Assembly (NCBI RefSeq): GCF_030296615.1 | Contig: NZ_AP027732.1 | Span: 3,911,042-3,975,041 of the forward strand | Length of the DNA: 64,000 nucleotides | Source of the DNA: Frondihabitans sucicola | GTDB lineage: Bacteria; Actinomycetota; Actinomycetes; Actinomycetales; Microbacteriaceae | Reading direction: 5' to 3' | Part shown: one piece after another, positions 1-64,000 of the stretch | How the letters are laid out: each line of letters begins with the position of its first letter | How positions within the stretch are numbered: the stretch's first letter is position 1 | Position numbers and translations under genes: made by a program | Notes under the pieces: generated by a model | Databases searched by the model: none | The model's input: only the letters and a program-made list of their open reading frames with translations | Told to the model about the DNA's origin: nothing

Positions 1-174
1 CTGGCCCAGGCCAAGAACACGTCCTGGAAGAACGGCGAGACGACGGGCGTCCTACCGATCGCGTCGATGGCCACGGCTCTGAAGGGCTCGGTCGGCATCG
101 CCTCGTCGCTTCCGTCGGACGTCGCCGCGGCCCTCGGCCTGAAGGCCGGCACGAAGGTGATCGGCGACTTCTGA
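1..174 (+). CDS. C-terminal end of an unidentified protein (cut by window edge)
   Basis: The frame is open from the first base and stops at TGA 172-174, giving the last 57 residues of a protein whose start lies outside the window. The visible part is rich in Ala, Gly, Ser and Thr and ends AGTKVIGDF. I recognise no family motif. A strong hairpin 17 bases past the stop supports this being the true gene end. Confidence 0.55.
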   Translation: MAQAKNTSWKNGETTGVLPIASMATALKGSVGIASSLPSDVAAALGLKAGTKVIGDF

Positions 175-191
175 CCGCTCGCGAGAGCGAG

Positions 192-230
192 CGAAGGCGC
201 CTCCCGAATCGACTTCGGGAGGCGCCTTCG
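192..230. terminator. Strong hairpin terminator between convergent genes
   Basis: A perfect 17-bp inverted repeat (192-208 and 214-230) encloses a 5-base loop, TCGAC. It lies between the stop of the truncated gene and the stop of the MarR gene on the other strand, so it can serve both. Confidence 0.85.
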
Positions 231-250
231 TGTCGTTCGGCAGGCCGGCC

Positions 251-790
251 TCAGCGAGCCCCGCGAATGCTCGGTGCCTCTTCGATGGCGTCGGCGGTCT
301 CGGTGATCGCTTCCGCGGTGCGCTCGAGGAGGGCCGTGATGTCACCGGCCTCGAGCTCGGGGGCGGCCTGCAGGGCTCGGGCGATCGCGTCGTAGTACTG
401 CGCATACATCGTGTCGCGGGCCCGATTGCCGGTCACGGTGAGCGAGAGCAGCAGGCTGCGACGGTCGTTCGGGTTCGGCGTGCGCTCCACCAGACCGGCG
501 CCGACGAGACGATCGGTCATCGCGGTGACGGCGCCGGTCGTGATGTCGAGGTAGGCGGCCAGCGCCTTGGGCGTCGGCTCGTCGCCCTCGCCGATCCGCA
601 TGAGCGCGTTGAACTCGAGCGGGCTCAGTCCGACGCTGCTCGCGAAGACGCTCCGCAGCCGACGGTGCGCGGCGTCGGCGTCGGACATGGCGTGCGCCAC
701 CTCGCGGACGACGGGCGTGTCACCGGTGAGCTGGACGCCGTCGGAGGCACCGGGGTCACTCACCGCGAGGCTCGTGGGGTCTGAGGACAC
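251..790 (-). CDS. MarR-family transcriptional regulator
   Basis: A 179-residue winged-helix repressor. After a short N-terminal tail the MarR fold is clear: LSPLEFNALMRIGEG, the recognition-helix region TTGAVTAMTDRLVGAGLV and the wing with NPNDRRSLLLSLT, followed by a C-terminal dimer helix. I chose the GTG at 790 because AAGGAGA sits seven bases upstream. The frame stays open further upstream but has no ribosome site or family resemblance there. The gene faces away from the surface-protein cluster at 1054, and two palindromes lie between them, so autoregulation or control of that cluster is possible. The ligand is unknown. Confidence 0.85.
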   Translation of the reverse strand: MSSDPTSLAVSDPGASDGVQLTGDTPVVREVAHAMSDADAAHRRLRSVFASSVGLSPLEFNALMRIGEGDEPTPKALAAYLDITTGAVTAMTDRLVGAGLVERTPNPNDRRSLLLSLTVTGNRARDTMYAQYYDAIARALQAAPELEAGDITALLERTAEAITETADAIEEAPSIRGAR

Positions 791-907
791 GGAGGGGTCT
801 CCTTCTGGGAGATGTTCGGAAAGGGCGGAATCGAGATGCGCGTCGGATCGACGCGCACACGTGTGTTCGTAGGTCCATGTTCGCAGCACCGAGGCCCTTC
901 GGTTTTG

Positions 908-921
908 CCCCACTAGTGGGG
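908..921. promoter_or_regulatory. Perfect 14-bp palindrome, candidate operator
   Basis: CCCCACTAGTGGGG lies in the divergent region between the MarR gene and the TasA-like gene. It has the size and symmetry of a MarR-type operator. The assignment rests only on position. Confidence 0.4.
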
Positions 922-966
922 GTTTCGGTCGATGGCAAAGAATCCCCATCATTGAGTAGCTTCACA

Positions 967-985
967 AGTGAGTAATCCACTCACT
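967..985. promoter_or_regulatory. 19-bp inverted repeat, candidate operator
   Basis: AGTGAGT and ACTCACT are separated by AATCC, 69 bases before the start of the TasA-like gene. A further CTCACTCA half-site follows about 25 bases later. This is a second candidate site for the adjacent MarR protein. Confidence 0.45.
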
Positions 986-1053
986 CCTAAAGACTACTGA
1001 TCAAGCGGCTCACTCAGGCCGATAACCGCATCTACCGAACAAGGGGTTCACGA

Positions 1054-1710
1054 ATGTCCAGCAGCAACCACGCCGCGAAAGCCAAGCGTCTCCGTTTCGC
1101 TCCTCTCGCGATCGCCACCGGCGTCCTCGGGGCGGTCCTGCTCTCCGTCTCGATGTCCGGCACGCTGTCGGGCTTCGTCGCCAGCATCCAGAACACGACC
1201 AACACGGCCGCGTCGGGCGCCTTGACCATGCAGGAGCAGAACTCCGGCGCCACCGTCACCTGCTCCTCCACCGACGGCGGCACGGTCTCCACGAACACGG
1301 CGACCTGCGGCGGCATCAACAAGTTCGGCGGCTCGACCACGATGGTCCCCGGCCAGACCGTCACCACCCCGATCACCATCAAGAACACCGGCTCGGTCAC
1401 CGCCAACACCTTCACGCTCACTCCCGGCACCACCTGCACCCAGACGGCCAACGGCGCCCTCAACGGCACCGCCACCGACCTCTGCGCGAAGATGACCGTC
1501 GTCATCACCAACACGACGGCCAGCCCGAACACGACGATCTACTCCGGCACGCTCGCCGGACTCGCCTCGGGCGGCGCCATCAGCCTCCCCACCGTCGCTG
1601 CCGGCGCCACCACGGGCTTCAGCTTCGCCGTCACCCTCGCCTCCACCGCCGGCAACACCTACCAGGGCCTCGCCGCGTCGCTGCCCCTCACCTGGACCTA
1701 CACCAGCTGA
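1054..1710 (+). CDS. SipW-dependent TasA/camelysin-like secreted protein
   Basis: A 218-residue exported protein. A basic N-terminus (AKAKRLRF) and a hydrophobic segment at about residues 15-38 are followed by SGTLSGFVASIQNTTNTAASG, the kind of site used by SipW-type peptidases on TasA, camelysin and related fibre proteins. The mature part is Thr/Gly/Ala-rich and beta-like, with four cysteines that could form two disulfides. A SipW-type signal peptidase and a second likely substrate follow in the same direction, so the three probably make a cell-surface or extracellular structure. There are no Lys/Asp catalytic motifs. The exact family name is inferred from the N-terminal pattern and context. 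Confidence 0.7.
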   Translation: MSSSNHAAKAKRLRFAPLAIATGVLGAVLLSVSMSGTLSGFVASIQNTTNTAASGALTMQEQNSGATVTCSSTDGGTVSTNTATCGGINKFGGSTTMVPGQTVTTPITIKNTGSVTANTFTLTPGTTCTQTANGALNGTATDLCAKMTVVITNTTASPNTTIYSGTLAGLASGGAISLPTVAAGATTGFSFAVTLASTAGNTYQGLAASLPLTWTYTS

Positions 1711-1744
1711 TACCGGCAGGATCCCGCCGCACCGGCACCCAGCA

Positions 1745-1820
1745 CCACCCGCACCGCCGCTCCACCCGCACCGCCGCACCACCCGCACCGCCGCACCACC
1801 CGCACCGCCGCTCCACCCGC
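1745..1820. repeat. Four tandem copies of a 17-bp C-rich unit
   Basis: Four copies of CCACCCGCACCGCCGC plus A or T run head-to-tail at 1745-1812 with only the last base varying, then a partial fifth copy decays into CCCACCCGCCCC. The array fills the gap between the TasA-like gene and sipW. It has no spacers, so it is not a CRISPR. Confidence 0.9.
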
Positions 1821-1838
1821 CCCACCCGCCCCTCGGTC

Positions 1839-1862
1839 GGGACCGCAACAACCCGCGGTCCC
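1839..1862 (+). terminator. Short GC hairpin between tasA-like gene and sipW
   Basis: GGGACCGC and GCGGTCCC form an 8-bp stem with an 8-base loop, 55 bases before sipW. There is no T-tract, so it may be an attenuator or RNA-processing hairpin that lowers sipW expression relative to its abundant substrate. Confidence 0.35.
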
Positions 1863-1916
1863 GCCCGATCACCCGATGGCCCACCCAGGGCCCCAGGCCC
1901 CGACCGGAGTCACAGC

Positions 1917-2840
1917 ATGACGGACACCACGCAGCAGGCCGCGACGCCGGTCGCGGCGGCCCAGCCCGTCATCGACATCCCGGTCGGGGCTCCCCTGCGT
2001 CCACGCCGCCCCGGGCGTCACGTCGGACAGTCGATCGCGATCTGGTCGGGCGCCGCCGTCGCCACGGCGCTCGTCGTCCTCGCGCTCCTCTTCCAGTCGC
2101 AGGGCGGACGCTGGTTCATCGTCGAGACCCCCTCCATGGGAACCGTCGCCCCGGTCGGCACCCTCGTGCTGACCACGCCGGTCACGACGAACGACCTCCG
2201 CGTCGGCGACGTCATCACCTTCCACCCGCCGACGGAGCCCAAGGCCGTCTACACCCACCGCATCGTCGGCATCACGCCGCGCGGCATCGCCACCCGCGGC
2301 GACATCAACGGAGCGACCGACCCCTGGGCGCTCGGCCAGAAAGACCTCATCGGTCAGGCGACCACGATCCTGCCCGCCGTCGGCTGGCTGATCCGTGCCC
2401 TCCCGATCCTGCTCGTCGGCACCGTCTTCGTGCTCCTCGCCACCCGGCTGTTCGGCAATGCCGCGCGACGCATGTCGTACCGCATCCTCGGCTTCTCGAT
2501 GCTCCTGTCGCTCACCGTGTACGTACTCCGCCCGTTCGTGAGCCTCGTCGTGCTCACGACCACCGGTACCGCGCACGGCGCCGAGGCGCAGATCGTCTCG
2601 ACCGGTCTGCTGCCGATCAGCGTGACGGCCAAGGGCGGTACGACGGTCGACCTCGTCGCCGGGCAGGTCGGAACCGTGTCCGTCCCGTCGACGGTCGACA
2701 TGGGGCACTACAGCCTGTCGTCCGCGCTGCACCTGACTCTTCCCGAGTGGATCCTTTTCGGGGCGATCTGCGCGATCCCTCTCCTCTGGACCTTCATCGT
2801 CGGTCTTCCGTCGACCCCCGACGAGGACGACGTCGCGTGA
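1917..2840 (+). CDS. sipW: SipW-type (ER-type) signal peptidase I
   Basis: A 307-residue membrane-bound signal peptidase. A transmembrane helix lies at about residues 40-60. The serine motif ETPSMGT (Ser about 73), the YTHRIVGI motif (His about 114) and RGDINGATDPW (aspartates about 129 and 134) follow. This is the Ser/His/Asp arrangement of SipW and archaeal/ER-type enzymes rather than the Ser/Lys dyad of LepB. Further hydrophobic segments lie near 160-185, 195-220 and 275-300. It is downstream of a TasA-like substrate, and its stop overlaps the GTG of a third exported protein, so translation of the last two is probably coupled. Start: ATG after a weak ribosome site; an inframe alternative is not obvious. 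Confidence 0.85.
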   Translation: MTDTTQQAATPVAAAQPVIDIPVGAPLRPRRPGRHVGQSIAIWSGAAVATALVVLALLFQSQGGRWFIVETPSMGTVAPVGTLVLTTPVTTNDLRVGDVITFHPPTEPKAVYTHRIVGITPRGIATRGDINGATDPWALGQKDLIGQATTILPAVGWLIRALPILLVGTVFVLLATRLFGNAARRMSYRILGFSMLLSLTVYVLRPFVSLVVLTTTGTAHGAEAQIVSTGLLPISVTAKGGTTVDLVAGQVGTVSVPSTVDMGHYSLSSALHLTLPEWILFGAICAIPLLWTFIVGLPSTPDEDDVA

Positions 2841-3676
2841 TCATCCGCACCGCAGCCGTCGTCGCCCTCGTCGCCGCCGGAACCCTGGCTCTCGTCGCGG
2901 CTCTCGCACCCGGATCGTCCGCGGCCTTCGTCGCCAAGGTCGCGAACACGGGCGACACCGCCGCCACGGCGCCGTACTTCACCTGCGCCGGCGCTCTCGC
3001 CGGAGACAGGAGCAGCTCGCTCTTCACGCTTCCCCTGAACGAGGCGTCCGGGTCGACGACCGCCGCCGACACCGACACCGGAACGATGCCCGGAACATAC
3101 CGCGGCACCATGACCACCTCGGCCACGACGCCCCTCGCCTGCCCGAGGGACACCGGCGGCGCGTACGTGCTCAACGGCACCTCCAGCTACGTCTCGAGCG
3201 CCACGCAGCAGACCAACCCGCAGACCTTCAGCGAAGAGGTGTGGTTCAAGACCTCCACGGCCTCCGGACGCCTCATCGGTTTCGGCAACGCCCTGACCGG
3301 CGCCTCCTCGACCTACGATCGCCACATCTACCTCAACACGGCCGGGCAGCTGGTCTTCGGCACGTACAACGGAACGTACAAGACGATCTCCAGCACAGCC
3401 TCGTACACCGACAACGCCTGGCACCAGGTCGTCGCCACCTTCTCGTCCTCGACCGGGATGACCCTGTACGTCGACGGCGCGCAGGTCGCCGTGAACGCGA
3501 GCTACAACCTGGCGCAGACCAACACCGGCTACTGGCGGATCGGCTACGACAGCATCACCGCCTGGACCGGCTCCGGATCGAACCCCTACTTCACCGGGAG
3601 CATGCGCTTCGCGTCGGTCTATTCGACCGTGCTCACCGCGGCGCAGGTGCAGCAGCACTACAACGCAGGCCGCTGA
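2837..3676 (+). CDS. Exported LamG/concanavalin-like surface protein, probable SipW client
   Basis: The GTG at 2837 overlaps the sipW stop by four bases and gives a 279-residue product. It begins VIIRTAAVVALVAAGTLALV, a single hydrophobic export segment, followed by SSAAFVAKVANTGDTA, which resembles the SipW-client region of the TasA-like protein. From about residue 55 on it has a LamG/pentraxin-like jelly roll: LNGTSSYVSS, SEEVWFKTST, NAWHQVVATF and MTLYVDGAQV are the usual strand motifs. Such domains bind sugars or proteins. An upstream in-frame ATG at 2747 would lie deep inside sipW and would add no signal peptide, so I rejected it. Confidence 0.8.
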   Translation: MIIRTAAVVALVAAGTLALVAALAPGSSAAFVAKVANTGDTAATAPYFTCAGALAGDRSSSLFTLPLNEASGSTTAADTDTGTMPGTYRGTMTTSATTPLACPRDTGGAYVLNGTSSYVSSATQQTNPQTFSEEVWFKTSTASGRLIGFGNALTGASSTYDRHIYLNTAGQLVFGTYNGTYKTISSTASYTDNAWHQVVATFSSSTGMTLYVDGAQVAVNASYNLAQTNTGYWRIGYDSITAWTGSGSNPYFTGSMRFASVYSTVLTAAQVQQHYNAGR

Positions 3677-3696
3677 TCGGCGATCCAGGCACTCCA

Positions 3697-3726
3697 CGTC
3701 GATCCAGCCACGCACGTGGATCGACG
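3697..3726. terminator. Hairpin between convergent genes
   Basis: CGTCGATCCA (3697-3706) pairs perfectly with TGGATCGACG (3717-3726) around a 10-base loop. It lies between the LamG gene and the aldose epimerase gene on the opposite strand. Confidence 0.6.
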
Positions 3727-3749
3727 CGGAACGCGTGGATCGAGGCGGG

Positions 3750-4547
3750 TCAGAGGGCCGAGATCGTCCATGCAGCCGTGTGCGCCTGGCCGGGCTCGAG
3801 TCGGACGAGGTCGGTGCCGCTCGAGAACGCGTCCGGCGGGCAGGTCATCGGCTCGACGGCGAGGCCGAGTCGGTCGAGCTCCGGTTCGGGGCGGTCGGCG
3901 GTGTGCACCTGCACCCACGGCAGCTCGGTGCCCCACGACATCGCGACTCCGGTGCCGCCAGGGGCCGTGACGGTCACCGTCGACGTGCCGCCGTCGCGCT
4001 CGAGACCGGTGAAGGCGTGGTCGAGGAAGAGGTCGCCGATCGGTTTAGCCGAACGGAAGTCGAAGTCTCGGTGAGTGGCGACGGGGTGTGTGGCGACCGG
4101 GATCAGCCGCTCCTCGGTGACCTCGAGGTAGTCGGCCGCGGGGAGGGTGAGGGTCCAGTCGTCGACGCGACCGGGACCCGCACTGAGATAGGGGTGAGGT
4201 GCCGTGCCGTAGGGAGCCGCCTTCGATCCTGCGTTCGTCGCGTCGACGGTGGTCGTGAGGCCGCCGTCGTCCAGGGCATAGGTGACGGCCACGTCCAGGG
4301 CGAACGGGTAGCCGTCGCTGGGGACGACCTCCGCCTCGAGCCGGACCGACGCCGAGGTGGACGATGCGACGTGCCACCTGGCCCAGACGAGCAGGCCGTG
4401 CAGAGCGTGCCCGCGATCGGGTTCCGTCAGCGGCAGCTGGTGCTCCGCGCCGTCGAACTCGTACCGGCCGTCGACGACGCGGTTGGGCCACGGGGCCAGG
4501 ATCGCTCCGCGGTAGACCGGCCGGATCGCGTCTTCGTCGAACGGCAC
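3750..4547 (-). CDS. Aldose 1-epimerase family protein, N-terminus apparently frameshifted
   Basis: An aldose 1-epimerase/mutarotase-like beta-sandwich protein that interconverts sugar anomers. Seen motifs include RGAILAPWPNRV, HGLLVWARW, the catalytic-type His in APHPYLS and the late glutamate region GLAVEPMTCPPDAF. From the GTG at 4547 it has 265 residues and lacks the first strand. In the same frame upstream there are clear family residues (LSGEQTTLVHGSYRAEIAAV) but no start codon before an inframe stop. An ATG at 4664-4666 would supply the start (MTTTP) if the run of five G at 4652-4656 had one more base. A one-base deletion, real or sequencing, is therefore likely, and the natural gene is probably 3750-4666. 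It follows the LacI gene in an arabinose unit. Confidence 0.75.
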   Translation of the reverse strand: MPFDEDAIRPVYRGAILAPWPNRVVDGRYEFDGAEHQLPLTEPDRGHALHGLLVWARWHVASSTSASVRLEAEVVPSDGYPFALDVAVTYALDDGGLTTTVDATNAGSKAAPYGTAPHPYLSAGPGRVDDWTLTLPAADYLEVTEERLIPVATHPVATHRDFDFRSAKPIGDLFLDHAFTGLERDGGTSTVTVTAPGGTGVAMSWGTELPWVQVHTADRPEPELDRLGLAVEPMTCPPDAFSSGTDLVRLEPGQAHTAAWTISAL

Positions 4548-4680
4548 GACCAGATTGCGCCCGTCGAAGGTGAGGCTGCGGAGGCTGGCCCCGACGGCTG
4601 CGATCTCGGCGCGGTAGGAACCGTGGACGAGCGTCGTCTGCTCGCCGGAGAGGGGGTGGTCGTCATCGGATTCGTCTTTC

Positions 4681-5712
4681 TCAGGGGGTCGAATTCAGGG
4701 TACCGGGCGCGACGGTCGAGTCGCGCACGATGAGTTCGAAGTCAGCCGTGACCGACGCGAACCCGTTCTCGGTCTCGGGCTCTCTGATCCTGCTCACCAG
4801 CAGTTCGACCGCGCGCCGAGCGATCTGAGCCCGCCCCGGCGACATCGTCGTGAGTGTCGGGTGCGCGAACCGGGCATCGCGGGTGTCGTCGACGCCGATC
4901 ACGGCGACGTCGCCCGGGACCGCGAGACCTCGTTCGAGGAGCACCCACTGCGCTCCGAGAGCGAGAGCGTCGTTGAACCCGAAAACCGCGTCGAAACGTC
5001 GTCCGTCGTCGAGAGCCCGCGCGGTCGCGGCGGCGCCCGCGTCGCGCGTCCAGCCGTCGGTCGAGACGACCAGGTCGCCGTCGACGGGGAGCCCTGCCTC
5101 GGCCAGCGCCGCCTCGCTCCCCCGACGACGGAGGATCGCCGTGTGGGTGCCGGGAGAACCGGCGCCGAGCAGCAGGATCCTGCGCCTCCCGATCTCGACG
5201 AGGTGGCTGACGGCGCGGTGGGCGACCTCCTCGTCGGCGATCAGGACGTGGTCGGCCAGGCCCTCGAACTGCCGCTCGCCGAGGATGACGAGCGGCAACC
5301 CGCCGCCGAGCTGCGGGGCATCGGACGGCCCGAGCGCCAGCGGATCGAAGATGGCGCCGTCGATCAGCTGCCGATGCAGGCCCGAGAGCGCCTCCAGCTC
5401 ACGATCGCGATCGCCGGAGGTCGTCTCGACGAGCACCGTCAGGCCGAACGTCGCGGCGACGTCGATGACCTCCTGCGCGAGCTCGGCGAAGTAGGCCTGG
5501 TCGAGCTCCGGCACGATCAGCGAGATCATCCCCGTGCTCCCGCGACGGAGGCTGCGCGCGGTGACGTTGAGCCGATACCCGAGCTCGTCGACCGCCCGTT
5601 CGATGCGCGCCCTGGTCTCGGCGCGCATGTACGGGTAGCCGTTGAAGTAGTTCGAGACCGTCTTGACGGAGACGCGGGCCAGCGCCGCAACGTCGTGCAT
5701 GGTCGCGGGCAC
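4681..5712 (-). CDS. LacI-family transcriptional regulator of arabinoside use
   Basis: A 343-residue LacI/GalR repressor. The N-terminal helix-turn-helix MHDVAALARVSVKTVSNYFN and hinge helix (RSLRRGSTG) precede a periplasmic-binding-protein-like sugar domain (MISLIVPELDQAYFAELAQEV, VIGVDDTRDARFAHPTLTT). The GTG at 5712 is used here; the ATG at 5700 is equally possible, because neither has a strong ribosome site. It starts nine bases after the stop of the arabinofuranosidase gene, in the same operon. The twin operators upstream of that gene fit LacI sites, so it probably represses its own operon until an arabinoside or arabinose appears. Confidence 0.88.
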   Translation of the reverse strand: MPATMHDVAALARVSVKTVSNYFNGYPYMRAETRARIERAVDELGYRLNVTARSLRRGSTGMISLIVPELDQAYFAELAQEVIDVAATFGLTVLVETTSGDRDRELEALSGLHRQLIDGAIFDPLALGPSDAPQLGGGLPLVILGERQFEGLADHVLIADEEVAHRAVSHLVEIGRRRILLLGAGSPGTHTAILRRRGSEAALAEAGLPVDGDLVVSTDGWTRDAGAAATARALDDGRRFDAVFGFNDALALGAQWVLLERGLAVPGDVAVIGVDDTRDARFAHPTLTTMSPGRAQIARRAVELLVSRIREPETENGFASVTADFELIVRDSTVAPGTLNSTP

Positions 5713-5721
5713 GGCGGGGGC

Positions 5722-7242
5722 CTACTGCTCGGCCAGGCGCACCACGTTCCAGGAGAGGGGCGGCAGGATCACCGTCAGGACGCTGCCCTCCCAGCTCGTG
5801 TCGCCGTTCGCCTCGGGCGCCACGGAGTCGGCCGTGTCGACCGTCACCGTGAGATACGGGTCGGGATTGTGCAGGGTGGTCGCCTCCACGAGGTTCAACG
5901 CCTTCTCGCCCGCCCCGAAGGACCTCGTGTCGAAGTCGATCGCGATCGACTCGGTCAGCGAACGGTTGACCGCGAACACGGCCACGTCGCCGGTGGCTGC
6001 GTCGTGCGTGGCGACGGCGTCGATCGCCGGAACCTCGCCGTACTTCGCCGTCTCGTAGGTCGGCGCCTGGATCTCGCCGCGGAGAACGTCGCCCTGCGCG
6101 AACTTCGAGGCCTGCGCGAACGGGTGGTAGGTCGTCTGCTTCCAGCTGCGCCCGCCGGTCTCCGTCATGATCGGGGCGATGACGTTGACGAGCTGGGCCA
6201 GGCTGGCGGACACGACGCGGTCGCTGTGCTTCAGAAGCGAGATGAGCAGGCTGCCGACGACCACCGCGTCGGCGACGCTGTACTGGTCTTCGAGCAGGAC
6301 CGGGGCGACCGGCCATTCCGTCTCGGGGTTCTTCGACGCCTCGCCGTCGAGGTACCAGACGTTCCACTCGTCGAACGAGATATTGATGCGCTTGGTCGCC
6401 TTCTTGGCGGCCCGAACGTGGTCGACGCTCGCGATGACGTCCTCGATGAAGTGGTCCATCTCGACACCCGACGCGAGGAAGCTGGCCAGGTCGCCGTCCT
6501 TCTCCCAGTAGTAGGCGTGCATCGAGATCAGGTCGACCTCGTCGTAGGCCTCCTCGAGCACCTCGCGCTCCCAGGTACCGAACGTCGGCATCGCCGAGCC
6601 GGAGCTTCCGCAGGCGACGAGGGTGAGATCAGGATCGATGAGCCTCATCGCCCGGGCGGTCTCGGCTGCGAGACGGCCGTACTCCTTCGCCGTCTTGTGG
6701 CCGATCTGCCACGGGCCGTCCATCTCGTTTCCGAGGCACCACATCTTGATGCCGTAGGGCTCTTCCGCGCCGTTCTCCTTGCGGAGGTCGGAGTGGAACG
6801 ACCCGCCCTCGCCGTTGGCGTAGTCGAGGAGGTCGATGGCCTCCTGCACGCCGCGAGTCCCGAGGTTCACCGCCATCATCGGCTCGACCTCGGCCTTCCT
6901 GGCCCACTTCATGAACTCGTCGAGCCCCACGGTGTTCGGCTCGGTGGAGTGCCAGGCGAGGTCTTTGCGTACGGGTCGCTCGTCGACCGGCCCGACGCCG
7001 TCCTCCCAGCGGTACCCCGACACGAAGTTGCCGCCCGGGTAGCGCACGGTCGAGATGCCGAGGTCGCGGACGTACTGCAGCACGTCGCCGCGGAAGCCGT
7101 CTTCGTCGGCGGTCGGGTGCCCCGGGTCGTGGATGCCGCCGTAAACGCAGCGACCAAGGTGCTCGACGAAGGTACCGAACGTCTTGCGGGAGACCGGCGC
7201 CACGACGAAGGCGGGGTCGAGGCTGAGGCGGGCGTGAGGCAT
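5722..7242 (-). CDS. abfA: GH51 alpha-L-arabinofuranosidase
   Basis: A 506-residue intracellular glycosidase (no signal peptide) that releases arabinose from arabino-oligosaccharides. GH51 features are clear: FGTFVEHLGRCVYGGIH near the start, RYPGGNFVSGYRW, the acid/base glutamate in CLGNEMDG (about residue 170) and the nucleophile in SFDEWNVWY (about 291), with a C-terminal beta domain ending LPPLSWNVVRL. The length is typical of the family. The start at 7242 is supported by AAGGAGA seven bases upstream. It is the first gene of an operon with the LacI regulator and the epimerase, under the twin operators at 7259-7293. Confidence 0.93.
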   Translation of the reverse strand: MPHARLSLDPAFVVAPVSRKTFGTFVEHLGRCVYGGIHDPGHPTADEDGFRGDVLQYVRDLGISTVRYPGGNFVSGYRWEDGVGPVDERPVRKDLAWHSTEPNTVGLDEFMKWARKAEVEPMMAVNLGTRGVQEAIDLLDYANGEGGSFHSDLRKENGAEEPYGIKMWCLGNEMDGPWQIGHKTAKEYGRLAAETARAMRLIDPDLTLVACGSSGSAMPTFGTWEREVLEEAYDEVDLISMHAYYWEKDGDLASFLASGVEMDHFIEDVIASVDHVRAAKKATKRINISFDEWNVWYLDGEASKNPETEWPVAPVLLEDQYSVADAVVVGSLLISLLKHSDRVVSASLAQLVNVIAPIMTETGGRSWKQTTYHPFAQASKFAQGDVLRGEIQAPTYETAKYGEVPAIDAVATHDAATGDVAVFAVNRSLTESIAIDFDTRSFGAGEKALNLVEATTLHNPDPYLTVTVDTADSVAPEANGDTSWEGSVLTVILPPLSWNVVRLAEQ

Positions 7243-7258
7243 GGGGATTCTCCTTGGT

Positions 7259-7293
7259 TACATCGTTGTAGTGAAAGTATGTACAACGATGTA
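7259..7293 (-). promoter_or_regulatory. Twin LacI-type operators and promoter of abfA
   Basis: TACATCGTTGTA (7259-7270) and its exact complement TACAACGATGTA (7282-7293) are each near-palindromic 12-mers. Their centres are 23 bp apart, about two helical turns, as for cooperative LacI binding. On the minus strand they overlap a possible -35 (TTGTAC) and -10 (ATGTAA) spaced 17 bp, just upstream of the abfA ribosome site. Confidence 0.75.
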
Positions 7294-7498
7294 CTACGGC
7301 GTCAAGCCCTGTGGTGGCGCGCGTCGCGCGGTCGCCGTGCCGACCCCCGCCGCGTCGGGGCCGGAGGATCGGGGCCCGGTCGCACGCCGTCGGGCGCGTC
7401 GGGGTGCGGTCGCTTCGCGAGGACTTCGGGCCGGATCCTGCCCCCGAACGAGGAGCCCCTCACCCAGACTCCTCTCGTGGCGCCGCCGCACACGACGA

Positions 7499-7525
7499 AG
7501 GCAGGCTCCCGAGGGAACCTGCCTG
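7499..7525 (-). terminator. Terminator downstream of carD
   Basis: A 12-base stem with one mismatch (AGGCAGG-C-TCCC against GGGA-A-CCTGCCT) and a GAG loop lies 29 bases beyond the carD stop. The rest of 7294-7553 holds nothing else I can recognise. Confidence 0.65.
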
Positions 7526-7553
7526 AGTCGTGGAGCAGAGAGGAACAGAGCCG

Positions 7554-8045
7554 CTAGACGGTGACGGCCGCCAGCACCTCGTCGAGGACGGCCGAAGCCT
7601 CTTCGTCGGTGGACTTCTGGGCGAGCGCGAGCTCGGAGATCAGGACCTGGCGGGCCTTGAGGAGCATCCGCTTCTCACCGGCCGACACGCCGCTGTCTTG
7701 GTCGCGACGCCAGAGGTCGCGGACGACCTCGCTGACGCTGTAGACGCTGCCGGAACCCATCTTCTCGGTGTTCGCCTTGAAGCGGCGCGACCAGTTGCCC
7801 GGCTCTTCGACGTGGTCGCTGCGCAGAACCTCGAACACCGCCTCGACGCCCTTGGCGTCGATCACGTCGCGGACACCGACCAGATCGACGTTGTCGACCG
7901 GCAACTCGATCATCAGATCGCTGGCGTGGACGTTGAGGGTGATGTATTTCTTCTCGACGCCTTTGATGGTGCGGGTTTTGACCGCGGTGATGGTTGCAGC
8001 GCCGTGGTGGGGGTACACGACGGTCTCCCCTACTTCGAAAATCAT
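7554..8045 (-). CDS. carD: CarD-family RNA polymerase-binding regulator
   Basis: A 163-residue CarD/CdnL protein. In actinobacteria it binds the RNA polymerase beta subunit and stabilises open complexes at rRNA and other promoters. The N-terminal Tudor-like polymerase-interaction domain is seen in [17 protein letters not shown] and the [17 protein letters not shown] segment. The C-terminal helical DNA-binding domain includes [27 protein letters not shown]. The length is the normal one. On its 5' side a minus-strand TAGAAT at 8117-8122 in a locally AT-rich stretch is a plausible -10 element, with no good -35, followed by a leader of about 70 bases. Confidence 0.95.
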
Positions 8046-8116
8046 CTAGTAGTGCCTCATGTTCTTTTGATTTGAGTGCGTAGACCAATGCCGGGCATCA
8101 TCTCGGCAGTCTTATC

Positions 8117-8122
8117 ATTCTA
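8117..8122 (-). promoter_or_regulatory. Possible carD -10 element
   Basis: TAGAAT on the minus strand lies about 72 bases upstream of carD in the only AT-rich stretch nearby. No convincing -35 hexamer lies 16-18 bases away, so this is tentative. Confidence 0.35.
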
Positions 8123-8194
8123 CCCGATAAAAGCGTTGTATGATGCCGCGGCCCCGACCCGGGCGACACCTGTCAGCGAACACGCCGGGCAGGA

Positions 8195-9432
8195 TCAGAA
8201 GACCAGCACCAGCAGCACGACATTGAGCGTGATCAGGGCGACGGCTGCCACGGCGGCCAGCGCGGTCGTGTGCCAGCGGTTGCGCAGGTCGCCCATCGTG
8301 GCGCGCGACGCCGTGAACAGCACGAGCGGTACGAGGGCGAACGGGATGCCGAACGACAGGACGACCTGACTCAGCACGAGCGCGGCGGTGGGGTCGGCGC
8401 CGAAGGCCAAAAGAGCCAGCGCCGGCAGCAGCGTGACGATCCGGCGATAGAGGATCGGGACACGGACGTTCAGCAGGCCGTGCATGATCTCAGACCCCGC
8501 GTAGGCGCCGACCGAGGTCGAAGCAAGGCCGGAGGCCAAGAGCCCGATCGCGAAGAGCGTCGCGATGACCGGGCCGAGGTGGGTCAGCAGCGCGGCGTAG
8601 GCCCCCTCGAGGGTGTCGGTGCCGGAGACGCCGCGTAGGGTGCCGGCGGCGACGAGCAGGATCGCGACGTTGACGGTTCCCGCGACGACGAGCGCCACGG
8701 TCACGTCGATCTTCGTCGCCCGCAGCAGCAGCCGCGGCGCGTGGAGGAGCCCGCGAATCTGTCGCGCGCCAGAGCCGAGTGCGCGTAGATGGCGTGCGGC
8801 ATGATCGTGGCACCCAGGATCGAGACCGCCAGCAGCACCGATCGGGAGCCGTCGAACTGCGGGACGAGCCCCGATGCGACGCCAGCCCACTCGGGCGGCG
8901 CGGCCACGAGCCCCGCGCAGAAGCCGATCGCGATGAGCACGACCATCGCCGTGATGATCCGCTCGAAGACCTGAGCGCGGCCGCGGCTCTGGAGCAGCAG
9001 CAGACAGAGCGAGATGACGCCGGTGATCAGGCCGCCGACGATGAGCGGGAGATCGAAGAGCAGGCCCAGGGCGATGGCGCCGCCGATCACCTCGGCGATG
9101 TCGGTGGCCATGGCGACGATCTCGGCCTGGAGCCAGAAAGCGCGCCGCACCCAGCGCTGCGAGAGACGGCGGCCGAGGAGCTCGGGAAGGCTGGCGCCGG
9201 TGGCGATGCCGAGTTTGGCGGAGAGGTACTGGATGAGCCACGCCGTCGCGTTGCCGGCGATGACCACCCAGACGAGCAGGTAGCCGAACAGCGCGCCCGC
9301 CGTCATGTTGCTGGCGACGTTGCCCGGATCGAGGTAGGCGACACCCGCGACGAGCGCCGGGCCGAGCAGCGTGACGACGCGGGCGGTGGTCGCGGGGCTC
9401 GGCGCGTGACCGGGTGGCGCCTGGGTCGTCAT
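8195..9432 (-). pseudogene. mntH: NRAMP-family divalent metal (Mn2+) transporter, apparent frameshift
   Basis: An H+-coupled Mn2+/Fe2+ importer. The first frame from ATG 9432 (AGGAGG upstream) gives the diagnostic NRAMP motif LDPGNVASNMTAG, helix 6 motif MPHAIYAHSALARDRFAG and several membrane helices. The sequence then continues in another frame as LLHAPRLLLRATKIDV, VALVVAGTVNVAILLVAA and the remaining helices to the stop at 8195. Adding one G to the GGG (minus strand) at 8750-8752 restores one frame with the expected family sequence. The reading frame as given is broken, but the flawless remainder suggests a sequencing error rather than decay. A riboswitch-linked exchanger and a DtxR-type regulator lie within 7 kb. 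Confidence 0.85.
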
Positions 9433-9450
9433 CGCGGCCTCCTGGTCATC

Positions 9451-9498
9451 GCAGCCTCGTCGTCGTCGCAGCCTCGTCGTCGCAGCCTCGTCGTCGTC
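9451..9498. repeat. Short imperfect tandem repeat upstream of mntH
   Basis: GCAGCCTCGTCGTCGTC occurs twice (9451-9467 and 9482-9498), separated by a 14-base version lacking one GTC. It lies in the divergent region between mntH and the amine oxidase gene. It could be replication slippage or a regulator site. Confidence 0.6.
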
Positions 9499-9603
9499 GC
9501 GGTGCCTCGAACGTCTGGATTGCCAGAGTAGAGGGTGCCGCCGACAGACGTGCACCTCGCCTCCCGGCCCCGCTCGGGCCAGGGCTGACACAATGACAAG
9601 ACC

Positions 9604-11088
9604 ATGTCCATCAGCCGGCGGCTCTTCCTGACGGGCTCCCTCAGCGGAGCGGGCGTCCTGCTGTTGTCGGCCTGCACCGATCCTGCGCCGAAGCCGAGTG
9701 CGACGGCCACCCGCAGCCCCTCACCGACGCCGACGCCCACCCCGACGGCCACCGGGCCGAAGCCGAGCGCGTTCCGACGCAGCACGTGGGGCACCGACCC
9801 CTACGCCTACGGCTCGTCGAGCTTCCTGACCGCCGACTCGACCGACGACGACCGGTCCACCCTCCGCACACCCCTCGACGACAAGGTCTTCTTCGCCGGC
9901 GAGGCGGTCGCCGAGACCGACCCCGGCACCGTGATGGGCGCTCACGCCTCCGGTCTCGCGGCCGCGGCGCAGGTGGCCGCCGTGGCGGGCTCCGGCGAGC
10001 GCATCGCGGTCATCGGCGCCGGCATGGCCGGAGCGACGGCTGCCCGCGCTCTGGCCGATCAGGGCTTCGACGTCGTCGTCGTCGAGGCCCGTCACCGGGT
10101 CGGGGGCAGGATCGCGTCGTACGAGTCGGACGACTGGCCCATCGAGGTGCAGCTCGGGGTCTCGACGCTGTTCGGCGACGGGGCGTCGGCGTTCGAGTCC
10201 CTCCTCGCCGCCGAGGGGGTCAGCACGGTCGAGCTCGCCGCCTCCGGAACCGCCAGCCTCGACGGACGGACGAGCCCGCTGCCGACCACCGCTGCGATCA
10301 CGACCGCGCTGGCGAGCGCCTACGCGTGGGCGGAGAGGCAGTCCCAGGAGGTCACGGTGAGCTCGGCGCTGACCGGATCGGGCGCTGCCGCGCGACTCGG
10401 CACGACGGCAGACGCGACCGGCGTCTCCGATGCCGACCGCCTGGCGTTCCTCCTCACGGACGCTCTGCCTGCCCGCTTCGGAGCCGGCCCGAGCGCGCTC
10501 TCGGCACGCGTCCTCGACGAGGAGCCGCTCCCCCAGGGCGCTCACCTCGTGACCGAAGGCTTCGGCGACTACGTCACCGCCCAGCTGAAAGACCTCGACG
10601 TGCTGCGCGGCAGCAACGTCACCCAGATCGACTACGGCAACCAGGGCATCGGGCTTCGCTTCGTCACCGGCGAATCGCTCTCGGCCGATCGGGTGGTCTC
10701 GACCATTCCCCTCGGCGTGCTCAAGAAGAAGAAGATCGTCTTCGTCCCGGCCCTTCCGGCAGCGCAGCTGGCCTCGATCGACGCGCTCGGCGTGGGCGTC
10801 CAGGACGTCCTGTGGTTGCGCTTCGACGAGAAGCTCTGGTCGAGCGACGCGACCGTCTGGGCGGTGCTCGACGACTCGGCCACCTACAAGATCTGGCTCA
10901 ATCTCGAGCCGGCGACCGGTTCGCCGATCCTGGTCGCCCTGACCGGTGGCTCGGCGGCGACGAAGATCGGGAAGCTCGGAGACGGCGAAGCGGTCGCCGC
11001 CGCCGTGGCGAGCATCTCGTCCTACTTCGATCTCGCCCCGTCGACCGCGTCGCCGACACCGACACCGTCGTCGAGCCCGGCTCCGTGA
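9604..11088 (+). CDS. Exported flavin amine-oxidase-like lipoprotein with circularly permuted motif order
   Basis: A 494-residue protein with a Tat-like and lipobox signal: SRRLFLTGSLSGAGVLLLSAC, with Cys about 24, then a Pro/Thr/Ser linker. The next block (about residues 58-110) reads STWGTDPYAYGSSSF and DDKVFFAGEAV with DPGTVMGAHASG. In amine oxidases this is the C-terminal flavin-binding segment. Only after it comes the usual N-terminal dinucleotide fold, RIAVIGAGMAGATAARAL (about 125) and VVEARHRVGGRIAS, then the substrate domain and the late motif VVSTIPLGVLKKKKIVF. The product ends, in a Pro/Ser tail, where the normal C-terminal block would begin. This looks like a circular permutation. 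Substrate unknown. Its 3' end overlaps the next convergent gene by 67 bp. Confidence 0.85.
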   Translation: MSISRRLFLTGSLSGAGVLLLSACTDPAPKPSATATRSPSPTPTPTPTATGPKPSAFRRSTWGTDPYAYGSSSFLTADSTDDDRSTLRTPLDDKVFFAGEAVAETDPGTVMGAHASGLAAAAQVAAVAGSGERIAVIGAGMAGATAARALADQGFDVVVVEARHRVGGRIASYESDDWPIEVQLGVSTLFGDGASAFESLLAAEGVSTVELAASGTASLDGRTSPLPTTAAITTALASAYAWAERQSQEVTVSSALTGSGAAARLGTTADATGVSDADRLAFLLTDALPARFGAGPSALSARVLDEEPLPQGAHLVTEGFGDYVTAQLKDLDVLRGSNVTQIDYGNQGIGLRFVTGESLSADRVVSTIPLGVLKKKKIVFVPALPAAQLASIDALGVGVQDVLWLRFDEKLWSSDATVWAVLDDSATYKIWLNLEPATGSPILVALTGGSAATKIGKLGDGEAVAAAVASISSYFDLAPSTASPTPTPSSSPAP

Positions 11089-11798
11089 GCCGGAGGGCTC
11101 GCGATCCGGTGCCGCAGCAGGTGCGACGGCCGGAGTCGACTGAGGCCGATCAGTCCGCAGAGGACGGCGAGGAAGATCACGAGGACGATCCCGTTGTAGA
11201 GGGCGAACTGCCTCGGGCTGACCTGCGCAGGATCGAGGAAGAAGTACGGGTACCAGCGCACGTCACGCCCGCGATCGAGCGTGAAGAAGCCCCAGACCAG
11301 CGGGTAGACGAGCACCAGCCACAGCGTCCGCCACCGCACGGGCGTCCGGCCCGGCGCGAACACCCAGTCGAGCAGCACGTAGCCGGCCAGCCAGAAGTGG
11401 AGCACTTGACTCGAGGGCGGGAACGCCAGCGAGTAGTGGTGGCTCGCCGACTGCGACACGATCACGGCGAACACGATCCCCGACACCATGACGTAGCAGG
11501 TCACGATCGCGTGCAGCGCCGCGAACCACCGAGGGTCGCTACGACCCCGAAAGGTCAGGACGCCCGACACCACGAGGATGACGACGTTCACCAGGTTGCT
11601 CTGCTGCGTGAAGTAGCTGAAGTAGTTGACCGTCGCGAACGTCGAGAAGCCGAGCACGTATTGGAAGTTGGCGACGAGCGCCACGATGCCGACGGCGGCT
11701 GCGATGAGCCGGAGGATTCCGAACAGGCGGAACGACAGGGTGGTGTGCACCGCCTCACCCGCTCCCGAGTCGTCCGTCTCGGCGACCGGGGCCGCCAC
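11022..11798 (-). CDS. Pr6Pr-family integral membrane protein
   Basis: A 258-residue polytopic membrane protein with about six hydrophobic helices (FGILRLIAAAVGIVALVANF, VVILVVSGVLTF, FWLAGYVLLDWVF, ALYNGIVLVIFLAVLCGLIG). The signature NYFSYFTQQSNLVN followed by HAIVTCYVMVSGIVF is typical of the Pr6Pr (FAR-17a/AIG1-like) group common in actinobacteria. Biochemical role unknown. The last 22 codons overlap the end of the amine oxidase gene on the other strand and encode a hydrophilic tail, so the overlap costs nothing in the membrane core. Confidence 0.8.
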   Translation of the reverse strand: MAAPVAETDDSGAGEAVHTTLSFRLFGILRLIAAAVGIVALVANFQYVLGFSTFATVNYFSYFTQQSNLVNVVILVVSGVLTFRGRSDPRWFAALHAIVTCYVMVSGIVFAVIVSQSASHHYSLAFPPSSQVLHFWLAGYVLLDWVFAPGRTPVRWRTLWLVLVYPLVWGFFTLDRGRDVRWYPYFFLDPAQVSPRQFALYNGIVLVIFLAVLCGLIGLSRLRPSHLLRHRIASPPAHGAGLDDGVGVGDAVDGARSK

Positions 11799-11866
11799 CT
11801 ACCCGAACGACAGTAGCGAGAACGCCCGGGAGCGAGATGGTGGCGACGGGCGACCCGTCGCCGGCG

Positions 11867-12349
11867 TCACGCGTCGTCGACCGCGTTGAAGCGCTGCAGC
11901 CCCCTGGCGAGGCGGTCGATCTCGTCGTCGCTCCAGTCGGCGAGACGCCGCTCGAGCTCGCGCTGGTTGGCGCGCGTCGACGACTCGAGGAGCTCTCGTC
12001 CCCGCGGGGAGAGCACCAGGATCTGCCCGCGGCTCGTTCCCGGAACGGGCGCGGTCGCGATCTCGACCAGCCCCAGCTCCTGCAGGTCGCCGACCTGTCG
12101 GGAGACGGTCGATCGGTTGAGCCGCATCGAGTGGGCGATGTCGATGGCCCGGCAGTCGCGCGTTGCGGCGATGAAGGTCAGCAGCGTGTGCTGGACGACC
12201 GTCAGCGGAGCGGACGCCCGCCGGTTGCGAGCGACGGCGCGCCTCGAGATCGTCTCCATCTGCGTGTAGACGACTCCCATCCGCTGCTGGCGACCGGACT
12301 CCATGCCGAGGAGTTTATCGATCGGGTGTACGCTTTCTCCATGTTGCAT
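11867..12349 (-). CDS. MarR-family regulator divergent from a YhgE-like membrane protein
   Basis: A winged-helix regulator with the MarR pattern: LTVVQHTLLTFIAATRDCRAIDIA, helix RLNRSTVSRQVGDLQELGLV and wing GTSRGQILVLSPRGREL. The longest start (12349) lies inside the palindrome at 12342-12358 and has no ribosome site. The ATG at 12304 is a reasonable alternative and would leave the palindrome as a clean operator. The divergent neighbour, a membrane transporter-like protein, is the likely target along with the gene itself. The inducer is unknown. Confidence 0.8.
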   Translation of the reverse strand: MQHGESVHPIDKLLGMESGRQQRMGVVYTQMETISRRAVARNRRASAPLTVVQHTLLTFIAATRDCRAIDIAHSMRLNRSTVSRQVGDLQELGLVEIATAPVPGTSRGQILVLSPRGRELLESSTRANQRELERRLADWSDDEIDRLARGLQRFNAVDDA

Positions 12350-12358
12350 AATGCAACA
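12342..12358. promoter_or_regulatory. 17-bp palindromic operator overlapping divergent promoters
   Basis: TGTTGCATAATGCAACA is a perfect palindrome around a central A. CATAAT on the plus strand and CATTAT on the minus strand inside it can be -10 elements for both divergent genes, with GTGTAC (15-bp spacing) and TTGGGG (16-bp spacing) as possible -35 boxes. A bound MarR dimer would silence both. Confidence 0.75.
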
Positions 12359-12390
12359 CTAACGTCTTCCCCCAATCACGCGAAAGGCCC

Positions 12391-13545
12391 GTGGTGACCA
12401 CAGACACGTCCCCCACCCGATCCCTGCAGCAGGTGGCACTCCGCCCCGCACCGGCTCCCGAGCAGCAGGATCACGCGGGCAGTCACCGCCAGCTCCCTGC
12501 CACGAGGCCGGGGCCGCGCACCCTTCTCGGCACTCCGGCGGCCGTCTTCCGCGCCTTCGGCCTCGCGGTCCTCGTGCCGCTCTTCCTGGCCGTCGGCATG
12601 TCGATGGCGTATCTCGGCGCCTTCCACCAGCCGACACCGCACGACCTGCCCGTCGCCGTGGTCGGGACGAGCGCTCAGACGCAGGTCTTCGCGCAGACGC
12701 TGAGCGATCAGGATCCCGGCGCCCTCTCCGTGCGCACCGTCGACACCGAGGCGCGGGCGCGCACCCTGATCGAGAACCGCACGCTCACCGCCGCGTATCT
12801 GCCCACGGCGACCTCAGCCACCCTTCTCGTCTCGACGGCGGCCTCCGAGACGAGCGCCAACGTCGCCGAGAAGGTCTTCCTGCCGATCGCCTACTCCGAG
12901 AAGCTGCCCTTCACGGTCGTCGACGTCGTCCCGTCCGGCACCCACGACTCGACCGGCCAGGGGCTCTTCTTCCTGCTCGTCGGGCTCAGCGTCGGGTCGT
13001 ACGCCACCGCCGCGGCCGTCGCCGCCTTCGCCGCGCGCCTCGGCATCCGCTGGTCGATCATCACCTCGGTCGTCATGTCGGGCGTCGTCGCGGGGATCGC
13101 TATGACCGTCGCCGGCCCGATCTTCCACGTGATCGACGGCCACGTCTGGGGCATCTGGACGGTCGGCTGGCTCTACTCGCTGGCGATCATCCTGATCGGA
13201 GTCGGCCTTCACCCGATCCTGCGCCACTGGACGACGGCCGCCCTGACCCTGATGTTCGTGATGCTCAACTTCACCTCGTCCGGCGGGATCTTCGCCGTCC
13301 ACCTGATGCCGGGGTTCTTCGCCGGGCTCAACACCTTCTGGAACGGCGCGGCCTGGCTCGACGCGGCACAGACGATCCAGTACTTCCCAGGACACGCCTT
13401 CGGCCTCGACATCCTGCGCCTCGGCCTCTGGGCCGCCGTCGGGCTGGGACTGACGCTGCTGACGCACCTGCTGAGCCGTCGCCGGGTCCGTCTCGCCGAC
13501 GAGCGGGTCTCGACGCGCGAGGAGGAGGCGGTCATCGCCGCCTGA
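12391..13545 (+). CDS. YhgE/ABC-2-permease-like membrane protein
   Basis: A 384-residue membrane protein. After a hydrophilic N-terminus comes one helix (FGLAVLVPLFLAVGMSMAYL), then an extracytoplasmic domain of about 130 residues with PHDLPVAVVGTSA, LIENRTLTAAYLPT and FTVVDVVPSG. Five more helices follow (FFLLVGLSVGSYATAAAV and so on). This is the layout of the YhgE/Pip and DUF3533-like ABC-2 permease group, linked in other bacteria to export of toxic compounds and sensitivity to phages. There is no ATPase next door. It is divergent from a MarR gene with a shared operator, so induction by a small molecule is likely. GTG 12391 or GTG 12394 is the start. Confidence 0.72.
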   Translation: MVTTDTSPTRSLQQVALRPAPAPEQQDHAGSHRQLPATRPGPRTLLGTPAAVFRAFGLAVLVPLFLAVGMSMAYLGAFHQPTPHDLPVAVVGTSAQTQVFAQTLSDQDPGALSVRTVDTEARARTLIENRTLTAAYLPTATSATLLVSTAASETSANVAEKVFLPIAYSEKLPFTVVDVVPSGTHDSTGQGLFFLLVGLSVGSYATAAAVAAFAARLGIRWSIITSVVMSGVVAGIAMTVAGPIFHVIDGHVWGIWTVGWLYSLAIILIGVGLHPILRHWTTAALTLMFVMLNFTSSGGIFAVHLMPGFFAGLNTFWNGAAWLDAAQTIQYFPGHAFGLDILRLGLWAAVGLGLTLLTHLLSRRRVRLADERVSTREEEAVIAA

Positions 13546-13554
13546 CCCCTGCCG

Positions 13555-13633
13555 GAAATCGAAGGGGATCCTTCCGCCCGCACGGGTTTCGCTGCGATGC
13601 GGCGGTCGTCGGACGAAAATCCCCTTCGATTTC
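13555..13633. repeat. 79-nt palindromic element, copy 1
   Basis: GAAATCGAAGGGGAT (13555-13569) is exactly complementary to ATCCCCTTCGATTTC (13619-13633). The 49-base interior can form a further bulged stem (CCGCCCGCA with TGCGGCGG). It starts nine bases after the preceding stop. The same arms with the same 79-nt outer length occur at 42688 and 61700 with unrelated interiors. Confidence 0.85.
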
Positions 13634-13665
13634 GGGAGAGGGTGGGGCCCCTAGGGCATGGCACT

Positions 13666-13694
13666 GCGCCTGCCGGACATCGCCGGACAGGCGC
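13666..13694. terminator. Hairpin downstream of the YhgE-like gene
   Basis: GCGCCTG (13666-13672) pairs with CAGGCGC (13688-13694), and CCGG repeats inside can extend it. There is no T-run. It may end transcription from the gene at 12391 before the manganese riboswitch. Confidence 0.4.
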
Positions 13695-13794
13695 AACGCA
13701 TTCCCTCTCCGCCGAATACGGCGACACGTGATGTCGATTTCGGGCTCCCGAAAAGCTGGTGCGGCGGCTGACGAGCGTGCCAGGCTTGAGAAAT

Positions 13795-13916
13795 CGAAGG
13801 GGAGTAGTTCCCAAACGGTGAGTCGACATACTGGCGGTCACGACGACCAGCCCGGCGCACCTCCTGCAGGCGAGACAGCGGCAGGCGAACGAGACCTTCG
13901 GCCCCCACGGCCGAAG
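13795..13916 (+). promoter_or_regulatory. yybP-ykoY-type manganese riboswitch upstream of the cation exchanger
   Basis: The stretch has the family signature GGGGAGTAG (13799-13807) in the first internal loop and ACGAGACC (about 13889-13896) in the second, closed by P1: CGAAGG (13795-13800) with CCTTCG (13895-13900). The 3' strand of P1 can instead form a hairpin, CTTCGGCC (13896-13903) with GGCCGAAG (13909-13916). It could also pair with CCGAAGG (13948-13954), which holds the likely ribosome site. Mn2+ binding, which favours P1, would thus free translation. The family is known to sense Mn2+; the on-switch logic here is my inference from the pairings. Confidence 0.82.
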
Positions 13917-13963
13917 TTCCTCCCTGCCCGGACGACTTCGACCCCGACCGAAGGCACGTCCGC

Positions 13964-15280
13964 ATGTCCCTTTCCTCTTCCATTCGCCCGCGCGCGTTTC
14001 TGCCCGCACCCCTGATCCGGCGCATCGTCCTCTGCCTCGCCGTCGCCGGCCCGGCAATCGCCTTCCGCATCACCGGTTTTGCGCCCAACCCGGTGCTCGA
14101 CCTGTTCGTCTTCGGCGGCGCCGTCGTGGCCGCGTCGTTCATGCTGGCCTGGGCCGCCGAAGCGGCCCAGAAAGACATCTCGGGCGCCCTCGCGATCGCG
14201 ATCCTGGCCCTCATCGCGGTGCTGCCCGAGTACGCCGTCGACCTCTACTACGCGTTCCGCTCCGGCTCCGACCCCGCCTACGAGCAGTTCGCCGCCGCCA
14301 ACATGACCGGCTCCAACCGACTGCTGCTCGGCTTCGGCTGGCCCCTGGTCGTCTTCGTCGCGCTCTTCGTCGCCAGGAAGGCCGCCGCCGCTCGTGGCGC
14401 CAGCGGAAAGTCACTCCCGCGCGTGCTCGATCTTCCCGGCTCGTCGCGACTCGACGTCGGGGTGCTCGCCCTCGTCGCGGTCCTGGCTTTCTTCATTCCT
14501 CTCACCGGCCAGATCGCGATCTGGTTCGGGATCCTGCTGATCGCGATCTTCGCCGCCTTCCTCTGGAAGGCCGGCCGTGCGGCCAACGACCACGACGAAG
14601 ACGACGAGTTCGTCGGCACCGCCGCACACATCGCGAACCTCCCGGCCCGGGCCCGGAAGATCACGTTCGTGTCGATGTTCGTCGTGTCGGCGGCGATCAT
14701 CCTGTCGTCCGCCGAGCCGTTCGCCGATTCCCTGGTGAAGTCGGGTTCGGCGCTGGGCGTCGACAGCTACTTCCTCGTGCAGTGGCTCGCTCCCCTCGCC
14801 AGCGAGGCGCCGGAGTTCATCGTCGCCGTGCTGTTCGCCCTCCGCGGCCAGGGTGCCGCCGCCATCGGCACCCTGATCGCCTCGAAGATCAACCAGTGGA
14901 CCCTCCTCGTCGGCTCGCTGCCGATCGCGCACTTCTTCGGCGGCGGCGGCACCGCCCTGCCGCTCGACGGTCGCCAGGTGGAGGAGTTCGTGCTCACCGC
15001 GTCGCAGACCGTGATGGGTGTCGCCATCATCATCGCTCTGCGCTTCAACCGCTGGGCCGCGGTCGCGCTCGTCGCCCTCTTCGCCGTGCAGTTCTTCGTC
15101 ACCGACGAGACGGGGCGCTACGTGCTGAGCACGATCCACATCGTCGTCGCGGCCGTCGCGCTCGTCCTCCACCGGCGCGCCATCCTGCCGACGCTCAGCG
15201 CACCGTTCCGTCGAGCCGGCACGATCGCCGACGGCCCGGCCGAGCGGGTCCGCGAGCTCGAAAACGCGTCCGCCCGGTAG
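13964..15280 (+). CDS. CaCA-superfamily cation exchanger, probable Mn2+/Ca2+ exporter
   Basis: A 438-residue membrane antiporter with the two inverted alpha-repeats of the Na+/Ca2+ exchanger superfamily: VLPEYAVDLYYAFRSG followed by ANMTGSN (about residues 85-112), and APLASEAPEFIVAVLFALRGQG followed by KINQWT (about 275-308). The glutamates in PEYAVD and SEAPEF are the expected ion-binding residues. About ten hydrophobic helices flank an acidic cytosolic loop (DHDEDDE). Because a manganese riboswitch precedes it, I infer export of Mn2+ (perhaps Ca2+) as its job. A DtxR-family regulator is convergent downstream. Confidence 0.85.
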   Translation: MSLSSSIRPRAFLPAPLIRRIVLCLAVAGPAIAFRITGFAPNPVLDLFVFGGAVVAASFMLAWAAEAAQKDISGALAIAILALIAVLPEYAVDLYYAFRSGSDPAYEQFAAANMTGSNRLLLGFGWPLVVFVALFVARKAAAARGASGKSLPRVLDLPGSSRLDVGVLALVAVLAFFIPLTGQIAIWFGILLIAIFAAFLWKAGRAANDHDEDDEFVGTAAHIANLPARARKITFVSMFVVSAAIILSSAEPFADSLVKSGSALGVDSYFLVQWLAPLASEAPEFIVAVLFALRGQGAAAIGTLIASKINQWTLLVGSLPIAHFFGGGGTALPLDGRQVEEFVLTASQTVMGVAIIIALRFNRWAAVALVALFAVQFFVTDETGRYVLSTIHIVVAAVALVLHRRAILPTLSAPFRRAGTIADGPAERVRELENASAR

Positions 15281-15313
15281 CGGTGTTCGTCGTCGGCCTG
15301 CGTCCCGCAGCCG

Positions 15314-16003
15314 TCAGGCGACAGGCGTCACCCAGATGGCGTTGGCGGCGACGGTCGCGAGCTCGGTGGCGGCGACCGAGCCTCCCGCGGAATCGAGCAG
15401 TTCGAGGCGGAGGCTCCCCGCGAAGCCGTGGTGCTCGACGACACGCACTCGGCTGCCGACGCGGATCGACAGCGTGCCGAGGAACCTCAACAGCGCAGGA
15501 TCGTGATCGCTCACCCGGACCACGTCGCCGGACGACCCAGCGGCCAGCTCGTGCAGCCGCCGGCCGGACGGGTGCGTGATGGTGCCGTCCGCGCGCGGGA
15601 TCGGGTCGCCGTGCGGATCGTGGTCGGGGAAGCCGAGCTCTTCGTCGATGCGGCCGAGGAGGCGATCGGAGACGGCGTGCTCGAGTACTTCGGCTTCGTC
15701 GTGGACTTCGTCCCAGGCGTAGCCGAAGTGCTCCACCAGGTAGGTCTCGAGCAAGCGGTGCCGCCGGACGACCTGGACGGCAACCGCCCGCCCCGAGGCG
15801 GTCAGCGTCGCGCGACCGTACGGCTCGTAGTCGAGGAATCCGTCGCGGGCGAGCTTCTTGAGGTTGCCGGACACGCTCGACGGCGCGACCCCCAGGGTGG
15901 CTGCGAGCTCAGTGGTCGTGAGCCCCTCACCCGACCACTCGTGCGCCTTCCAGATGACCTTGACATAGTCTTCGGTCATCGTGCCGACGCGCTCGGTTGC
16001 CAT
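15314..16003 (-). CDS. DtxR/MntR-family metal-dependent regulator
   Basis: A 229-residue metalloregulator. TEDYVKVIWKAHEW and the helix-turn-helix LTTTELAATLGVAPSSVSGNLKKL are followed by the dimerisation/metal domain with RRHRLLETYLVEHFGYAWDEVHDEAEVLEHAVSD (shown here in the usual Glu/His/Asp ligand pattern: HDEAEVLEH) and FPDHDPHGDPIP. A C-terminal SH3-like domain follows. The ATG at 16003 is preceded by a GGGGA site. The frame is open to 16123 but that extension is low-complexity. Nearby mntH and the riboswitch-linked exchanger make Mn2+ the likeliest signal; iron cannot be excluded. Confidence 0.88.
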   Translation of the reverse strand: MATERVGTMTEDYVKVIWKAHEWSGEGLTTTELAATLGVAPSSVSGNLKKLARDGFLDYEPYGRATLTASGRAVAVQVVRRHRLLETYLVEHFGYAWDEVHDEAEVLEHAVSDRLLGRIDEELGFPDHDPHGDPIPRADGTITHPSGRRLHELAAGSSGDVVRVSDHDPALLRFLGTLSIRVGSRVRVVEHHGFAGSLRLELLDSAGGSVAATELATVAANAIWVTPVA

Positions 16004-16094
16004 TCCCCAAGCCCAGGACGCACCCTCTGCGGCACGGCGACCAGCCGGCCCGGCATTCACCGGCCCGGCACCCGCCACCGCCGACGGGCGGAGG

Positions 16095-17630
16095 TCAGTG
16101 ACCGCCGACGGGCGCCGGGGCACCGTCGACAGCGGCCGGCTTGCGCACGAAGAAGCTCGCCACGATGGTGAACAGCGAGATGATCGCCCCGGCCAGGAAC
16201 GCCGTCTGCACGCCGGTCATGGTCGCGTCGACCTGGCTGGCGCCCGCCGCGATGCGGCTGGCGGTCCCGGTCGCCAGAAGCGTCACGAACAGGGCCGTGC
16301 CGAGACCGGCGGCGACCTGCTGCACGGTGTTGAGGATCGCGCTGCCGTGCGAGTAGAGCTCCGGCTTCACAGCACCGAGCGACGCCGTGAACAGCGGTGT
16401 GAAGGTCATGGAGAGCCCGATGCTGAGCACGATGTGAATGACCGGGATCATGTACGCCGGCGTGTCGACGCGGAAGACCATCGCCATCGCCCAGAGTGCG
16501 CCGCTGACGAGGATCGAGCCCACCACGAGCAGCGCCGTCGGCCCGATGCGGTCGTACACGCGGCCGACGAACGGCGCCAGGACGCCCATCACGATGCCAC
16601 CGGGCAGGAGCAGGAGTCCCGTCGTCAGCGTGTTGAAGCCGAGCACCGTCTGCATGTAGATGGGCAGGATGATCAGCGAGCCGAACAGCGCGATGCTCGA
16701 GACCGCGATCATCGCGATCGAGATCGAGAAGGTGCGCGACAGGAACGTGCGCAGGTCGAGCAGCGGCAGCTTGCTCTTCGCGAGCCGAGTCTGGCGCAGG
16801 ACGAACAGCGCGAGCGCGACCAGGCCGACGATCACAGGAACCAGCGGCGTGACGGGCTGGTCGGAACCCGAGGCGGCTTCGCCCACCGATGACAGCCCGT
16901 AGAGCAGGCCCGCGAAGGCGAAGGCCGACAGGATGACCGAGAGCACGTCGAGCGGCACCTTGCGCGGCACGGTGACGTTCTTCATCTTGATCGAGCCCAG
17001 GATCAGCGCGGCAACGGCGATCGGGAGGACGATGACGAACATGAAGCGCCAGCTGAGCGCGCTCAGGATCAGCCCGGAGATCGTCGGCCCGATGGCCGGA
17101 GCCACCGAGATGACGATCGAGATGTTGCCCATGACGCGGCCCCGGGCCGCCGGAGCGACCAAGGTCATCGCCGTCGTCATCAAGAGCGGCATCATGATCG
17201 CCGTGCCGCTCGCCTGGATGACGCGCGCGACCAGCAGAACCGGGAAGCCGGGGGCGATGGCAGCCACCAGCGTGCCGGCGCTGAACAGCGACATCGCCAG
17301 GATGAAGACGGGGCGCGTGTTGAAACGCTGGAGCAGGAAGCCCGTGACCGGGATGACGACAGCCATCGTGAGCAGGAAGCCCGTGGTGAGCCACTGAGCC
17401 GTCGCGGCGGAGATCTTGAGGTCGATGATGAGCGTGGGCAGCGCCACGCTCATGATGGTCTCGTTCAGGATCACCACGAAGGCGGAGACGAGGAGCAGCC
17501 CGAGGACGAGGCGGTTGCGCGCGGCGTCGGGGTCGTGCGCGGGCGCCGTCGAGGCGCCCCGGGAGTCAGCGGTGACAGCGGGTGCCGTCGTGGTGTCGTT
17601 CGACAAAGAAGTGTTCCTCACGGTGATCAT
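16095..17630 (-). CDS. MFS multidrug exporter, DHA2 (14-helix) type
   Basis: A drug:H+ antiporter of about 510 residues with the DHA2 pattern: LVLGLLLVSAFVVILNETIMSVALPTL, WLTTGFLLTMAVVIPVTGFLLQRF (motif A region), the motif C stretch ISVAPAIGPTISGLIL and about 14 hydrophobic helices. The ATG at 17630 is used. A TTG at 17606 behind GAGGAA is a real alternative start. There is no adjacent regulator on its strand. The DtxR gene lies just downstream in the same direction, 92 bp away, but is probably transcribed from its own promoter. Confidence 0.88.
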   Translation of the reverse strand: MITVRNTSLSNDTTTAPAVTADSRGASTAPAHDPDAARNRLVLGLLLVSAFVVILNETIMSVALPTLIIDLKISAATAQWLTTGFLLTMAVVIPVTGFLLQRFNTRPVFILAMSLFSAGTLVAAIAPGFPVLLVARVIQASGTAIMMPLLMTTAMTLVAPAARGRVMGNISIVISVAPAIGPTISGLILSALSWRFMFVIVLPIAVAALILGSIKMKNVTVPRKVPLDVLSVILSAFAFAGLLYGLSSVGEAASGSDQPVTPLVPVIVGLVALALFVLRQTRLAKSKLPLLDLRTFLSRTFSISIAMIAVSSIALFGSLIILPIYMQTVLGFNTLTTGLLLLPGGIVMGVLAPFVGRVYDRIGPTALLVVGSILVSGALWAMAMVFRVDTPAYMIPVIHIVLSIGLSMTFTPLFTASLGAVKPELYSHGSAILNTVQQVAAGLGTALFVTLLATGTASRIAAGASQVDATMTGVQTAFLAGAIISLFTIVASFFVRKPAAVDGAPAPVGGH

Positions 17631-17716
17631 GGAGCAGTACAGAAGCGAACGTCGTCGTCGGGTCAGTATTCCCCTGACCACCGACATTCGCACGTGACTT
17701 CACACGCTGTTAACGC

Positions 17717-17756
17717 GGGAGCCCCGGTGCCGTCCGAGGACGACACCGGGGCTCCC
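17717..17756 (-). terminator. Terminator of the beta-glucosidase gene
   Basis: A perfect 13-bp stem (GGGAGCCCCGGTG with CACCGGGGCTCCC) and a 14-base loop lie 10 bases beyond the GH3 stop codon. Confidence 0.85.
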
Positions 17757-17766
17757 GGAGAACGGG

Positions 17767-20244
17767 TCAGACCAGGGCGTCCTGCGAGACGAAATCGACC
17801 GTCCCGGACAGCGGAGTCCGGGTGACCGAGGTACCGACGTGCACCTCGAACGCGCCCGTCTCGTACTGCCAGCCCGCGTCCCAGTGGGCGAACGCCCGGG
17901 CCGGGAGCGCCACCTCGACGACGGTCGAGGCGCCGGCGGCGAGCTCGACGGTGGCGAAGCCTGCGAGCCAGCGCTCGGGTCGCTCGATCGCGGTCTGGGG
18001 ACGCGCCAGATAGACCTGCACGACCTGCTTGCCGGGTCGTGATCCTGTGTTCGTCGCGGTCAGGGACACCGACGCGGGGGCGGAGGTCGAGAGAGACTCG
18101 GAGACCGCCAGGTCGGAGAGCTCCCAGGTGGTGTAGCCCAGGCCGTGACCGAATTCGAACGCCGGCACCGCTCCCGAGCGCAACCAGGCCTTGTAGCCGA
18201 TGTGGATGCCCTCGTCGTACGCGACGACTCCGTCTTTCGGCGTGACGTCGAGCACCGGCACGTCGGCGAGGGCCGCAGGCCACGTCGTGGGGAGTCTCCC
18301 GCCCGGCTCGGCCGCGCCGAACAGCAGGTCGGACAGCGCGTTGCCGTACTCCTGCCCGCCGAAGTACGTCAGGAGGAGCGCTCGGACGTCGTCCCGCCAG
18401 GGCATGACGACGGGCGAGCCCGCGTTCACGACGACGATCGTGTTCGGGTTGGCTGCGAGCACGGCCCGGACGAGGTCGTCCTGGCGGCCGGGGAGGTCGA
18501 GATCCGTCCGGTCGAAGCCCTCGGACTCGACGCGAGAGTTGGTGCCGACCACGACGATGGCGAGGTCGGCGTCGCCGGCGGCTGCCGCGGCCTCGGCGAT
18601 CAGCCCCTCGGGGTTCGAGCTGTCGGCCTCGGTGCCCACGGTGATGCTCCAGACGCCCACCATCGACGCGTCGCGGGACTTCATGTCGAACTCGATCTTC
18701 ACGGCGACGGGTGTGCCGGCCGTGACTTGGACGGGCGCGACGATCGACGGCGGTGCCAGCAGGGAAGCGCCGAGATCCGTGCCGGCGGCGGCTCCCGACG
18801 TCTCTTCGCGGACGAGGGCGCCGTCGATGACGATGCGGCCGTGGCCGACGGCGGCGAAGCCCAGGAGCGCTTCGCCCGTCGTCGTCGGCGTCCATGTGGT
18901 CGTCAGCTCGGCGACGTGCGAGGTGTCGATCGGAGCGTCGCCGCCGAAGTAGACGAGGGCGGTGCCGCGGCGGTCCTCACGGAACAGCTCGTCTCCGCGT
19001 TCGTCGAGGAAGCGGACCAGCATGCCGGGCTCACCGGTCGACGGGTTGACGATCGTCTCGAGCGGCAGCTCGGCGATGCCCTCCTGAACGACGGCGCCGA
19101 TCGAGTAGGTGACGCGAGCACCGGGAAGCGCGTTCGTGATGCCCTCGAGCGGCGAGACGACCTTCTCGGGCAGGACGGTGGCGCTGCCCCCGCCCTGGGT
19201 GCGCGCTTGGAGGGCGTTGTGCCCGATCAGCGCCACGGTGGTCAGGGACGCCGCCTCCAGCGGGAGGACGCCGTCGTTCGTGAGCAGGACACTGCCGGCC
19301 GCCTCCGCTTCGCGGGCGAACGCGACACCGTCTTCGACGGTCACCGGGGCGGACTGGACGGGCGCGAAACCCTCGAGGGCGCCCACGCGAGCAGCGAGGC
19401 GCAGGATCCGCACCACCTTGCGATCGACCGCCTCCTGCGACACCGCGCCCGCTTCGACCGCTTCGACCAGAGCAGCGCCCCAGGGGCCGTCCGGGCCGGG
19501 CATGACGAGATCCTGTGAGTGCTTGGCGCTCTCGATCGAGCGCACCGCGGTCCAGTCGCTGATGACCACTCCGTCGAAGCCCCACTCGGAGTTGAGCGGT
19601 GTCTCGAGCAGCTCGTTCTCGGTCGCGGTGATGCCGTTGATCGAGTTGTACGACGACATGACGAGCCACGCGTGCGACTCGGTGATGGTCTTCTCGAAGG
19701 CGAGGAGGTAGAGCTCGCGGAGGGCGCGCTCCGAGACCTCGGTGGAGGCGGTGAAGCGGTCGGTCTCAAAGTCGTTCGCGATGTAGTGCTTGGGGGTCGC
19801 GCCGACGCCGTTCTCCTGGACGCCCGCGACATAGGCGGCGGCCAGCTCGGCCGTGAGCGTCGGGTCTTCGGAGAAGGCTTCGAAGTGCCGGCCACCGAGG
19901 GGCGAGCGGTGCAGGTTGATGGTCGGGCCGAGCACGGCGTCGACCCCCTTGCGACGAGCCTCGACGGCGGACGCGGCGCCGTAGCGCGCGGCGATCTTGG
20001 TGTCCCACGACGACGACAGCGCCGTCGCCGAGGGGAGATTGAGCGACGGGGACCGTTCGTCCCAGACCTCGCCGCGGACTCCGGACGGGCCGTCCGAGAA
20101 CAGGATCTTGCGCAGACCGATCTTCTCGAGGGGCCACGTGTTCCAGAAGTCTCGACCGGTGAGCAGCTGGACCTTCTCCTCGAGGGTCAAGCGGCCGACG
20201 AGCTCTTCGAGACGGGCGGTTTCTTCTTCGCTGTCGTACGACAT
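17767..20244 (-). CDS. GH3 beta-glucosidase with PA14 insertion
   Basis: An 825-residue cytosolic glycoside hydrolase family 3 enzyme (no signal peptide). The N-terminal barrel shows LTLEEKVQLLTGRDFW, FSDGPSGVRG, GPTINLHRSPLGGRHFEAFSEDP and the nucleophile motif GVVISDWTAV (Asp about 229). The C-terminal alpha/beta domain has LIGHNALQARTQGGGSA, interrupted by a PA14-like insertion of about 140 residues (GEPGMLVRFLDERGDE to GRIVIDGALV). A fibronectin-III-like tail ends it. PA14-bearing GH3 enzymes typically act on plant oligosaccharides. The ATG at 20244 follows GAAAGG. A palindromic operator near the divergent TetR start probably controls it. Confidence 0.92.
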   Translation of the reverse strand: MSYDSEEETARLEELVGRLTLEEKVQLLTGRDFWNTWPLEKIGLRKILFSDGPSGVRGEVWDERSPSLNLPSATALSSSWDTKIAARYGAASAVEARRKGVDAVLGPTINLHRSPLGGRHFEAFSEDPTLTAELAAAYVAGVQENGVGATPKHYIANDFETDRFTASTEVSERALRELYLLAFEKTITESHAWLVMSSYNSINGITATENELLETPLNSEWGFDGVVISDWTAVRSIESAKHSQDLVMPGPDGPWGAALVEAVEAGAVSQEAVDRKVVRILRLAARVGALEGFAPVQSAPVTVEDGVAFAREAEAAGSVLLTNDGVLPLEAASLTTVALIGHNALQARTQGGGSATVLPEKVVSPLEGITNALPGARVTYSIGAVVQEGIAELPLETIVNPSTGEPGMLVRFLDERGDELFREDRRGTALVYFGGDAPIDTSHVAELTTTWTPTTTGEALLGFAAVGHGRIVIDGALVREETSGAAAGTDLGASLLAPPSIVAPVQVTAGTPVAVKIEFDMKSRDASMVGVWSITVGTEADSSNPEGLIAEAAAAAGDADLAIVVVGTNSRVESEGFDRTDLDLPGRQDDLVRAVLAANPNTIVVVNAGSPVVMPWRDDVRALLLTYFGGQEYGNALSDLLFGAAEPGGRLPTTWPAALADVPVLDVTPKDGVVAYDEGIHIGYKAWLRSGAVPAFEFGHGLGYTTWELSDLAVSESLSTSAPASVSLTATNTGSRPGKQVVQVYLARPQTAIERPERWLAGFATVELAAGASTVVEVALPARAFAHWDAGWQYETGAFEVHVGTSVTRTPLSGTVDFVSQDALV

Positions 20245-20323
20245 GGAGTGCCTTTCGTGCTGAGTACCACCGCCGTCGGTGGCGCGCGCCGTCCTTGGAG
20301 CGCTCCCCGAGGATACCACTAAA

Positions 20324-20340
20324 ACCTACCTTCGGTAGGT
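20324..20340. promoter_or_regulatory. TetR-type operator between GH3 gene and TetR gene
   Basis: ACCTACC and GGTAGGT are separated by TTC, a perfect 17-bp palindrome. It lies 80 bases before the GH3 start and 34 before the TetR start, so one dimer could control both genes. Confidence 0.75.
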
Positions 20341-20373
20341 AAGTTCGCGGCGCCCCTGCGGTACCGTGGCCGC

Positions 20374-20988
20374 GTGACCAATGACGCCCCGACCCGCCGG
20401 TACGCCAAGGGCGATGCGAAGAGGCGCGAGATCCTCGCGGCGGCCCTCACCGTGATCTCCGAACGCGGCTACCGCAACTCGTCGTTGCAGGAGATCGCCG
20501 ACTCGGTCGGCCTGACCAAGGCCGGCGTGCTGCACTACTTCGACTCGCGGGAGGGACTCCTGGTCGAGGTCCTGAAGGAGCGCGACGAAGCCGACGTGAG
20601 CAGCCTCGTCTCGGCCGACGACGACGCCGTCTCGGCCCTCGAGTTCGCGGCGCAGCACAACCGCGAGGTCCCCGGCCTCGTCGAGCTCTTCTCTCGGCTC
20701 GTCGTCGAATCGGAGTCGGACGAGCATCCGGGTCACGACTACATCGCCGAGCGCTACGCGGACCTCGAGAAGAACCTGGCGGCGGATCTCCGCGCGCGGC
20801 AATCGACCGGAACCGTCCGCAGCGACGTCGATCCGGACGTGTTCGCGCGGGTGCTGACCGCGGTCAGCGACGGAATCCAGCTCCAGTGGCTGCACGACCG
20901 CACGATCGACATGCGCGCCACCTACGCCGCCGTCGTCGACCTCCTGTCGACGCGAGAACCGACCTCGACGGATCACGACGAACGCTAG
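20374..20988 (+). CDS. TetR-family regulator, probable repressor of the beta-glucosidase gene
   Basis: A 204-residue TetR protein. The DNA-binding domain is at residues 13-60: KRREILAAALTVISERGYRNSSLQEIADSVGLTKAGVLHYFDSREGLL, a canonical TetR helix-turn-helix. The C-terminal ligand domain is helical with LEFAAQHNREVPGLVELFSRLVVE. The GTG start has no strong ribosome site and may be leaderless or nearly so. The divergent GH3 gene and the palindrome between them suggest a sugar-related inducer; that is inference. Confidence 0.88.
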   Translation: MTNDAPTRRYAKGDAKRREILAAALTVISERGYRNSSLQEIADSVGLTKAGVLHYFDSREGLLVEVLKERDEADVSSLVSADDDAVSALEFAAQHNREVPGLVELFSRLVVESESDEHPGHDYIAERYADLEKNLAADLRARQSTGTVRSDVDPDVFARVLTAVSDGIQLQWLHDRTIDMRATYAAVVDLLSTREPTSTDHDER

Positions 20989-21053
20989 GGGTATCCCCCA
21001 CTCGGTCGGTGGGCGGAGGGCTCGACACCCCCAAAGTGAGTGGCATTCCGCAT

Positions 21054-21082
21054 TTGACCTGGAAAAATGCTCGTGATAGTCT
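21054..21082 (+). promoter_or_regulatory. Promoter of the small OB-like protein gene
   Basis: TTGACC (21054-21059), a 17-bp spacer and TAGTCT (21077-21082) make a good sigma-70-type promoter. The start codon is about 240 bases further, so a long leader is predicted. It contains hairpins at 21100-21120 (GAGCGAA/TTCGCTC), 21222-21236 (GTTCT/AGAAC) and 21267-21279 (GTGCG/CGCAC). Confidence 0.65.
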
Positions 21083-21328
21083 TACCGTTGGCTTTCTGAG
21101 AGCGAACCATCTATTCGCTCGAATGCCGACGTCAGACCCTGATCCAATGAAGATCCGAGTTTGGCCACCCACTCGTACCGCTCTCCCTGTAGGGCGCATT
21201 CCGAACGAGTCACGCAGGTCCGTTCTTCACCAGAACGACCTCATCCAGCACGTCGATACACGGCGTGTGCGAACCGCACGAGGCCTTCGCCCGTACGAAC
21301 TCGCCGCACAGCATCGAAAGACAGCACC

Positions 21329-21616
21329 ATGAACAATACCATTTCCCTCATCACCATCGACGGGACCGTCACGACGGCTCCCGTCCTCACCCATGACAAC
21401 CTCGTGGAGTTCGTCGTCGCCGACGAGGCCCAGCGCGAGTTCGTCGTCCGTATCGCCCGCACCGAGCTCGGCGGCCACGTGGCCCCTGGCGCCCACGTCG
21501 TCGCTTCCGGCGCCGAGGGCTGGGTCATCCCCGGCCGCGGCTGGCGCGACGAGCCCTCGCGGACCATCCTGCAGGCGCACGACGTGCAGCTGCGCGAACT
21601 CGCGTTCGCCGCGTAA
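21329..21616 (+). CDS. Small OB-fold-like hypothetical protein
   Basis: A 95-residue acidic protein. The layout NTISLITIDGTVTTAPVL, FVVADEAQREFVVRIAR, VAPGAHVVASGA and ILQAHDVQLRELAFA resembles the strand order of a minimal single-strand-binding (OB) domain, but it lacks the length and acidic tail of a housekeeping SSB. I cannot name it. It has its own promoter, a long structured leader and a strong terminator, so it is a single-gene unit. A 61-codon frame starting at 21147 ends on the ATGA of this gene; its poor third-position GC argues against it being real. Confidence 0.65.
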   Translation: MNNTISLITIDGTVTTAPVLTHDNLVEFVVADEAQREFVVRIARTELGGHVAPGAHVVASGAEGWVIPGRGWRDEPSRTILQAHDVQLRELAFAA

Positions 21617-21636
21617 CGGCTCCTCGACACACGACA

Positions 21637-21666
21637 GCGGCGCCCACCCCTCGGGGTGGGCGCCGC
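21637..21666. terminator. Strong terminator
   Basis: GCGGCGCCCACCCC (21637-21650) is complementary to GGGGTGGGCGCCGC (21653-21666), followed by TTCGTTCGT. It separates the small OB-like gene from the convergent gene. Confidence 0.88.
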
Positions 21667-21687
21667 TTCGTTCGTCCGTCCGGACGG

Positions 21688-22653
21688 TCAGGTGCGCGGC
21701 TTCGCCGGCAGGTTCCCCGCGATGATCCGGTCGAGCCGGCGGTCGTACGCCCGCTGGTCGACCGTGGCCGCGGCGAAGACGGCCGCGTCGTCGGCCGTGA
21801 CCTTCGACTGGAGGCGGTACTCGGCGTCGTAGAGGGCCGCGCGATAGCCGGACGAGGTCTGGCACGCCGCGTCCTTCACCGCCAGAGTCGTCTCGGCGCT
21901 GGTGACCGGGCTCGACGAGACCTCGGTGGAGAACGTCTGCCGGATCGCCGTCGAGGGCATCTCTGCGGGCGAGGACGGCACGGTCGACGACGGCGACTGC
22001 GACTGCGCCGGTGCGAGCGCGGTGTCGTAAGCCGGTGCCAGGCAGGATCGCCAGCGCCGCGCCGCCGCGATCACGGCCGATTCGCGTCCGGCCGCGTCGT
22101 AGGCCCGGTTCGCGAGCTGTACGGCGCGGACTCCCGCCTCCTGGGCGCGGCCGTCCACGGCCGTGATCGGAAGATCGGTCCGTCGGACGGATCGGATGCA
22201 CGAATCGACGGCGGCCCCGCGGTGGCCGGTCAGCGGCGGCTGCGTGGAGAAGCGATGCCACAGATACGTGGAGAGTCCGTCCTCTGCCGCACCGTGATAC
22301 CCCCGCTCGGCCGCCGCGTGGCTCGCCAGCGGCCTGGAGACGGAGAAGTCTCCGTCGGCGGGAAAGGCCAGAGGCCCCTGCCAGGGAACGTCCCAGTCGA
22401 TACCGCGAGCCGCGAGGCACTTCCCCACGAGCAGGTCGTTCGCATAGTCGCTCTTGTGCGTGTCCACGAGCAGGTAGCGGTCGAGCGGCATCGCCCACGA
22501 TGCGACGTCCTCGGCGGGGAGATGACTCAGGGTCCGGTCCACGGGCTGCGGGACGTTGGAGACGACGACCGCGGCGGTACCGGCCACCACGACCACGAGG
22601 GTCGCGGTCTTGGCGATCCACTGGTGCCCGAAGAGGGCGAACGGGTTCTTCAC
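21688..22653 (-). CDS. Membrane-anchored extracytoplasmic protein of unknown function, linked to a two-component system
   Basis: A 321-residue protein with one N-terminal transmembrane or signal segment (TATLVVVVAGTAAVVVSNV, about residues 16-34) and a long hydrophilic outside domain with several cysteines (KCLAARG, DSCIRSV, RSCLAPAY, DAACQTS) that could form disulfides. DTHKSDYANDLLVGKCLAARG resembles the N-terminus of secreted actinobacterial hypotheticals found beside sensor kinases. I know no enzymatic motif. It begins 10 bases after the response regulator stop in the same direction, so it is probably co-transcribed and may be an accessory sensor or target. Confidence 0.65.
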   Translation of the reverse strand: MKNPFALFGHQWIAKTATLVVVVAGTAAVVVSNVPQPVDRTLSHLPAEDVASWAMPLDRYLLVDTHKSDYANDLLVGKCLAARGIDWDVPWQGPLAFPADGDFSVSRPLASHAAAERGYHGAAEDGLSTYLWHRFSTQPPLTGHRGAAVDSCIRSVRRTDLPITAVDGRAQEAGVRAVQLANRAYDAAGRESAVIAAARRWRSCLAPAYDTALAPAQSQSPSSTVPSSPAEMPSTAIRQTFSTEVSSSPVTSAETTLAVKDAACQTSSGYRAALYDAEYRLQSKVTADDAAVFAAATVDQRAYDRRLDRIIAGNLPAKPRT

Positions 22654-22663
22654 GGGATTCCTT

Positions 22664-23338
22664 TCAGGCGCCGACGAGGGCGTTCTCGTAGGCGAAGATG
22701 ACGACCTGGATGCGGCTGCGCAGGCCGAGCTTCGAGAGCAGCGATCGCACGTGCGACTTGACCGTCGCCTCGCTGACGAACTCGCTCTCGGCGATCTCGG
22801 CGTTGCTGAGCCCGCGGGCGACGAGCGAGAAGATCTCGCGCTCGCGGCCCGTGAGGTCGTGGAGGACGTCGGAGGGCACCGGCGAGGCGGCGGGCGCGGC
22901 GAACTCGCGCACGAGGTCGACCGCGCTCGACTCGGTCGGGAAGGCGGCCCCGGCGTGAGCCGCGCGGATGGTCGCCAGCACGATCTCCGGCTCGGCGTCC
23001 TTCGTGAGGAAGGCGACAGCGCCGGCGGCCAGAGCCGAGTACACGGCTTCGTCGCGGCGGATCGTCGTCAGCGCGACGATCCGGGGCGGGCCGTCGGGCG
23101 GCGCCTGCTCGAGGATCAACCTCGTGGCCTCGAGGCCGTTGATCACGGGCATCCTGAGATCCATCAGGATCACGTCGGGACCCTCCTGCTCGACCAGTGC
23201 GATGGCCTGCTGGCCGTTCGTCGCGGTGCCGACGCAGACGAGGTCGGGCTGTGATTCGACGAGCATGGCCATGCCGGAGGAGAACAGACGCTGGTCGTCG
23301 ACGACGGCGACCCGGATCGGGACGGTGGGCTCAGACAT
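22664..23338 (-). CDS. NarL/LuxR-family response regulator
   Basis: A 224-residue two-component regulator. The receiver domain shows VAVVDDQRLF and the phospho-acceptor aspartate in VILMDLRMPV (about residue 57), with later Thr and Lys (FLTKD). The C-terminal LuxR helix-turn-helix is LTGREREIFSLVARGLSNAEIAESEFVSEATVKSH (seen over residues 158-205). Its start overlaps the end of the kinase gene by eight bases, so the pair is translationally coupled. It likely activates its own operon and perhaps the divergent S53 peptidase gene. Confidence 0.92.
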   Translation of the reverse strand: MSEPTVPIRVAVVDDQRLFSSGMAMLVESQPDLVCVGTATNGQQAIALVEQEGPDVILMDLRMPVINGLEATRLILEQAPPDGPPRIVALTTIRRDEAVYSALAAGAVAFLTKDAEPEIVLATIRAAHAGAAFPTESSAVDLVREFAAPAASPVPSDVLHDLTGREREIFSLVARGLSNAEIAESEFVSEATVKSHVRSLLSKLGLRSRIQVVIFAYENALVGA

Positions 23339-24604
23339 CCTGCGCCCCTCCGGCCGACAGGCCGACCGCCGGAACGAAGGCGGTGACGACGAACCGCGAG
23401 ACGCCGGGGCCGTCGAGACGACCGGTGTGGGCGGCGCGGAGCCACCCGCCCGCGAGACGGGCCCGTTCCTTCATGCCCGCGATGCCGATTCCCCGGCCGG
23501 ACTTCTCGACGAGCGGCCGGTCGCCCTCGGAGGCGACTTCGAGACTCAGCCCGGTGCGTTCTCCCTCGAGCCCCACGGTCACGTGCGATGCGGTGCCCGC
23601 GTGCTTCAGGGCGTTGGTCAGGCTCTCCTGGACGATCCGGTAGACGGCGACCTGCTGAGCCTCCGTGAGCGCGACGGTCTGCTGACCCGAGATCGACAGG
23701 TCGATCCGCATCCCCAGCGACCGCATCTGGTCGACGAGATCCGGCACGTCGGCCAGGCTCGCGGCAGGAGCGGTCCCGTCGCCCTCGGCCTGGATCCGCT
23801 CGACCAGCATGCGCACGTCGACGAGAGCCGTTCTCGCGACATCCGTGACCGTCGACAGCGCTTCCGCCGCGACGCCGGGTCTCGTGACGTCGAGCGCCCG
23901 AGCTCCCTGGGCCTGCGAGACGATCACGGCGAGGAGTGCGCCAACGAGTCGTGCACGTCGCGCGAGATCCGGGCGCGGTCCTCGGACAGGCGCAGCTCGA
24001 GGTCGGCCTTCTCCAGCGCCGTGGACGTCTTCTCGACGTCGAGCCGGACGCGCCCCAGGATCCAGCCGATGCCGATCCCGAGCAGCCAGGCGAGCACCCC
24101 CACGCCGAAGGCGGACAGGGCGAGCAGGACCGCGTCGTGACGCGGACCGAGTGAGCTCGAGACCCAGGATCCCCAGCGATCCGGCTCGGCGGCCGTGGGA
24201 ATCGCCGTGACCCACCCGAAGGTCGCCGAAGCCACGGCGATCACCGGCAGCGCGAGCCAGCGCGTGCCGGAGCGGCCGAAGAGACCGACGAAGAACGCGA
24301 CGTACGCGACCGCGGCGGCCGTCGGCCAGGTCGTCTCGTCGGGCGGACGGACGAGGTGCAGCGCCTGGAGGAACCCGATCGCCAGCAGCAGCCCCATGGC
24401 CGTGCGCGGCATCCAGACCGAGAGACCGACGGCGACCGCGAAGAGCGTGAACAGCTCGATGTTCTGCGGGAGGTCGCTGCGATGGACCTCGGCGAGGATC
24501 CAGAGGAGAAGGTACAGCGCTCCGGCGAGCGGGGCGAGGGCCTGCCGGAGCGCCCCCAGCAGCAGGGCGGTCCGGCGTCCGATGACGCGAGAGGTTGCTT
24601 CCAT
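23331..24604 (-). pseudogene. NarL-type sensor histidine kinase, apparent frameshift
   Basis: A membrane sensor kinase partnered with the adjacent response regulator. The N-terminal half from ATG 24604 has several hydrophobic helices and ends RISRDVHDSLAHS, the HisKA_3 phospho-histidine box. The continuation, in another frame, is LAVIVSQAQGARAL, NALKHAGTASHV and the ATP-binding GRGIGIAGMKERARLAGG. Restoring one base at the GGAGG stretch near 23931-23936 rejoins them into a normal kinase of about 425 residues. Because both halves are perfectly conserved and the break falls inside the catalytic box, I suspect a sequencing error rather than a dead gene. Confidence 0.85.
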
Positions 24605-24792
24605 GCCTCGACGGTAGGGCCGAGGGCGGTGGGAGACGCGACGACCGCGTCGATTTCATCCCTGGTGATGAGACGGTGCTCGAAGCGCGATTCCGGCGTG
24701 GACCCAGTTGTGGGGACTGTCTCGCCCGCGATCCTGCCCGTAGTTTCTCGGGTGGGGGCCGCCCCTTCACCACAGGGGAAAGGACCCGCTCC

Positions 24793-26961
24793 ATGACCGC
24801 TCGATCCGTGCATCATCGCGCTCTCCAGACGTTCGCGACCGTGGCCGCCGTGGCGGTCGTCCTCTCGGGGGCCAGCCTCGTCGGAGCGGGCAGCGCGGAG
24901 GCCGCGACTCGGGTGAGCTACACCGGGTCCCTCCCCACCTGGGCGAAGAAGGCGAATGCGACGGGATCGCCGTCGAGCACGACCGTGGTGCAGGGCGAGG
25001 CCTTCCTCGCGCTCCGGAACCAGGCCGGGGCCACCGCTCTCGCCAAGTCCGTCTCCGATCCGGCGAGTGCGGGCTACCGCCAGTACCTCACGCCTGCGCA
25101 GTGGATCGCCGCCTACGCCCCGACGCAGTCGACGTACTCGTCCACCGTCTCGATGCTCCGCGGGCGCGGCCTCACGATCACGGGCCAGCCGGCCGGTCGC
25201 CAGTACATCGTCTTCCGCGGCACGGTGGCAGCTATCCAGAAAGCCTTCAGCACCAGCCTCCGCACCTACAGCGTCGACGGGCAGGATCTCATCGCCCCGG
25301 CGACGACACCGTCTCTCGCCACCTCCGCGGGCAAGACGATCTCCGGGCTGACGCTCGACCAGGGTCGCCTCCTCACCAAGCCGGCCAGCACGTCGCAGGC
25401 GGGTTCGGCGAGGTCCGCCGGCTCGACCCTCTCGTCGCTGAGGTCCCTCCTGACGCCTGCCCTGTCGGCCCCGGCCTCCGTGACGGTCAAGACTCCGTGC
25501 TCGAGCTATCTGAGCCAGCATCTGGCCACCGTCCCCTCCACCTACGGCACCACCAGGATCTCGACGGCGAACTGCGGGTACACGCCGAAGCAGATCCGCT
25601 CCATCTACAAGACCTCGGCCTCGTCGGGCTCCGGCCAGACCGTCGCCATCGTCGACGCCTACGACTCCCCGACCATGCGAACCGACGTCGACACGTACTC
25701 GCGCCGCGTCGGTGAGCCCACGCTCACCGCCTCGCAGTACGTCGACCTGTCGCCCAGCAAGACGACCTTCACCGACAAGAAGGCCTGCGGCAACCCGAGC
25801 GGCTGGCAGGGCGAGCAGACTCTCGACGTCGAGGCCGTGCACGCCGTGGCCCCGAAGGCGACGATCCTCTACGTCGGCGCCACCGACTGCGGCGCCGGAA
25901 CCGACGTGGCTCTCTCGCGCATCCTCGACAAGGGTCTCGCCACCATCGTCAGCAACAGCTACGGCAGCGTCGGCGAGCCCAGCTCGAGCGGTTCGAAGGA
26001 CTACGTCCAGGGCGAGGTGAACCTTCAGCTCCAAGCAGCGGGCGAAGGCATCGGCCTCTACTTCGCCAGCGGCGACGACGGCGACGAGCGCGCCAACACC
26101 GGCACCTACCAGGCGGACTTCCCCGCGTCGTCCCCGTGGGTGACCGCGGTCGGAGGCACCAGCGTCGGCCTGACCAAGACGAATTCCACCGCCTTCACCA
26201 TGGGCTGGGGGAACACCCTCGACCAGATCGTCCCCGGCGCGCACCGCACTCTCCGGTACCACAGCAACCTCCCCGGCACGCTGTTCGCCGGCGGGGCGGG
26301 CGGCGGGCGGAGCCGGATCGCGGCCTTCACGGAGCCCTGGTATCAGAAGAGCGTCATCCCGACGTCCGTCGCGGCGGGCCGCCGCGCGGTGCCCGACGTC
26401 GCCGCCCTGGCCGACCCGTTCACGGGCTTTTTGATCGGCTATCACCCGATTTCCAACGAGACGACACTCGCCACGCACGCTTTCGGACTCGGAGTCGCCG
26501 GCGGAACCTCGCTCGCGACTCCGATCACGGCGGCGCTGGTCGCCACCGTGCAGCAGCAGACCAAGGCCGTCGTGGGCTTCGCGAACCCGGCGCTGTACTC
26601 GGTGGCGAAGTCGACGCCGTCGGCCTTCGCGGACGTCCTTCCGCGGGCGAAGAAGGTGGCGCTCGCCTACTCCGACGGCCACAACTCGTACACCGTGACC
26701 CTCGACACCGACTCGAGCCTGAAGACCACCAAGGGATACGACTTCGTGACCGGGCTCGGCCAGCTGAACATCGCCGCCGCAGCGAAGTTCGCCACACCGG
26801 CCCGTCCGAAGCCGAAGCCCACTCCGACGCCGACCCCGAAGCCCAGTCCCACCGCGACCCCGAGCCCGACGTCTTCTTCGACGCCGACCCCGACGCCGGC
26901 CCCCTCCGACTCCTCCTCGCCCGAGCCCACCGACACCCCGTCTCCCGACCCCACGCCGTAG
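24793..26961 (+). CDS. Secreted S53 (sedolisin/kumamolisin-like) serine-carboxyl peptidase
   Basis: A 722-residue exported protease. A signal peptide (about residues 1-38, ending GSAEA) precedes an activation propeptide (ASAGYRQYLTPAQWIAAYAPT) and the catalytic domain. Catalytic residues are visible: Glu about 340 and Asp about 344 in WQGEQTLDVEAVHA, the oxyanion Asp in YFASGDDGD, and Ser about 572 in GGTSLATP. A Pro/Lys/Thr/Ser-rich tail (about 675-722) may span the cell wall. The ATG at 24793 follows GGGGAAAGGA. It is divergent from the two-component operon. S53 enzymes act at acidic pH, which suits an organism living on plants or in acid soil. Confidence 0.92.
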   Translation: MTARSVHHRALQTFATVAAVAVVLSGASLVGAGSAEAATRVSYTGSLPTWAKKANATGSPSSTTVVQGEAFLALRNQAGATALAKSVSDPASAGYRQYLTPAQWIAAYAPTQSTYSSTVSMLRGRGLTITGQPAGRQYIVFRGTVAAIQKAFSTSLRTYSVDGQDLIAPATTPSLATSAGKTISGLTLDQGRLLTKPASTSQAGSARSAGSTLSSLRSLLTPALSAPASVTVKTPCSSYLSQHLATVPSTYGTTRISTANCGYTPKQIRSIYKTSASSGSGQTVAIVDAYDSPTMRTDVDTYSRRVGEPTLTASQYVDLSPSKTTFTDKKACGNPSGWQGEQTLDVEAVHAVAPKATILYVGATDCGAGTDVALSRILDKGLATIVSNSYGSVGEPSSSGSKDYVQGEVNLQLQAAGEGIGLYFASGDDGDERANTGTYQADFPASSPWVTAVGGTSVGLTKTNSTAFTMGWGNTLDQIVPGAHRTLRYHSNLPGTLFAGGAGGGRSRIAAFTEPWYQKSVIPTSVAAGRRAVPDVAALADPFTGFLIGYHPISNETTLATHAFGLGVAGGTSLATPITAALVATVQQQTKAVVGFANPALYSVAKSTPSAFADVLPRAKKVALAYSDGHNSYTVTLDTDSSLKTTKGYDFVTGLGQLNIAAAAKFATPARPKPKPTPTPTPKPSPTATPSPTSSSTPTPTPAPSDSSSPEPTDTPSPDPTP

Positions 26962-26991
26962 GCCGGGTCGCGCGATGACGCGGAACCTATG

Positions 26992-27033
26992 AATTTGCAC
27001 AACTGCACGTTTTCACTTGCGTAAATTTGCAGT
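26992..27033 (+). promoter_or_regulatory. Direct and inverted repeats upstream of TetR-MFS operon
   Basis: AATTTGCA occurs at 26992-26999 and 27024-27031, 32 bp apart, and ACTGCA (27002-27007) is mirrored by TGCAGT (27028-27033). The stretch is AT-rich and ends about 18 bases before the TetR start, as expected for a promoter with repressor sites. Confidence 0.5.
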
Positions 27034-27051
27034 GCGAGCAAGAATTGGTCC

Positions 27052-27666
27052 ATGGTTCCCGAACAACCGGGTCTGCGCGACCGAAAACGCGAAGAGACCC
27101 GCCGCCGCCTCGAAACGGCCGCCGTCACGCTCGTCCTCCGAGACGGCATCGAACACACGACCGTCGATTCGATCAGCGCCACGGCGGACGTGTCGTCCCG
27201 CACGTTCTTCAACTACTTCGACACGAAAGAAGACGCGATCCTCGGCATCAGAGATGCCGAGCTCACGCCCGACTTCCTGGCCGAACACCTCGCCCATCAC
27301 GACGGCGCCGACATCGTCGAGTCGACCGTCGCGCTCCTGACGTCGCTGCTCAGTCCCTCGATCGAGGGCGCGGCGCTGCACGAGCAGCGGGTCGAGGTCC
27401 TGCGTCGCCACCCGCACCTGTTCGGGCGGCACGTCGTTCAGATGACCCGCATGATCGACGAGCTCGTCTCGGCGGTCGGCACGGTCCTGCGCAACGACGG
27501 CTCTCCGGCCGACCGCGCGGAGGCCGAAGTGCTCCTCAGCCTGTGCGGCGGAGCCGTCCGCTCCGTCGTCAAACAGTGGGTCGACGAAGGCGCATCCGCG
27601 CCGACCGACACCATCCAGCCACGCGCCACCGCGCTGGTCCGCTCTCTCCTCGAAAGAATCTCATGA
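27052..27666 (+). CDS. TetR-family repressor of an MFS exporter
   Basis: A 204-residue TetR regulator. The helix-turn-helix region is RRRLETAAVTLVLRDGIEHTTVDSISATADVSSRTFFNYFDTKEDAIL (about residues 16-62), of the subgroup with an FFNYF recognition helix. The C-terminal domain, with HEQRVEVLRRHPHLFG, resembles MftR/AcrR-like ligand domains. The gene overlaps the exporter start by four bases (ATGA), so repressor and pump are made together, the usual feedback design for drug-induced efflux. Confidence 0.9.
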   Translation: MVPEQPGLRDRKREETRRRLETAAVTLVLRDGIEHTTVDSISATADVSSRTFFNYFDTKEDAILGIRDAELTPDFLAEHLAHHDGADIVESTVALLTSLLSPSIEGAALHEQRVEVLRRHPHLFGRHVVQMTRMIDELVSAVGTVLRNDGSPADRAEAEVLLSLCGGAVRSVVKQWVDEGASAPTDTIQPRATALVRSLLERIS

Positions 27667-29327
27667 CCTCCGTCGCAACCACCCCCGCGAAGGGTGTCGA
27701 CACCGGGTCGGGAAGACGGGGCATCCTGCTCGTCTTCGCCGGCCTCATGGTGACGATGCTTCTCGCATCCCTCGACCAGACGATCTTCTCCACCGCCCTG
27801 CCGACCATCGTCGGTGACCTGCACGGCGTGAACCTTCAGCTCTGGGTCACCACGGCCTACATCCTCGCCGAGACCATCGTGCTGCCCGTGTACGGCAAAC
27901 TCGGCGACCTCCTCGGCCGCAAGAACATCTTCATCGTCGCCATCGCGATCTTCATCCTCGGATCGATCGTCGGCGGTCTCGCGACGAACATGGGCACCCT
28001 CATCACCGGCCGCGCGATCGAAGGCCTCGGTGGCGGTGGCCTGATGATCCTGGCCCAGGCGATCATCGCCGACGTCGTGCCGGCCCGCGAGCGCGGCAAG
28101 TACATGGGCGTCATGGGCGGCGTCTTCGCCTTCTCGAGCGTCGCCGGCCCCCTGCTCGGCGGGTTCTTCACCGACGGCATCGGCTGGCGCTGGGCGTTCT
28201 GGATGAACGTCCCGCTCGGCCTGCTCGCCATCGCGAGCGCCGTGTTCTTCCTGAAGCTGCCGAAGCGCCGCGACCAGGGCAAGCCGAAGATCGACCTCTG
28301 GGGCATGATCCTGCTCGCCTTCGCCTCGACCAGCCTCGTCCTCGCGACCACCTGGGGCGGCAACCAGTACGACTGGATCTCGCCGCAGATCCTGGGCCTC
28401 TTCGCCCTCCTCGCCGTGTCGGGCGTCGCCTTCGTGCTCGTCGAGCGCAAGACCGCCGAGCCGATCATGCCGCTGCACCTGTTCAGGCAGTCGAACTTCG
28501 TCTTCACCACCGCTGCAACCCTGGTGGTCGGCATCGCGATGTTCGGCTCGATCGCCTACATCCCGACGTTCCTGCAGATGGTCACCGGGTCGAACGCGAC
28601 CCAGGCCGGCTTCCTCCTCATCCCGATGATGGCCGGCCTGCTCGTCACCTCGGTCGTCTCCGGGCAGATCGTGTCCAAGACCGGGCGCTACAAGTTCTTC
28701 CCGGTCGTCGGCATGGTCATCACAGCGGGCGCCCTGGCGCTCATGAGCACGATGACGGCGACCACGCCCCTGTTCGTCATGTGCGTCTACTTCGCCCTGA
28801 TGGGCATCGGTCTCGGCCTCGCGATGCAGATCCTCACCCTCATCGTGCAGAACACCTTCCCGCTCCGCGAGGTCGGCACGGCGACCGCGTCGAACAACTA
28901 CTTCCGCCAGATCGGCGCCTCGCTCGGCGCCGCGGTGGTCGGGAGCCTGTTCGTCACGAAGCTCACCTCGCTGCTGGCCGAACGGCTTCCCGCCGGCTCG
29001 GGCAGCGCGACCGGTGGCACCGACTCCCTGACGCCCGCCCTGGTCAAGAAGCTCCCGACCGCCCTGCACGACGTCGTCATCGGCGCCTACGCCGACGCGC
29101 TCACCCCGATCTTCCTGATCATGGTGCCGCTCGTCCTGCTGGCCGCGGTGCTGCTGCTCTTCGTGAAAGAGGTGCCGCTCGCGACGACACTCGACCGCGG
29201 GGCCGCCGAGAACCTGTCCACCGGTTCGATCGCGGTGGTGCCCGCCTCGACACAGACCGAGATCGAGGCGCAGGATCACGGCGACACGGGTTCGTCGGAC
29301 GACCGAGAGCCGGTCCCGGCGCACTAG
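27663..29327 (+). CDS. MFS drug exporter, EmrB/QacA (DHA2) type
   Basis: A 554-residue 14-helix multidrug:H+ antiporter. Recognisable segments are MTMLLASLDQTIFSTALPTIVGDL, VTTAYILAETIVLPVYGKLGDLLGRK (motif A), SSVAGPLLGGFFTDGIGWRWAFWMNVPLG (motif C and following) and a 14th helix LVLLAAVLLLFVKEVPL before an acidic C-terminal tail. The QacA-type aspartate in LDQTIF is present. It is co-translated with the TetR gene upstream and followed by a strong hairpin terminator. Confidence 0.93.
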   Translation: MTSVATTPAKGVDTGSGRRGILLVFAGLMVTMLLASLDQTIFSTALPTIVGDLHGVNLQLWVTTAYILAETIVLPVYGKLGDLLGRKNIFIVAIAIFILGSIVGGLATNMGTLITGRAIEGLGGGGLMILAQAIIADVVPARERGKYMGVMGGVFAFSSVAGPLLGGFFTDGIGWRWAFWMNVPLGLLAIASAVFFLKLPKRRDQGKPKIDLWGMILLAFASTSLVLATTWGGNQYDWISPQILGLFALLAVSGVAFVLVERKTAEPIMPLHLFRQSNFVFTTAATLVVGIAMFGSIAYIPTFLQMVTGSNATQAGFLLIPMMAGLLVTSVVSGQIVSKTGRYKFFPVVGMVITAGALALMSTMTATTPLFVMCVYFALMGIGLGLAMQILTLIVQNTFPLREVGTATASNNYFRQIGASLGAAVVGSLFVTKLTSLLAERLPAGSGSATGGTDSLTPALVKKLPTALHDVVIGAYADALTPIFLIMVPLVLLAAVLLLFVKEVPLATTLDRGAAENLSTGSIAVVPASTQTEIEAQDHGDTGSSDDREPVPAH

Positions 29328-29347
29328 CACCGCCACGACGCGCGGCG

Positions 29348-29372
29348 GAACGGGGGCTTCGGTCCCCCGTTC
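29348..29372 (+). terminator. Terminator of the TetR-MFS operon
   Basis: GAACGGGGG (29348-29356) pairs perfectly with CCCCCGTTC (29364-29372) around CTTCGGT, 20 bases after the MFS stop. Confidence 0.82.
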
Positions 29373-29414
29373 TGCCGTCTATCCGGAGCGGTCCCGCTCG
29401 GTCACACTGAGCGG

Positions 29415-29605
29415 ATGCACGACCGCTCCCACCCCTTCGCCAGCTGCTCCTGAGCCTGCTGGCGGCCCTGGCAGCGGTCGTCCTCGTCGTGGGCGCGGTG
29501 AGAGCCGTCGTCACAGGAGAATCGCCGATCTGGCTGCTCGGCGCGGCGATCGTGCTCGTGGCGAGCCTGATGCTCATCACGGCGCTCCGCCGAAAGCGAG
29601 ACTGA
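29415..29605 (+). pseudogene. Small two-helix membrane protein, apparent frameshift
   Basis: From ATG 29415 the frame gives MHDRSHP and soon stops. One base later in phase the sequence continues LRQLLLSLLAALAAVVLVVGAV and WLLGAAIVLVASLMLITALRRKRD, ending at TGA 29603-29605. Two hydrophobic helices with a positively charged C-terminus are typical of small actinobacterial membrane proteins of about 63 residues. Adding one C to the CCCC at about 29432-29435 joins the parts. Without that, no ATG or GTG opens the second frame before the first helix. Function unknown. Confidence 0.5.
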
Positions 29606-29621
29606 TCCCCGGTTCCGCTGC

Positions 29622-29689
29622 GTGGGCGGGTCCCCGCAGGCGCGGGCGGGTCTGCGGCGACCGGCCGAGACCTCCGGCAGCCCGCCCAC
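29622..29689. terminator. Long-range GC inverted repeat between convergent genes
   Basis: GTGGGCGGG (29622-29630) is complementary to CCCGCCCAC (29681-29689). A second copy of GGGCGGGTC lies at 29644. It sits between the stops of the small membrane protein gene and the gene at 29708. Confidence 0.35.
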
Positions 29690-29707
29690 ATCGGACGGGC
29701 GAGCGAC

Positions 29708-30274
29708 TCAGCTCATGACGCGAGCGACGACCGGAGCCTTCTCGCGACGCCGACGACGGATGTCGCTCGGCGTCTCTCCGAGCACGCGACGAATCGCCAG
29801 GGGCAGGATCACGCGCCGACGGCCGACGGCGGTCTTCCAGGTCAGGATCGCTCGGGGCGCGTCGGTCTCGCTGCTTCGGTAGTGCTCGAACGCCTGGTTC
29901 CACGGCTTCTTCGCCGCGAAGACCGAGTGGCCGCGCGGCGGGACGTCGCCCAGCCGGACGTGGCCCGAGACGTCGTCGGAGCCGGCCAGGAGCTCGACGT
30001 GAACGCCCTTGACGACGTGGTCGGTACGGTTCTCGACGCGCACGTCGTAGACGACGTAGCCCTTCTTGAACGACGTCGGCGCGAGGTGCTCGTGTGTCTT
30101 CTTGTCGAGGTAGTTGCTGAAGACGGTCACGACGAGCGGGGACTCCTGCCCGGCGAGGACGGGAACGGCCGCATCTTCCTGCTTCCGGAGCGAGCGCGCC
30201 GTGAGCCCCAGCGCGAGGGCCACCGGTGTGCCGACGACGAGAGCGCCGAACGCCTTGATCAGCGGTGCGACCAT
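29708..30274 (-). CDS. Membrane-anchored hypothetical protein
   Basis: A 188-residue protein with one N-terminal hydrophobic helix (AFGALVVGTPVALALGLTARSL, about residues 7-28) followed by a hydrophilic domain with a beta-rich middle (LVVTVFSNYLDKKTHEHLAP, GYVVYDVRVENRTDHVVKGV) and a very basic C-terminus (DIRRRRREKAPVVARV). I do not recognise a family. The ATG at 30274 has GAGGGG upstream. A longer start at 30307 would put residues before the helix without a ribosome site. It is divergent from the fabF-like gene. Confidence 0.65.
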   Translation of the reverse strand: MVAPLIKAFGALVVGTPVALALGLTARSLRKQEDAAVPVLAGQESPLVVTVFSNYLDKKTHEHLAPTSFKKGYVVYDVRVENRTDHVVKGVHVELLAGSDDVSGHVRLGDVPPRGHSVFAAKKPWNQAFEHYRSSETDAPRAILTWKTAVGRRRVILPLAIRRVLGETPSDIRRRRREKAPVVARVMS

Positions 30275-30480
30275 CAGAGAACCCCTCGAGAAGACATGTC
30301 CATACAAGAATCTTGCACCCGTTTACCCGACAGCTGGATCCGAGCTCCGGCGGGACTTGCCCGGGAGGCGACAAAACCGAGCCCCGTTTGTTGGACTTCT
30401 CCACGCCCTTTGGTCGACTCCTCCAGTGTTGAATGGATGGCGGCCGACTCGAACCAGGCACGATTCAAGGAGAACCACGC

Positions 30481-31722
30481 ATGAAGCCCCTGCAGAACCG
30501 ACGAGTCGCCGTGACCGGGATCGGCGTCGTCACGCCGTACGGAATCGGCGTGGACGCCTTCTGGAAGAGCCTCTTCGAACCCGCCGAACCGCTTGCGGTC
30601 CGCCGTGTCGACGAGGAGCAACTCGACGCGAGACGCCTCATGAGCCACAAGAACGCCAAGAACTCCGACATGGTCACCCGGATGGCCGTCGTGGCCGCCG
30701 ACGAGGCCCTCCGCGACGCGGGCCTGCTCAAGATCGACCCCGACGCGCCGAATCCGTCGACGAGCGACACCGGCGAGCTGATCGACGGCATCGACCACGA
30801 CCGCGTGGCCGTGTCCCTCGGCACGGGCATGGGCGGCGTCCAGACACTGGCCGAGCAGATCCTGGTCCTCGACCGCAAGGGCGAGCGCATGGTGTCGCCC
30901 CACCTGGTGCCGATGGTGATGCCGAACGCCCCCGCCGGCGCTCTGAGCATCCGCTACGGTCTTCGCGGCGTGGCGACGACCATCAGCACGGCCTGCGCCG
31001 CCGGCACCGACGGAATCGCCGCCGGCGCCCGCATGATCGCCCAGGGCACCGCCGACATCGTGGTCGCCGGCGGCACCGATTCCAGCCTCACCCCGGTCTG
31101 CCTCGCCGGCTTCGCCAACATGCGCGCGCTCTCGAAGACCGGGGTCGCCCGCCCCTTCGACCGCGACCGCGACGGGCTCGCCGCGTCCGAGGCGTCCGGC
31201 ATCCTGATCCTCGAGCCGTTCGACGACGCCGTCGCCCGCGGCGCGCACATCTACATGACGATCGACGGCGCCGCCTCGACGGCCGACGCCTACCACGTCA
31301 CCGCGCCGGCTCCCCACGGCACCGGCGCCGAGCGCACCATGCGCCTCGCCCTCGACGACGCAGGGCTCGAGCCGGCCCAGATCTCGCACATCAACGCGCA
31401 CGGCACGTCCACCGGCCTCAACGACGCCGCAGAGAGCGAAGCGGTCGCGCGAGTCTTCACGACGAACCGCCCGGTCGTCACCAGCATCAAGGGCGTGACC
31501 GGCCACTCGTTCGGGGCCGCCGGCGCCGTCGAGGCCGTCGCCGTCGCACTCACGATCAAGAACAAGACGATCCCGCCGACCGCCAACCTCGAGCACCAGG
31601 ACGAAGCGATCGACCTCGACATCCCCACCGAGGGCCGCTCGTGGGAGCCCGGCCCGGTGCTCTCGAACAGCTTCGGCTTCGGGGGCCACAACGGCAGCGT
31701 GGTCTTCTCTCCCGCTGTGTAA
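30481..31722 (+). CDS. fabF: FabF-type beta-ketoacyl-ACP synthase II
   Basis: A 413-residue condensing enzyme that elongates acyl-ACP with malonyl-ACP. The thiolase fold begins VAVTGIGVVTPYG. The catalytic cysteine is in STACAAGTD (about residue 172), and the histidines are in NAHGTST and GVTGHSFGAAG, with the final GFGGHN motif. AAGGAGA precedes the ATG at 30481. The usual actinobacterial fab cluster (fabD, fabH, acpP, fabF) is absent around it, so this is either a relocated copy or a second FabF for special acids. A divergent hypothetical and a membrane protein flank it. Confidence 0.93.
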   Translation: MKPLQNRRVAVTGIGVVTPYGIGVDAFWKSLFEPAEPLAVRRVDEEQLDARRLMSHKNAKNSDMVTRMAVVAADEALRDAGLLKIDPDAPNPSTSDTGELIDGIDHDRVAVSLGTGMGGVQTLAEQILVLDRKGERMVSPHLVPMVMPNAPAGALSIRYGLRGVATTISTACAAGTDGIAAGARMIAQGTADIVVAGGTDSSLTPVCLAGFANMRALSKTGVARPFDRDRDGLAASEASGILILEPFDDAVARGAHIYMTIDGAASTADAYHVTAPAPHGTGAERTMRLALDDAGLEPAQISHINAHGTSTGLNDAAESEAVARVFTTNRPVVTSIKGVTGHSFGAAGAVEAVAVALTIKNKTIPPTANLEHQDEAIDLDIPTEGRSWEPGPVLSNSFGFGGHNGSVVFSPAV

Positions 31723-31857
31723 TTTGTGCCCTTTCGCGACCCACTCGGCGCGGAGAGCGCCTCCTGGCCCACGAAACCGGGCTCCGGGGAGACCGACGGC
31801 GTGACGCCTCGCGACGGTGGCGGACCGGCGGCGCCCGAGGCCCTTACACTGACCGAC

Positions 31858-32508
31858 GTGAGCACCCTTCAACGACGAGCGCGGGCCGAGAACCGCGCGT
31901 CGGCGATGGTGGCGCTGCTCCTGGCCCTGCTCCTCTACGCCTTCCTGCCCGGCGTCATTCCCGCGTGGCTTCGCTTCGGCGTGGCCGTCGTGGCCGTCGC
32001 GCTTCTGCTGCCGCGCCTGTGGGTGAACCCCATCCGCCTCCGCCACTCGTCCCGCTGGGCGCGAACGCTCGGCATCGGGCAGTCGTTCTTCCTCGTTGCG
32101 GCACAGATCGTGGCGCTCGGTCTCCTCGTGGTGCAGCTCGTCGGCTCCACGACCGATACGGCGCCGCGCCTTCTGCTCGGCGCCCTCCAGATCTGGGTGG
32201 TGGGCGTCATCGCGTACGGCCTGGTGTTCTGGCAGCTCGACCGCGGCGGGCCGATCGCACGGCGGGCCGTCGGCGTCGACGAGCACGACCATCCCGACTT
32301 CCGGTTCCCGCAGGAGGCCGAACCCGCGACCTTCCTGCCGTCGTTCGTCGACTACCTCACGCTCGCCCTGGCGAACTCGATCGCCTTCACACCCACCGCG
32401 ACGATGCCGCTCACCAGCCGCGCCAAGATCCTGATCTCGGTCTCCTCGTTCACCGGGTTCGTCCTTCTCGGCGTGGTCATCGCCCGCGGGGTCGCACTGT
32501 TCATCTGA
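31858..32508 (+). CDS. DUF1345-like multi-pass membrane protein
   Basis: About 216 residues with five or six hydrophobic helices: AMVALLLALLLYAFLPGVIPAWL, FGVAVVAVALLLP, FFLVAAQIVALGLLVVQLVG, LLGALQIWVVGVIAYGLVFWQL and a C-terminal pair. FVDYLTLALANSIAFTPTATMPLTSRAKI matches the pore-like C-terminal region of DUF1345 proteins, which resembles two-helix ion channels. Function unproven. I chose the GTG at 31858 because TACACT lies seven bases upstream and could be the -10 of a leaderless message. A GTG at 31726 would add 44 hydrophilic residues. Confidence 0.65.
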   Translation: MSTLQRRARAENRASAMVALLLALLLYAFLPGVIPAWLRFGVAVVAVALLLPRLWVNPIRLRHSSRWARTLGIGQSFFLVAAQIVALGLLVVQLVGSTTDTAPRLLLGALQIWVVGVIAYGLVFWQLDRGGPIARRAVGVDEHDHPDFRFPQEAEPATFLPSFVDYLTLALANSIAFTPTATMPLTSRAKILISVSSFTGFVLLGVVIARGVALFI

Positions 32509-32519
32509 GGTGACAGGTA

Positions 32520-32534
32520 GTTCGAGGGGCGAAC
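32520..32534. promoter_or_regulatory. Candidate operator for the MarR-ABC operon
   Basis: GTTCG and CGAAC flank AGGGG, a 15-bp palindrome 20 bases before the MarR start and just upstream of a possible -10 (TAGAGT). Confidence 0.45.
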
Positions 32535-32554
32535 CATCGGCGTAGAGTGGGCCC

Positions 32555-32992
32555 ATGGCCGATCAGACGTCCCTCATCCGCGCTGTCCGCGCGCTCGCCC
32601 GAGCCTCCCGCGTGGTCGAGCGCGCGTCCGACGGGCTCAGCTTCGCCGACTACCGCGTGCTCGCGGCCATCTCGTCGGGTGAGGAGCGCGCGTCGCGCCT
32701 CGCCAACCGCCTGGCGGTGGGCAAGCCGGCCATCAGCGCGACGGTCGACTCGCTCCACAAGCGCGGGCTGATCCTGCGCAACGCCGTCGAAGGGGATGCT
32801 CGAGCGACCTCGCTGGCGATCAGCGAGGAGGGTGCCGAGCTGTTCGCCCGAATGGAAGGCAGGATGGCGCGCCAGCTCGAACTCCTCGCGGATCGCACGG
32901 GCGATCCCGCCGGGGTGATCGCCTCGCTCGCGTCCCTCGGCGACGCCGTCGAGCAGGCCATGCAGGAGCGCGAGCGGAGGGTCGACGCGTGA
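32555..32992 (+). CDS. MarR-family repressor of an ABC exporter
   Basis: A 145-residue MarR protein: LSFADYRVLAAISSGEERASRLANRL, recognition helix VGKPAISATVDSLHKRGLI and the wing region EGDARATSLAISEEG. It lacks the long N-terminal helix of some relatives but keeps the dimer helices at both ends. The stop overlaps the GTG of the ABC exporter by four bases, so the two are co-translated. MarR-heterodimeric exporter operons of this shape respond to drugs that the pump expels. Confidence 0.88.
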   Translation: MADQTSLIRAVRALARASRVVERASDGLSFADYRVLAAISSGEERASRLANRLAVGKPAISATVDSLHKRGLILRNAVEGDARATSLAISEEGAELFARMEGRMARQLELLADRTGDPAGVIASLASLGDAVEQAMQERERRVDA

Positions 32993-35900
32993 CGCCGCCC
33001 GCATCCGAGACCGGCAGCGGCGGGGCCGCCGGCGCAGCTACGACCGCAGAGCCCACCGCAGGCACCACCGCCCCGACAACGGAGGGCTGGGTCCGCCGGC
33101 TCTGGCGCTACATGCTGCGCCACCGTCGCAGCGTGGTCATCTCGCTCGTCGCCGCCCTCTTCGGCAGCCTCTGCCAGGTGCTCGTCCCGCTCGTCGCGCG
33201 CCAGATCGTCGACGGCGTGATCGTCGCGAAGACCTCCCCGCTCGTCCCCTGGCTCGTGCTGCTGATCGCGCTGGCCGCGCTCACCTTCGGCTTCACCTAC
33301 CTGCGGCGCTACCGCGGCGGCCGGGTCGCCCTGGAGGTGCAGAACGACCTCCGCAACGACATGCACGACCACCTCCAGCGCATGGACGCGGCCTCCCTCG
33401 ACCGCATGTCGACGGGGCAGCTCGTCAGCCGGGCCAACTCCGACTCCGCACTCGTGCAGGGCCTGCTCAACATGCTTCCGATCATGAGCGGCAACCTGAC
33501 CCTGATGATCCTGTCGATCATCGTGATGTTCACGCTGGCGCCCGTCCTGGCGCTGGTCAGCCTGGTGATGGTGCCGGCTCTGGTGATCGTCTCGTACCGG
33601 ATGCGCTCCAAGGTGTTCCCCGCCACGTGGGACGCCCAGCAGAAAGAGGGCGACGTCGCTCAGATCGTCGACGAGGACGTCAACGGCGTCCGCGTCGTCA
33701 AGGCCTTCGGCCGGGAGAGGCGTGAGGTCGAGAAGATGGCCGGCGTCGCCGGCGGCGTGTACGGGGCGCAGATGCGCTCCGTGCGGATCCAGTCGCGATT
33801 CCAGCCGATCCTCGAGGCGATCCCGACCCTCGGCCAGGTCGCCATCCTGGCCCTCGGCGGCTGGCTGGCCCTCCACGGCACCATCACGATCGGCACCTTC
33901 CTCGCCTTCACCTCCTACGTGGCCGCCCTCATGGCGCCGGCACGGCAGCTCGCCGTGGTCATCGCCATCGGCCAGCAGGCCCAGGTCGGTGTCGAACGCA
34001 TCTTCCAGCTCATCGACCGGGAGCCCGCGATCCGCGACGCCGACGACGCCACCGGCCTCGGGCATCTCCGGGGCGACGTCTCGTTCGAGGGCGTCAGCTT
34101 CGGCTACGGAACAGAGCACCTCGCGCTCGACGGGCTCGACCTGCACATCCGAGCCGGCGAGCGTGTCGCCCTGGTCGGCCCGAGCGGCAGCGGCAAGTCG
34201 ACCGTGGCGCAGCTGGTCGCCCGTTTCGCCGATCCGGAGCACGGGCGCGTGCTGGTCGACGGGCACGACCTGCGCGCCGTCACCCTGCACTCCCTCCGGA
34301 GCGGCATCGGGATGGTCTTCGAAGAGAGCTTCCTGTTCTCCGACACGGTCGGAGCGAACATCGCCTACGGCCGTCCGGATGCCACCCCGGACGAGATCCG
34401 GCACGCCGCGTCCGTCGCCCGGGCGACCGGGTTCATCGAGGCTCTGCCGCGGGGCTACGACACGGTCGTCGGCGAGCGCGGACTCAGCCTCTCGGGCGGC
34501 CAGCGGCAGCGGATCGCGCTGGCCCGCGCGATTCTGTCCGATCCCCGCATCCTGATCCTCGACGACGCCACGAGCGCCATCGACGCCTCGACCGAGCAGT
34601 CGATCCACGAGGCCCTGCGCGGCGAGCTGGAAGGACGCACCGTTCTGCTCATCGCGCACCGCGAGTCGACTCTGCACCTGGCCGACCGCATCGTCGTGCT
34701 CGAGCACGGCCGCGTGGTCGACGAGGGCACCCACGACGAGCTGGTGGCGTCGAGTGCCGTCTACCGCGCCCTCATCACGGGGCTCGACGACGACGAGACC
34801 GACGACACCGCTGCCCTCCGGGCGGTCGGCGACATCGACGCCCTGGCCAGGGCGACCTCGGGCGGCACCACCGTGAGCGCCTGGGATCAGGAGTCGCCGG
34901 GCGGCGCCGGACGCCCGCGCGCCGCGAGCCCGGCCGGTGGGTTGGGCATGGGCCTCGGAGGCGGTGGCGGCAGGGGCGGCGGCCGAGGCATGGCGTCGTT
35001 CTTCGCTGCCACTCCCGAGCTGCTCGCGCGAGTGGCGGCTCTCGGGCCTATCCGCGACAAACCCGCCATCGACCTCGACCGGGAGACCACGCAGGATCGC
35101 GACTTCTCGCTCGGGACGATCCTGCGCGAGTTCCGAAAGCCCCTCCTGCTCGGCCTCGTCTTCGTCATCATCGACGCGGTCGCGGGTCTGATCGGTCCGT
35201 ATCTGGTCAAGACCGGCATCGACGGCGGCGTCCAGAAAGGCTCCGAGATCGTCCTGTTCGCGGCCGCCGGCGCGTTCCTTCTCGTCACGCTCGCCGACCT
35301 CGCCGACGGAATGGCCGAGACCTTCGTGACGGGGCGTGCCGCTCAGCGCATCATGCTCAGCCTCCGCATCCGCATCTTCGCGCAGTTGCAGCGACTCTCG
35401 CTCGACTTCTACGAGCGCGAGATGGCCGGCCGCGTGATGACCAGGATGACCACCGACGTCGACCAGTTCGAGTCGCTGATCCAGAACGGACTCCTCTCCG
35501 CGCTCGTCTCGATCGTCACCTTCGTCGGGGTCGGGGTCGCGCTCGTGGCGATCGATACGGAGCTCGGTCTCCTCACGCTGTCGGTCGTCGTGCCGCTGGC
35601 CGCGGCGACGGTCTGGTTCCGCAGCCGCTCGTCGCGCCTCTACGACGAGGCTCGGGAGCGCATCGCGATCGTCAACGCCGACTTCCAGGAGAGTCTCTCC
35701 GGCGTGCGCGAGTCGCAGGCGTTCGTCCACGAGTCGGTGACCATGGAGCACTTCCACGGTCTCGGGCGCCGCTACCTCGACTCGCGGATCGCGGCCCAGC
35801 GACTGGTCGCGACGTACTTTCCGTTCGTCCAGTTCCTGTCCGGCATCGCCGACGTCATCGTCCTCGGCGTGGGTGCCACGCTGATCGCGTCGGGGCATCT

Positions 35901-36906
35901 CACCTCGGGTGCGCTGATCGCCTTCCTGCTCTACATCGACATGTTCTTCTCCCCCATCCAGCAGCTCTCACAGGTGTTCGACTCCTGGCAGCAGACGCGC
36001 GTCTCGGTGTCGCGGATCAGTCAGCTGATGGCCCTCGAGACGTTGACTCCCGAGCGGCAGGATGCCACGCGACCCGAGCGGCTCACCGGCGCGCTCCATC
36101 TCTCGGGCGTGCGGTTCTCCTATCCGGCGGTCGTCGTGCCGGGTGGCTCGGCCGAGCGTCGAGGGCCGTCCGACGTGCGCTCGATCGTGATCGCCGACGA
36201 GCTCCCGGCGAAGCCTCCGGAGGCTCTGCACGACATCGAGTTGACCGTCGAACCGGGCGAGACGGTCGCCCTCGTGGGCGAGACGGGCGCGGGCAAGTCG
36301 ACGATCATGAAGCTGCTCGCCCGCTTCTACGACCCCGACGAGGGCGCCGTCCTCGTCGACGGCCACGACGTGCGCGACCTCGACCTCCACGGCTTCCGCA
36401 CGCAGCTCGGCTACGTGCCGCAGGAGGCCTTCCTGTTCACCGGCACCATCCGCGACAACATCGCCTACGGGCGCGCAGCGGCGACGGACGCGGAGGTGGA
36501 GGCTGCCGCCAGGGCGGTCGGAGCGCACGAGTTCGTCAGCGAGCTGCCCGGCGGCTACCTCCACGAGTTGTCGGAGCGCGGGCGCTCGCTCTCGGCGGGG
36601 CATCGTCAGCTGATCGCGCTGGCTCGAGCCGAGCTGGTCGATCCTGCGATCCTGCTTCTCGACGAAGCCACCTCCAACCTCGACCTCCTGACCGAGGCGC
36701 GCGTCACCGAAGCGATGCAGAATGTCGCGGAGGGCCGTACGACCGTCGTCATCGCGCACCGCCTTCAGACGGCGCGCGCCGCCGACCGCATCGGTGTCCT
36801 CGACGGCGGCCGGCTCGTCGAGCTCGGGACGCACGAGGCCCTCGTCGAGGCGGGCGGGCGCTACGCGGCCATGTGGGACGCCTACGAAGCCGTGGACGCC
36901 CCTTGA
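32989..36906 (+). CDS. Fused double ABC exporter (TMD-NBD-TMD-NBD)
   Basis: A 1,305-residue single-chain ABC multidrug-type exporter. Half 1 has a six-helix membrane domain (about residues 35-330) and an ATPase with Walker A GPSGSGKST (about 397), signature LSLSGGQRQR and Walker B ILILDDATSAID. Half 2 begins after a Gly-rich linker (about 640-665, GLGGGGGRGGGRGM) and has Walker A GETGAGKST (about 1098), signature SLSAGHRQL and Walker B ILLLDEATSNLD. NBD1 has Asp where the catalytic glutamate belongs and NBD2 has an altered signature, so one ATP site is degenerate, as in heterodimeric exporters. Related actinobacteria often encode two genes; here they are one. GTG start overlaps the MarR stop. 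Confidence 0.92.
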   Translation: MTPPASETGSGGAAGAATTAEPTAGTTAPTTEGWVRRLWRYMLRHRRSVVISLVAALFGSLCQVLVPLVARQIVDGVIVAKTSPLVPWLVLLIALAALTFGFTYLRRYRGGRVALEVQNDLRNDMHDHLQRMDAASLDRMSTGQLVSRANSDSALVQGLLNMLPIMSGNLTLMILSIIVMFTLAPVLALVSLVMVPALVIVSYRMRSKVFPATWDAQQKEGDVAQIVDEDVNGVRVVKAFGRERREVEKMAGVAGGVYGAQMRSVRIQSRFQPILEAIPTLGQVAILALGGWLALHGTITIGTFLAFTSYVAALMAPARQLAVVIAIGQQAQVGVERIFQLIDREPAIRDADDATGLGHLRGDVSFEGVSFGYGTEHLALDGLDLHIRAGERVALVGPSGSGKSTVAQLVARFADPEHGRVLVDGHDLRAVTLHSLRSGIGMVFEESFLFSDTVGANIAYGRPDATPDEIRHAASVARATGFIEALPRGYDTVVGERGLSLSGGQRQRIALARAILSDPRILILDDATSAIDASTEQSIHEALRGELEGRTVLLIAHRESTLHLADRIVVLEHGRVVDEGTHDELVASSAVYRALITGLDDDETDDTAALRAVGDIDALARATSGGTTVSAWDQESPGGAGRPRAASPAGGLGMGLGGGGGRGGGRGMASFFAATPELLARVAALGPIRDKPAIDLDRETTQDRDFSLGTILREFRKPLLLGLVFVIIDAVAGLIGPYLVKTGIDGGVQKGSEIVLFAAAGAFLLVTLADLADGMAETFVTGRAAQRIMLSLRIRIFAQLQRLSLDFYEREMAGRVMTRMTTDVDQFESLIQNGLLSALVSIVTFVGVGVALVAIDTELGLLTLSVVVPLAAATVWFRSRSSRLYDEARERIAIVNADFQESLSGVRESQAFVHESVTMEHFHGLGRRYLDSRIAAQRLVATYFPFVQFLSGIADVIVLGVGATLIASGHLTSGALIAFLLYIDMFFSPIQQLSQVFDSWQQTRVSVSRISQLMALETLTPERQDATRPERLTGALHLSGVRFSYPAVVVPGGSAERRGPSDVRSIVIADELPAKPPEALHDIELTVEPGETVALVGETGAGKSTIMKLLARFYDPDEGAVLVDGHDVRDLDLHGFRTQLGYVPQEAFLFTGTIRDNIAYGRAAATDAEVEAAARAVGAHEFVSELPGGYLHELSERGRSLSAGHRQLIALARAELVDPAILLLDEATSNLDLLTEARVTEAMQNVAEGRTTVVIAHRLQTARAADRIGVLDGGRLVELGTHEALVEAGGRYAAMWDAYEAVDAP

Positions 36907-37010
36907 GCGCGATTCGACGACAGCTGTCGGTGACTCATCGCCGCGGGCGCGTAACCGGGCGGTAACGACCGGACGGTAGAATCGATCCGACGGGAAGGAC
37001 ACAGCGGCGC

Positions 37011-39344
37011 ATGGCGACGGGAACACAGGCCGACGAGGCGAAGCCGGTCGCGACTGCGAACGCTGGGGGTCGTCGTCGAACCATCGGCCTGTGGGACCGC
37101 GTCCTCATGAGCGACATCGGCCTGGTGAAGCTCCTCGCCGGTGGCCGCGTGCTGTTCTGCGTGCCGGCGGGCATGGCGGCGGGCTTCGCCATCGCGGGCC
37201 TCTTCGGGCTTCCGCCGGTCGTCGGTCTCATGCTCGGGGCGCTCCCCGCGTTCCTGACCTGCTTCGTCGTCGTCGACGAGAAGGCGTCGCGGGTGGCCGC
37301 CCGGTCGGCAGCGCTGCTCGTCCCCTTCGTACTGGCCCTGTTCTGCAGCATCGCGCTGCGCGAGTTCCGTGTCCTCGAACTCGTCCTCATCGTCCTCCTG
37401 CTGTTCGTGCAGTTCTACTCGTCGCGGTTCGGGGTCTGGGCCGGCGACTTCGGCGGCGGGCTGTTCGCGGCGTACCTCTGCGGGCTCCTCCTGCCGCTGC
37501 CCCTGGCGTCGTTCCCCTCGCTCGCGCTGATCTTCACGATGTCGATGGCGGCGACCATCGCGATCCGCTCGATCCTGTTCCATCCCAACGCCTACCGCTC
37601 GCTGTCCAGGGCCCGCCGCGCCTTCGTCGGCCGGCAGACCCGCGTCCTCGAAGCCGCCGCCACCCTCCTCGAGGCGCCTGCCGATTCGAACTCCGAGCGC
37701 GACGCGGCGACTCTGCAGCGTCGGCGGCGGCAGTCGCACGAGGCTTCGCTCATCACCGACGGCCTCCTGGCGAAACCCGGCTCGGGCCCGACCGGTGTGC
37801 GGGCCGAGCAGCTGCACACGCTGCTGTTCGACATCGAGCAGACGGTCGACGGCCTGGCCCGCGTCGCGGTCGATCTCGCCCAGGGCGACACACCCGCTCC
37901 CGTCCGGGCCCGGATCGCCGCGGCCATCGAGCTCGTCCTCGACGAGTCGGGGCGCGCCGGTGACCGTGCCGCCGCCGAACTGCTGGCCTGGGCAGACTCC
38001 GAGCCGATCGTCGCGACCGATCCCCGCTGGGCGCACGCGGTCAATCGCACGGCACTGCTCCTGTCCGACCTCGCGAGCTCCTCAGCCGGCTGGAGCTCCC
38101 TCCGAAAGACGCTGCCCACGAGCGGCGAAGGGGTGCCGTTCCAGTCTCCCGTCGTCCTGGTGGGCGGCCGGCCCGCCGGCGCCGGGCCCATCCTCGACGC
38201 CGAGATCGCCGGGGGCGGGATGTCGGGCCCGTGGCGTCGGGTCCGCGTCTCGCCGCCGCTGCGCACCGCGATCCAGGCGGCCGTGGCCGTCGCCATCGCC
38301 GAGCCGCTGGCGTTCCTCGTCGACGGGCAGCGGTTCTACTGGGCCGTGATCGGCGTCATGATCGTGCTCGCCGGCACCAACTCCACCCACGACCGGCTGC
38401 GCAAGGTGGCCAGCCGCGGCATCGGCACGGTCATCGGCGGCGTGATCGGGATCGCGCTCGTCGACCTCCTCGGCACGACCCACGTGTGGTGGACCTTGGC
38501 CATCGTGATCGTGTCCCTGACCCTCGGCATGTACGGCTTCACGAGGTCGTACGTCTTCTGGGTCGTCGGCCTCGTCGTGACGCTGTGCCAGGTGTACGCC
38601 TACTCCGGCCAGTTCACCGACACGCTGATCGTCTACCGCCTCGCCGAGAACCTGCTCGGGGCGCTGATCGGCGTCGGCGTCAGCCTCGTGATCCTGCCCG
38701 TCGCGACCGGCGTCATGATCAAGCGGGCCGTGCTCCGGCACCTCGCCACCGTGCGCTCCTTCCTCGAGTCGGCCAGCGCCCTCGAGGGCGGCGCCGACGC
38801 GGCCGCGCGACTGCGCACCGCGTCGCGAGCCGTCGATCAGGCGACCTATCAGCTCGAGGCCGTGCTCAAGCCCATGGTGCGATTCCCGACGGGCGGCGGA
38901 TCGCGTCGCGACGACCAGCTGCTGACCGTGCTCCGCGGGGTCGCGGGAAGCCTCAGCGGCATCGCGTACCGCGGCGAGCGCAACGACACGATCGACGGCG
39001 AGAAGGCCGAACGCCTGAGCGAGATCGTCTCGGTCATGGTCAGGTCGGTCACCGCTCTGAGCGAGGCCGTCGCCGGCGCGAACGGCGGTGTGTGGCAGAG
39101 CTCCGCGGCGCTCCTGGCCGACCTCGACGGCACTCTCACCGACAGCGCCGACGACATCCTGCTGAGCTATCGCGTGCACGCGCTGGTGCGGGTCGACGAA
39201 GCCCTCGCGAGCCTGGCGACGTCGTCGGGCATGACGGTGGAGGGCACCGACGCGCAACCCGACCTCAGTGCCCGCCGCGCTCTCAACTCCGCCGGGCACG
39301 TCCGGCGCCGCTTCGACGACCAGCGACACGCACCCGCCAACTGA
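37011..39344 (+). CDS. FUSC-family transporter (aromatic acid exporter-like)
   Basis: A 777-residue membrane protein with two blocks of about six helices separated and followed by cytosolic helical domains. Block 1 starts GLVKLLAGGRVLFCVPAGMAAG. Block 2 contains the FUSC signature region RFYWAVIGVMIVLAGTNSTHDRLRKVASRGIGTVIGGVIG (about residues 440-480). This is the layout of AaeB/YccS-like proteins that export aromatic acids or other anions. The downstream neighbours are an amine oxidase, 16 bases later, and an SRPBCC protein, so the substrate could be an aromatic product of amine oxidation. Start: ATG at 37011 after GGAAGGA. Confidence 0.85.
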   Translation: MATGTQADEAKPVATANAGGRRRTIGLWDRVLMSDIGLVKLLAGGRVLFCVPAGMAAGFAIAGLFGLPPVVGLMLGALPAFLTCFVVVDEKASRVAARSAALLVPFVLALFCSIALREFRVLELVLIVLLLFVQFYSSRFGVWAGDFGGGLFAAYLCGLLLPLPLASFPSLALIFTMSMAATIAIRSILFHPNAYRSLSRARRAFVGRQTRVLEAAATLLEAPADSNSERDAATLQRRRRQSHEASLITDGLLAKPGSGPTGVRAEQLHTLLFDIEQTVDGLARVAVDLAQGDTPAPVRARIAAAIELVLDESGRAGDRAAAELLAWADSEPIVATDPRWAHAVNRTALLLSDLASSSAGWSSLRKTLPTSGEGVPFQSPVVLVGGRPAGAGPILDAEIAGGGMSGPWRRVRVSPPLRTAIQAAVAVAIAEPLAFLVDGQRFYWAVIGVMIVLAGTNSTHDRLRKVASRGIGTVIGGVIGIALVDLLGTTHVWWTLAIVIVSLTLGMYGFTRSYVFWVVGLVVTLCQVYAYSGQFTDTLIVYRLAENLLGALIGVGVSLVILPVATGVMIKRAVLRHLATVRSFLESASALEGGADAAARLRTASRAVDQATYQLEAVLKPMVRFPTGGGSRRDDQLLTVLRGVAGSLSGIAYRGERNDTIDGEKAERLSEIVSVMVRSVTALSEAVAGANGGVWQSSAALLADLDGTLTDSADDILLSYRVHALVRVDEALASLATSSGMTVEGTDAQPDLSARRALNSAGHVRRRFDDQRHAPAN

Positions 39345-39360
39345 GCCCAAGAAGGCACCG

Positions 39361-40788
39361 ATGACGTCGACCGATCCCGTACCGCTGCCGGACTACGCCG
39401 GCGAAGCCCCCGGTCACGGGGTCGAGAGGGTCGACGTGGTGGTCGTCGGCGCCGGCCTCGCAGGTCTCACGGCGGCCCGTGCCCTGACCGCCCGCGGCCT
39501 CGCGGTCGTCGTCGCGGAGGCGAGCGATCGGGTCGGCGGGCGCACCAAGGCCCGCGAGGTCGAAGGCTCCCTGGTCGACCTCGGGGGCACCTTCGTCGGG
39601 CCTACTCAGGATCGCATCATCGCGCTGGCCGACGAGCTCGGCCTCGACCGATTCGCCACCTTCGACGCCGGCTCGAACGTGATCAGTTGGCGCGGAGCCA
39701 TCAAGCACTACCGCGGCACCATCCCGCCGATCGGGCCCATCGGCCTCGCCGACATCGGGCGGATCCAGTTCGAGATCGATCGCCTCGGACGCGGCATCGA
39801 CACCGCCCACCCGGAGCGTTCTCCGCACGCGGCGAAATGGGACTCCCACTCGCTCACGTCGTGGCTCCGCTCGATCCACGCTCTGCCGAGCTCGCACACG
39901 CTGATGAGTATCGTCTCGGGGACGACCTGGGGCTGCGAGCCGGGCGAGATCTCGTTCCTGCAGGTGCTCCGCTACATCGCCATGGCCGGGGGCATCAGCC
40001 GAATGCTCGACACCGCCGGCGGCGCCCAAGAAGAGCATTTCCGGCAGGGCTCCTGGCAGGTCTCGGCCCGCATGGCCGCCGAGCTGGGCGACCGCGTCCG
40101 CCTCGCGACACCGGTGACCGCCGTCGACTGGACCGATGACGGCGCGGTGGTGACCGCGGGCCCGGCGCGCTTCCGTGCCGCACGGGTCGTGCTCGCCGTG
40201 CCGCCTGCCCTCCGCGCGCGGATCGCCTTCTCCCCCGCCCTCCCGACCCCGTACTCCGCGCTCACCCAGCGCTGGCCGCAGGGCATCCTCTCGAAGGCGT
40301 ACGCCGTCTACGAGCAGCCGTTCTGGCGAGACGCCGGGCTGAGCGGGCAGGCTCTGGCCGACACCGGGCCGGTCACGATCACGTTCGACGCGTCGCCGCA
40401 CGACGGCTCGCGAGGCATCCTGCTCGGCTTCATCGGAGGCGACCACGCCAGGCACTGGGACGCCCTGCCTCCCGCGGAGCGCCGGATCCAGGCGCTGTCG
40501 TCGTTCGCGGAGGTCTTCGGCGAGAAGGCGCTGACGCCGCTCGGCTTCACCGACCAGCTCTGGGCCGCCGAGGCGTGGACCGGAGGCGGGCCGACCGCAG
40601 CGCCCGCCGTGGGCACGGTCGTCTCGACGGCGCCGTACCTGCGCGAACCCGTCGGTCCGCTGCACTGGGCCGGGACGGAGACCGCCGAGGCGTGGACCGG
40701 ATTCATGGACGGCGCCGTGCGGTCGGGCGAACGCGCGGCTCGCGAGATCCTGCGGGCCCTTCGCCCCTTTGCCGAGGTGGCGCCGTGA
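39361..40788 (+). CDS. Flavin monoamine oxidase family protein (canonical motif order)
   Basis: A 475-residue cytosolic FAD-dependent amine oxidase. The dinucleotide fold VVVVGAGLAGLTAARAL is near residue 25, then EASDRVGGRTK, substrate-domain motifs (LGGTFVGPTQDRI, SGTTWGCEPGEISFLQVLRY) and the C-terminal flavin block LHWAGTETAEAWTGFMDGAVRSGERAA. It oxidises primary or secondary amines to imines with H2O2; tyramine- or putrescine-type substrates are typical but not provable here. It contrasts directly with the permuted homologue at 9604. The FUSC transporter lies upstream and a GTGA overlap couples it to the SRPBCC gene. Confidence 0.92.
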   Translation: MTSTDPVPLPDYAGEAPGHGVERVDVVVVGAGLAGLTAARALTARGLAVVVAEASDRVGGRTKAREVEGSLVDLGGTFVGPTQDRIIALADELGLDRFATFDAGSNVISWRGAIKHYRGTIPPIGPIGLADIGRIQFEIDRLGRGIDTAHPERSPHAAKWDSHSLTSWLRSIHALPSSHTLMSIVSGTTWGCEPGEISFLQVLRYIAMAGGISRMLDTAGGAQEEHFRQGSWQVSARMAAELGDRVRLATPVTAVDWTDDGAVVTAGPARFRAARVVLAVPPALRARIAFSPALPTPYSALTQRWPQGILSKAYAVYEQPFWRDAGLSGQALADTGPVTITFDASPHDGSRGILLGFIGGDHARHWDALPPAERRIQALSSFAEVFGEKALTPLGFTDQLWAAEAWTGGGPTAAPAVGTVVSTAPYLREPVGPLHWAGTETAEAWTGFMDGAVRSGERAAREILRALRPFAEVAP

Positions 40789-41204
40789 CCTTCCAGGCCT
40801 CGCACACCCGCCTCACGACCGCCTCGCCCGAGTCCGTCTGGACGCGCTGGACCACCGCCGCCGACTGGGCCCCCGACGACCCCGGCACCGAGTGGGCCGT
40901 CTTCGACGGACAGGTCGCAGCGGGCGAGACCGGTCACGTGAAGAGCGCCGGATCACCGGCGCAGCGATTCACCTTCACGCGCGTCGAGCACCACGCGGCG
41001 ATGGACCTCGCGATCGCGCTGCCCGGCGGGCGCCTCGAGATCCTGCACTCCCTGGCGGAGACCCCCGCTGGGCTGTCGGTGACCCACGGGCTGCTCATCA
41101 CCGGGCCGCTGTCCGGCCTCTACGCCGCCGTCGTCGGACGCGCGCTGGCACGGGAACTGCCGGAGGTCGTCCGGCTCGTGACGCTGCACGCGCTTCGCGC
41201 CTGA
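40785..41204 (+). CDS. SRPBCC-family (START/Bet v1-like) small protein
   Basis: A 139-residue protein with the SRPBCC pattern: an opening strand (ASHTRLTTASPESVWTRWTTAADW), central beta strands (RFTFTRVEHHAAMDLAIALP, SVTHGLLITGPLSG) and a long closing helix (ALARELPEVVRLVTLHAL). Such proteins bind hydrophobic ligands and some act as cyclases or aromatases. The GTG start overlaps the amine oxidase stop (GTGA). It probably handles the product of that enzyme or is an accessory factor; the ligand is unknown. Confidence 0.82.
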   Translation: MTFQASHTRLTTASPESVWTRWTTAADWAPDDPGTEWAVFDGQVAAGETGHVKSAGSPAQRFTFTRVEHHAAMDLAIALPGGRLEILHSLAETPAGLSVTHGLLITGPLSGLYAAVVGRALARELPEVVRLVTLHALRA

Positions 41205-41257
41205 GCGAGCGCACGACCCACGGCACACACGGCCCACGGTGAAAGGAGAGTCACGCC

Positions 41258-42546
41258 CTAGCGGACGGAGCGCACCCGCAGCACGCAGAGCGCTCCGGCG
41301 ATGGCCGCCGCCCCGGAGAGGACGAACAACCAGACGAAGCCGCCGGTCGACGCGACGACCAGGGCCCCGACCAGCGGCCCGATGTTCTGCGGCACCGCCA
41401 CGGCGATGTTCATGACGCCGAGGTGGCGGCCGCGGGACGTCGCATCGGGCAGGACGCCGGTGGTGAGAGCCTGATCGACCGACAGGAAGACCCCCAGCCC
41501 AGGCCCAGCAGCGCCGCCCCGACGAGCGCCGTCGTCGGCGACGGGAGGAGCGCGAGCAGCAGCGCCGCCACACCCTGCGCGATCCCGCCGACCACGACGA
41601 ACGGCCTCCGCAGGTCGAGGCGATCCGACAGGGCCCCGCCGAAGACCGCCACCACCAGCGTGACGGCCACGTAGATCAGGACGGCCGTGACGAGGAAGTC
41701 CTCCGGATCGCCGATGTGCAGCGCGAACCCGAAGTAGTAGAGCAGCAGGGCGGTCCCGAGGGCGTTGCCGAGGTAGATGAGGATCCGCGAGGCCAGAGCC
41801 CAGCCGAAGTCGGGGAACTCCCGCAGTCGGAGGCTCCGGCCCCGGCCGCTCACGCGATGGGCCTGCAGGACGGCATCGCGGTCGGCGCGGCTCAGCGGAG
41901 CGTCGCGCAGGCGCACGACGAACGGAGCACAGAAGACGACCAGCAGGATCGCGATCACCAGGTACCCGGTCGACTGCCCGGTGAAGACGAGGCCGACGAG
42001 CACGACGCCGAGAACGGTGCCGATGGCGTTCGGCGCGGCCACCCAGGTCGAGACCACGCCGCGCTGCGGAGCGGGGACCTGATCGCTGACCACGGCGGTG
42101 AGGGCGGCCGACGCGGCACAGAAACCGATCACCGCCAGGGCCCAGAGCACCGTCTCGGTCACGAGATCGTGCTGCAGCCCGAGCAGCGCGAGCGCCACGG
42201 CGAACATCAGCACCCCGCCGGCGATCCACGGCCGGCGCCGGCCGAACCGCGAGACCGTGCGGTCGGACAGCGCCCCGGCGATCGGGTAGGCGACGACAGC
42301 GAGCGCGCCGCCCACGCCGGCGACGATCCCGAAGGCCACGACCGTGGGGATCCAGTCGAGCGAGGCGGCCGACACCCCCGTCGTCGCGCTGACCTGCGTC
42401 GGGAGGAGCACCTGCAGCGGCGCGAGCTGCGCCATCCACAGGCCGAGCCAGGCACCGCCGAAGCCGACCAGGAAGCGGCCCCCGACGCGCACCGTCGGTT
42501 CCGCGCTGGACGCGGTGGCCGGAACCCGCACTTCGGGACTGCTCAT
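41258..42546 (-). pseudogene. MFS transporter of the sugar/nucleoside-like group, apparent frameshift
   Basis: From ATG 42546 the protein reads through about eleven helices: FLVGFGGAWLGLWMAQLAPLQVLLP, YPIAGALSDRTVSRFGRRRPWI (motif A with doubled arginine), SDRLDLRRPFVVVGG, then ALLGLGWG. It continues in a shifted frame as VFLSVDQALTTGVLPDATSRGR and the last two helices, VPQNIGPLVGALVV and so on, to the stop at 41258. One extra G in the run of five (41491-41495 on the plus strand as C) restores it to about 430 residues. The motif A variant resembles sucrose/melibiose-type carriers. Substrate unknown; no sugar enzyme is adjacent. Confidence 0.82.
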
Positions 42547-42599
42547 GCTCGGAGCGTAGCGAGCGCACGCGTGATCCTGCGTTTCCGACGCGTGAAGTT

Positions 42600-42912
42600 T
42601 GCCGGTGGTTCCGCCCCGGGCCTCGGCCCCGCCCGCCCCTACCTCTGCCCCCGGGCCCCGCCCGACCGCACCTCTGCCCCCGGGCCCGAAATCGAAGGGG
42701 ATTCTCGATCCGGCGAGGGTGCGGAGCCGGACGGAGGGGGTGCGGGCGAAAATCCCCTTCGATTTCGGGCGAGGGCGGGGCGGGGCGGGCAGGGCGGGCG
42801 GGCAGGGCGGGCAGGGCGGGCAGGGCAGGGCGGGCGGGGCGGGCAGGGCCGGGCAGGGCGGGCGGGGCGAGCAGGGCGGGCAGGGCGGGCAGGGCCGGGC
42901 GGGGCGGGCAGG
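42600..42912. repeat. C-rich and G-rich arms flanking a 79-nt element
   Basis: Left of the element (42600-42687) the plus strand is C-rich and contains CCTCTGCCCCCGGGCCC twice. Right of it (42771-42912) the strand is a degenerate tandem array of GGGCAGGGCGGGC-type units, with dozens of GGG runs. The two sides are largely complementary in composition, so a long GC stem or G-quadruplexes could form. The region is a divergent promoter interval and carries no gene. Confidence 0.75.
42688..42766. repeat. 79-nt palindromic element, copy 2
   Basis: The arms are the best in the window: GCCCGAAATCGAAGGGGATT (42684-42703) is exactly complementary to 42751-42770. Measured from GAAATC to GATTTC the element is 79 nt, as in the other copies, with a 47-base interior of unrelated sequence. 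Confidence 0.88.
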
Positions 42913-42969
42913 TCGATGCATTTGTATGCAAACGGGAATGGGGGCAGGATCACGACGGTTGCAGCAGAC

Positions 42970-44010
42970 ATGAAACGCATCGGATTCCTCTCGTTCGGGC
43001 ACTGGCAGGACGTCCCCGGGTCGAGGACCCGCAGCGCCGGCGACGTGCTGAACCAGACCATCGAGCTGGCCGAGGCCGCCGAGGAGATCGGCATCGCGGG
43101 CGCCTATGTCCGCGTGCACCACTTCGCCCGGCAGCTCGCCTCGCCCTTCCCCCTGCTCGCCGCGATGGGCGCCCGCACCAAGACGATCGAGCTCGGCACC
43201 GGCGTGATCGACATGAGGTACGAGAATCCGCTGTACATGGCCGAGGAGGCCGCCGCCGCCGACCTCATCAGCTCCGGACGACTCCAGCTCGGTGTGAGCC
43301 GCGGATCACCCGAGACCGCCCAGGCCGGCTACGAGTCGTTCGGCTACGTCCCCGCCGACGGCGACACGGACGCCGACCTGGCGCGTCAGCACGCCGCGGT
43401 GTTCCTGGCTGCGATCGAGGGAGCCGGCGTGACCCGCGCGAACAGGCAGATGACCGGATCGGACGGCTACCTGCCGATCCTGCCCCAGTCGCCGGGCCTC
43501 CGCGACCGCATCTGGTGGGGGTCCGGCACCCGCGCCACCGCCACCTGGGTGGCCGAGCAGGGCATGAACCTGCAGTCGTCGACGCTCCTCATCGAAGACA
43601 CCGGGGTGCCGTTCGACGAGCTGCAGGCCGAGCAGATCGCGCTCTACCGCGACGCCTGGCGGAAGGCCGGATGGGAGCGCGAGCCGCGCGTGTCGGTGAG
43701 CAGGAGCATCCTGCCCCTCATCGACGACGAGTCGCGCCACTACTTCGGTCTGCGCGCAGAGGTCGACTCGCACGACCAGGTCGGCAGGATCGACGGTCCC
43801 GACCTCGCGAGATTCGGCCGGTCGTTCATCGGCGAACCGGAGAAGCTCGTCGAGGAACTCGCCCAGGATGCCGCCGTCGCGGCCGCCGACACCGTGCTGG
43901 TCACGGTCCCGAACCAGCTGGGTGTCGCGTTCAACGCCCGCCTGCTCGAAGCTGTCCACGCCGTCGGCGCCGAACTCGGTTGGTCGACGCCCGAGCCCGC
44001 GGTCGTCTGA
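42970..44010 (+). CDS. LLM-class flavin-dependent oxidoreductase
   Basis: A 346-residue luciferase-like monooxygenase. It opens KRIGFLSFGHWQDVPGSRTR and has the TIM-barrel hallmarks of the group: AEEIGIAGAYVRVHHFARQLASPFPLLAAMGARTK (early strands and helix), IELGTGVIDMRYENPLYMAEEAAAADLISSGRLQLGVSRGSPE, and RIWWGSGTRATATWVAEQGMNLQ. Such enzymes use FMNH2 or coenzyme F420; no partner reductase is close. Substrate unknown. The ATG at 42970 lies right after the G-rich block. The gap to the next convergent gene holds a near-perfect 18-bp palindrome at 44031-44048. Confidence 0.88.
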   Translation: MKRIGFLSFGHWQDVPGSRTRSAGDVLNQTIELAEAAEEIGIAGAYVRVHHFARQLASPFPLLAAMGARTKTIELGTGVIDMRYENPLYMAEEAAAADLISSGRLQLGVSRGSPETAQAGYESFGYVPADGDTDADLARQHAAVFLAAIEGAGVTRANRQMTGSDGYLPILPQSPGLRDRIWWGSGTRATATWVAEQGMNLQSSTLLIEDTGVPFDELQAEQIALYRDAWRKAGWEREPRVSVSRSILPLIDDESRHYFGLRAEVDSHDQVGRIDGPDLARFGRSFIGEPEKLVEELAQDAAVAAADTVLVTVPNQLGVAFNARLLEAVHAVGAELGWSTPEPAVV

Positions 44011-44068
44011 CCCTGACGCGGAACGTTTTCGACACCGGATCCGGCGTCGGGAGGAGCCGACGCGGGCG

Positions 44069-45113
44069 CTACGGCGACCGGACGTCGACCGTCGCACCGG
44101 TGCGGACGGACTCCTGCGCCCCGAGCACGACGGCCAGCGTGCGCAGCCCGACCGCGATGTCGGGTTGAGGCCGAGCGCCCGCGCGCACGGCGTCGAGGAA
44201 CGTCGCGATCATCGCCTCGTCGAAGTTCGGCCCGTAGGGCAGGATCCGCGCGGCTCCGGTCGCAGCGTCGATCCCGCGGACGCTCGGCCCGAAGAAGTCG
44301 ACGTCGACGGTGCCGGAGGTTCCGGCGACCGACAGCGTCAGGCCTCCCCAGATGGGCGAGGTGTCGGGTCGACTCCACGAGCAATCGATCGCGGCGATGA
44401 CCCCGTCGGCGTAGGTGAGCGTCACGAGTCCGGACGTCTCGGCCTTCGCGCGCGACGTGTGCAGCGTGCTGTTGGCGACGGCGGTGACCGACGCGACGGG
44501 AACCCCGCGCAGGGCGTCGAGCAGGTCGGCGATGTGCACGACGTGGTCGACGATCGCGCCGCCGCCCGCGAGCTCCGGGTCGGTGAACCAGTCGCGCGAC
44601 AGGGGCAGCATCCCGTTGTTGCTCCCCGGATCGCGAAGACGTCGCCGAGGGCTCCGCCTTCGTACGCGGCCCGTAAGCGCTCGAAGGCGCTGGCGAATCG
44701 GACGGGGAACGCCATCATCAGCGTCACCCCGGCGCGCTCGACGGCGTCGCGCATGGCGATGCCGTCCGCCCAGGTGGTGGCGAGCGGCTTCTCGCAGAGG
44801 ATCGCGGCACCCGCGGAAGCGGCCAGCTCGACCAGCTCGCGGTGCCTGGCGTTCTCACTGGTGACGATCACCGCGTCGGGGCGCCAGGCGAGGAGGTCGT
44901 CGTAGCTGTCGGCGTAGCCGACCCCGAGACGATCCGCGAGCTCGCGACCGCGGAGGTCGCCGAGGAAGCCTCGGGCGACGCCGGAGAACCGTCCGGATCG
45001 GACCCGCGCACCTCCACGCCCGGGAGGTCACGGAGGGCCGTCAGATACCCGATGGCGTGGGTGTGAGCGAACGACATCACGGCGACGCGCAGGGCGCGAT
45101 CCGGCTCGATCAT
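44069..45113 (-). pseudogene. Gfo/Idh/MocA-family dehydrogenase, two apparent frameshifts
   Basis: Three segments in different frames make one oxidoreductase of about 350 residues. Segment 1 from ATG 45113 is RALRVAVMSFAHTHAIGYLTALRDLPGVEVRGSDPD. Segment 2 carries YADSYDDLLAWRPDAVIVTSENARH and the catalytic-type motif LCEKPLATT. Segment 3 is GMLPLSRDWFTDPELAGGGAIVDHVVHIADLL to the end. Restoring one base near 44990 (AACCG) and one in the CCCC at 44624-44627 gives an intact family member. It follows its paralogue at 45114 without a gap, in an operon with a ROK kinase. Substrate is probably a sugar or inositol derivative. Confidence 0.83.
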
Positions 45114-46118
45114 TCAGTGCACCGCGCCGTCGGGGAACTCGGGGAGGTCGACCGGCTGGCCGGTGTCGAGCGAGGTCAGCGCCGCGTTGGCCAGTGCGAC
45201 GGCGACGAGCCCGTCGTGGGCGCTCACGCGCGGCGCCGGGCCGCCCGCGAACGCTGACGCGAAGTCGCGCAGCTCGAGGTAGTAGGGACTCTCTGCCGGA
45301 TCGATCGGCGGCAGCAGCCCGTCGGCCGCCTCGGGCGACTCGAGGTCGGCGGTGTAGTTCTGCTCGGCGAGCGAGGAATGAGCGAGGGTTCCCCGGGTGC
45401 CGGTGACGGAGTACTCGGTCGCGAAACGCAGGTGCGGCGGACCCCAGGTCCCGGCGACGTGGCTGATGGCACCGGACGCGTGGGTCAGCAGGACGTGCGC
45501 CGCCTCGACCGGATGGGCTCCTTCGTCGCGGCGGATCGAGACGGCGGACACGCGGACGACCTCGCCGGCCACCCACCGGGCGATATCGAGGTCGTGGATC
45601 ATCTGGTCCATGATGATCCCGCCCGACAGGGAGCGGTCGCCGAACCAGCGCGTCCGGGTGGGGAACGAGCCGGATCGGGAGAAGCGCAGCACGGCGAGCT
45701 CGCCGAGAAGCCCCGCATCGACAGCTTCTTTGAGCCGGACGTACTCCGGGAAGTAGCGGACCACGTGCGCCGGGTAGAGCTGGACGCCTCGGGCGGCCGC
45801 GCTCTCGACGAGGTCGCGGGCATCGGCGTCGGTGCGCGCCAGCGGCTTCTCGGAGATGACGTTCTTGCCACGGGCGACGGCCCTCTTCACGATGTCGTGA
45901 TGGGTGTGCGTGGGGGTCGCGACGTCGACGAAGTCGGCCACGGCGAGGAGGTCGTCGAGGGTGTCCGCGACCTCGCCCCCGTGCTGCGCCACCAGGTCGT
46001 CGGCTCCCACCGGGGAGTAGACGACCACGCGCGCACCGATGCGCAGAAGGCCCGGCAGGTGGGCGTGGGCGATTCCGCCCGCTCCGATGAGGCCGATGGT
46101 CGGCGCACCGTCCTTCAC
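45114..46118 (-). CDS. Gfo/Idh/MocA-family NAD(P)-dependent oxidoreductase
   Basis: A 334-residue dehydrogenase. The Rossmann fold is TIGLIGAGGIAHAHLPGLLRIG (residues about 6-27), the EKP motif with the active lysine is GKNVISEKPLARTDADA (about 92), and the substrate domain has GGIIMDQMIHDLDIARWVAGE with the conserved Asp/His. The GTG at 46118 follows GAGGGGG and overlaps the ROK gene stop by four bases. With the neighbouring paralogue and a sugar kinase it likely oxidises a sugar, sugar alcohol or inositol. Confidence 0.9.
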   Translation of the reverse strand: MKDGAPTIGLIGAGGIAHAHLPGLLRIGARVVVYSPVGADDLVAQHGGEVADTLDDLLAVADFVDVATPTHTHHDIVKRAVARGKNVISEKPLARTDADARDLVESAAARGVQLYPAHVVRYFPEYVRLKEAVDAGLLGELAVLRFSRSGSFPTRTRWFGDRSLSGGIIMDQMIHDLDIARWVAGEVVRVSAVSIRRDEGAHPVEAAHVLLTHASGAISHVAGTWGPPHLRFATEYSVTGTRGTLAHSSLAEQNYTADLESPEAADGLLPPIDPAESPYYLELRDFASAFAGGPAPRVSAHDGLVAVALANAALTSLDTGQPVDLPEFPDGAVH

Positions 46119-47076
46119 GAGAGCCCCCTCGCACCGGAGAGAAGCGGAGGCTCGAGGAGGAGGGAGGCGCCGATGAGTCCGGCGCCGTCCCCGACGAGGG
46201 ACTGCTCGACGCGCGGCGGAGAGCGCCAGCCGAGGCGTGACGCGATCCCCTCGCGCAGCGGTACGAGCAGACGGTCGCCGGCCTCGCCCAGCCCGCCGCC
46301 GATGACGATGGCGCTCGGGTCGAGCACGGCGGCGAGACCGGTCAGCCCGACCGCGAGAGCCTCGACGGCATCGCGCCAGATCGCGGCAGCGACGGGGTCG
46401 GAGTCGAGGGCGGCCGTGATCTCGCGGGCCCCGCCCGGGAGGACACCCCGGCGGCGCGGTACCGGCGCGCGATGGCGCTGGCCGAGGCGTACACCTCGAC
46501 GCAGCCGCGCTGTCCGCAGGTGCACAGCTCCCCGTCGGGAACGACGGGGACGTGGCCGAACTCGCCCGCACCGCCGGTCGCCCCGGTCACGAACACACCG
46601 CCGGTGACGATCGCGGCCGAGATCCCGGTGCCGATCGGCACGAAGACGAAGTCGTCGCCGTCACGCCCCGCAGCGACGCGCGCGGCCCGCTCGGCGCGGG
46701 CAGCGGCCCGGCCGTCGTGTTCTAGGGCGACGGGGACTCCGAAGCGCTCGGCGAGGAGATCGACGATCGCCACGTCGGTCCAGCCCAGGTTCGCGGCGAA
46801 GATCACCGAGCCGCGAACGCTGTCGACCAGCCCCGGCGAGGCGACGCCGATGCCGGTGAGGCGGTGGCCGCCGGCGGACACGGCGTCGGCCAGCTTGCCG
46901 ATGAGCTCGACCGTGGCCGCGAGCGGCGAGCCCTCCGCGCCGAAGGTCGGCACCGTCGCCCGTTCGAGGACGATCCCGCTGGGACCGAAGGCGGCTCCCT
47001 TGATGGTCGTACCGCCGATGTCGACCGCGACGATCGCGGAATCGCCCGGGGCTGCCTCGAACTGACGGTCGCTCAT
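46115..47076 (-). pseudogene. ROK-family sugar kinase, apparent frameshift
   Basis: From ATG 47076 the product shows the phosphate motif VAVDIGGTTIKGA, the catalytic region ALEHDGRAAARAE, IGTGISAAIV, GGAGEFGHVPV and the ROK zinc motif CTCGQRGCVEVYAS. It then shifts to LPGGAREITAALDSD, DPSAIVIGGGLG and the end at 46115. One more base in GGAGGA near 46441 restores about 320 residues. ROK kinases phosphorylate glucose or N-acyl sugars; the lack of a helix-turn-helix rules out the repressor type. It leads the operon with two Gfo/Idh/MocA dehydrogenases. Confidence 0.85.
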
Positions 47077-47198
47077 GCCGCCACCCTAGCGCCGACGACC
47101 GCGCGTCCCGCGCGCCACCACGAACGGTTCCACAGACCGGCCGTCACGGCCCGCCGAGCGGTCGCGACCGGCCCGCCGAGCGCTTCGGGGGTCTCGGA

Positions 47199-48197
47199 TC
47201 AGACCGAGGCACCCCGGAAGGAGGACGCCGTCAACTCGACGGACCGGAGACGGTCCGCGATGAGCGGCGACTGGTGCGCGACGATCAGCTCGTCGGCCTG
47301 CGCGTCTTCCGCGAACCAGGCGAGATAGGAGGCGACCTCGTCCGGCGTGCCGACGGCGGCGTACTTCATCATGTTGGCGATCTGGCGACCGTTCTGCGTC
47401 GTCAGGAAGATGTCGATCTGTTCGTCGGTGTACTCGGGCGACGAGGGCGTCCGCGAGATCATGCCGCGGACGCGCGTGCGTCGCATGTCGTCGAACTGCG
47501 CTTGGGCGTCGTCGTGCGAGTCGGCGGCGACGACGTTCACGCCGGCGATCACGTGCGGCGCCGAGAGCTGCTCGGACGGCGTGAACTCGCGACGGTAGAA
47601 CTCGACGGCCTGGTGCAGGGTGTCAGGCGCGAAGTGCGAGGCGAACGCGTAGGGCAGGCCGTACGCGGCCGCCAGCTGAGCCCCGAACATCGAGGACCCC
47701 AGAATGTAGAGGGGCACGTGGGTTCCGCGGCCGGGCGTCGCGCTGACTCCCGCGACCCGCGACTCGTCGCCGAGGTAGGCCTGCAGCTCGAGGACGTCTT
47801 GGGGGAAGGACTCCGCCGACATGGCGTCACGGCGCATGGCGTGCATGGTGACCTGGTCGCTGCCGGGAGCGCGACCCAGGCCGAGGTCGATCCTGCCCGG
47901 GTACAGCGACGCGAGGGTGCCGAACTGCTCGGCGATCGTGAGCGGCGCGTGGTTGGGCAGCATGATGCCACCGGCTCCGAGACGGATCGTCGAGGTCTTG
48001 CCCGCGACGTGCCCGATCAGCACGCTCGTGGCGCTCGACGCGATCGTCGCCATGTTGTGGTGCTCGGCGTACCAGACGCGCTCGTAGCCGTTCGCCTCGC
48101 CCGCGCGGGCCAGGGCGACGCTGTTCTCGAAGCTCTGCGCCACCGTCTCTCCGGGGGCGATGGGGGCGAGATCCAGGATCGAGAGTGCAGTGGTCAT
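47199..48197 (-). CDS. LLM-class flavin-dependent oxidoreductase (alkanal-monooxygenase-like)
   Basis: A 332-residue enzyme of the widespread YhbW/MsnO8-like group: [45 protein letters not shown] is the diagnostic opening, followed by [44 protein letters not shown]. Its physiological substrate is not established in the family. It is divergent from the hydroxyacid dehydrogenase gene (60 bp), so a shared promoter region is likely. Confidence 0.9.
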
Positions 48198-48257
48198 GCA
48201 GGACGCAACACCGGGAGCGGCCCCGGTGTTCCCGACCGACGCCTGTAGCCTTTCGGC

Positions 48258-49208
48258 ATGCCTGCGCGTCTGACGATCCTCGACGACTACCAGTCGGTCG
48301 CCCTCACCTCGGCCGAGTGGTCTCGCGTCTCGACCACGTACGAGATCGACGTCGAGACGGAGCACATCGACGCGGAGGACGCCCTGGTCGAGCGCCTCGC
48401 CGACAGCGAGGTCGTCGTCGCGATGCGCGAGCGCACGGCTTTCCCCGCCGCCGTGCTGGCCCGGCTCCCGAAACTGAAGCTCCTGGTCACCACCGGGATG
48501 CAGAACGCATCCATCGACGTGGCTGCCGCCGCGGCCCAGGGCGTCGTGGTGTCGGGAACACAGGGGTCGGGGCGCGAGGTGGCCGAGCTGACGATGGCGA
48601 TGATCCTGAATCTGGCGAGAAACGTCATCGCGGAAGACCGCAGCATGCACGAGGGCGGCTGGCAGCACACGATCGGCGTGCGCCTCGAGGGCAAGAGGCT
48701 GGGTCTCGTCGGGCTCGGCAAGCAGGGCGCCTGGGTCGCAGAGCTCGCGTTGGCGTTCCGCATGGAGGTCGTCGCCTGGAGCCCGAACCTCACGCCGGAG
48801 CGAGCCGCCTCGCACGGTGTCACGGCCGTCGACAAGGAGGAGCTCTTCGAGACCTCCGACTTCGTCTCCGTGCACGTTCCGCTGACCGAGGACACCCGCG
48901 GCCTGATCGGAGCGGAAGAGCTCGCGCTCGTGAAAGACGGCGCGTTCCTCGTCAACACCTCGCGCGGGCCGATCGTCGACTCGGAGGCGCTTCTGATGGC
49001 GCTGATGGTCGACACGCTCGCCGGTGCCGCCCTGGACGTCTACGACGTCGAGCCGCTGCCGGCGTCCGACCCGCTCCGGAAGCTCTCGAACGTGATCCTG
49101 CTCCCCCACATCGGCTACGTGACGCGCGAGGTCTACGCCACCTTCTTCGGCCAGGCCGTCGAAGACGTGCTGGCCTTCCTCGACGGCTCCCCCGTCCGCA
49201 CCCTCTGA
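48258..49208 (+). CDS. D-2-hydroxyacid dehydrogenase
   Basis: A 316-residue NAD-dependent dehydrogenase of the PGDH/formate family. The nucleotide fold is [20 protein letters not shown] (about residues 149-168). The active-site triad is visible: Arg in [10 protein letters not shown], Glu in YDVEPLP and His in LPHIGYVT. The group reduces or oxidises 2-keto/2-hydroxy acids. It is followed after 12 bases by a fumarylacetoacetase-family gene, so the two probably act in one breakdown route. Confidence 0.92.
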
Positions 49209-49220
49209 AAGGCCCGTGCC

Positions 49221-49919
49221 GTGTCATTCGTGTTCCCGCCGGCCCCGACCCCGTCGCTCGGCATCGCCGACTCCGACGAGCTGTTCCCCGTGCGGAGGAT
49301 CCTCTGCGTCGGCCGCAACTACGCCGACCACGCGCGGGAGATGGGCAGCGACCCGGATCGTGAGCCGCCATTCTTCTTCGCGAAGCCCGCCGACGCGATC
49401 CTGCCGGCCTCCGGCACCGTGCCGTACCCGACCCTCACGGCGCAGCTCGAGTACGAGATCGAACTCGTCGTCGCGATCGGCGCCGGCGGCACCTCGATCG
49501 ACCCGGCCGCCGCGCTCGACCACGTCTGGGGTTACGCGGTCGGGGTCGACCTCACGAGGCGCGACCTCCAGCAGCAGGCGAAAGACACCCGGCGACCGTG
49601 GGACGTCGCCAAGGGGTTCGACGCGTCCGCACCGGTCACGCCCGTCGTGCCGGCGGCGGCCGTGCCGTCGGTGTCGAACGGGCGCATCTGGCTCGCCGTC
49701 AACGGCACCGTGCAGCAGGACGGCGACCTGCGCGAGCTGATCTGGCCCGTCGCCGACATCGTGGCGGCCGCCTCCCGCGCCTGGGCCCTCGAACCGGGCG
49801 ACCTCCTCTTCACCGGCACGCCCTCGGGCGTCGGCCCGGTCGTGCCCGGCGACGTCGTGAGCGGCGGCGTCTCCGGCGTGGGAGAGTTCTCGTTCACGAT
49901 CGGCTCGATCCCCGCCTGA
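49221..49919 (+). CDS. Fumarylacetoacetate hydrolase-family protein
   Basis: A 232-residue single-domain FAH/FAHD1-like hydrolase. Seen are [30 protein letters not shown] and the metal-binding glutamates in [12 protein letters not shown], with [23 protein letters not shown] and [15 protein letters not shown] near the end. The family cleaves acylpyruvates or decarboxylates oxaloacetate in a Mg2+-dependent reaction. The GTG at 49221 is the only suitable start. It is in an operon with the hydroxyacid dehydrogenase. Confidence 0.93.
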
Positions 49920-49965
49920 CCGACCGCTCCGGGCTGTCATCTGGGCACGACCGACCTCGGAGGAA

Positions 49966-50364
49966 CTACTCCCGGGGAGACAGGACGCAGAACTCGTTGC
50001 CCTCCGGGTCGCGCAGCACCACCCAGCGCACGTCGGGCCCCTGCCCGACGTCGGCCAGCGTCGCACCGCGGGCCAGGAGGGCGTCGACGTCGGCCTTCTG
50101 ATCGTCGTCGGGACCGGGCGCCAGGTCGATGTGCAGCCGGTTCTTGAGCGTCTTCTCCTCGGGCACCGGCACGAAGACGAACCCCGGCCAGCGCTCGACG
50201 GCCGGCGTCTCGGGCTTCGGGAGCTCGGGCGCGAACGGCGGTGAGATGACGACCTCGTCATCCGCGTCGTACACGATCGGCCAGGAGAGCGTCTCCGCCC
50301 ACCAGGCCGCTTGGGCTTTCACGTCGTGGCTGTCGACGACGATGCTGTACCACCGCAGAGTCAT
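49966..50364 (-). CDS. VOC/glyoxalase-family protein
   Basis: A 132-residue protein with two beta-alpha-beta-beta-beta units: WYSIVVDSHDVKAQAAWWAETLSWPI and, later, NRLHIDLAPGPDDDQKADVDALLARGATLADVG with DVRWVVLRDPEGNEFCVL. It has the ligands of a metal site (His in LHIDL, Glu in GNEFCV). The actinobacterial subgroup is of unknown substrate; bleomycin-type resistance and glyoxalase activity are both seen in the family. Confidence 0.88.
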   Translation of the reverse strand: MTLRWYSIVVDSHDVKAQAAWWAETLSWPIVYDADDEVVISPPFAPELPKPETPAVERWPGFVFVPVPEEKTLKNRLHIDLAPGPDDDQKADVDALLARGATLADVGQGPDVRWVVLRDPEGNEFCVLSPRE

Positions 50365-50417
50365 GCCCTGTTTCTACACCTGTCGCCGCGAGGAGCGACG
50401 ACCCGGGCGGATCGGGA

Positions 50418-51092
50418 TCACCGGATGGTGGTGGTGACATCGACGAGGCTCGGGGCGGCGGGGGCAGAGCCGAAGCCGAAGCGAACGGGTGGCCAGAGGC
50501 GAGCGAGGGCCCCGAGATCCTGCCCCTCGAAGCGCGCCTCGAGCGACGACACGCGCCGGGCGAGAGTCACCCCGTAGAACTCGCGGCGGCCTCCGCCCGC
50601 GGTGCCTGCCGTGGCCGAGCCGGGCACCAGGATCCGCGCCACCGGGTCGATCAGCCGCAGCCAGCCCGGCCGTGTGGCGAGCCCTCGCGGCACCGCGCGC
50701 AGCAGCATGCCGAGCGCCGAGACGGGTCCGACGGCGAGCCGCAGGTCGAGGACGTCGGCGGCGGGCGGGCTGCCGACCGGCGGGGCACCGACGGGCGCAG
50801 AACCGGTGGACGCCGTCCGGACGGGCGCGCTGCCCGCCGTCACGCGGAGGCCGCCGGCGATCTTCCGCCAGGCGACGTCGAGTACCCGCACCTCGTCGAA
50901 CGTGTACGTCGCGGCGATGAAGTCGGCCGCCTCGACGGAGGGGGCGAGCAGGATCCTGCGCCCCTCGGGGGTCTCGACCATCACGTCGGTGATGCCGCCG
51001 AGCGGTGACTCGCGCCACATGCCCACCACGAACCGGGTGCCGGACGTCGTGCCGACCCCGGCGATCCGTCCGATGAAGCGCTGATCCGTCAC
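50418..51092 (-). CDS. Hypothetical protein, actinobacterial
   Basis: A 224-residue soluble protein. It starts TDQRFIGRIAGVGTTSGTRFVVGMWRESPLGGITDVMVE, a beta-rich opening, then has an Ala/Pro/Gly-rich linker (about residues 85-115) and a C-terminal part with WLRLIDPVARILVPGSAT and GRREFYGVTLARRVSSLEARFEG. I know of similar conserved actinobacterial proteins but no function. The GTG at 51092 puts it right after the cysteine desulfurase gene (10 bases), as the last member of the NAD operon or a passenger. Confidence 0.6.
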   Translation of the reverse strand: MTDQRFIGRIAGVGTTSGTRFVVGMWRESPLGGITDVMVETPEGRRILLAPSVEAADFIAATYTFDEVRVLDVAWRKIAGGLRVTAGSAPVRTASTGSAPVGAPPVGSPPAADVLDLRLAVGPVSALGMLLRAVPRGLATRPGWLRLIDPVARILVPGSATAGTAGGGRREFYGVTLARRVSSLEARFEGQDLGALARLWPPVRFGFGSAPAAPSLVDVTTTIR

Positions 51093-51102
51093 GCCCTCGA
51101 CG

Positions 51103-52305
51103 CTACGCGCCGCCGCTGGGCCCCTCTCGGAGGGTGCCGAGGGCGGCGACGGACTCTTGCAGGGCGACGGCCACGGGGCCGAGCTGCTCGGCCGTGACAT
51201 CGGCCTGCCAGGTGAAGCGGACGGCGGTCTGCGCCACATCCGGCGGGTAGCCGAGGGCCGTCAGGACGTGCGACGGCTCGTCGCTCCCGGCCGCGCAGGC
51301 CGAGCCGCTCGACGAGACGATGCCGCGCCGTTCGAGTTCGAGCAGGATCGCCTCGCCGCTCGTCCCGGGGAAGACGAACGACGCGTTGGCGGGCAGGCGT
51401 GCGGGCGAGCGAGCCGGCACGGGCGAGGCACCCCGCGCAGGTCCGACGCCCGCCCCGGTGAGCCGAGCGAGCGGCACCCGCCTCAGCACCTCGGCCACGA
51501 ACGCGTCGCGCGCGACGGTGGCTGCGGCGGCTCGGACCTCGCGGGACGCCTCCGCGAGACCGACGGCGACCCCGAGCGCCACGGCGCCGGCCACGTTCTC
51601 CGTGCCGGAACGCCTCCCGCGCTCCTGACCGCCGCCGTGGATCAGGGGCTCCAGCGGTAGCCGCCCCGCGACGAAAAGTGCTCCGATCCCCTTGGGCGCG
51701 CCGACCTTGTGACCCGAGAGACTCAGTGCCTGGACCCCGAGCTCGTGCACCCGGGTCGGCAGCCAGCCCGCGGTCTGCACGGCGTCGCTGTGGAACGGGA
51801 TCCCCAGAGCAGCGCTCACGGCCGTGAGGGCCGCGAGATCCTGCACCGTCCCGATCTCGTTGTTGGCGTGGGCGAGCGTGACGAGCGTCGTGTCGGGCCG
51901 CAGCACCGCCTGGAGCGCGGCGGGCGTGACCTCGCCGGCCGGGTCGAGCGACACGTACGACACCTCGAACCCGTGGAGCCGCACGAGGTAGTCGACGGAC
52001 TCGAGAACGGCCTCGTGCTCGATCCTGCTCGTGACGAGGTGGCGTCCTCGCGGGTCGCCGAGCGCGATGCCCTTGATCGCGAGATTGTTCGCCTCGGTGC
52101 CGCCGGCTGTGAAGACGACCTCGCCGGGCCGGCCGCCCAACCAGTCGGCGACCCGGGCGCGCGCGGTGGCGAGTGCGCGGGCGGCGGACTCGCCTACCGT
52201 GTGGTGGCTCGACGGGTTGCCGAAGTCGCCCGTCAGGTAGGGCCACATCGCCTCGAGCGCCTCGCGGCGGACGGGGGAGGTGGCGGCGGCGTCGAGATAG
52301 AGCAC
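51103..52305 (-). CDS. Cysteine desulfurase (NifS/IscS-like) of the NAD operon
   Basis: A 400-residue PLP enzyme that takes sulfur from cysteine. Its opening is LYLDAAATSPVRREALEAMW. The PLP lysine is in LSGHKVGAPKG (about residue 198) and the sulfur-carrying cysteine in SSGSACAAGSDEPS (about 335). GTEANNLAIKG and RIEHEAVLES are the family's cofactor motifs. Placed 10 bases after nadC, it most likely loads the Fe-S cluster of quinolinate synthase (NadA), as its counterpart does in other bacteria. A low-complexity Ala/Pro/Arg stretch (about 283-298, GPARGASPVPARSPARLP) is unusual. Confidence 0.9.
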   Translation of the reverse strand: MLYLDAAATSPVRREALEAMWPYLTGDFGNPSSHHTVGESAARALATARARVADWLGGRPGEVVFTAGGTEANNLAIKGIALGDPRGRHLVTSRIEHEAVLESVDYLVRLHGFEVSYVSLDPAGEVTPAALQAVLRPDTTLVTLAHANNEIGTVQDLAALTAVSAALGIPFHSDAVQTAGWLPTRVHELGVQALSLSGHKVGAPKGIGALFVAGRLPLEPLIHGGGQERGRRSGTENVAGAVALGVAVGLAEASREVRAAAATVARDAFVAEVLRRVPLARLTGAGVGPARGASPVPARSPARLPANASFVFPGTSGEAILLELERRGIVSSSGSACAAGSDEPSHVLTALGYPPDVAQTAVRFTWQADVTAEQLGPVAVALQESVAALGTLREGPSGGA

Positions 52306-52315
52306 GACCGCTGCG

Positions 52316-53215
52316 TCAGACCGCGGCGAAGCCGGTGGCGAATCCGGCGCGCCGCCCCGAGCGCACGTCGATCGCCACGTCGAGCCCGAGATCGAGCGAC
52401 CGAACGCTGTGCGTCAGCGCTCCGACCGAGATGAGATCGACACCGGATCGCGCGATCGCCGCGACGGTGTCGAGGTTCACTCCGCCGGACGCCTCGACGA
52501 GCGCGCGGCCGGCCACCTGGGCGACGCCTTTCACTAGGTCGTCCGGCGCGAAGTTGTCGAGCATGATCGTGTCGATCCCGGCGGCGAGGACGTCTTCGAT
52601 CTGATCGAGACGGTCGACCTCCACCTCGACGTGCGTCGTGTGCGACAGCTTCGCCTTCATCGCGACGAGCGCCTCGGTCGTGGTCAGGCCCTGGGCGAGC
52701 AGGATCGCGAGGTGGTTGTCCTTGACGAGGACGGCGTCGCTCAGCGAGAACCGGTGGTTTCGTCCGCCTCCGGCGACGACCGCGTCGCGCTCGAGAGCGC
52801 GAAGCCCGGGAGTCGTCTTGCGGGTGTCGACGATCTGGGCCGAAGTCCCGTCGGTGAGGGCCACGTAGCGCGCGGTCAGCGTGGCGATGCCGGAGAGTCG
52901 CTGCAGGAGGTTGAGGGCGATGCGCTCGGCCCGCAGGATCGACCGCGCCGATCCGCGAAGGACGGCCAGCGTCTCCCCCGCCGAGAAAGGCGATCCGTCG
53001 GCCGAGAGCACCTCGACCTCGACGAGCGGGTCGACCTCGCGGGCCACCGCCAGCAGCACGCGGACGCCGCTGAGGACGCCGTCCTCCCGGGCGACGACGG
53101 ACGCCGTGGCCGTGGCCTCGGCCGGGATCAGCGCCTCGCTGGTGACGTCGCCCCAGGGCGCGTCCTCGCGGAGGGCGGCGCGGACGACTTCGGTGATGGC
53201 GTCATCGGTGAGCAT
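52316..53215 (-). CDS. nadC: Nicotinate-nucleotide pyrophosphorylase (quinolinate phosphoribosyltransferase)
   Basis: A 299-residue enzyme that converts quinolinate and PRPP to nicotinate mononucleotide. Family motifs are EDAPWGDVTSEALIP, LLQRLSGIATLTARYV, QIVDTRKTTPGLRALERDAVVAGGGRNHRFSLSDAVLVKDNHL (here the QPRTase PRPP/carboxylate site residues Arg, Lys and His), and the C-terminal ASGGVNLDTVAAIARSGVDLISVG. It overlaps the end of nadB by 14 bases. Confidence 0.95.
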   Translation of the reverse strand: MLTDDAITEVVRAALREDAPWGDVTSEALIPAEATATASVVAREDGVLSGVRVLLAVAREVDPLVEVEVLSADGSPFSAGETLAVLRGSARSILRAERIALNLLQRLSGIATLTARYVALTDGTSAQIVDTRKTTPGLRALERDAVVAGGGRNHRFSLSDAVLVKDNHLAILLAQGLTTTEALVAMKAKLSHTTHVEVEVDRLDQIEDVLAAGIDTIMLDNFAPDDLVKGVAQVAGRALVEASGGVNLDTVAAIARSGVDLISVGALTHSVRSLDLGLDVAIDVRSGRRAGFATGFAAV

Positions 53216-54820
53216 GTTCGGGAACCTCTCGTGCCCACGACAACGCGCGGGCGAATTCTTCGTCGGGGACGGGGAAGTCGGAGCGGAAGTGCGCGCCGCG
53301 CGACTCCTCGCGGGCCAGGGCGCCCTTCACCACGAGGCGCGCGACGTCGAGGAGGTTGGCGGTCTCGAGTGCTTCGACGGTGTCGGCGGTCGGGCGCCCC
53401 GCCGCGGCGAGGCTCTCGGCGGCGAGTGCCAGCCGAGCGCCGCTGCGCTCGACGCCCGCGGCGTCCCACATCAGCCGCTGGAGATCGGAGCGCCTGATCA
53501 CGGGACCGTCGCCGGAGACCGCATCCGGCGTCTCGCCACCCCGGCTCTCGGTGTCGGGCAGCTCGTCGGCGCCGATCGCCTCGATCGCCCGCCAGCCGAA
53601 GACGGCGGCCTCGAGCAGAGAGTTGGAGGCGAGCCGGTTGGCGCCGTGGACGCCGGTCGAGGCGACCTCGCCCACCGCGTACAGCCCGGGCAGCGACGTG
53701 CGGCCCAAGAGGTCTGTGCTCACGCCACCCATGAAATAGTGGGCCGCCGGGGTGACCGGGATCGGGTCGACGGCCCAGTCGAGGCCGGCCGCGCGAGTCG
53801 CCGCGGTGATGGTCGGGAAACGGGACTCGAGCGTCTCTCGGCCGATGGCCGTGGCATCGAGCAGCACCGGAAGACCGGCCTGCCGTTTCATCTGGTCGGC
53901 GATGCCCCGTGCGACGATGTCGCGCGGCGCCAGCTCGGCGCGCCGATCGACACCGGCCAGGAAGCGGCGGCCAGCGGCGTCGAGCAGGACGGCGCCTTCG
54001 CCCCGCACCGCCTCCGACACGAGGAAGCTGCCGGGCACCGCGAGCGCCGTCGGGTGGAACTGGTAGAACTCGAGGTCGTCGACCCGCGCTCCCGCGCGCC
54101 AGGCGGCGGCGAGGCCGTCACCGGTCGCGCCCGCGGGGTTCGTGGTGAACTCGTAGAGCTGACCGGCACCGCCCGTCGCGAGGACGACGGCGTCGGCGCG
54201 CAGGAGCGTGCGCCCCGCTCTCGGGTCGAGCAGCAGCTCGACGCCGACCACGCGGGGTTCCCCGAGGTCGAGACGACCAACTCGGTGACGAAGGCGTGCT
54301 CGACGATGCGGACCCGCGAAGAGCGAAGGCGCTGGATGAGCGCCTCGACGATCGCGCGCCCGGTGGCGTCACCGCCGGCGTGCAGCACCCGGGCCCGGCT
54401 GTGCGCCGCCTCGAGCCCGCGAGCCCAGCCCCCGGGACCGGTGGGACCGGTGGGACCGGTGGGGCCCGTGGGCGGCGCGGGCGGCGTCGGACCGGCCGGT
54501 CCGGGTGCCGCTCGGTCGAACAGCACGCCCCAGCGCACGAGGTCGTGGATGCGGAGGGGACCGTCTTCGCAGAGCGCTCGGACCGCCGCGAGGACGGACA
54601 CGCCGGCGCCGGCCACGAGAGTGTCTTCGACGTGCAGGTCGACCGTGTCGTCGTCGAAGACCGCCGCTGCGATGCCTCCCTGGGCGTAGCGCGAGTTGCT
54701 GTCGTCGAGGGCGCCCTTCGTCACCAGCGTGACTCTGTGGCCGAGCGCGTCGGCCCGGAGCGCGGCGGTCAATCCGCCGAGCCCCGATCCGACGACGAGG
54801 ATGTCGCGAGGCACCTGCAT
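53202..54820 (-). pseudogene. nadB: L-aspartate oxidase, apparent frameshift
   Basis: The first step of de novo NAD synthesis (aspartate to iminoaspartate). From ATG 54820 it reads DILVVGSGLGGLTAALRADALG, DSNSRYAQGGIAAA and VLHAGGDATGRAIVEALIQ, then shifts to VVGVELLLDPRAG, VLATGGAGQLYEFTTNP, GEGAVLLDAAGRRFL and AAHYFMGGVSTDLLGRTS to the stop at 53202. One extra base in the CCCC at 54260-54263 joins them (about 539 residues). A Gly-Pro-Thr repeat insertion lies at about residues 103-133. The start shares one base with the nadA stop. Since nadA and nadC are intact, the break is more likely an error in the sequence than a loss of the pathway. Confidence 0.9.
54435..54465. repeat. 9-bp tandem repeat inside nadB
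   Basis: Three copies of a 9-bp unit (GGACCGGTG) run head-to-tail and encode Gly-Pro-Thr on the minus strand. Flanking bases continue the Pro/Gly/Ala-rich reading. Slippage at this repeat would change the length of the insertion without breaking the frame. Confidence 0.8.
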
Positions 54821-56130
54821 CAGACCGACACCGTGTGGTTCGGTTTGGCGGCGAGCATGCGCTCGAGCGCCAGGCGGGCGGGCTCCGCGACGTCGTCGGT
54901 GACCGTGATGCGGTTCAGCACCTCGCCCGGACGGTCGGCGGTGCCGATCAGGGCCTCGAGGGCCCAGGCGATGTACCCCGGGTGGATCCGGTACATCGTC
55001 GAGCAGGGGCAGACGACCGAGTCGAGGCAGAAGATCGTGTGCTGCGGGTACTCGGCGGCCAGTCTCTGGACGAGGTTGATCTCGGTTCCGATGGCGAAGG
55101 TCGATCCTGCGGGCGCGGCCTGGATCGCCTTGACGATGAAGTCGGTCGAACCGGAGGAGTCGGCGGCGTCGACGACGGGCATCGGGCACTCGGGGTGGAC
55201 GATGACCCGCACGTCGGGATACTCGGCCCGTGCTCTCGCGATCTGGTCGACGGTGAAGCGCTTGTGGACCGAGCAGAAGCCGTTCCAGAGGATGACCTTG
55301 GCCTCGTCGAGGGCCTCGGCGTCGTTGCCGCCGAACGCCTTGCGCGGGTTCCACATCGGCATGCGCTCGAGGGGGACGCCCATGGCCTTCGCCGTGTTGC
55401 GGCCGAGGTGCTGGTCGGGGAAGAACAGCACGCGGCGCCCGCGGGCGAACGCCCACTCGAGCACGGTCTCGGCGTTGGACGAGGTGCAGACGATGCCGCC
55501 GTGACGCCCGCAGAAGCCCTTGAGGTCGGCGGCGGAGTTCATGTACGTCACCGGGATCACGGGCACGAGGCCGTCGGCGTCTTTCGCCTCCATGTCGCCG
55601 TAGAGCCCTTCGAGCTGCTCCCAGGCGGCCTCGACGCTGTCGATGTCGGCCATGTCGGCCATCGAGCATCCCGCGGCCAGGTTCGGCAGGATCACGGCCT
55701 GCTCGGGCGTCGAGAGCAGGTCGGCGGTCTCGGCCATGAAGTGCACGCCGCAGAACACGATCGCTTCGGCCGAAGGCGACGCCTTCGCCTTCACGGCGAG
55801 TTGGAAGGAGTCGCCCACGTAGTCGGCGTACTGGACGACCTCGTCGCGCTGGTAGAAGTGGCCGAGCATCAGGACCCGGTCGCCCAGGATCTCTTTCGCC
55901 GCGAGGATTCGCCGGTGCAGTTCGTCGGCCGAGGCCTCGCGGTACTCGAGCGGGATCTCGCCCTGCAGCGGCGAGCTCTGCGGGATCGCGTCGAACATCG
56001 ACGAGCCCGGGCCGTAGGAGGGAATGCCGACGTCGAATGTCCACGGCGCCTCCCGGAGGTCGGTGGTGCAGACGTCGCCCGGCGCTTCACCGTTGGTGAT
56101 GCGACGGATCGTGGTGTCGACGGAGGTCAT
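54820..56130 (-). CDS. nadA: Quinolinate synthase
   Basis: A 436-residue Fe-S enzyme that condenses iminoaspartate with dihydroxyacetone phosphate to quinolinate. Seen are LMLGHFYQRDEVVQYADYVGDSFQLA, FCGVHFMAETADLL (cluster Cys), GCSMADM, HPECPMPVVDAAD (cluster Cys) and the C-terminal CLDSVVCPCSTMY with the third cluster cysteine. The longer actinobacterial form is normal. It is first of the structural genes after nrtR (34-bp gap). Confidence 0.95.
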   Translation of the reverse strand: MTSVDTTIRRITNGEAPGDVCTTDLREAPWTFDVGIPSYGPGSSMFDAIPQSSPLQGEIPLEYREASADELHRRILAAKEILGDRVLMLGHFYQRDEVVQYADYVGDSFQLAVKAKASPSAEAIVFCGVHFMAETADLLSTPEQAVILPNLAAGCSMADMADIDSVEAAWEQLEGLYGDMEAKDADGLVPVIPVTYMNSAADLKGFCGRHGGIVCTSSNAETVLEWAFARGRRVLFFPDQHLGRNTAKAMGVPLERMPMWNPRKAFGGNDAEALDEAKVILWNGFCSVHKRFTVDQIARARAEYPDVRVIVHPECPMPVVDAADSSGSTDFIVKAIQAAPAGSTFAIGTEINLVQRLAAEYPQHTIFCLDSVVCPCSTMYRIHPGYIAWALEALIGTADRPGEVLNRITVTDDVAEPARLALERMLAAKPNHTVSV

Positions 56131-56164
56131 GGCTTCCGGCTTTCTGTCGTGACGGTCGTGCTGG

Positions 56165-56899
56165 TCAGGCTCGGGCGAGAGGGCTCGGGTCGGGGTCGAT
56201 GGCGGAGTTGTACCGGTAGAGCCGCGGTGGCCGGTGCTTGGTGCCGGTGAGGTACTCGCCGGTCGGCACGACGGCGTCGCTCGACTCGACCATGCGACGG
56301 AAGTTGGCCGGGTCGAGCTCGCGACCGAGGACGGCCTCGTGGACCTCGCGGAGCTGGCTGAGCGTGAAGGTCGAGCCGATGAAGGCGCCCGCGATGCGGC
56401 TGTACTCCATCTTCGTGCGGAGGCGCCAGAGGGCGTAGTCGACGATCGTGCCGTGGTCGAACGCTAGCGGCGGGAGATCGTCGGCGTCGAACCAGCACAC
56501 GTTGGGGTCACCCTGCACCAGAGCGTTGGCCGGCCCCTCGACGGCGTTGGATCGCGAGACGAGAGCCCAGTAGACGATGGAGACGACGCGCTCGGCGAGG
56601 GAACGACCTCGCGCGCCGAAGGCGTAGAGCTGCTCGAGGTACGTCGGCGAGAGCGCCGTCGTGTCGAGGAGGTGGCGCCTGGCCGCCTCCGAGAGGTCTT
56701 CGTCGGCGCCGAGCGGGCCGCCGGGGAGGGCCCAGAGCCCGCGGTACGGCTCGCGGATGCGGCGGACCAGCGGGATGTGCAGGGCCATGCGGCCCGTCGA
56801 GTCGGACGCCATCAGCGAGAAGATCACCGTCGACACGGCGAGCGCCGGTGGCACGCCGACGCCGCCAGGCGATACTGCCATCGGGTGCTGCTCGGTCAC
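56165..56899 (-). CDS. nrtR: NrtR, Nudix-related repressor of NAD synthesis
   Basis: A 244-residue regulator with a Nudix-like N-terminal half (IPLVRRIREPYRGLWALPGGPLGADEDLSEAARRHLLDTTAL) and a C-terminal winged helix (FTLSQLREVHEAVLGRELDPANFRRMVESSDAVV). The Nudix box is degenerate: the REXXEE core is replaced by RRHLLD, so it should sense ADP-ribose or a related NAD product rather than cleave it. The GTG at 56899 is the first start after two palindromic boxes. It leads the nadA-nadB-nadC-desulfurase operon and probably represses it together with itself. Confidence 0.88.
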   Translation of the reverse strand: MTEQHPMAVSPGGVGVPPALAVSTVIFSLMASDSTGRMALHIPLVRRIREPYRGLWALPGGPLGADEDLSEAARRHLLDTTALSPTYLEQLYAFGARGRSLAERVVSIVYWALVSRSNAVEGPANALVQGDPNVCWFDADDLPPLAFDHGTIVDYALWRLRTKMEYSRIAGAFIGSTFTLSQLREVHEAVLGRELDPANFRRMVESSDAVVPTGEYLTGTKHRPPRLYRYNSAIDPDPSPLARA

Positions 56900-56918
56900 G
56901 GGTGCCTCTCTCGGCTTA

Positions 56919-56933
56919 AGGTCAGATTGACTC
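56919..56933. promoter_or_regulatory. NrtR box 1 (imperfect)
   Basis: AGGTCAGATTGACTC keeps the AGGTC half-site and spacing of box 2 but has one mismatch in the second half. Its centre lies 24 bp from that of box 2. Confidence 0.6.
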
Positions 56934-56942
56934 TAACCCTTA

Positions 56943-56957
56943 AGGTCATTTAGACCT
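56943..56957. promoter_or_regulatory. NrtR box 2
   Basis: AGGTC and GACCT flank ATTTA, a perfect 15-bp palindrome in the nrtR promoter region. The position and the regulator encoded next to it make it the probable NrtR operator. Confidence 0.72.
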
Positions 56958-57122
56958 AGTACTTTTTCTCCCCGCTCGTCGTCGTCATTCTCGGACGCAC
57001 GTGACACGGGGAGTAACTCGGAGTCGCCCGGGGTTCCCTTCGCCCGGAAGAAGGCAGCATGGAAGCCACCGCCGCCGACACGATCGGCGGAGCGGTCGCG
57101 ACCACGAGGAGGGTGACACGAA

Positions 57123-58070
57123 GTGACCGACACGACACGGTTTCCGGCCATCGGCCTCCTGCTCGACGACGAGGCAGTGCTCGAGGCCGTCGCCCCGCGA
57201 AGCACCGGCGTCGGCACCACCGCCCGCGCAGCGCTGGCCCGCCTCGTCGCGCACGGCGTCTCGTTCGTCGTGCTCGGGCACCGCGACCCGTCGTCGCCAC
57301 GCCGCGTCGAGCCCTCGGTGGCGGCCGGCGAGGTGGCCCGGCTCCACCGAGACCTCGGGGTGGTCGTCGCGGCCGACCCCGACCGCGACCACCCCTACAA
57401 CCTCGCCAGACGGCTCCTCTCGATCGACAGCCTGACCGGCGGTTTCGCCGGCCTGCTGCTGGATCCCGCCCCGGTCGCGACGCCTCACGCGCGCCAGACG
57501 CACTGGGCGGGCGATGTCACCCGCGACGACGTCGCCGAGTACGCCGATCTCGTCACGACGCTGTGGGGCACATTCGCGCGCGAATCCCTCGTCGGCGACC
57601 GAGCGACGGGGCTGTTCGCTCGTTCCGAGCTCCTGCGCCGAGCCGATCACGAGGGCCGTTGGCCGGTGCGCGGCGGCCTCGGCACCCCGTCCAGCGTTCA
57701 GGGGCTCCCGCCCGTGCTGTGGTGGGCGGTCGACCCGTCGCGTGGCGGCGGTGACGTGCCCGCCCAGGCGGACGCCGCGATCGTCCGGCACCTGTCGCAG
57801 ACACCGGTCCTGCCCGAATACCTCCTCACCGACGTCGCGGGCGTGAGGCGCGACCTGTCGACCGTGTCCGACGGCGTCGTCGTCCGTCTGCGCAGCGGCG
57901 AGTGGGCCGCGGCAGTCGAGGCGGTGCTCGAGGCCCGGCCGGCGTCGACGGCACCTCCGGCGCCGTCACTCCGCGCCGCACTCGGCCTGCCGCCGCGCAG
58001 CGCCGACATCTCCGGGCTTTCCCCGGCGTTCCCCGCCGCGGCACCGACCCCGCAGGGAGTCCGCTCATGA
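57123..58070 (+). CDS. Luciferase-fold (LLM-like) protein, probable partner of the next gene
   Basis: A 315-residue protein with a degenerate luciferase-like layout: FPAIGLLLDDEAVLEAVAP, LVAHGVSFVVLGHRDPSS, LHRDLGVVVAADPDRDHPYNLARRLLSIDSLTGGFAGLLLDP. The flavin-site residues are hard to identify, so it may be an inactive or auxiliary subunit. The GTG at 57123 follows GGAGGG. Its stop overlaps the start of the next monooxygenase (ATGA). The upstream gap of 222 bases contains the NrtR boxes and a 160-base stretch in which I see no known riboswitch. Confidence 0.7.
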   Translation: MTDTTRFPAIGLLLDDEAVLEAVAPRSTGVGTTARAALARLVAHGVSFVVLGHRDPSSPRRVEPSVAAGEVARLHRDLGVVVAADPDRDHPYNLARRLLSIDSLTGGFAGLLLDPAPVATPHARQTHWAGDVTRDDVAEYADLVTTLWGTFARESLVGDRATGLFARSELLRRADHEGRWPVRGGLGTPSSVQGLPPVLWWAVDPSRGGGDVPAQADAAIVRHLSQTPVLPEYLLTDVAGVRRDLSTVSDGVVVRLRSGEWAAAVEAVLEARPASTAPPAPSLRAALGLPPRSADISGLSPAFPAAAPTPQGVRS

Positions 58071-59401
58071 GCCCCGGCAATCAGCTCGTCCTCGGCGTCA
58101 ACCTGCAGGGCTTCGGCCAGCGGCCTGCCGCCTGGCGCGTACAGGACGTCGCGCCCGCCGATCTGATCGGCCCCGATTTCTGGCAGAACCTGGGCCGTAT
58201 CGCCGAGCGCGGGCGGCTCGACGCCGTCTTCTTCGCCGACAACCCCAGCGCCGGAAACCCCAACCTCCGCGCCCTCGGCCTGCTCGAGCCCTTCACCGCC
58301 CTGCAGTCGATCGCACAGGCGACCGAGCACCTCGGACTCGTCGGCACCGCGTCGACCACGTACAACGACCCCGTCGAACTGGCGGAGCGACTGCTGTCGC
58401 TCGACCTCGTCACGGGCGGGCGGCTGGCGTGGAACGCCGTGACGACCTACAACCCGGCCGTCTCGGGCAACTTCGGTCTCGACGGCAACCCCGACCGCCC
58501 CAGCCGGTACGCCAGGGCGGCGGAGTTCGTCGACGTCGTCACGCGGCTCTGGAGGAGCGCAGGATCCGGCGCCACGGTCGACCACGTCGGCGACCAGCTC
58601 GAGGTGCACGCGCGGCTCGACCAGCCGCCGTCGGCTCAGGGGCACCCCGTCGTCTTCCAGGCCGGAGGCTCCGACCAGGGACGCGATCTCGCCGCCCGCT
58701 TCGCCGAGGGCGTCTTCAGCGTGGAGCTCACCCTCGACGCGGCGGTCCAGAACCGCCTGGCGCTCCGCGACGCGGCAGCCCGCATCGGCCGTCACCCCGA
58801 CTCGGTGAAGGTCGTGCCCGGCCTGTCGGTGGTGCTGGGCAGCACCGAGCGAGAGGCGACCGCGCTCTACGACAGGCTCGAGGAGCTCGCTCCCGAGGGC
58901 TACGCCGAGGCGACCCTCGGCTCGTACCTCGACGTGGACGTGACCACGCTCGATCCTGCTCGCCCCGTCCCGGACCACGTGCTCGACCGCACCATCGACG
59001 AGGCGTCCTACTCGAAGTCGCTCGGCTACCGCCGCACCGTCGTCCGCTGGGTCCGGGAGAACAACACCTCGGTGCGCGACCTCGTGCGCGCCTTCGGCGG
59101 GTACGGCGCGCGGATCGTCGTGGGCACGCCCGAGCAGGTGGCCGACTCGATCGAGCAGTGGTTCCTGGCCGGCGCGGCCGACGGCTTCAACCTGATGATC
59201 GACCGCTTCCCCACCGGGCTCGAGGAGATCGTCGACCACGTGATTCCGATCCTGACCGATCGCGGGCTGTTCCGCCGCGAATACGGCGAGAGGACGCTGC
59301 GCGGTCGCTTCGCCGAGACCCACCCCGACTCCCCGCACCCCGACACGGACTCCGTGTCCGTCTCGCTCTCCGTCTCCGAACGGGAAAGGTCCGCCCGATG
59401 A
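58067..59401 (+). CDS. NtaA/DmoA-family FMN-dependent monooxygenase
   Basis: A 444-residue two-component monooxygenase of the NtaA/SnaA/DszA group. Seen are LVLGVNLQGFGQRPAAWR, FWQNLGRIAERGRLDAVFFADNP, LVGTASTTYNDPVELAERLLSLDLVTGGRLAWNAVTTYNP and the late motif GTPEQVADSIEQWFLAGAADGFNLM. These oxidise sulfur compounds, nitrilotriacetate or similar with FMNH2 from a separate reductase. Its overlap with a sulfhydrylase gene suggests that it frees sulfite or a thiol from organosulfur compounds. No reductase is in the window. Confidence 0.9.
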   Translation: MSPGNQLVLGVNLQGFGQRPAAWRVQDVAPADLIGPDFWQNLGRIAERGRLDAVFFADNPSAGNPNLRALGLLEPFTALQSIAQATEHLGLVGTASTTYNDPVELAERLLSLDLVTGGRLAWNAVTTYNPAVSGNFGLDGNPDRPSRYARAAEFVDVVTRLWRSAGSGATVDHVGDQLEVHARLDQPPSAQGHPVVFQAGGSDQGRDLAARFAEGVFSVELTLDAAVQNRLALRDAAARIGRHPDSVKVVPGLSVVLGSTEREATALYDRLEELAPEGYAEATLGSYLDVDVTTLDPARPVPDHVLDRTIDEASYSKSLGYRRTVVRWVRENNTSVRDLVRAFGGYGARIVVGTPEQVADSIEQWFLAGAADGFNLMIDRFPTGLEEIVDHVIPILTDRGLFRREYGERTLRGRFAETHPDSPHPDTDSVSVSLSVSERERSAR

Positions 59402-60750
59402 CAGGCTTCAGTACCGATCAGATCCACGCCGGCGCAGGCCCGGAAGGAGAGTTCGGTGCCCGCATCACCCCCATCTACCTGAGCGCCGGATTCGTGTTCG
59501 ACGACTTCGACCACGCCGAGGCGCGCTTCGCAGGCACGGAGGCCGGCTACGTCTACTCGCGCATCAACAACCCGACGAACGCCGCCGTCGAGAAGAAGAT
59601 CGCACACCTCGAAGGCGGCACCGGCGCGATCCTGGTCGGCAGCGGTCAGGCCGCCGTCACGGTCGGACTCCTCGGGGTGCTGAAAGCGGGCGATCACTTC
59701 CTGTCCGCCCCGAGCATCTACGAGGGCACGCGTTCCCTCTTCCGCGACAACTTCGGGCGGTTCGGCATCGAGGTGGAGTTCATCGAAGACCCACTCGACC
59801 TCGACGAGTGGCGGGCGAAGATCCGCCCGGCGACGCGGCTGCTGTACGGCGAGGCGATCCCGAACCCGAAGAACGACCTGATCGACTTCGAGGCCATCGC
59901 GGGCCTCGCGCACGAGCACGGCCTTCCGTTCGCGATCGACAGCACCGTGCCGACCCCGTACCTGTTCCGCCCCATCGACTTCGGGGCCGACATCGTGGTG
60001 CACTCGGCATCGAAGTTCCTCGCCGGGCAGGGCGCCTCGCTCGGCGGCGTGGTCGTCGACGCCGGACGCTTCGACTGGGCAGCCCGACCCGACCTCTTCC
60101 CGCACCTGGCCGAGTCGGTCGACGGCGCCGACGGGCCGAGCTTCACCGAGAAGTTCGGCAAGCAGGCGTACTTCGCCTTCACCCGCGGGGTCATCGCGTC
60201 CCGTCTCGGACCCAGCCTGTCGCCCTTCAACGCGTTCCTCCTGCAGCAGGGACTCGAGACGCTCTCCCTGCGCCTCGAGCGGCACGCGAGCAACGCCCTC
60301 GCGATCGCCCGCTGGCTCGAGTCGCGCCCCGAGGTGGAGTCGGTCGACTACCCGGGCCTCGAATCGAACCCCTCGTACGCGCTGGCTCAGAAGTACCTGC
60401 CGCGCGGCGCCGGAAGCGTCTTCGCCTTCACCCTCGCCGCCGGAAAGCCGGCAGCCAGGGCGGTGATCGACAGCGTCGAGGTGTTCACCCGCATGACGCA
60501 CATCGGTGACGTCCGGTCGTTGATCCTGCACCCCTCGACGACGACACACCACCGACTTCCGCGCGAGGAGCGCGAGAGCGCCGGAATCACCGACGGCCTG
60601 GTGCGCCTCTCGGTCGGCCTCGAGGACGCCGACGACCTGATCGCCGACCTCGAGCAGGCCCTCGACGCGCTCGCGACCGGCTCGACCGGTGCGAAGGCGC
60701 CGACCGGGCGCAGGATCACGACGACGGACGAAGCGGTGCCGGTCCTGTGA
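59398..60750 (+). CDS. metY: O-acetylhomoserine (thiol)-lyase / sulfhydrylase
   Basis: A 450-residue PLP enzyme that makes homocysteine from O-acetylhomoserine and sulfide. Cys/Met-family motifs are PIYLSAGFVFDDF, YVYSRINNPTNAAVEKKIAHLEGG, GSGQAAVTVGLLGVLKAGDHF and the PLP lysine in HSASKFLAGQG (about residue 206); the C-terminus has SLILHPSTTTHHRL and RLSVGLEDADDLIADLEQAL. It overlaps the monooxygenase stop by four bases. Together the three genes look like a sulfur-scavenging operon feeding methionine synthesis. Confidence 0.92.
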   Translation: MTGFSTDQIHAGAGPEGEFGARITPIYLSAGFVFDDFDHAEARFAGTEAGYVYSRINNPTNAAVEKKIAHLEGGTGAILVGSGQAAVTVGLLGVLKAGDHFLSAPSIYEGTRSLFRDNFGRFGIEVEFIEDPLDLDEWRAKIRPATRLLYGEAIPNPKNDLIDFEAIAGLAHEHGLPFAIDSTVPTPYLFRPIDFGADIVVHSASKFLAGQGASLGGVVVDAGRFDWAARPDLFPHLAESVDGADGPSFTEKFGKQAYFAFTRGVIASRLGPSLSPFNAFLLQQGLETLSLRLERHASNALAIARWLESRPEVESVDYPGLESNPSYALAQKYLPRGAGSVFAFTLAAGKPAARAVIDSVEVFTRMTHIGDVRSLILHPSTTTHHRLPREERESAGITDGLVRLSVGLEDADDLIADLEQALDALATGSTGAKAPTGRRITTTDEAVPVL

Positions 60751-60805
60751 CCGAGGAGACCGCAGGCTCCGTCCGACAGCCGTAGGCATGCCCTAGGGTC
60801 GGACC

Positions 60806-61685
60806 ATGTCGCTCCTGCTGACCGCCACGCGCCGGCTGCTCGTGCTCCGCAGGCGGACGACCACCAGCGAGGGCTCCCTGCTGAAGGCGATCGAGAAGCG
60901 CGGGAACCCCGCACCGGTCAGCCGGGGGTCAAGCGGGTCGCCCACGTCGACGAGCGCCTGGTCGACGGACGCCGCGTGATCCGGCTCACTCCCCACCGAC
61001 GGGCTACCGGCAACCACCTGATCTACACGCACGGCGGCTGTTACACCTTCCCGATGATCGGGGCGCACTGGGGCATCCTGGCACGGCTCGTCGCGCTGAG
61101 CGGAGTCAGCGTCGACGTCCCGCTCTACGGTCTGGCACCGGAGCACACGGCCACCGAGGCGTCCGAGTGGCTCGAGAAGGTCTACGACGAGGCCGTCGCC
61201 GAATTCGGCCCCCGCATTTATCTGGCCGGCGATTCGGCGGGCGGTGGCCTGGCGCTCGGACAGGGTCAGCGCTACCGCGACCGCGGGCTCGCGCAACCCC
61301 TGGGGATCCTGCTCGTCTCCCCCTGGGTCGACGTCACCATGACGAACCCGGGCGTCGGAGCCCTCGCCCCCTCGACCACATGCTCGGCGCCCCGGGCCTC
61401 GCAGCCGCCGGCCGGCTGTGGGCCGGCGACCTCGACCCGCGCGACCCGATCGTCAGCCCGCTCTTCGGCGACCTCTCCGGGCTGCCGCCGGTCCACACGT
61501 ACCAGGGCGACCACGACCTCCTCTACGCCGACGCCGAAGAGCTGACCCGCAGGATCCTGCGCACCGGCGGCCTCACGGAACTCCGGGTCACGCGCGGCGG
61601 CTTCCACGTCTTCCCCGGAGCCCCGTGGATCCCCGAGGCGCGGCTGACCCTGCGCCGCATGTCGCGGGTCCTCCGCCAGCCCTGA
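60806..61685 (+). pseudogene. Alpha/beta hydrolase (hormone-sensitive-lipase-like esterase), two apparent frameshifts
   Basis: From ATG 60806 three frames in turn give KAIEKRGNPAPV, then RVAHVDERLVDGRRVIRL with the oxyanion motif YTHGGCYTF and the nucleophile GDSAGGGLALG, then DHMLGAPGLAAAGRLW, TYQGDHDLLYADAEEL (acid Asp) and RGGFHVFP (catalytic His). Restoring one base in the GGGGG at 60924-60928 and one in the CCCCC at 61367-61371 gives a complete esterase of about 290 residues with all three catalytic residues. Substrate unknown. Confidence 0.82.
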
Positions 61686-61699
61686 CCGTCTCCCCCCCG

Positions 61700-61778
61700 G
61701 AAATCGAAGGGGATTTTCGGCGGAAGGCCCCGCGATCCGCATGCGTGCAGGCCGGCTGGGCGAATCCCCTTCGATTTC
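61700..61778. repeat. 79-nt palindromic element, copy 3
   Basis: GAAATCGAAGGGGATT (61700-61715) is exactly complementary to AATCCCCTTCGATTTC (61763-61778). The interior is 47 bases and unrelated to those of the other copies. It starts 15 bases past the esterase stop and ends 23 bases before aroE. Confidence 0.87.
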
Positions 61779-61801
61779 GGGACAGGCAATAGGGTGGGCT
61801 C

Positions 61802-62638
61802 GTGCACCATCTCGCTGTACTCGGCTCGCCCATCGCCCACTCGCTGTCGCCCGTGCTGCAGAGCACGGCCTACCGCCTGCTCGGGCTCGACTACGAGTAC
61901 GGGCTTGCCGACGTGTCCAGCGGCGGCCTGCAGGCCTTCGTCGAGAACCTCGACGACAGTTGGATCGGCCTGAGCCTCACCATGCCGCTGAAGCGCGAGG
62001 TCGTCCCGCTCCTCGACGAGGCCTCGCCGCTGGTCGAGAGCCTCGGAGTCGCCAACACGCTCGTGCTGTCCTCCCGTGACGGGAGGCGCACCCTCGCCGG
62101 ACACAACACCGACGTCGACGGCATCGTGCGCGCCATCGAGCGCGGGCACGACGTCCGCCACGAGCACGCCGCCATCATCGGCGGCGGCGCGACGGCCGTC
62201 TCCGCTCTGGCCGCCGCAGCCGACCTGGGCGCGACCCGCTGCTCGGTGTTCCTGCGCGACCCCGCGAAGGCCGGTGCGCTCACCCAGCTCGCCGACCGGC
62301 TCGGGGTGACGCTCGAGGTCAGCGGGCTCGACTCCCTGGACGACGCGGAGCCGCTCGACTTCGTCATCAGCACGCTGCCCGGCGGAGTCGCGTTGCCGCC
62401 CGTCCTCCCGTCGTCGCCCGAAGCGGTCCTGCTCGACGTCGCCTACGACCCCTGGCCGAGCCCGCTCGCCGCCGGCTGGGAGGACGCGGGAGGCGCTGCG
62501 GTCAGCGGACTGGACATGCTCCTGGAGCAGGCGATCGGGCAGATCCGACTCTTCACCGGGCGCGCGCAGGACGAGCCGCTGCCCGACGAGGCGACCATCC
62601 GCGCGGCGATGCGCGAGGCCGTCGGGCTGCCCGAGTAG
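61802..62638 (+). CDS. aroE: Shikimate dehydrogenase
   Basis: A 278-residue enzyme of aromatic amino acid synthesis, reducing 3-dehydroshikimate. Seen are [23 protein letters not shown], the catalytic lysine in LTMPLKREV (about residue 64), [22 protein letters not shown] and the nucleotide fold [21 protein letters not shown]. The C-terminus has [19 protein letters not shown]. The GTG at 61802 is the only suitable start. It is followed by aroD of the same pathway, 46 bases later. Confidence 0.94.
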
Positions 62639-62684
62639 GTCGCCGGAGCACTCGCTGCGCGCGGATACGGGTAACCTCGCAGTC

Positions 62685-63461
62685 GTGACCGAGACCTTCC
62701 GCCCCGCAGTGATTCGCGGCGTCGAGTTCGGAACGGGCCGCCCGAAGATCTGCGTGCCGCTGACCGGCAACACCGTCGACGCCCTTCGCGAGGGCACCGC
62801 CGCGCTCGACGTCGACATCGTCGACCTCGTCGAGCTCCGCATCGACCACTTCGACGCCGTCGACGACCACGACGAGGTGCTCCGCGCCATCGAGACCGTG
62901 CGCGAGGGCTCTCCCCGCGACGCCGCTGCTCTTCACGTTCCGCTCGAAGCCCGAGGGCGGCAAGCGCGATATCGAACCGGGCGACTACGAGCGCCTCCTG
63001 CTGCTGGCCGCCCGCTCCGGGGCCATCGACGCGCTCGACGTCGAGATGTTCACCGAGCTGGGCTCGCTCGAACGCCTGGTCAACGGCGCCCACGAGCTGG
63101 GCATCGCCGTCATCATGTCGTCGCACGACTTCGAGCACACGCCTCCGCTCGAGCAGATCGTGGCACGGCTCACGCTCCAGCAGGATCTCGGCGCCGACAT
63201 CGTCAAGATCGCCGTCATGCCGGAGGCCCCTCCGACGTGCTCACGCTGCTTCAGGCCACCGAGGTCTTCGCCGAGAAGTCGTCCCGACCCGCCATGACGA
63301 TGTCGATGGGTCCGCTGGGCGTCGTGAGTCGCCTCGCCGGCGAGACCTTCGGATCCTGCGCGACCTTCGGGTCGGTGGGCGAGGCGAGCGCCCCCGGTCA
63401 GGTCGAGGCCGGAGCCCTCCGGGTCACCCTCGATCTGCTGCACGACGCGCAAGAGGTCTGA
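62685..63461 (+). pseudogene. aroD: Type I 3-dehydroquinate dehydratase, two apparent frameshifts
   Basis: Three frames in turn give [24 protein letters not shown] with [14 protein letters not shown], then [49 protein letters not shown] (catalytic His) and the Schiff-base lysine in DIVKIAVMP, then [36 protein letters not shown] and [14 protein letters not shown]. Removing one base from the CCCC at 62913-62916 and adding one to the CCCC at 63227-63230 restores a normal enzyme of about 258 residues. It would complete a step of the shikimate route beside aroE. Confidence 0.9.
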
Positions 63462-63462
63462 G

Positions 63463-64000
63463 ATGTCGCACGATCACGCCGGTCCGTCGTCGTCGACCGC
63501 GCGCCTCGGCATCGCCCTCGGCATCACCTCGCTCATCCTCGTCGCCGAGATCGTCGGCGCCGTCGTCACCGACAGCCTCTCGCTGCTGGTCGACGCCGGC
63601 CACATGCTCACCGACGTCGGCGGCCTCACCGCCGCTCTCGTGGCCGCGTGGCTGATCCGGCGACCGGCGACCTCCTCCCGTACCTGGGGCTACCGCCGCG
63701 CCGAGGTGCTGGCCGCGCTCGGACAGGCGACGGTGCTCCTGGCCGTCGGCATCTACGCGTTCGTCGAAGGGATCCAGCGCCTGTTCGCGCCGCCGTCGGT
63801 GCCGTCCGGGTCGCTGCTCGTCTTCGGTCTGATCGGCCTGGTCGGCAACGTCGTCTCGATCGCGGTGCTCTCGGCCTCCCGCGATCACAACCTCAACCTG
63901 CGCGCGGCCTTCCTCGAAGTCGTCAACGACGCGCTGGGCTCGGTCGCCGTCATCGTCGGCGCCCTCGTGATCAGCGCCACCGGCTGGCTGCAGGCCGACG
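63463..64000 (+). CDS. Cation diffusion facilitator (Zn2+/Cd2+/Co2+ exporter), 3' truncated
   Basis: The first 179 residues of a CDF metal:H+ antiporter; the rest is outside the window. After a His-containing N-terminus (MSHDHAG) come helix 1 (LGIALGITSLILVAEIVGAVV), the metal site SLLVDAGHMLTDVGGL (His and Asp of helix 2), TWGYRRAEVLAALGQA and the helix 5 site FLEVVNDALGSVAVIV. This is the CzcD/ZitB pattern. Its ATG is one base after the aroD stop, though a functional link is not expected. Confidence 0.9.
   Translation, partial: MSHDHAGPSSSTARLGIALGITSLILVAEIVGAVVTDSLSLLVDAGHMLTDVGGLTAALVAAWLIRRPATSSRTWGYRRAEVLAALGQATVLLAVGIYAFVEGIQRLFAPPSVPSGSLLVFGLIGLVGNVVSIAVLSASRDHNLNLRAAFLEVVNDALGSVAVIVGALVISATGWLQAD

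Follow-up and report, generated by a model that had tools for sequence, protein, structure and literature searches.

Results

Layout of the locus

The window, that is, the whole 64 kb stretch of DNA analysed in this work, carries a gene for a flavin amine oxidase family protein in which the parts of the domain follow one another in an unusual order (Table 1). The reading frame is exactly the one proposed in the first-pass annotation, and the motifs listed there are present with small offsets: the C-terminal block (C block) extends from W62 to G117 (given earlier as about 58-110), and VIGAGMAG begins at residue 136 (given earlier as about 125). We take W62, D65, G99, E100, T109, A113 and G117 to lie in motifs that contact FAD, and the S72 site presumably corresponds to Tyr761 in LSD1 numbering.

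The gene of a Pr6Pr family membrane protein (108.2 bits with NF038065) lies tail to tail with the permuted gene and overlaps its end. Within positions 8195-9591, on the minus strand, the gene of the NRAMP manganese transporter MntH is split over two frames matching profile positions 1-187 and 198-356 of 357, which reflects a frameshift or a sequencing error.

Table 1. Positions of the permuted gene, of the parts of its product and of the convergent neighbour in the window
Feature	Position	Strand	Basis
Permuted flavin amine oxidase family protein gene, 494 aa, ATG start	9604..11088	+	ORF call, PF01593 profile
Tat-type signal (SRRLFL) and lipobox LSAC, residues 1-24; predicted lipidated Cys is residue 24	9604..9675	+	Motif; export predicted
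Pro/Thr/Ser-rich linker, residues 25-51	9676..9756	+	pLDDT < 50 for residues 1-48
Moved C-terminal FAD block, residues 52-128 (W62, D65, FAGE 97-100, T109, GA..SG 112-117)	9757..9987	+	Sequence alignments; block means of pLDDT 82-98
S72 codon, place of the cage tyrosine	9817..9819	+	Residue alignment
M111 codon, place of the His in the TVHGA motif	9934..9936	+	Residue alignment
N-terminal dinucleotide-binding fold, residues 131-200	9994..10203	+	Pfam and phmmer
Substrate domain and remaining core, residues 201-478; chain stops just before the canonical C block start	10204..11037	+	Structure match and Pfam
V402 codon, place of the catalytic lysine (LSD1 Lys661, maize PAO Lys300)	10807..10809	+	Printed LSD2 and spermine oxidase alignments
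Pro/Thr/Ser-rich tail, residues 479-494	11038..11085	+	Sequence and model
Pr6Pr family membrane protein (NF038065), 258 aa, convergent conserved neighbour	11022..11798	-	NCBIfam profile

The domain is complete but rotated

By sequence, the product of the gene is a real circularly permuted member of the flavin amine oxidase family. It had been claimed that the C block precedes the dinucleotide fold and that the chain ends where this block usually starts, and both statements were borne out by phmmer, by the PF01593 profile and by a rotated query. In phmmer comparisons with PDB chains, query residues 129-206 matched spermine oxidase residues 2-78, residues 352-417 matched 260-326 and residues 49-124 matched 403-479. 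Against LSD2, the core of the query ended at residue 475 (LSD2 695), and the C block (52-126) corresponded to LSD2 701-775. The native chain contains both the N-terminal dinucleotide motif and the C-terminal FAD motif of PF01593, and its match to that profile amounted to 163.7 bits in all (cut-off 19.8) in two stretches, the best of which paired residues 141-478 with profile positions 1-369 of 443. Unlike in the canonical order, in which the C block comes last, the block at 52-128 precedes the fold at 131, and each segment of the domain occurs once, in rotated order.

The rotated chain matched profile positions 1-442 of 443 in a single stretch (184.5 bits), thus no part of the domain is missing. 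Rotation also raised the LSD2 score (91.9 bits before, 108.3 bits after), and a single aligned stretch then spanned the restored joint, but not all scores rose (spermine oxidase, 99.2 to 96.6 bits; 5lae, 70.3 to 70.1 bits). A further C block, the existence of which would have spoken against permutation, was searched for by tblastn across the 64 kb window; the block was found in a single copy, and the next-best match (E = 0.014) was antisense and lay inside the 9604-11088 gene itself. The second amine oxidase gene of the window (39268-40788) matched profile positions 1-443 in one stretch, in agreement with the normal order ascribed to it before. Among the 25 best of 81 rows, no named NCBIfam family reached its cut-off for the window protein.

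Predicted structure

Structure prediction, suggested in the first-pass annotation as a check, yielded a confident AlphaFold model (29-row alignment; pLDDT 86.1, pTM 0.83). The moved block was modelled confidently. Its last helix spans residues 110-127 and is followed, after a loop of about five residues, by the strand with which the dinucleotide fold begins (133-137). In VIA-align, residues 130-478 matched LSD1 with a Z-score of 24.2 (2.7 A over 332 residues). VIA-align and Foldseek both follow chain order. The VIA-align matches to MAO-A and maize PAO stopped at residues 384 and 381 of these enzymes, respectively, whereas the rotated sequence aligned on to residue 451 of maize PAO, and all 50 VIA-align matches listed start at model residue 122 or beyond. 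Foldseek gave TM-scores over the query of about 0.5-0.6, with many LSD1 matches at rmsd values of 11-14 A. Residues 52-128 would presumably sit on the flavin, as the C block does in the canonical enzymes.

Distribution of the permuted order

Homologues sharing the rotated order were sought, and they were found in the genus, in Microbacteriaceae, in further Actinomycetota, in Alphaproteobacteria and in the cyanobacterium Okeania. Five of the seven genomes of the genus, the source genome included, encode full-length colinear homologues, the other four at 67-73% identity. The named relatives Frondihabitans sp. PhB188 and Leaf304 are 65-66% identical to the window protein, and the three proteins group together in the tree (SH-aLRT 100). 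Assembly or sequencing error and chance were rejected as sources of the order, since colinear homologues exist in other genomes.

At least 62 of 199 Microbacteriaceae genomes contain a match, a lower bound as the best 7 candidates per genome were scored in most genomes; 61 of the 62 matches begin within query residues 1-4, and the remaining one, in G109, is limited to residues 127-473. Among the best 80 of 487 relatives in named genomes, the C block comes first in 63 and last in 17. Represented among the 63 permuted loci are Acidimicrobiia and further Actinomycetota, Nitratireductor (on a 1.06 Mb contig), one bin of Hyphomicrobiales and two of Okeania.

Larger samples were searched with a profile of the junction, which tells the two orders apart by span: a permuted match runs from 2-5 to 141-144, a single canonical gene covers only about 2-91. 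With the best 10 candidates scored in most genomes (13 for the phylum of Okeania), the permuted order was found in at least 11 of 396 genomes of the phylum sample (6 of them outside Microbacteriaceae), in at least 3 of 385 genomes of the class of Nitratireductor and in at least 1 of 292 genomes of the phylum of Okeania, the last being the Okeania query genome itself. One of the three in the class of Nitratireductor (L142 in G1215) was assigned from span alone, and in one genome of the phylum sample (L127 in G544) the gene has the permuted order in an open frame of only 290 aa. These low counts indicate that the permuted protein is rare outside Microbacteriaceae, as far as the sampled sequences tell. 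The permuted gene may have passed between lineages.

Origin of the permutation

For the analysis of origin, tree rows were thinned by similarity from 133 to 84. The one-clade comparison used 62 permuted (rotated) and 18 canonical rows; L004, L143, L143b and L108, which are long or unsure, were left out. Constraining all 62 permuted rows to one clade gave a tree that beat the free one by 3.78 log units (p-AU 0.567), so that a single origin is not rejected, although 2 changes of order, and not 1, are required on the free tree. When the four rows are included, the order label needs 3 changes, of which the starred branches force 1. These are quick trees, made without bootstrap and with branches left open toward the base. 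As judged from these sequence comparisons, a single origin of the permutation is probable.

Two alphaproteobacterial genomes (L143, L144) each contain a tandem of two canonical amine oxidase genes, placed head to tail and in frame with each other, with about 45 bases between them. The starting point expected for duplication and fusion thus exists in nature; the pairs are an example of that state and do not imply ancestry of the permuted line. The probable route is tandem duplication, fusion and trimming in a lineage that was already exported by Tat. As the sequence shows, about five residues now join the original N and C termini, and the new termini lie at the loop that separates the substrate domain from the last FAD segment; both parts are modelled confidently.

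The in-frame pairs also show that fusions can form, and it could be argued that the N-terminal block is no working part but the remnant of an amine oxidase gene that once lay upstream and became fused with a truncated second one. This would, however, hardly account for W62, G70, G99, E100, A113 and G117 being identical in 62 of 62 permuted rows, for rotation yielding one complete domain with a higher Pfam score, for the same order recurring in most of the best loci (see above) or for the confident modelling of the block, and we regard a remnant as scarcely credible.

The amine oxidase active site is mostly lost in Microbacteriaceae

The description of the protein as amine-oxidase-like held for the fold but not for the active site: the window protein has neither the catalytic lysine nor the cage tyrosine, and V402 takes the position of the lysine when the chain is aligned with LSD2 and spermine oxidase. 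The lysine is present in 22 of 22 canonical rows, in 16 of 16 early permuted rows and in 11 of 46 rows of the Microbacteriaceae clade to which the window protein belongs. The corresponding figures are 20/22, 16/16 and 2/46 for the cage tyrosine (S72 in the window protein), 21/22, 14/16 and 2/46 for the histidine (M111) and 21/22, 16/16 and 46/46 for the glutamate of the FAGE motif. W62, D65, G99, E100, T109, A113 and G117 are kept nearly everywhere. On the 80-row tree the losses of Lys, Tyr and His require at least 5, 4 and 4 changes, respectively, and the retention of the lysine in 11 clade members means that its loss has not been uniform.

Lys, Tyr and His are thus mostly lost in the clade, whereas the FAD motifs are kept and the early permuted relatives retain Lys and Tyr; from this pattern the window protein is probably no amine oxidase. 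The same distribution suggests that the rotation came first, with the amine site intact, and that the site was lost later, in Microbacteriaceae. Loss of active-site residues alone is not proof of a changed substrate.

It is conceivable that the window protein, although permuted, still oxidises amines or polyamines at the cell surface, another residue having taken over the role of the lysine. Its fold is closest to LSD1, LSD2 and polyamine oxidase, its sequence is also close to spermine oxidase, and the residues are retained in the early permuted relatives and, for the lysine, in part of its own clade (see above). These points are opposed by V402, S72 and M111 in the window protein itself and by the effects of lysine mutations given in the consulted part of PMC3184146, where K661A abolished the activity of LSD1 and Lys300Met made flavin reduction by maize PAO 1400-fold slower. 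A working oxidase is therefore unlikely in the case of the window protein. By sequence, L088, L089, L085 and L096 are the most promising candidates for a permuted enzyme that still has amine oxidase activity; L085, L088 and L096, the ones represented in the tree, keep Lys and Tyr.

Export and membrane anchoring

The N-terminus has the features of a Tat lipoprotein by motif only: a twin arginine, a hydrophobic stretch and a lipobox cysteine. The signal proposed in the first-pass annotation is supported by the invariance of R5, R6 and C24 in all 29 rows of an alignment of the window protein with 28 of 31 relatives; L011, L032 and L036, left out of that alignment, all have RR and a Cys. The permuted copies from Okeania, Nitratireductor and Hyphomicrobiales have RR without a lipobox Cys. 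L088, L089, L085 and L096, the copies from these three sources, are shorter, with about 407-410 aa.

A permuted, lipid-anchored flavoenzyme outside the cell had been thought new, and for the lipid anchor and the export this did not hold: 15 of 29 canonical rows have the RR motif and 12 of these also a following Cys (by eye). Tat-type lipoprotein signals are thus common among canonical relatives, and, as far as signal motifs can tell, export most likely preceded the rotation. Of the combination proposed as new, the rotated order of the chain is supported by the sequence, whereas lipid-anchored export is shared with canonical relatives.

The signal suggests that the protein is made in the cytoplasm, would fold there with FAD and would leave via Tat, after which a lipid on Cys24 could hold it at the membrane on a flexible linker of 27 residues. 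The rotation took the tether away from the dinucleotide fold and put it on the far loop, which may have changed the way the active site faces toward the membrane.

The Pr6Pr neighbour

Of 49 loci of the Microbacteriaceae clade, the window included, 47 have a Pr6Pr homologue close to the permuted gene, versus 0 of 15 other permuted loci. The two clade loci without a nearby Pr6Pr gene are L040 and L068, and in L067 Pr6Pr is on the same strand. Within 3 kb, the commonest gene family occurs upstream in 11 and downstream in 46 of the 49 loci (45 and 48 of which have room), thus the Pr6Pr linkage exceeds what shared surroundings would give. As read from the genome lists, at least 50 of the 62 carriers of the permuted gene have a Pr6Pr match within 1 kb. 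Pr6Pr is present in 168 of 199 Microbacteriaceae genomes, most of them without the permuted gene, and this wider spread and the convergent orientation argue against a strict pair. The switch of the active site coincides in the tree with the presence of the Pr6Pr neighbour, but this amounts to one event and no statistical proof. In two genomes the permuted gene lies between two Pr6Pr genes (G081 C1:1544567-1547080 and G143 C3:273298-275812).

T64, H134 and R176 as well as the WYPYxFLD motif are invariant in 19 aligned Pr6Pr sequences. No Pfam family was found for the Pr6Pr protein at E 0.001, and the 19 sequences gave only weak single-member matches, such as Far-17a_AIG1 (E 0.41). The model of Pr6Pr (pLDDT 81.1, pTM 0.78) showed no clear resemblance to a solved fold, the best Z-score being 8.3, within chance for helical proteins, and the best Foldseek E-value 0.068. 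The name Pr6Pr was not found in a search of mostly open-access literature. No gene for a substrate or electron acceptor and no cytochrome c gene was found among the scanned neighbours in the window, and no evident partner gene lies beside the Okeania and Nitratireductor copies in their ORF lists.

With active-site residues lost, FAD motifs kept and Pr6Pr adjoining in nearly all clade loci, the window protein could also be imagined as a flavin-binding protein without catalysis, for instance a structural or sensing partner of Pr6Pr. The opposite strand of Pr6Pr (L067 excepted) and its occurrence in 168 of 199 family genomes versus at least 62 of 199 for the permuted gene do not fit well with such a role, which we judge to be quite unlikely. 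A rather doubtful but more far-reaching proposal is a two-part redox system of the actinobacterial envelope, in which the permuted flavoprotein, freed from amine oxidation and kept at the membrane surface by its moved tether, would work with the tail-to-tail Pr6Pr protein, passing electrons or a lipid-borne substrate.

Discussion

We consider it quite probable that the gene encodes a naturally permuted form of the flavin amine oxidase fold, predicted to be a Tat-exported and lipid-anchored FAD protein, that its amine site has mostly been lost in Microbacteriaceae and that its substrate is not an amine and its electron acceptor not O2. At the cell surface, the window protein most likely would oxidise or reduce the non-amine substrate, which is proposed from the loss of the lysine and the aromatic cage with retention of the FAD motifs, and it may pass the electrons to an acceptor other than O2. 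The latter is proposed from the lost site together with the family members that use cytochrome c. According to the consulted part of PMC12272882, NicA2 was shown to deliver electrons to cytochrome c rather than to O2, and the same was proposed for the NctX enzymes, which are predicted membrane-anchored lipoproteins. NicA2 and NctX likewise belong to the flavin amine oxidase family and are dehydrogenases, and NctX shares the predicted lipid anchor; they differ in having a cytochrome c gene in the operon, in contrast to the scanned neighbourhood of the window protein, and that part of the source mentions no permutation (PMC12272882).

LSD1/LSD2, spermine oxidase and polyamine oxidase (PF01593) share with the window protein all segments, the FAD motifs and the core fold, but the window protein differs from them in its rotated order and in the replacement of the catalytic Lys and the cage Tyr. 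The canonical relatives with Tat-type lipoprotein signals (L103, L109, L111) belong to the same family at 27-28% identity and have the same RR signal and Cys; unlike the window protein they are canonical in order, and canonical rows keep Lys and Tyr almost without exception (see above). Natural circular permutations are known elsewhere, as in concanavalin A and the swaposins, in which a rotated order goes with a complete fold just as in the window protein. A search of titles and mostly open-access literature turned up no published permuted member of the flavin amine oxidase family; the family is well known, and its permuted form was not found in print.

An ordinary Pfam label hides both the permutation and the loss of the site, as the PF01593 score lies far above the cut-off. 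The clade suggests an order of events in which the rotation was followed, in Microbacteriaceae, by loss of the amine site together with the presence of a conserved neighbour. A cofactor-binding fold that is permuted in three phyla offers a natural test of the role of chain order in the folding of a protein with its cofactor before Tat export.
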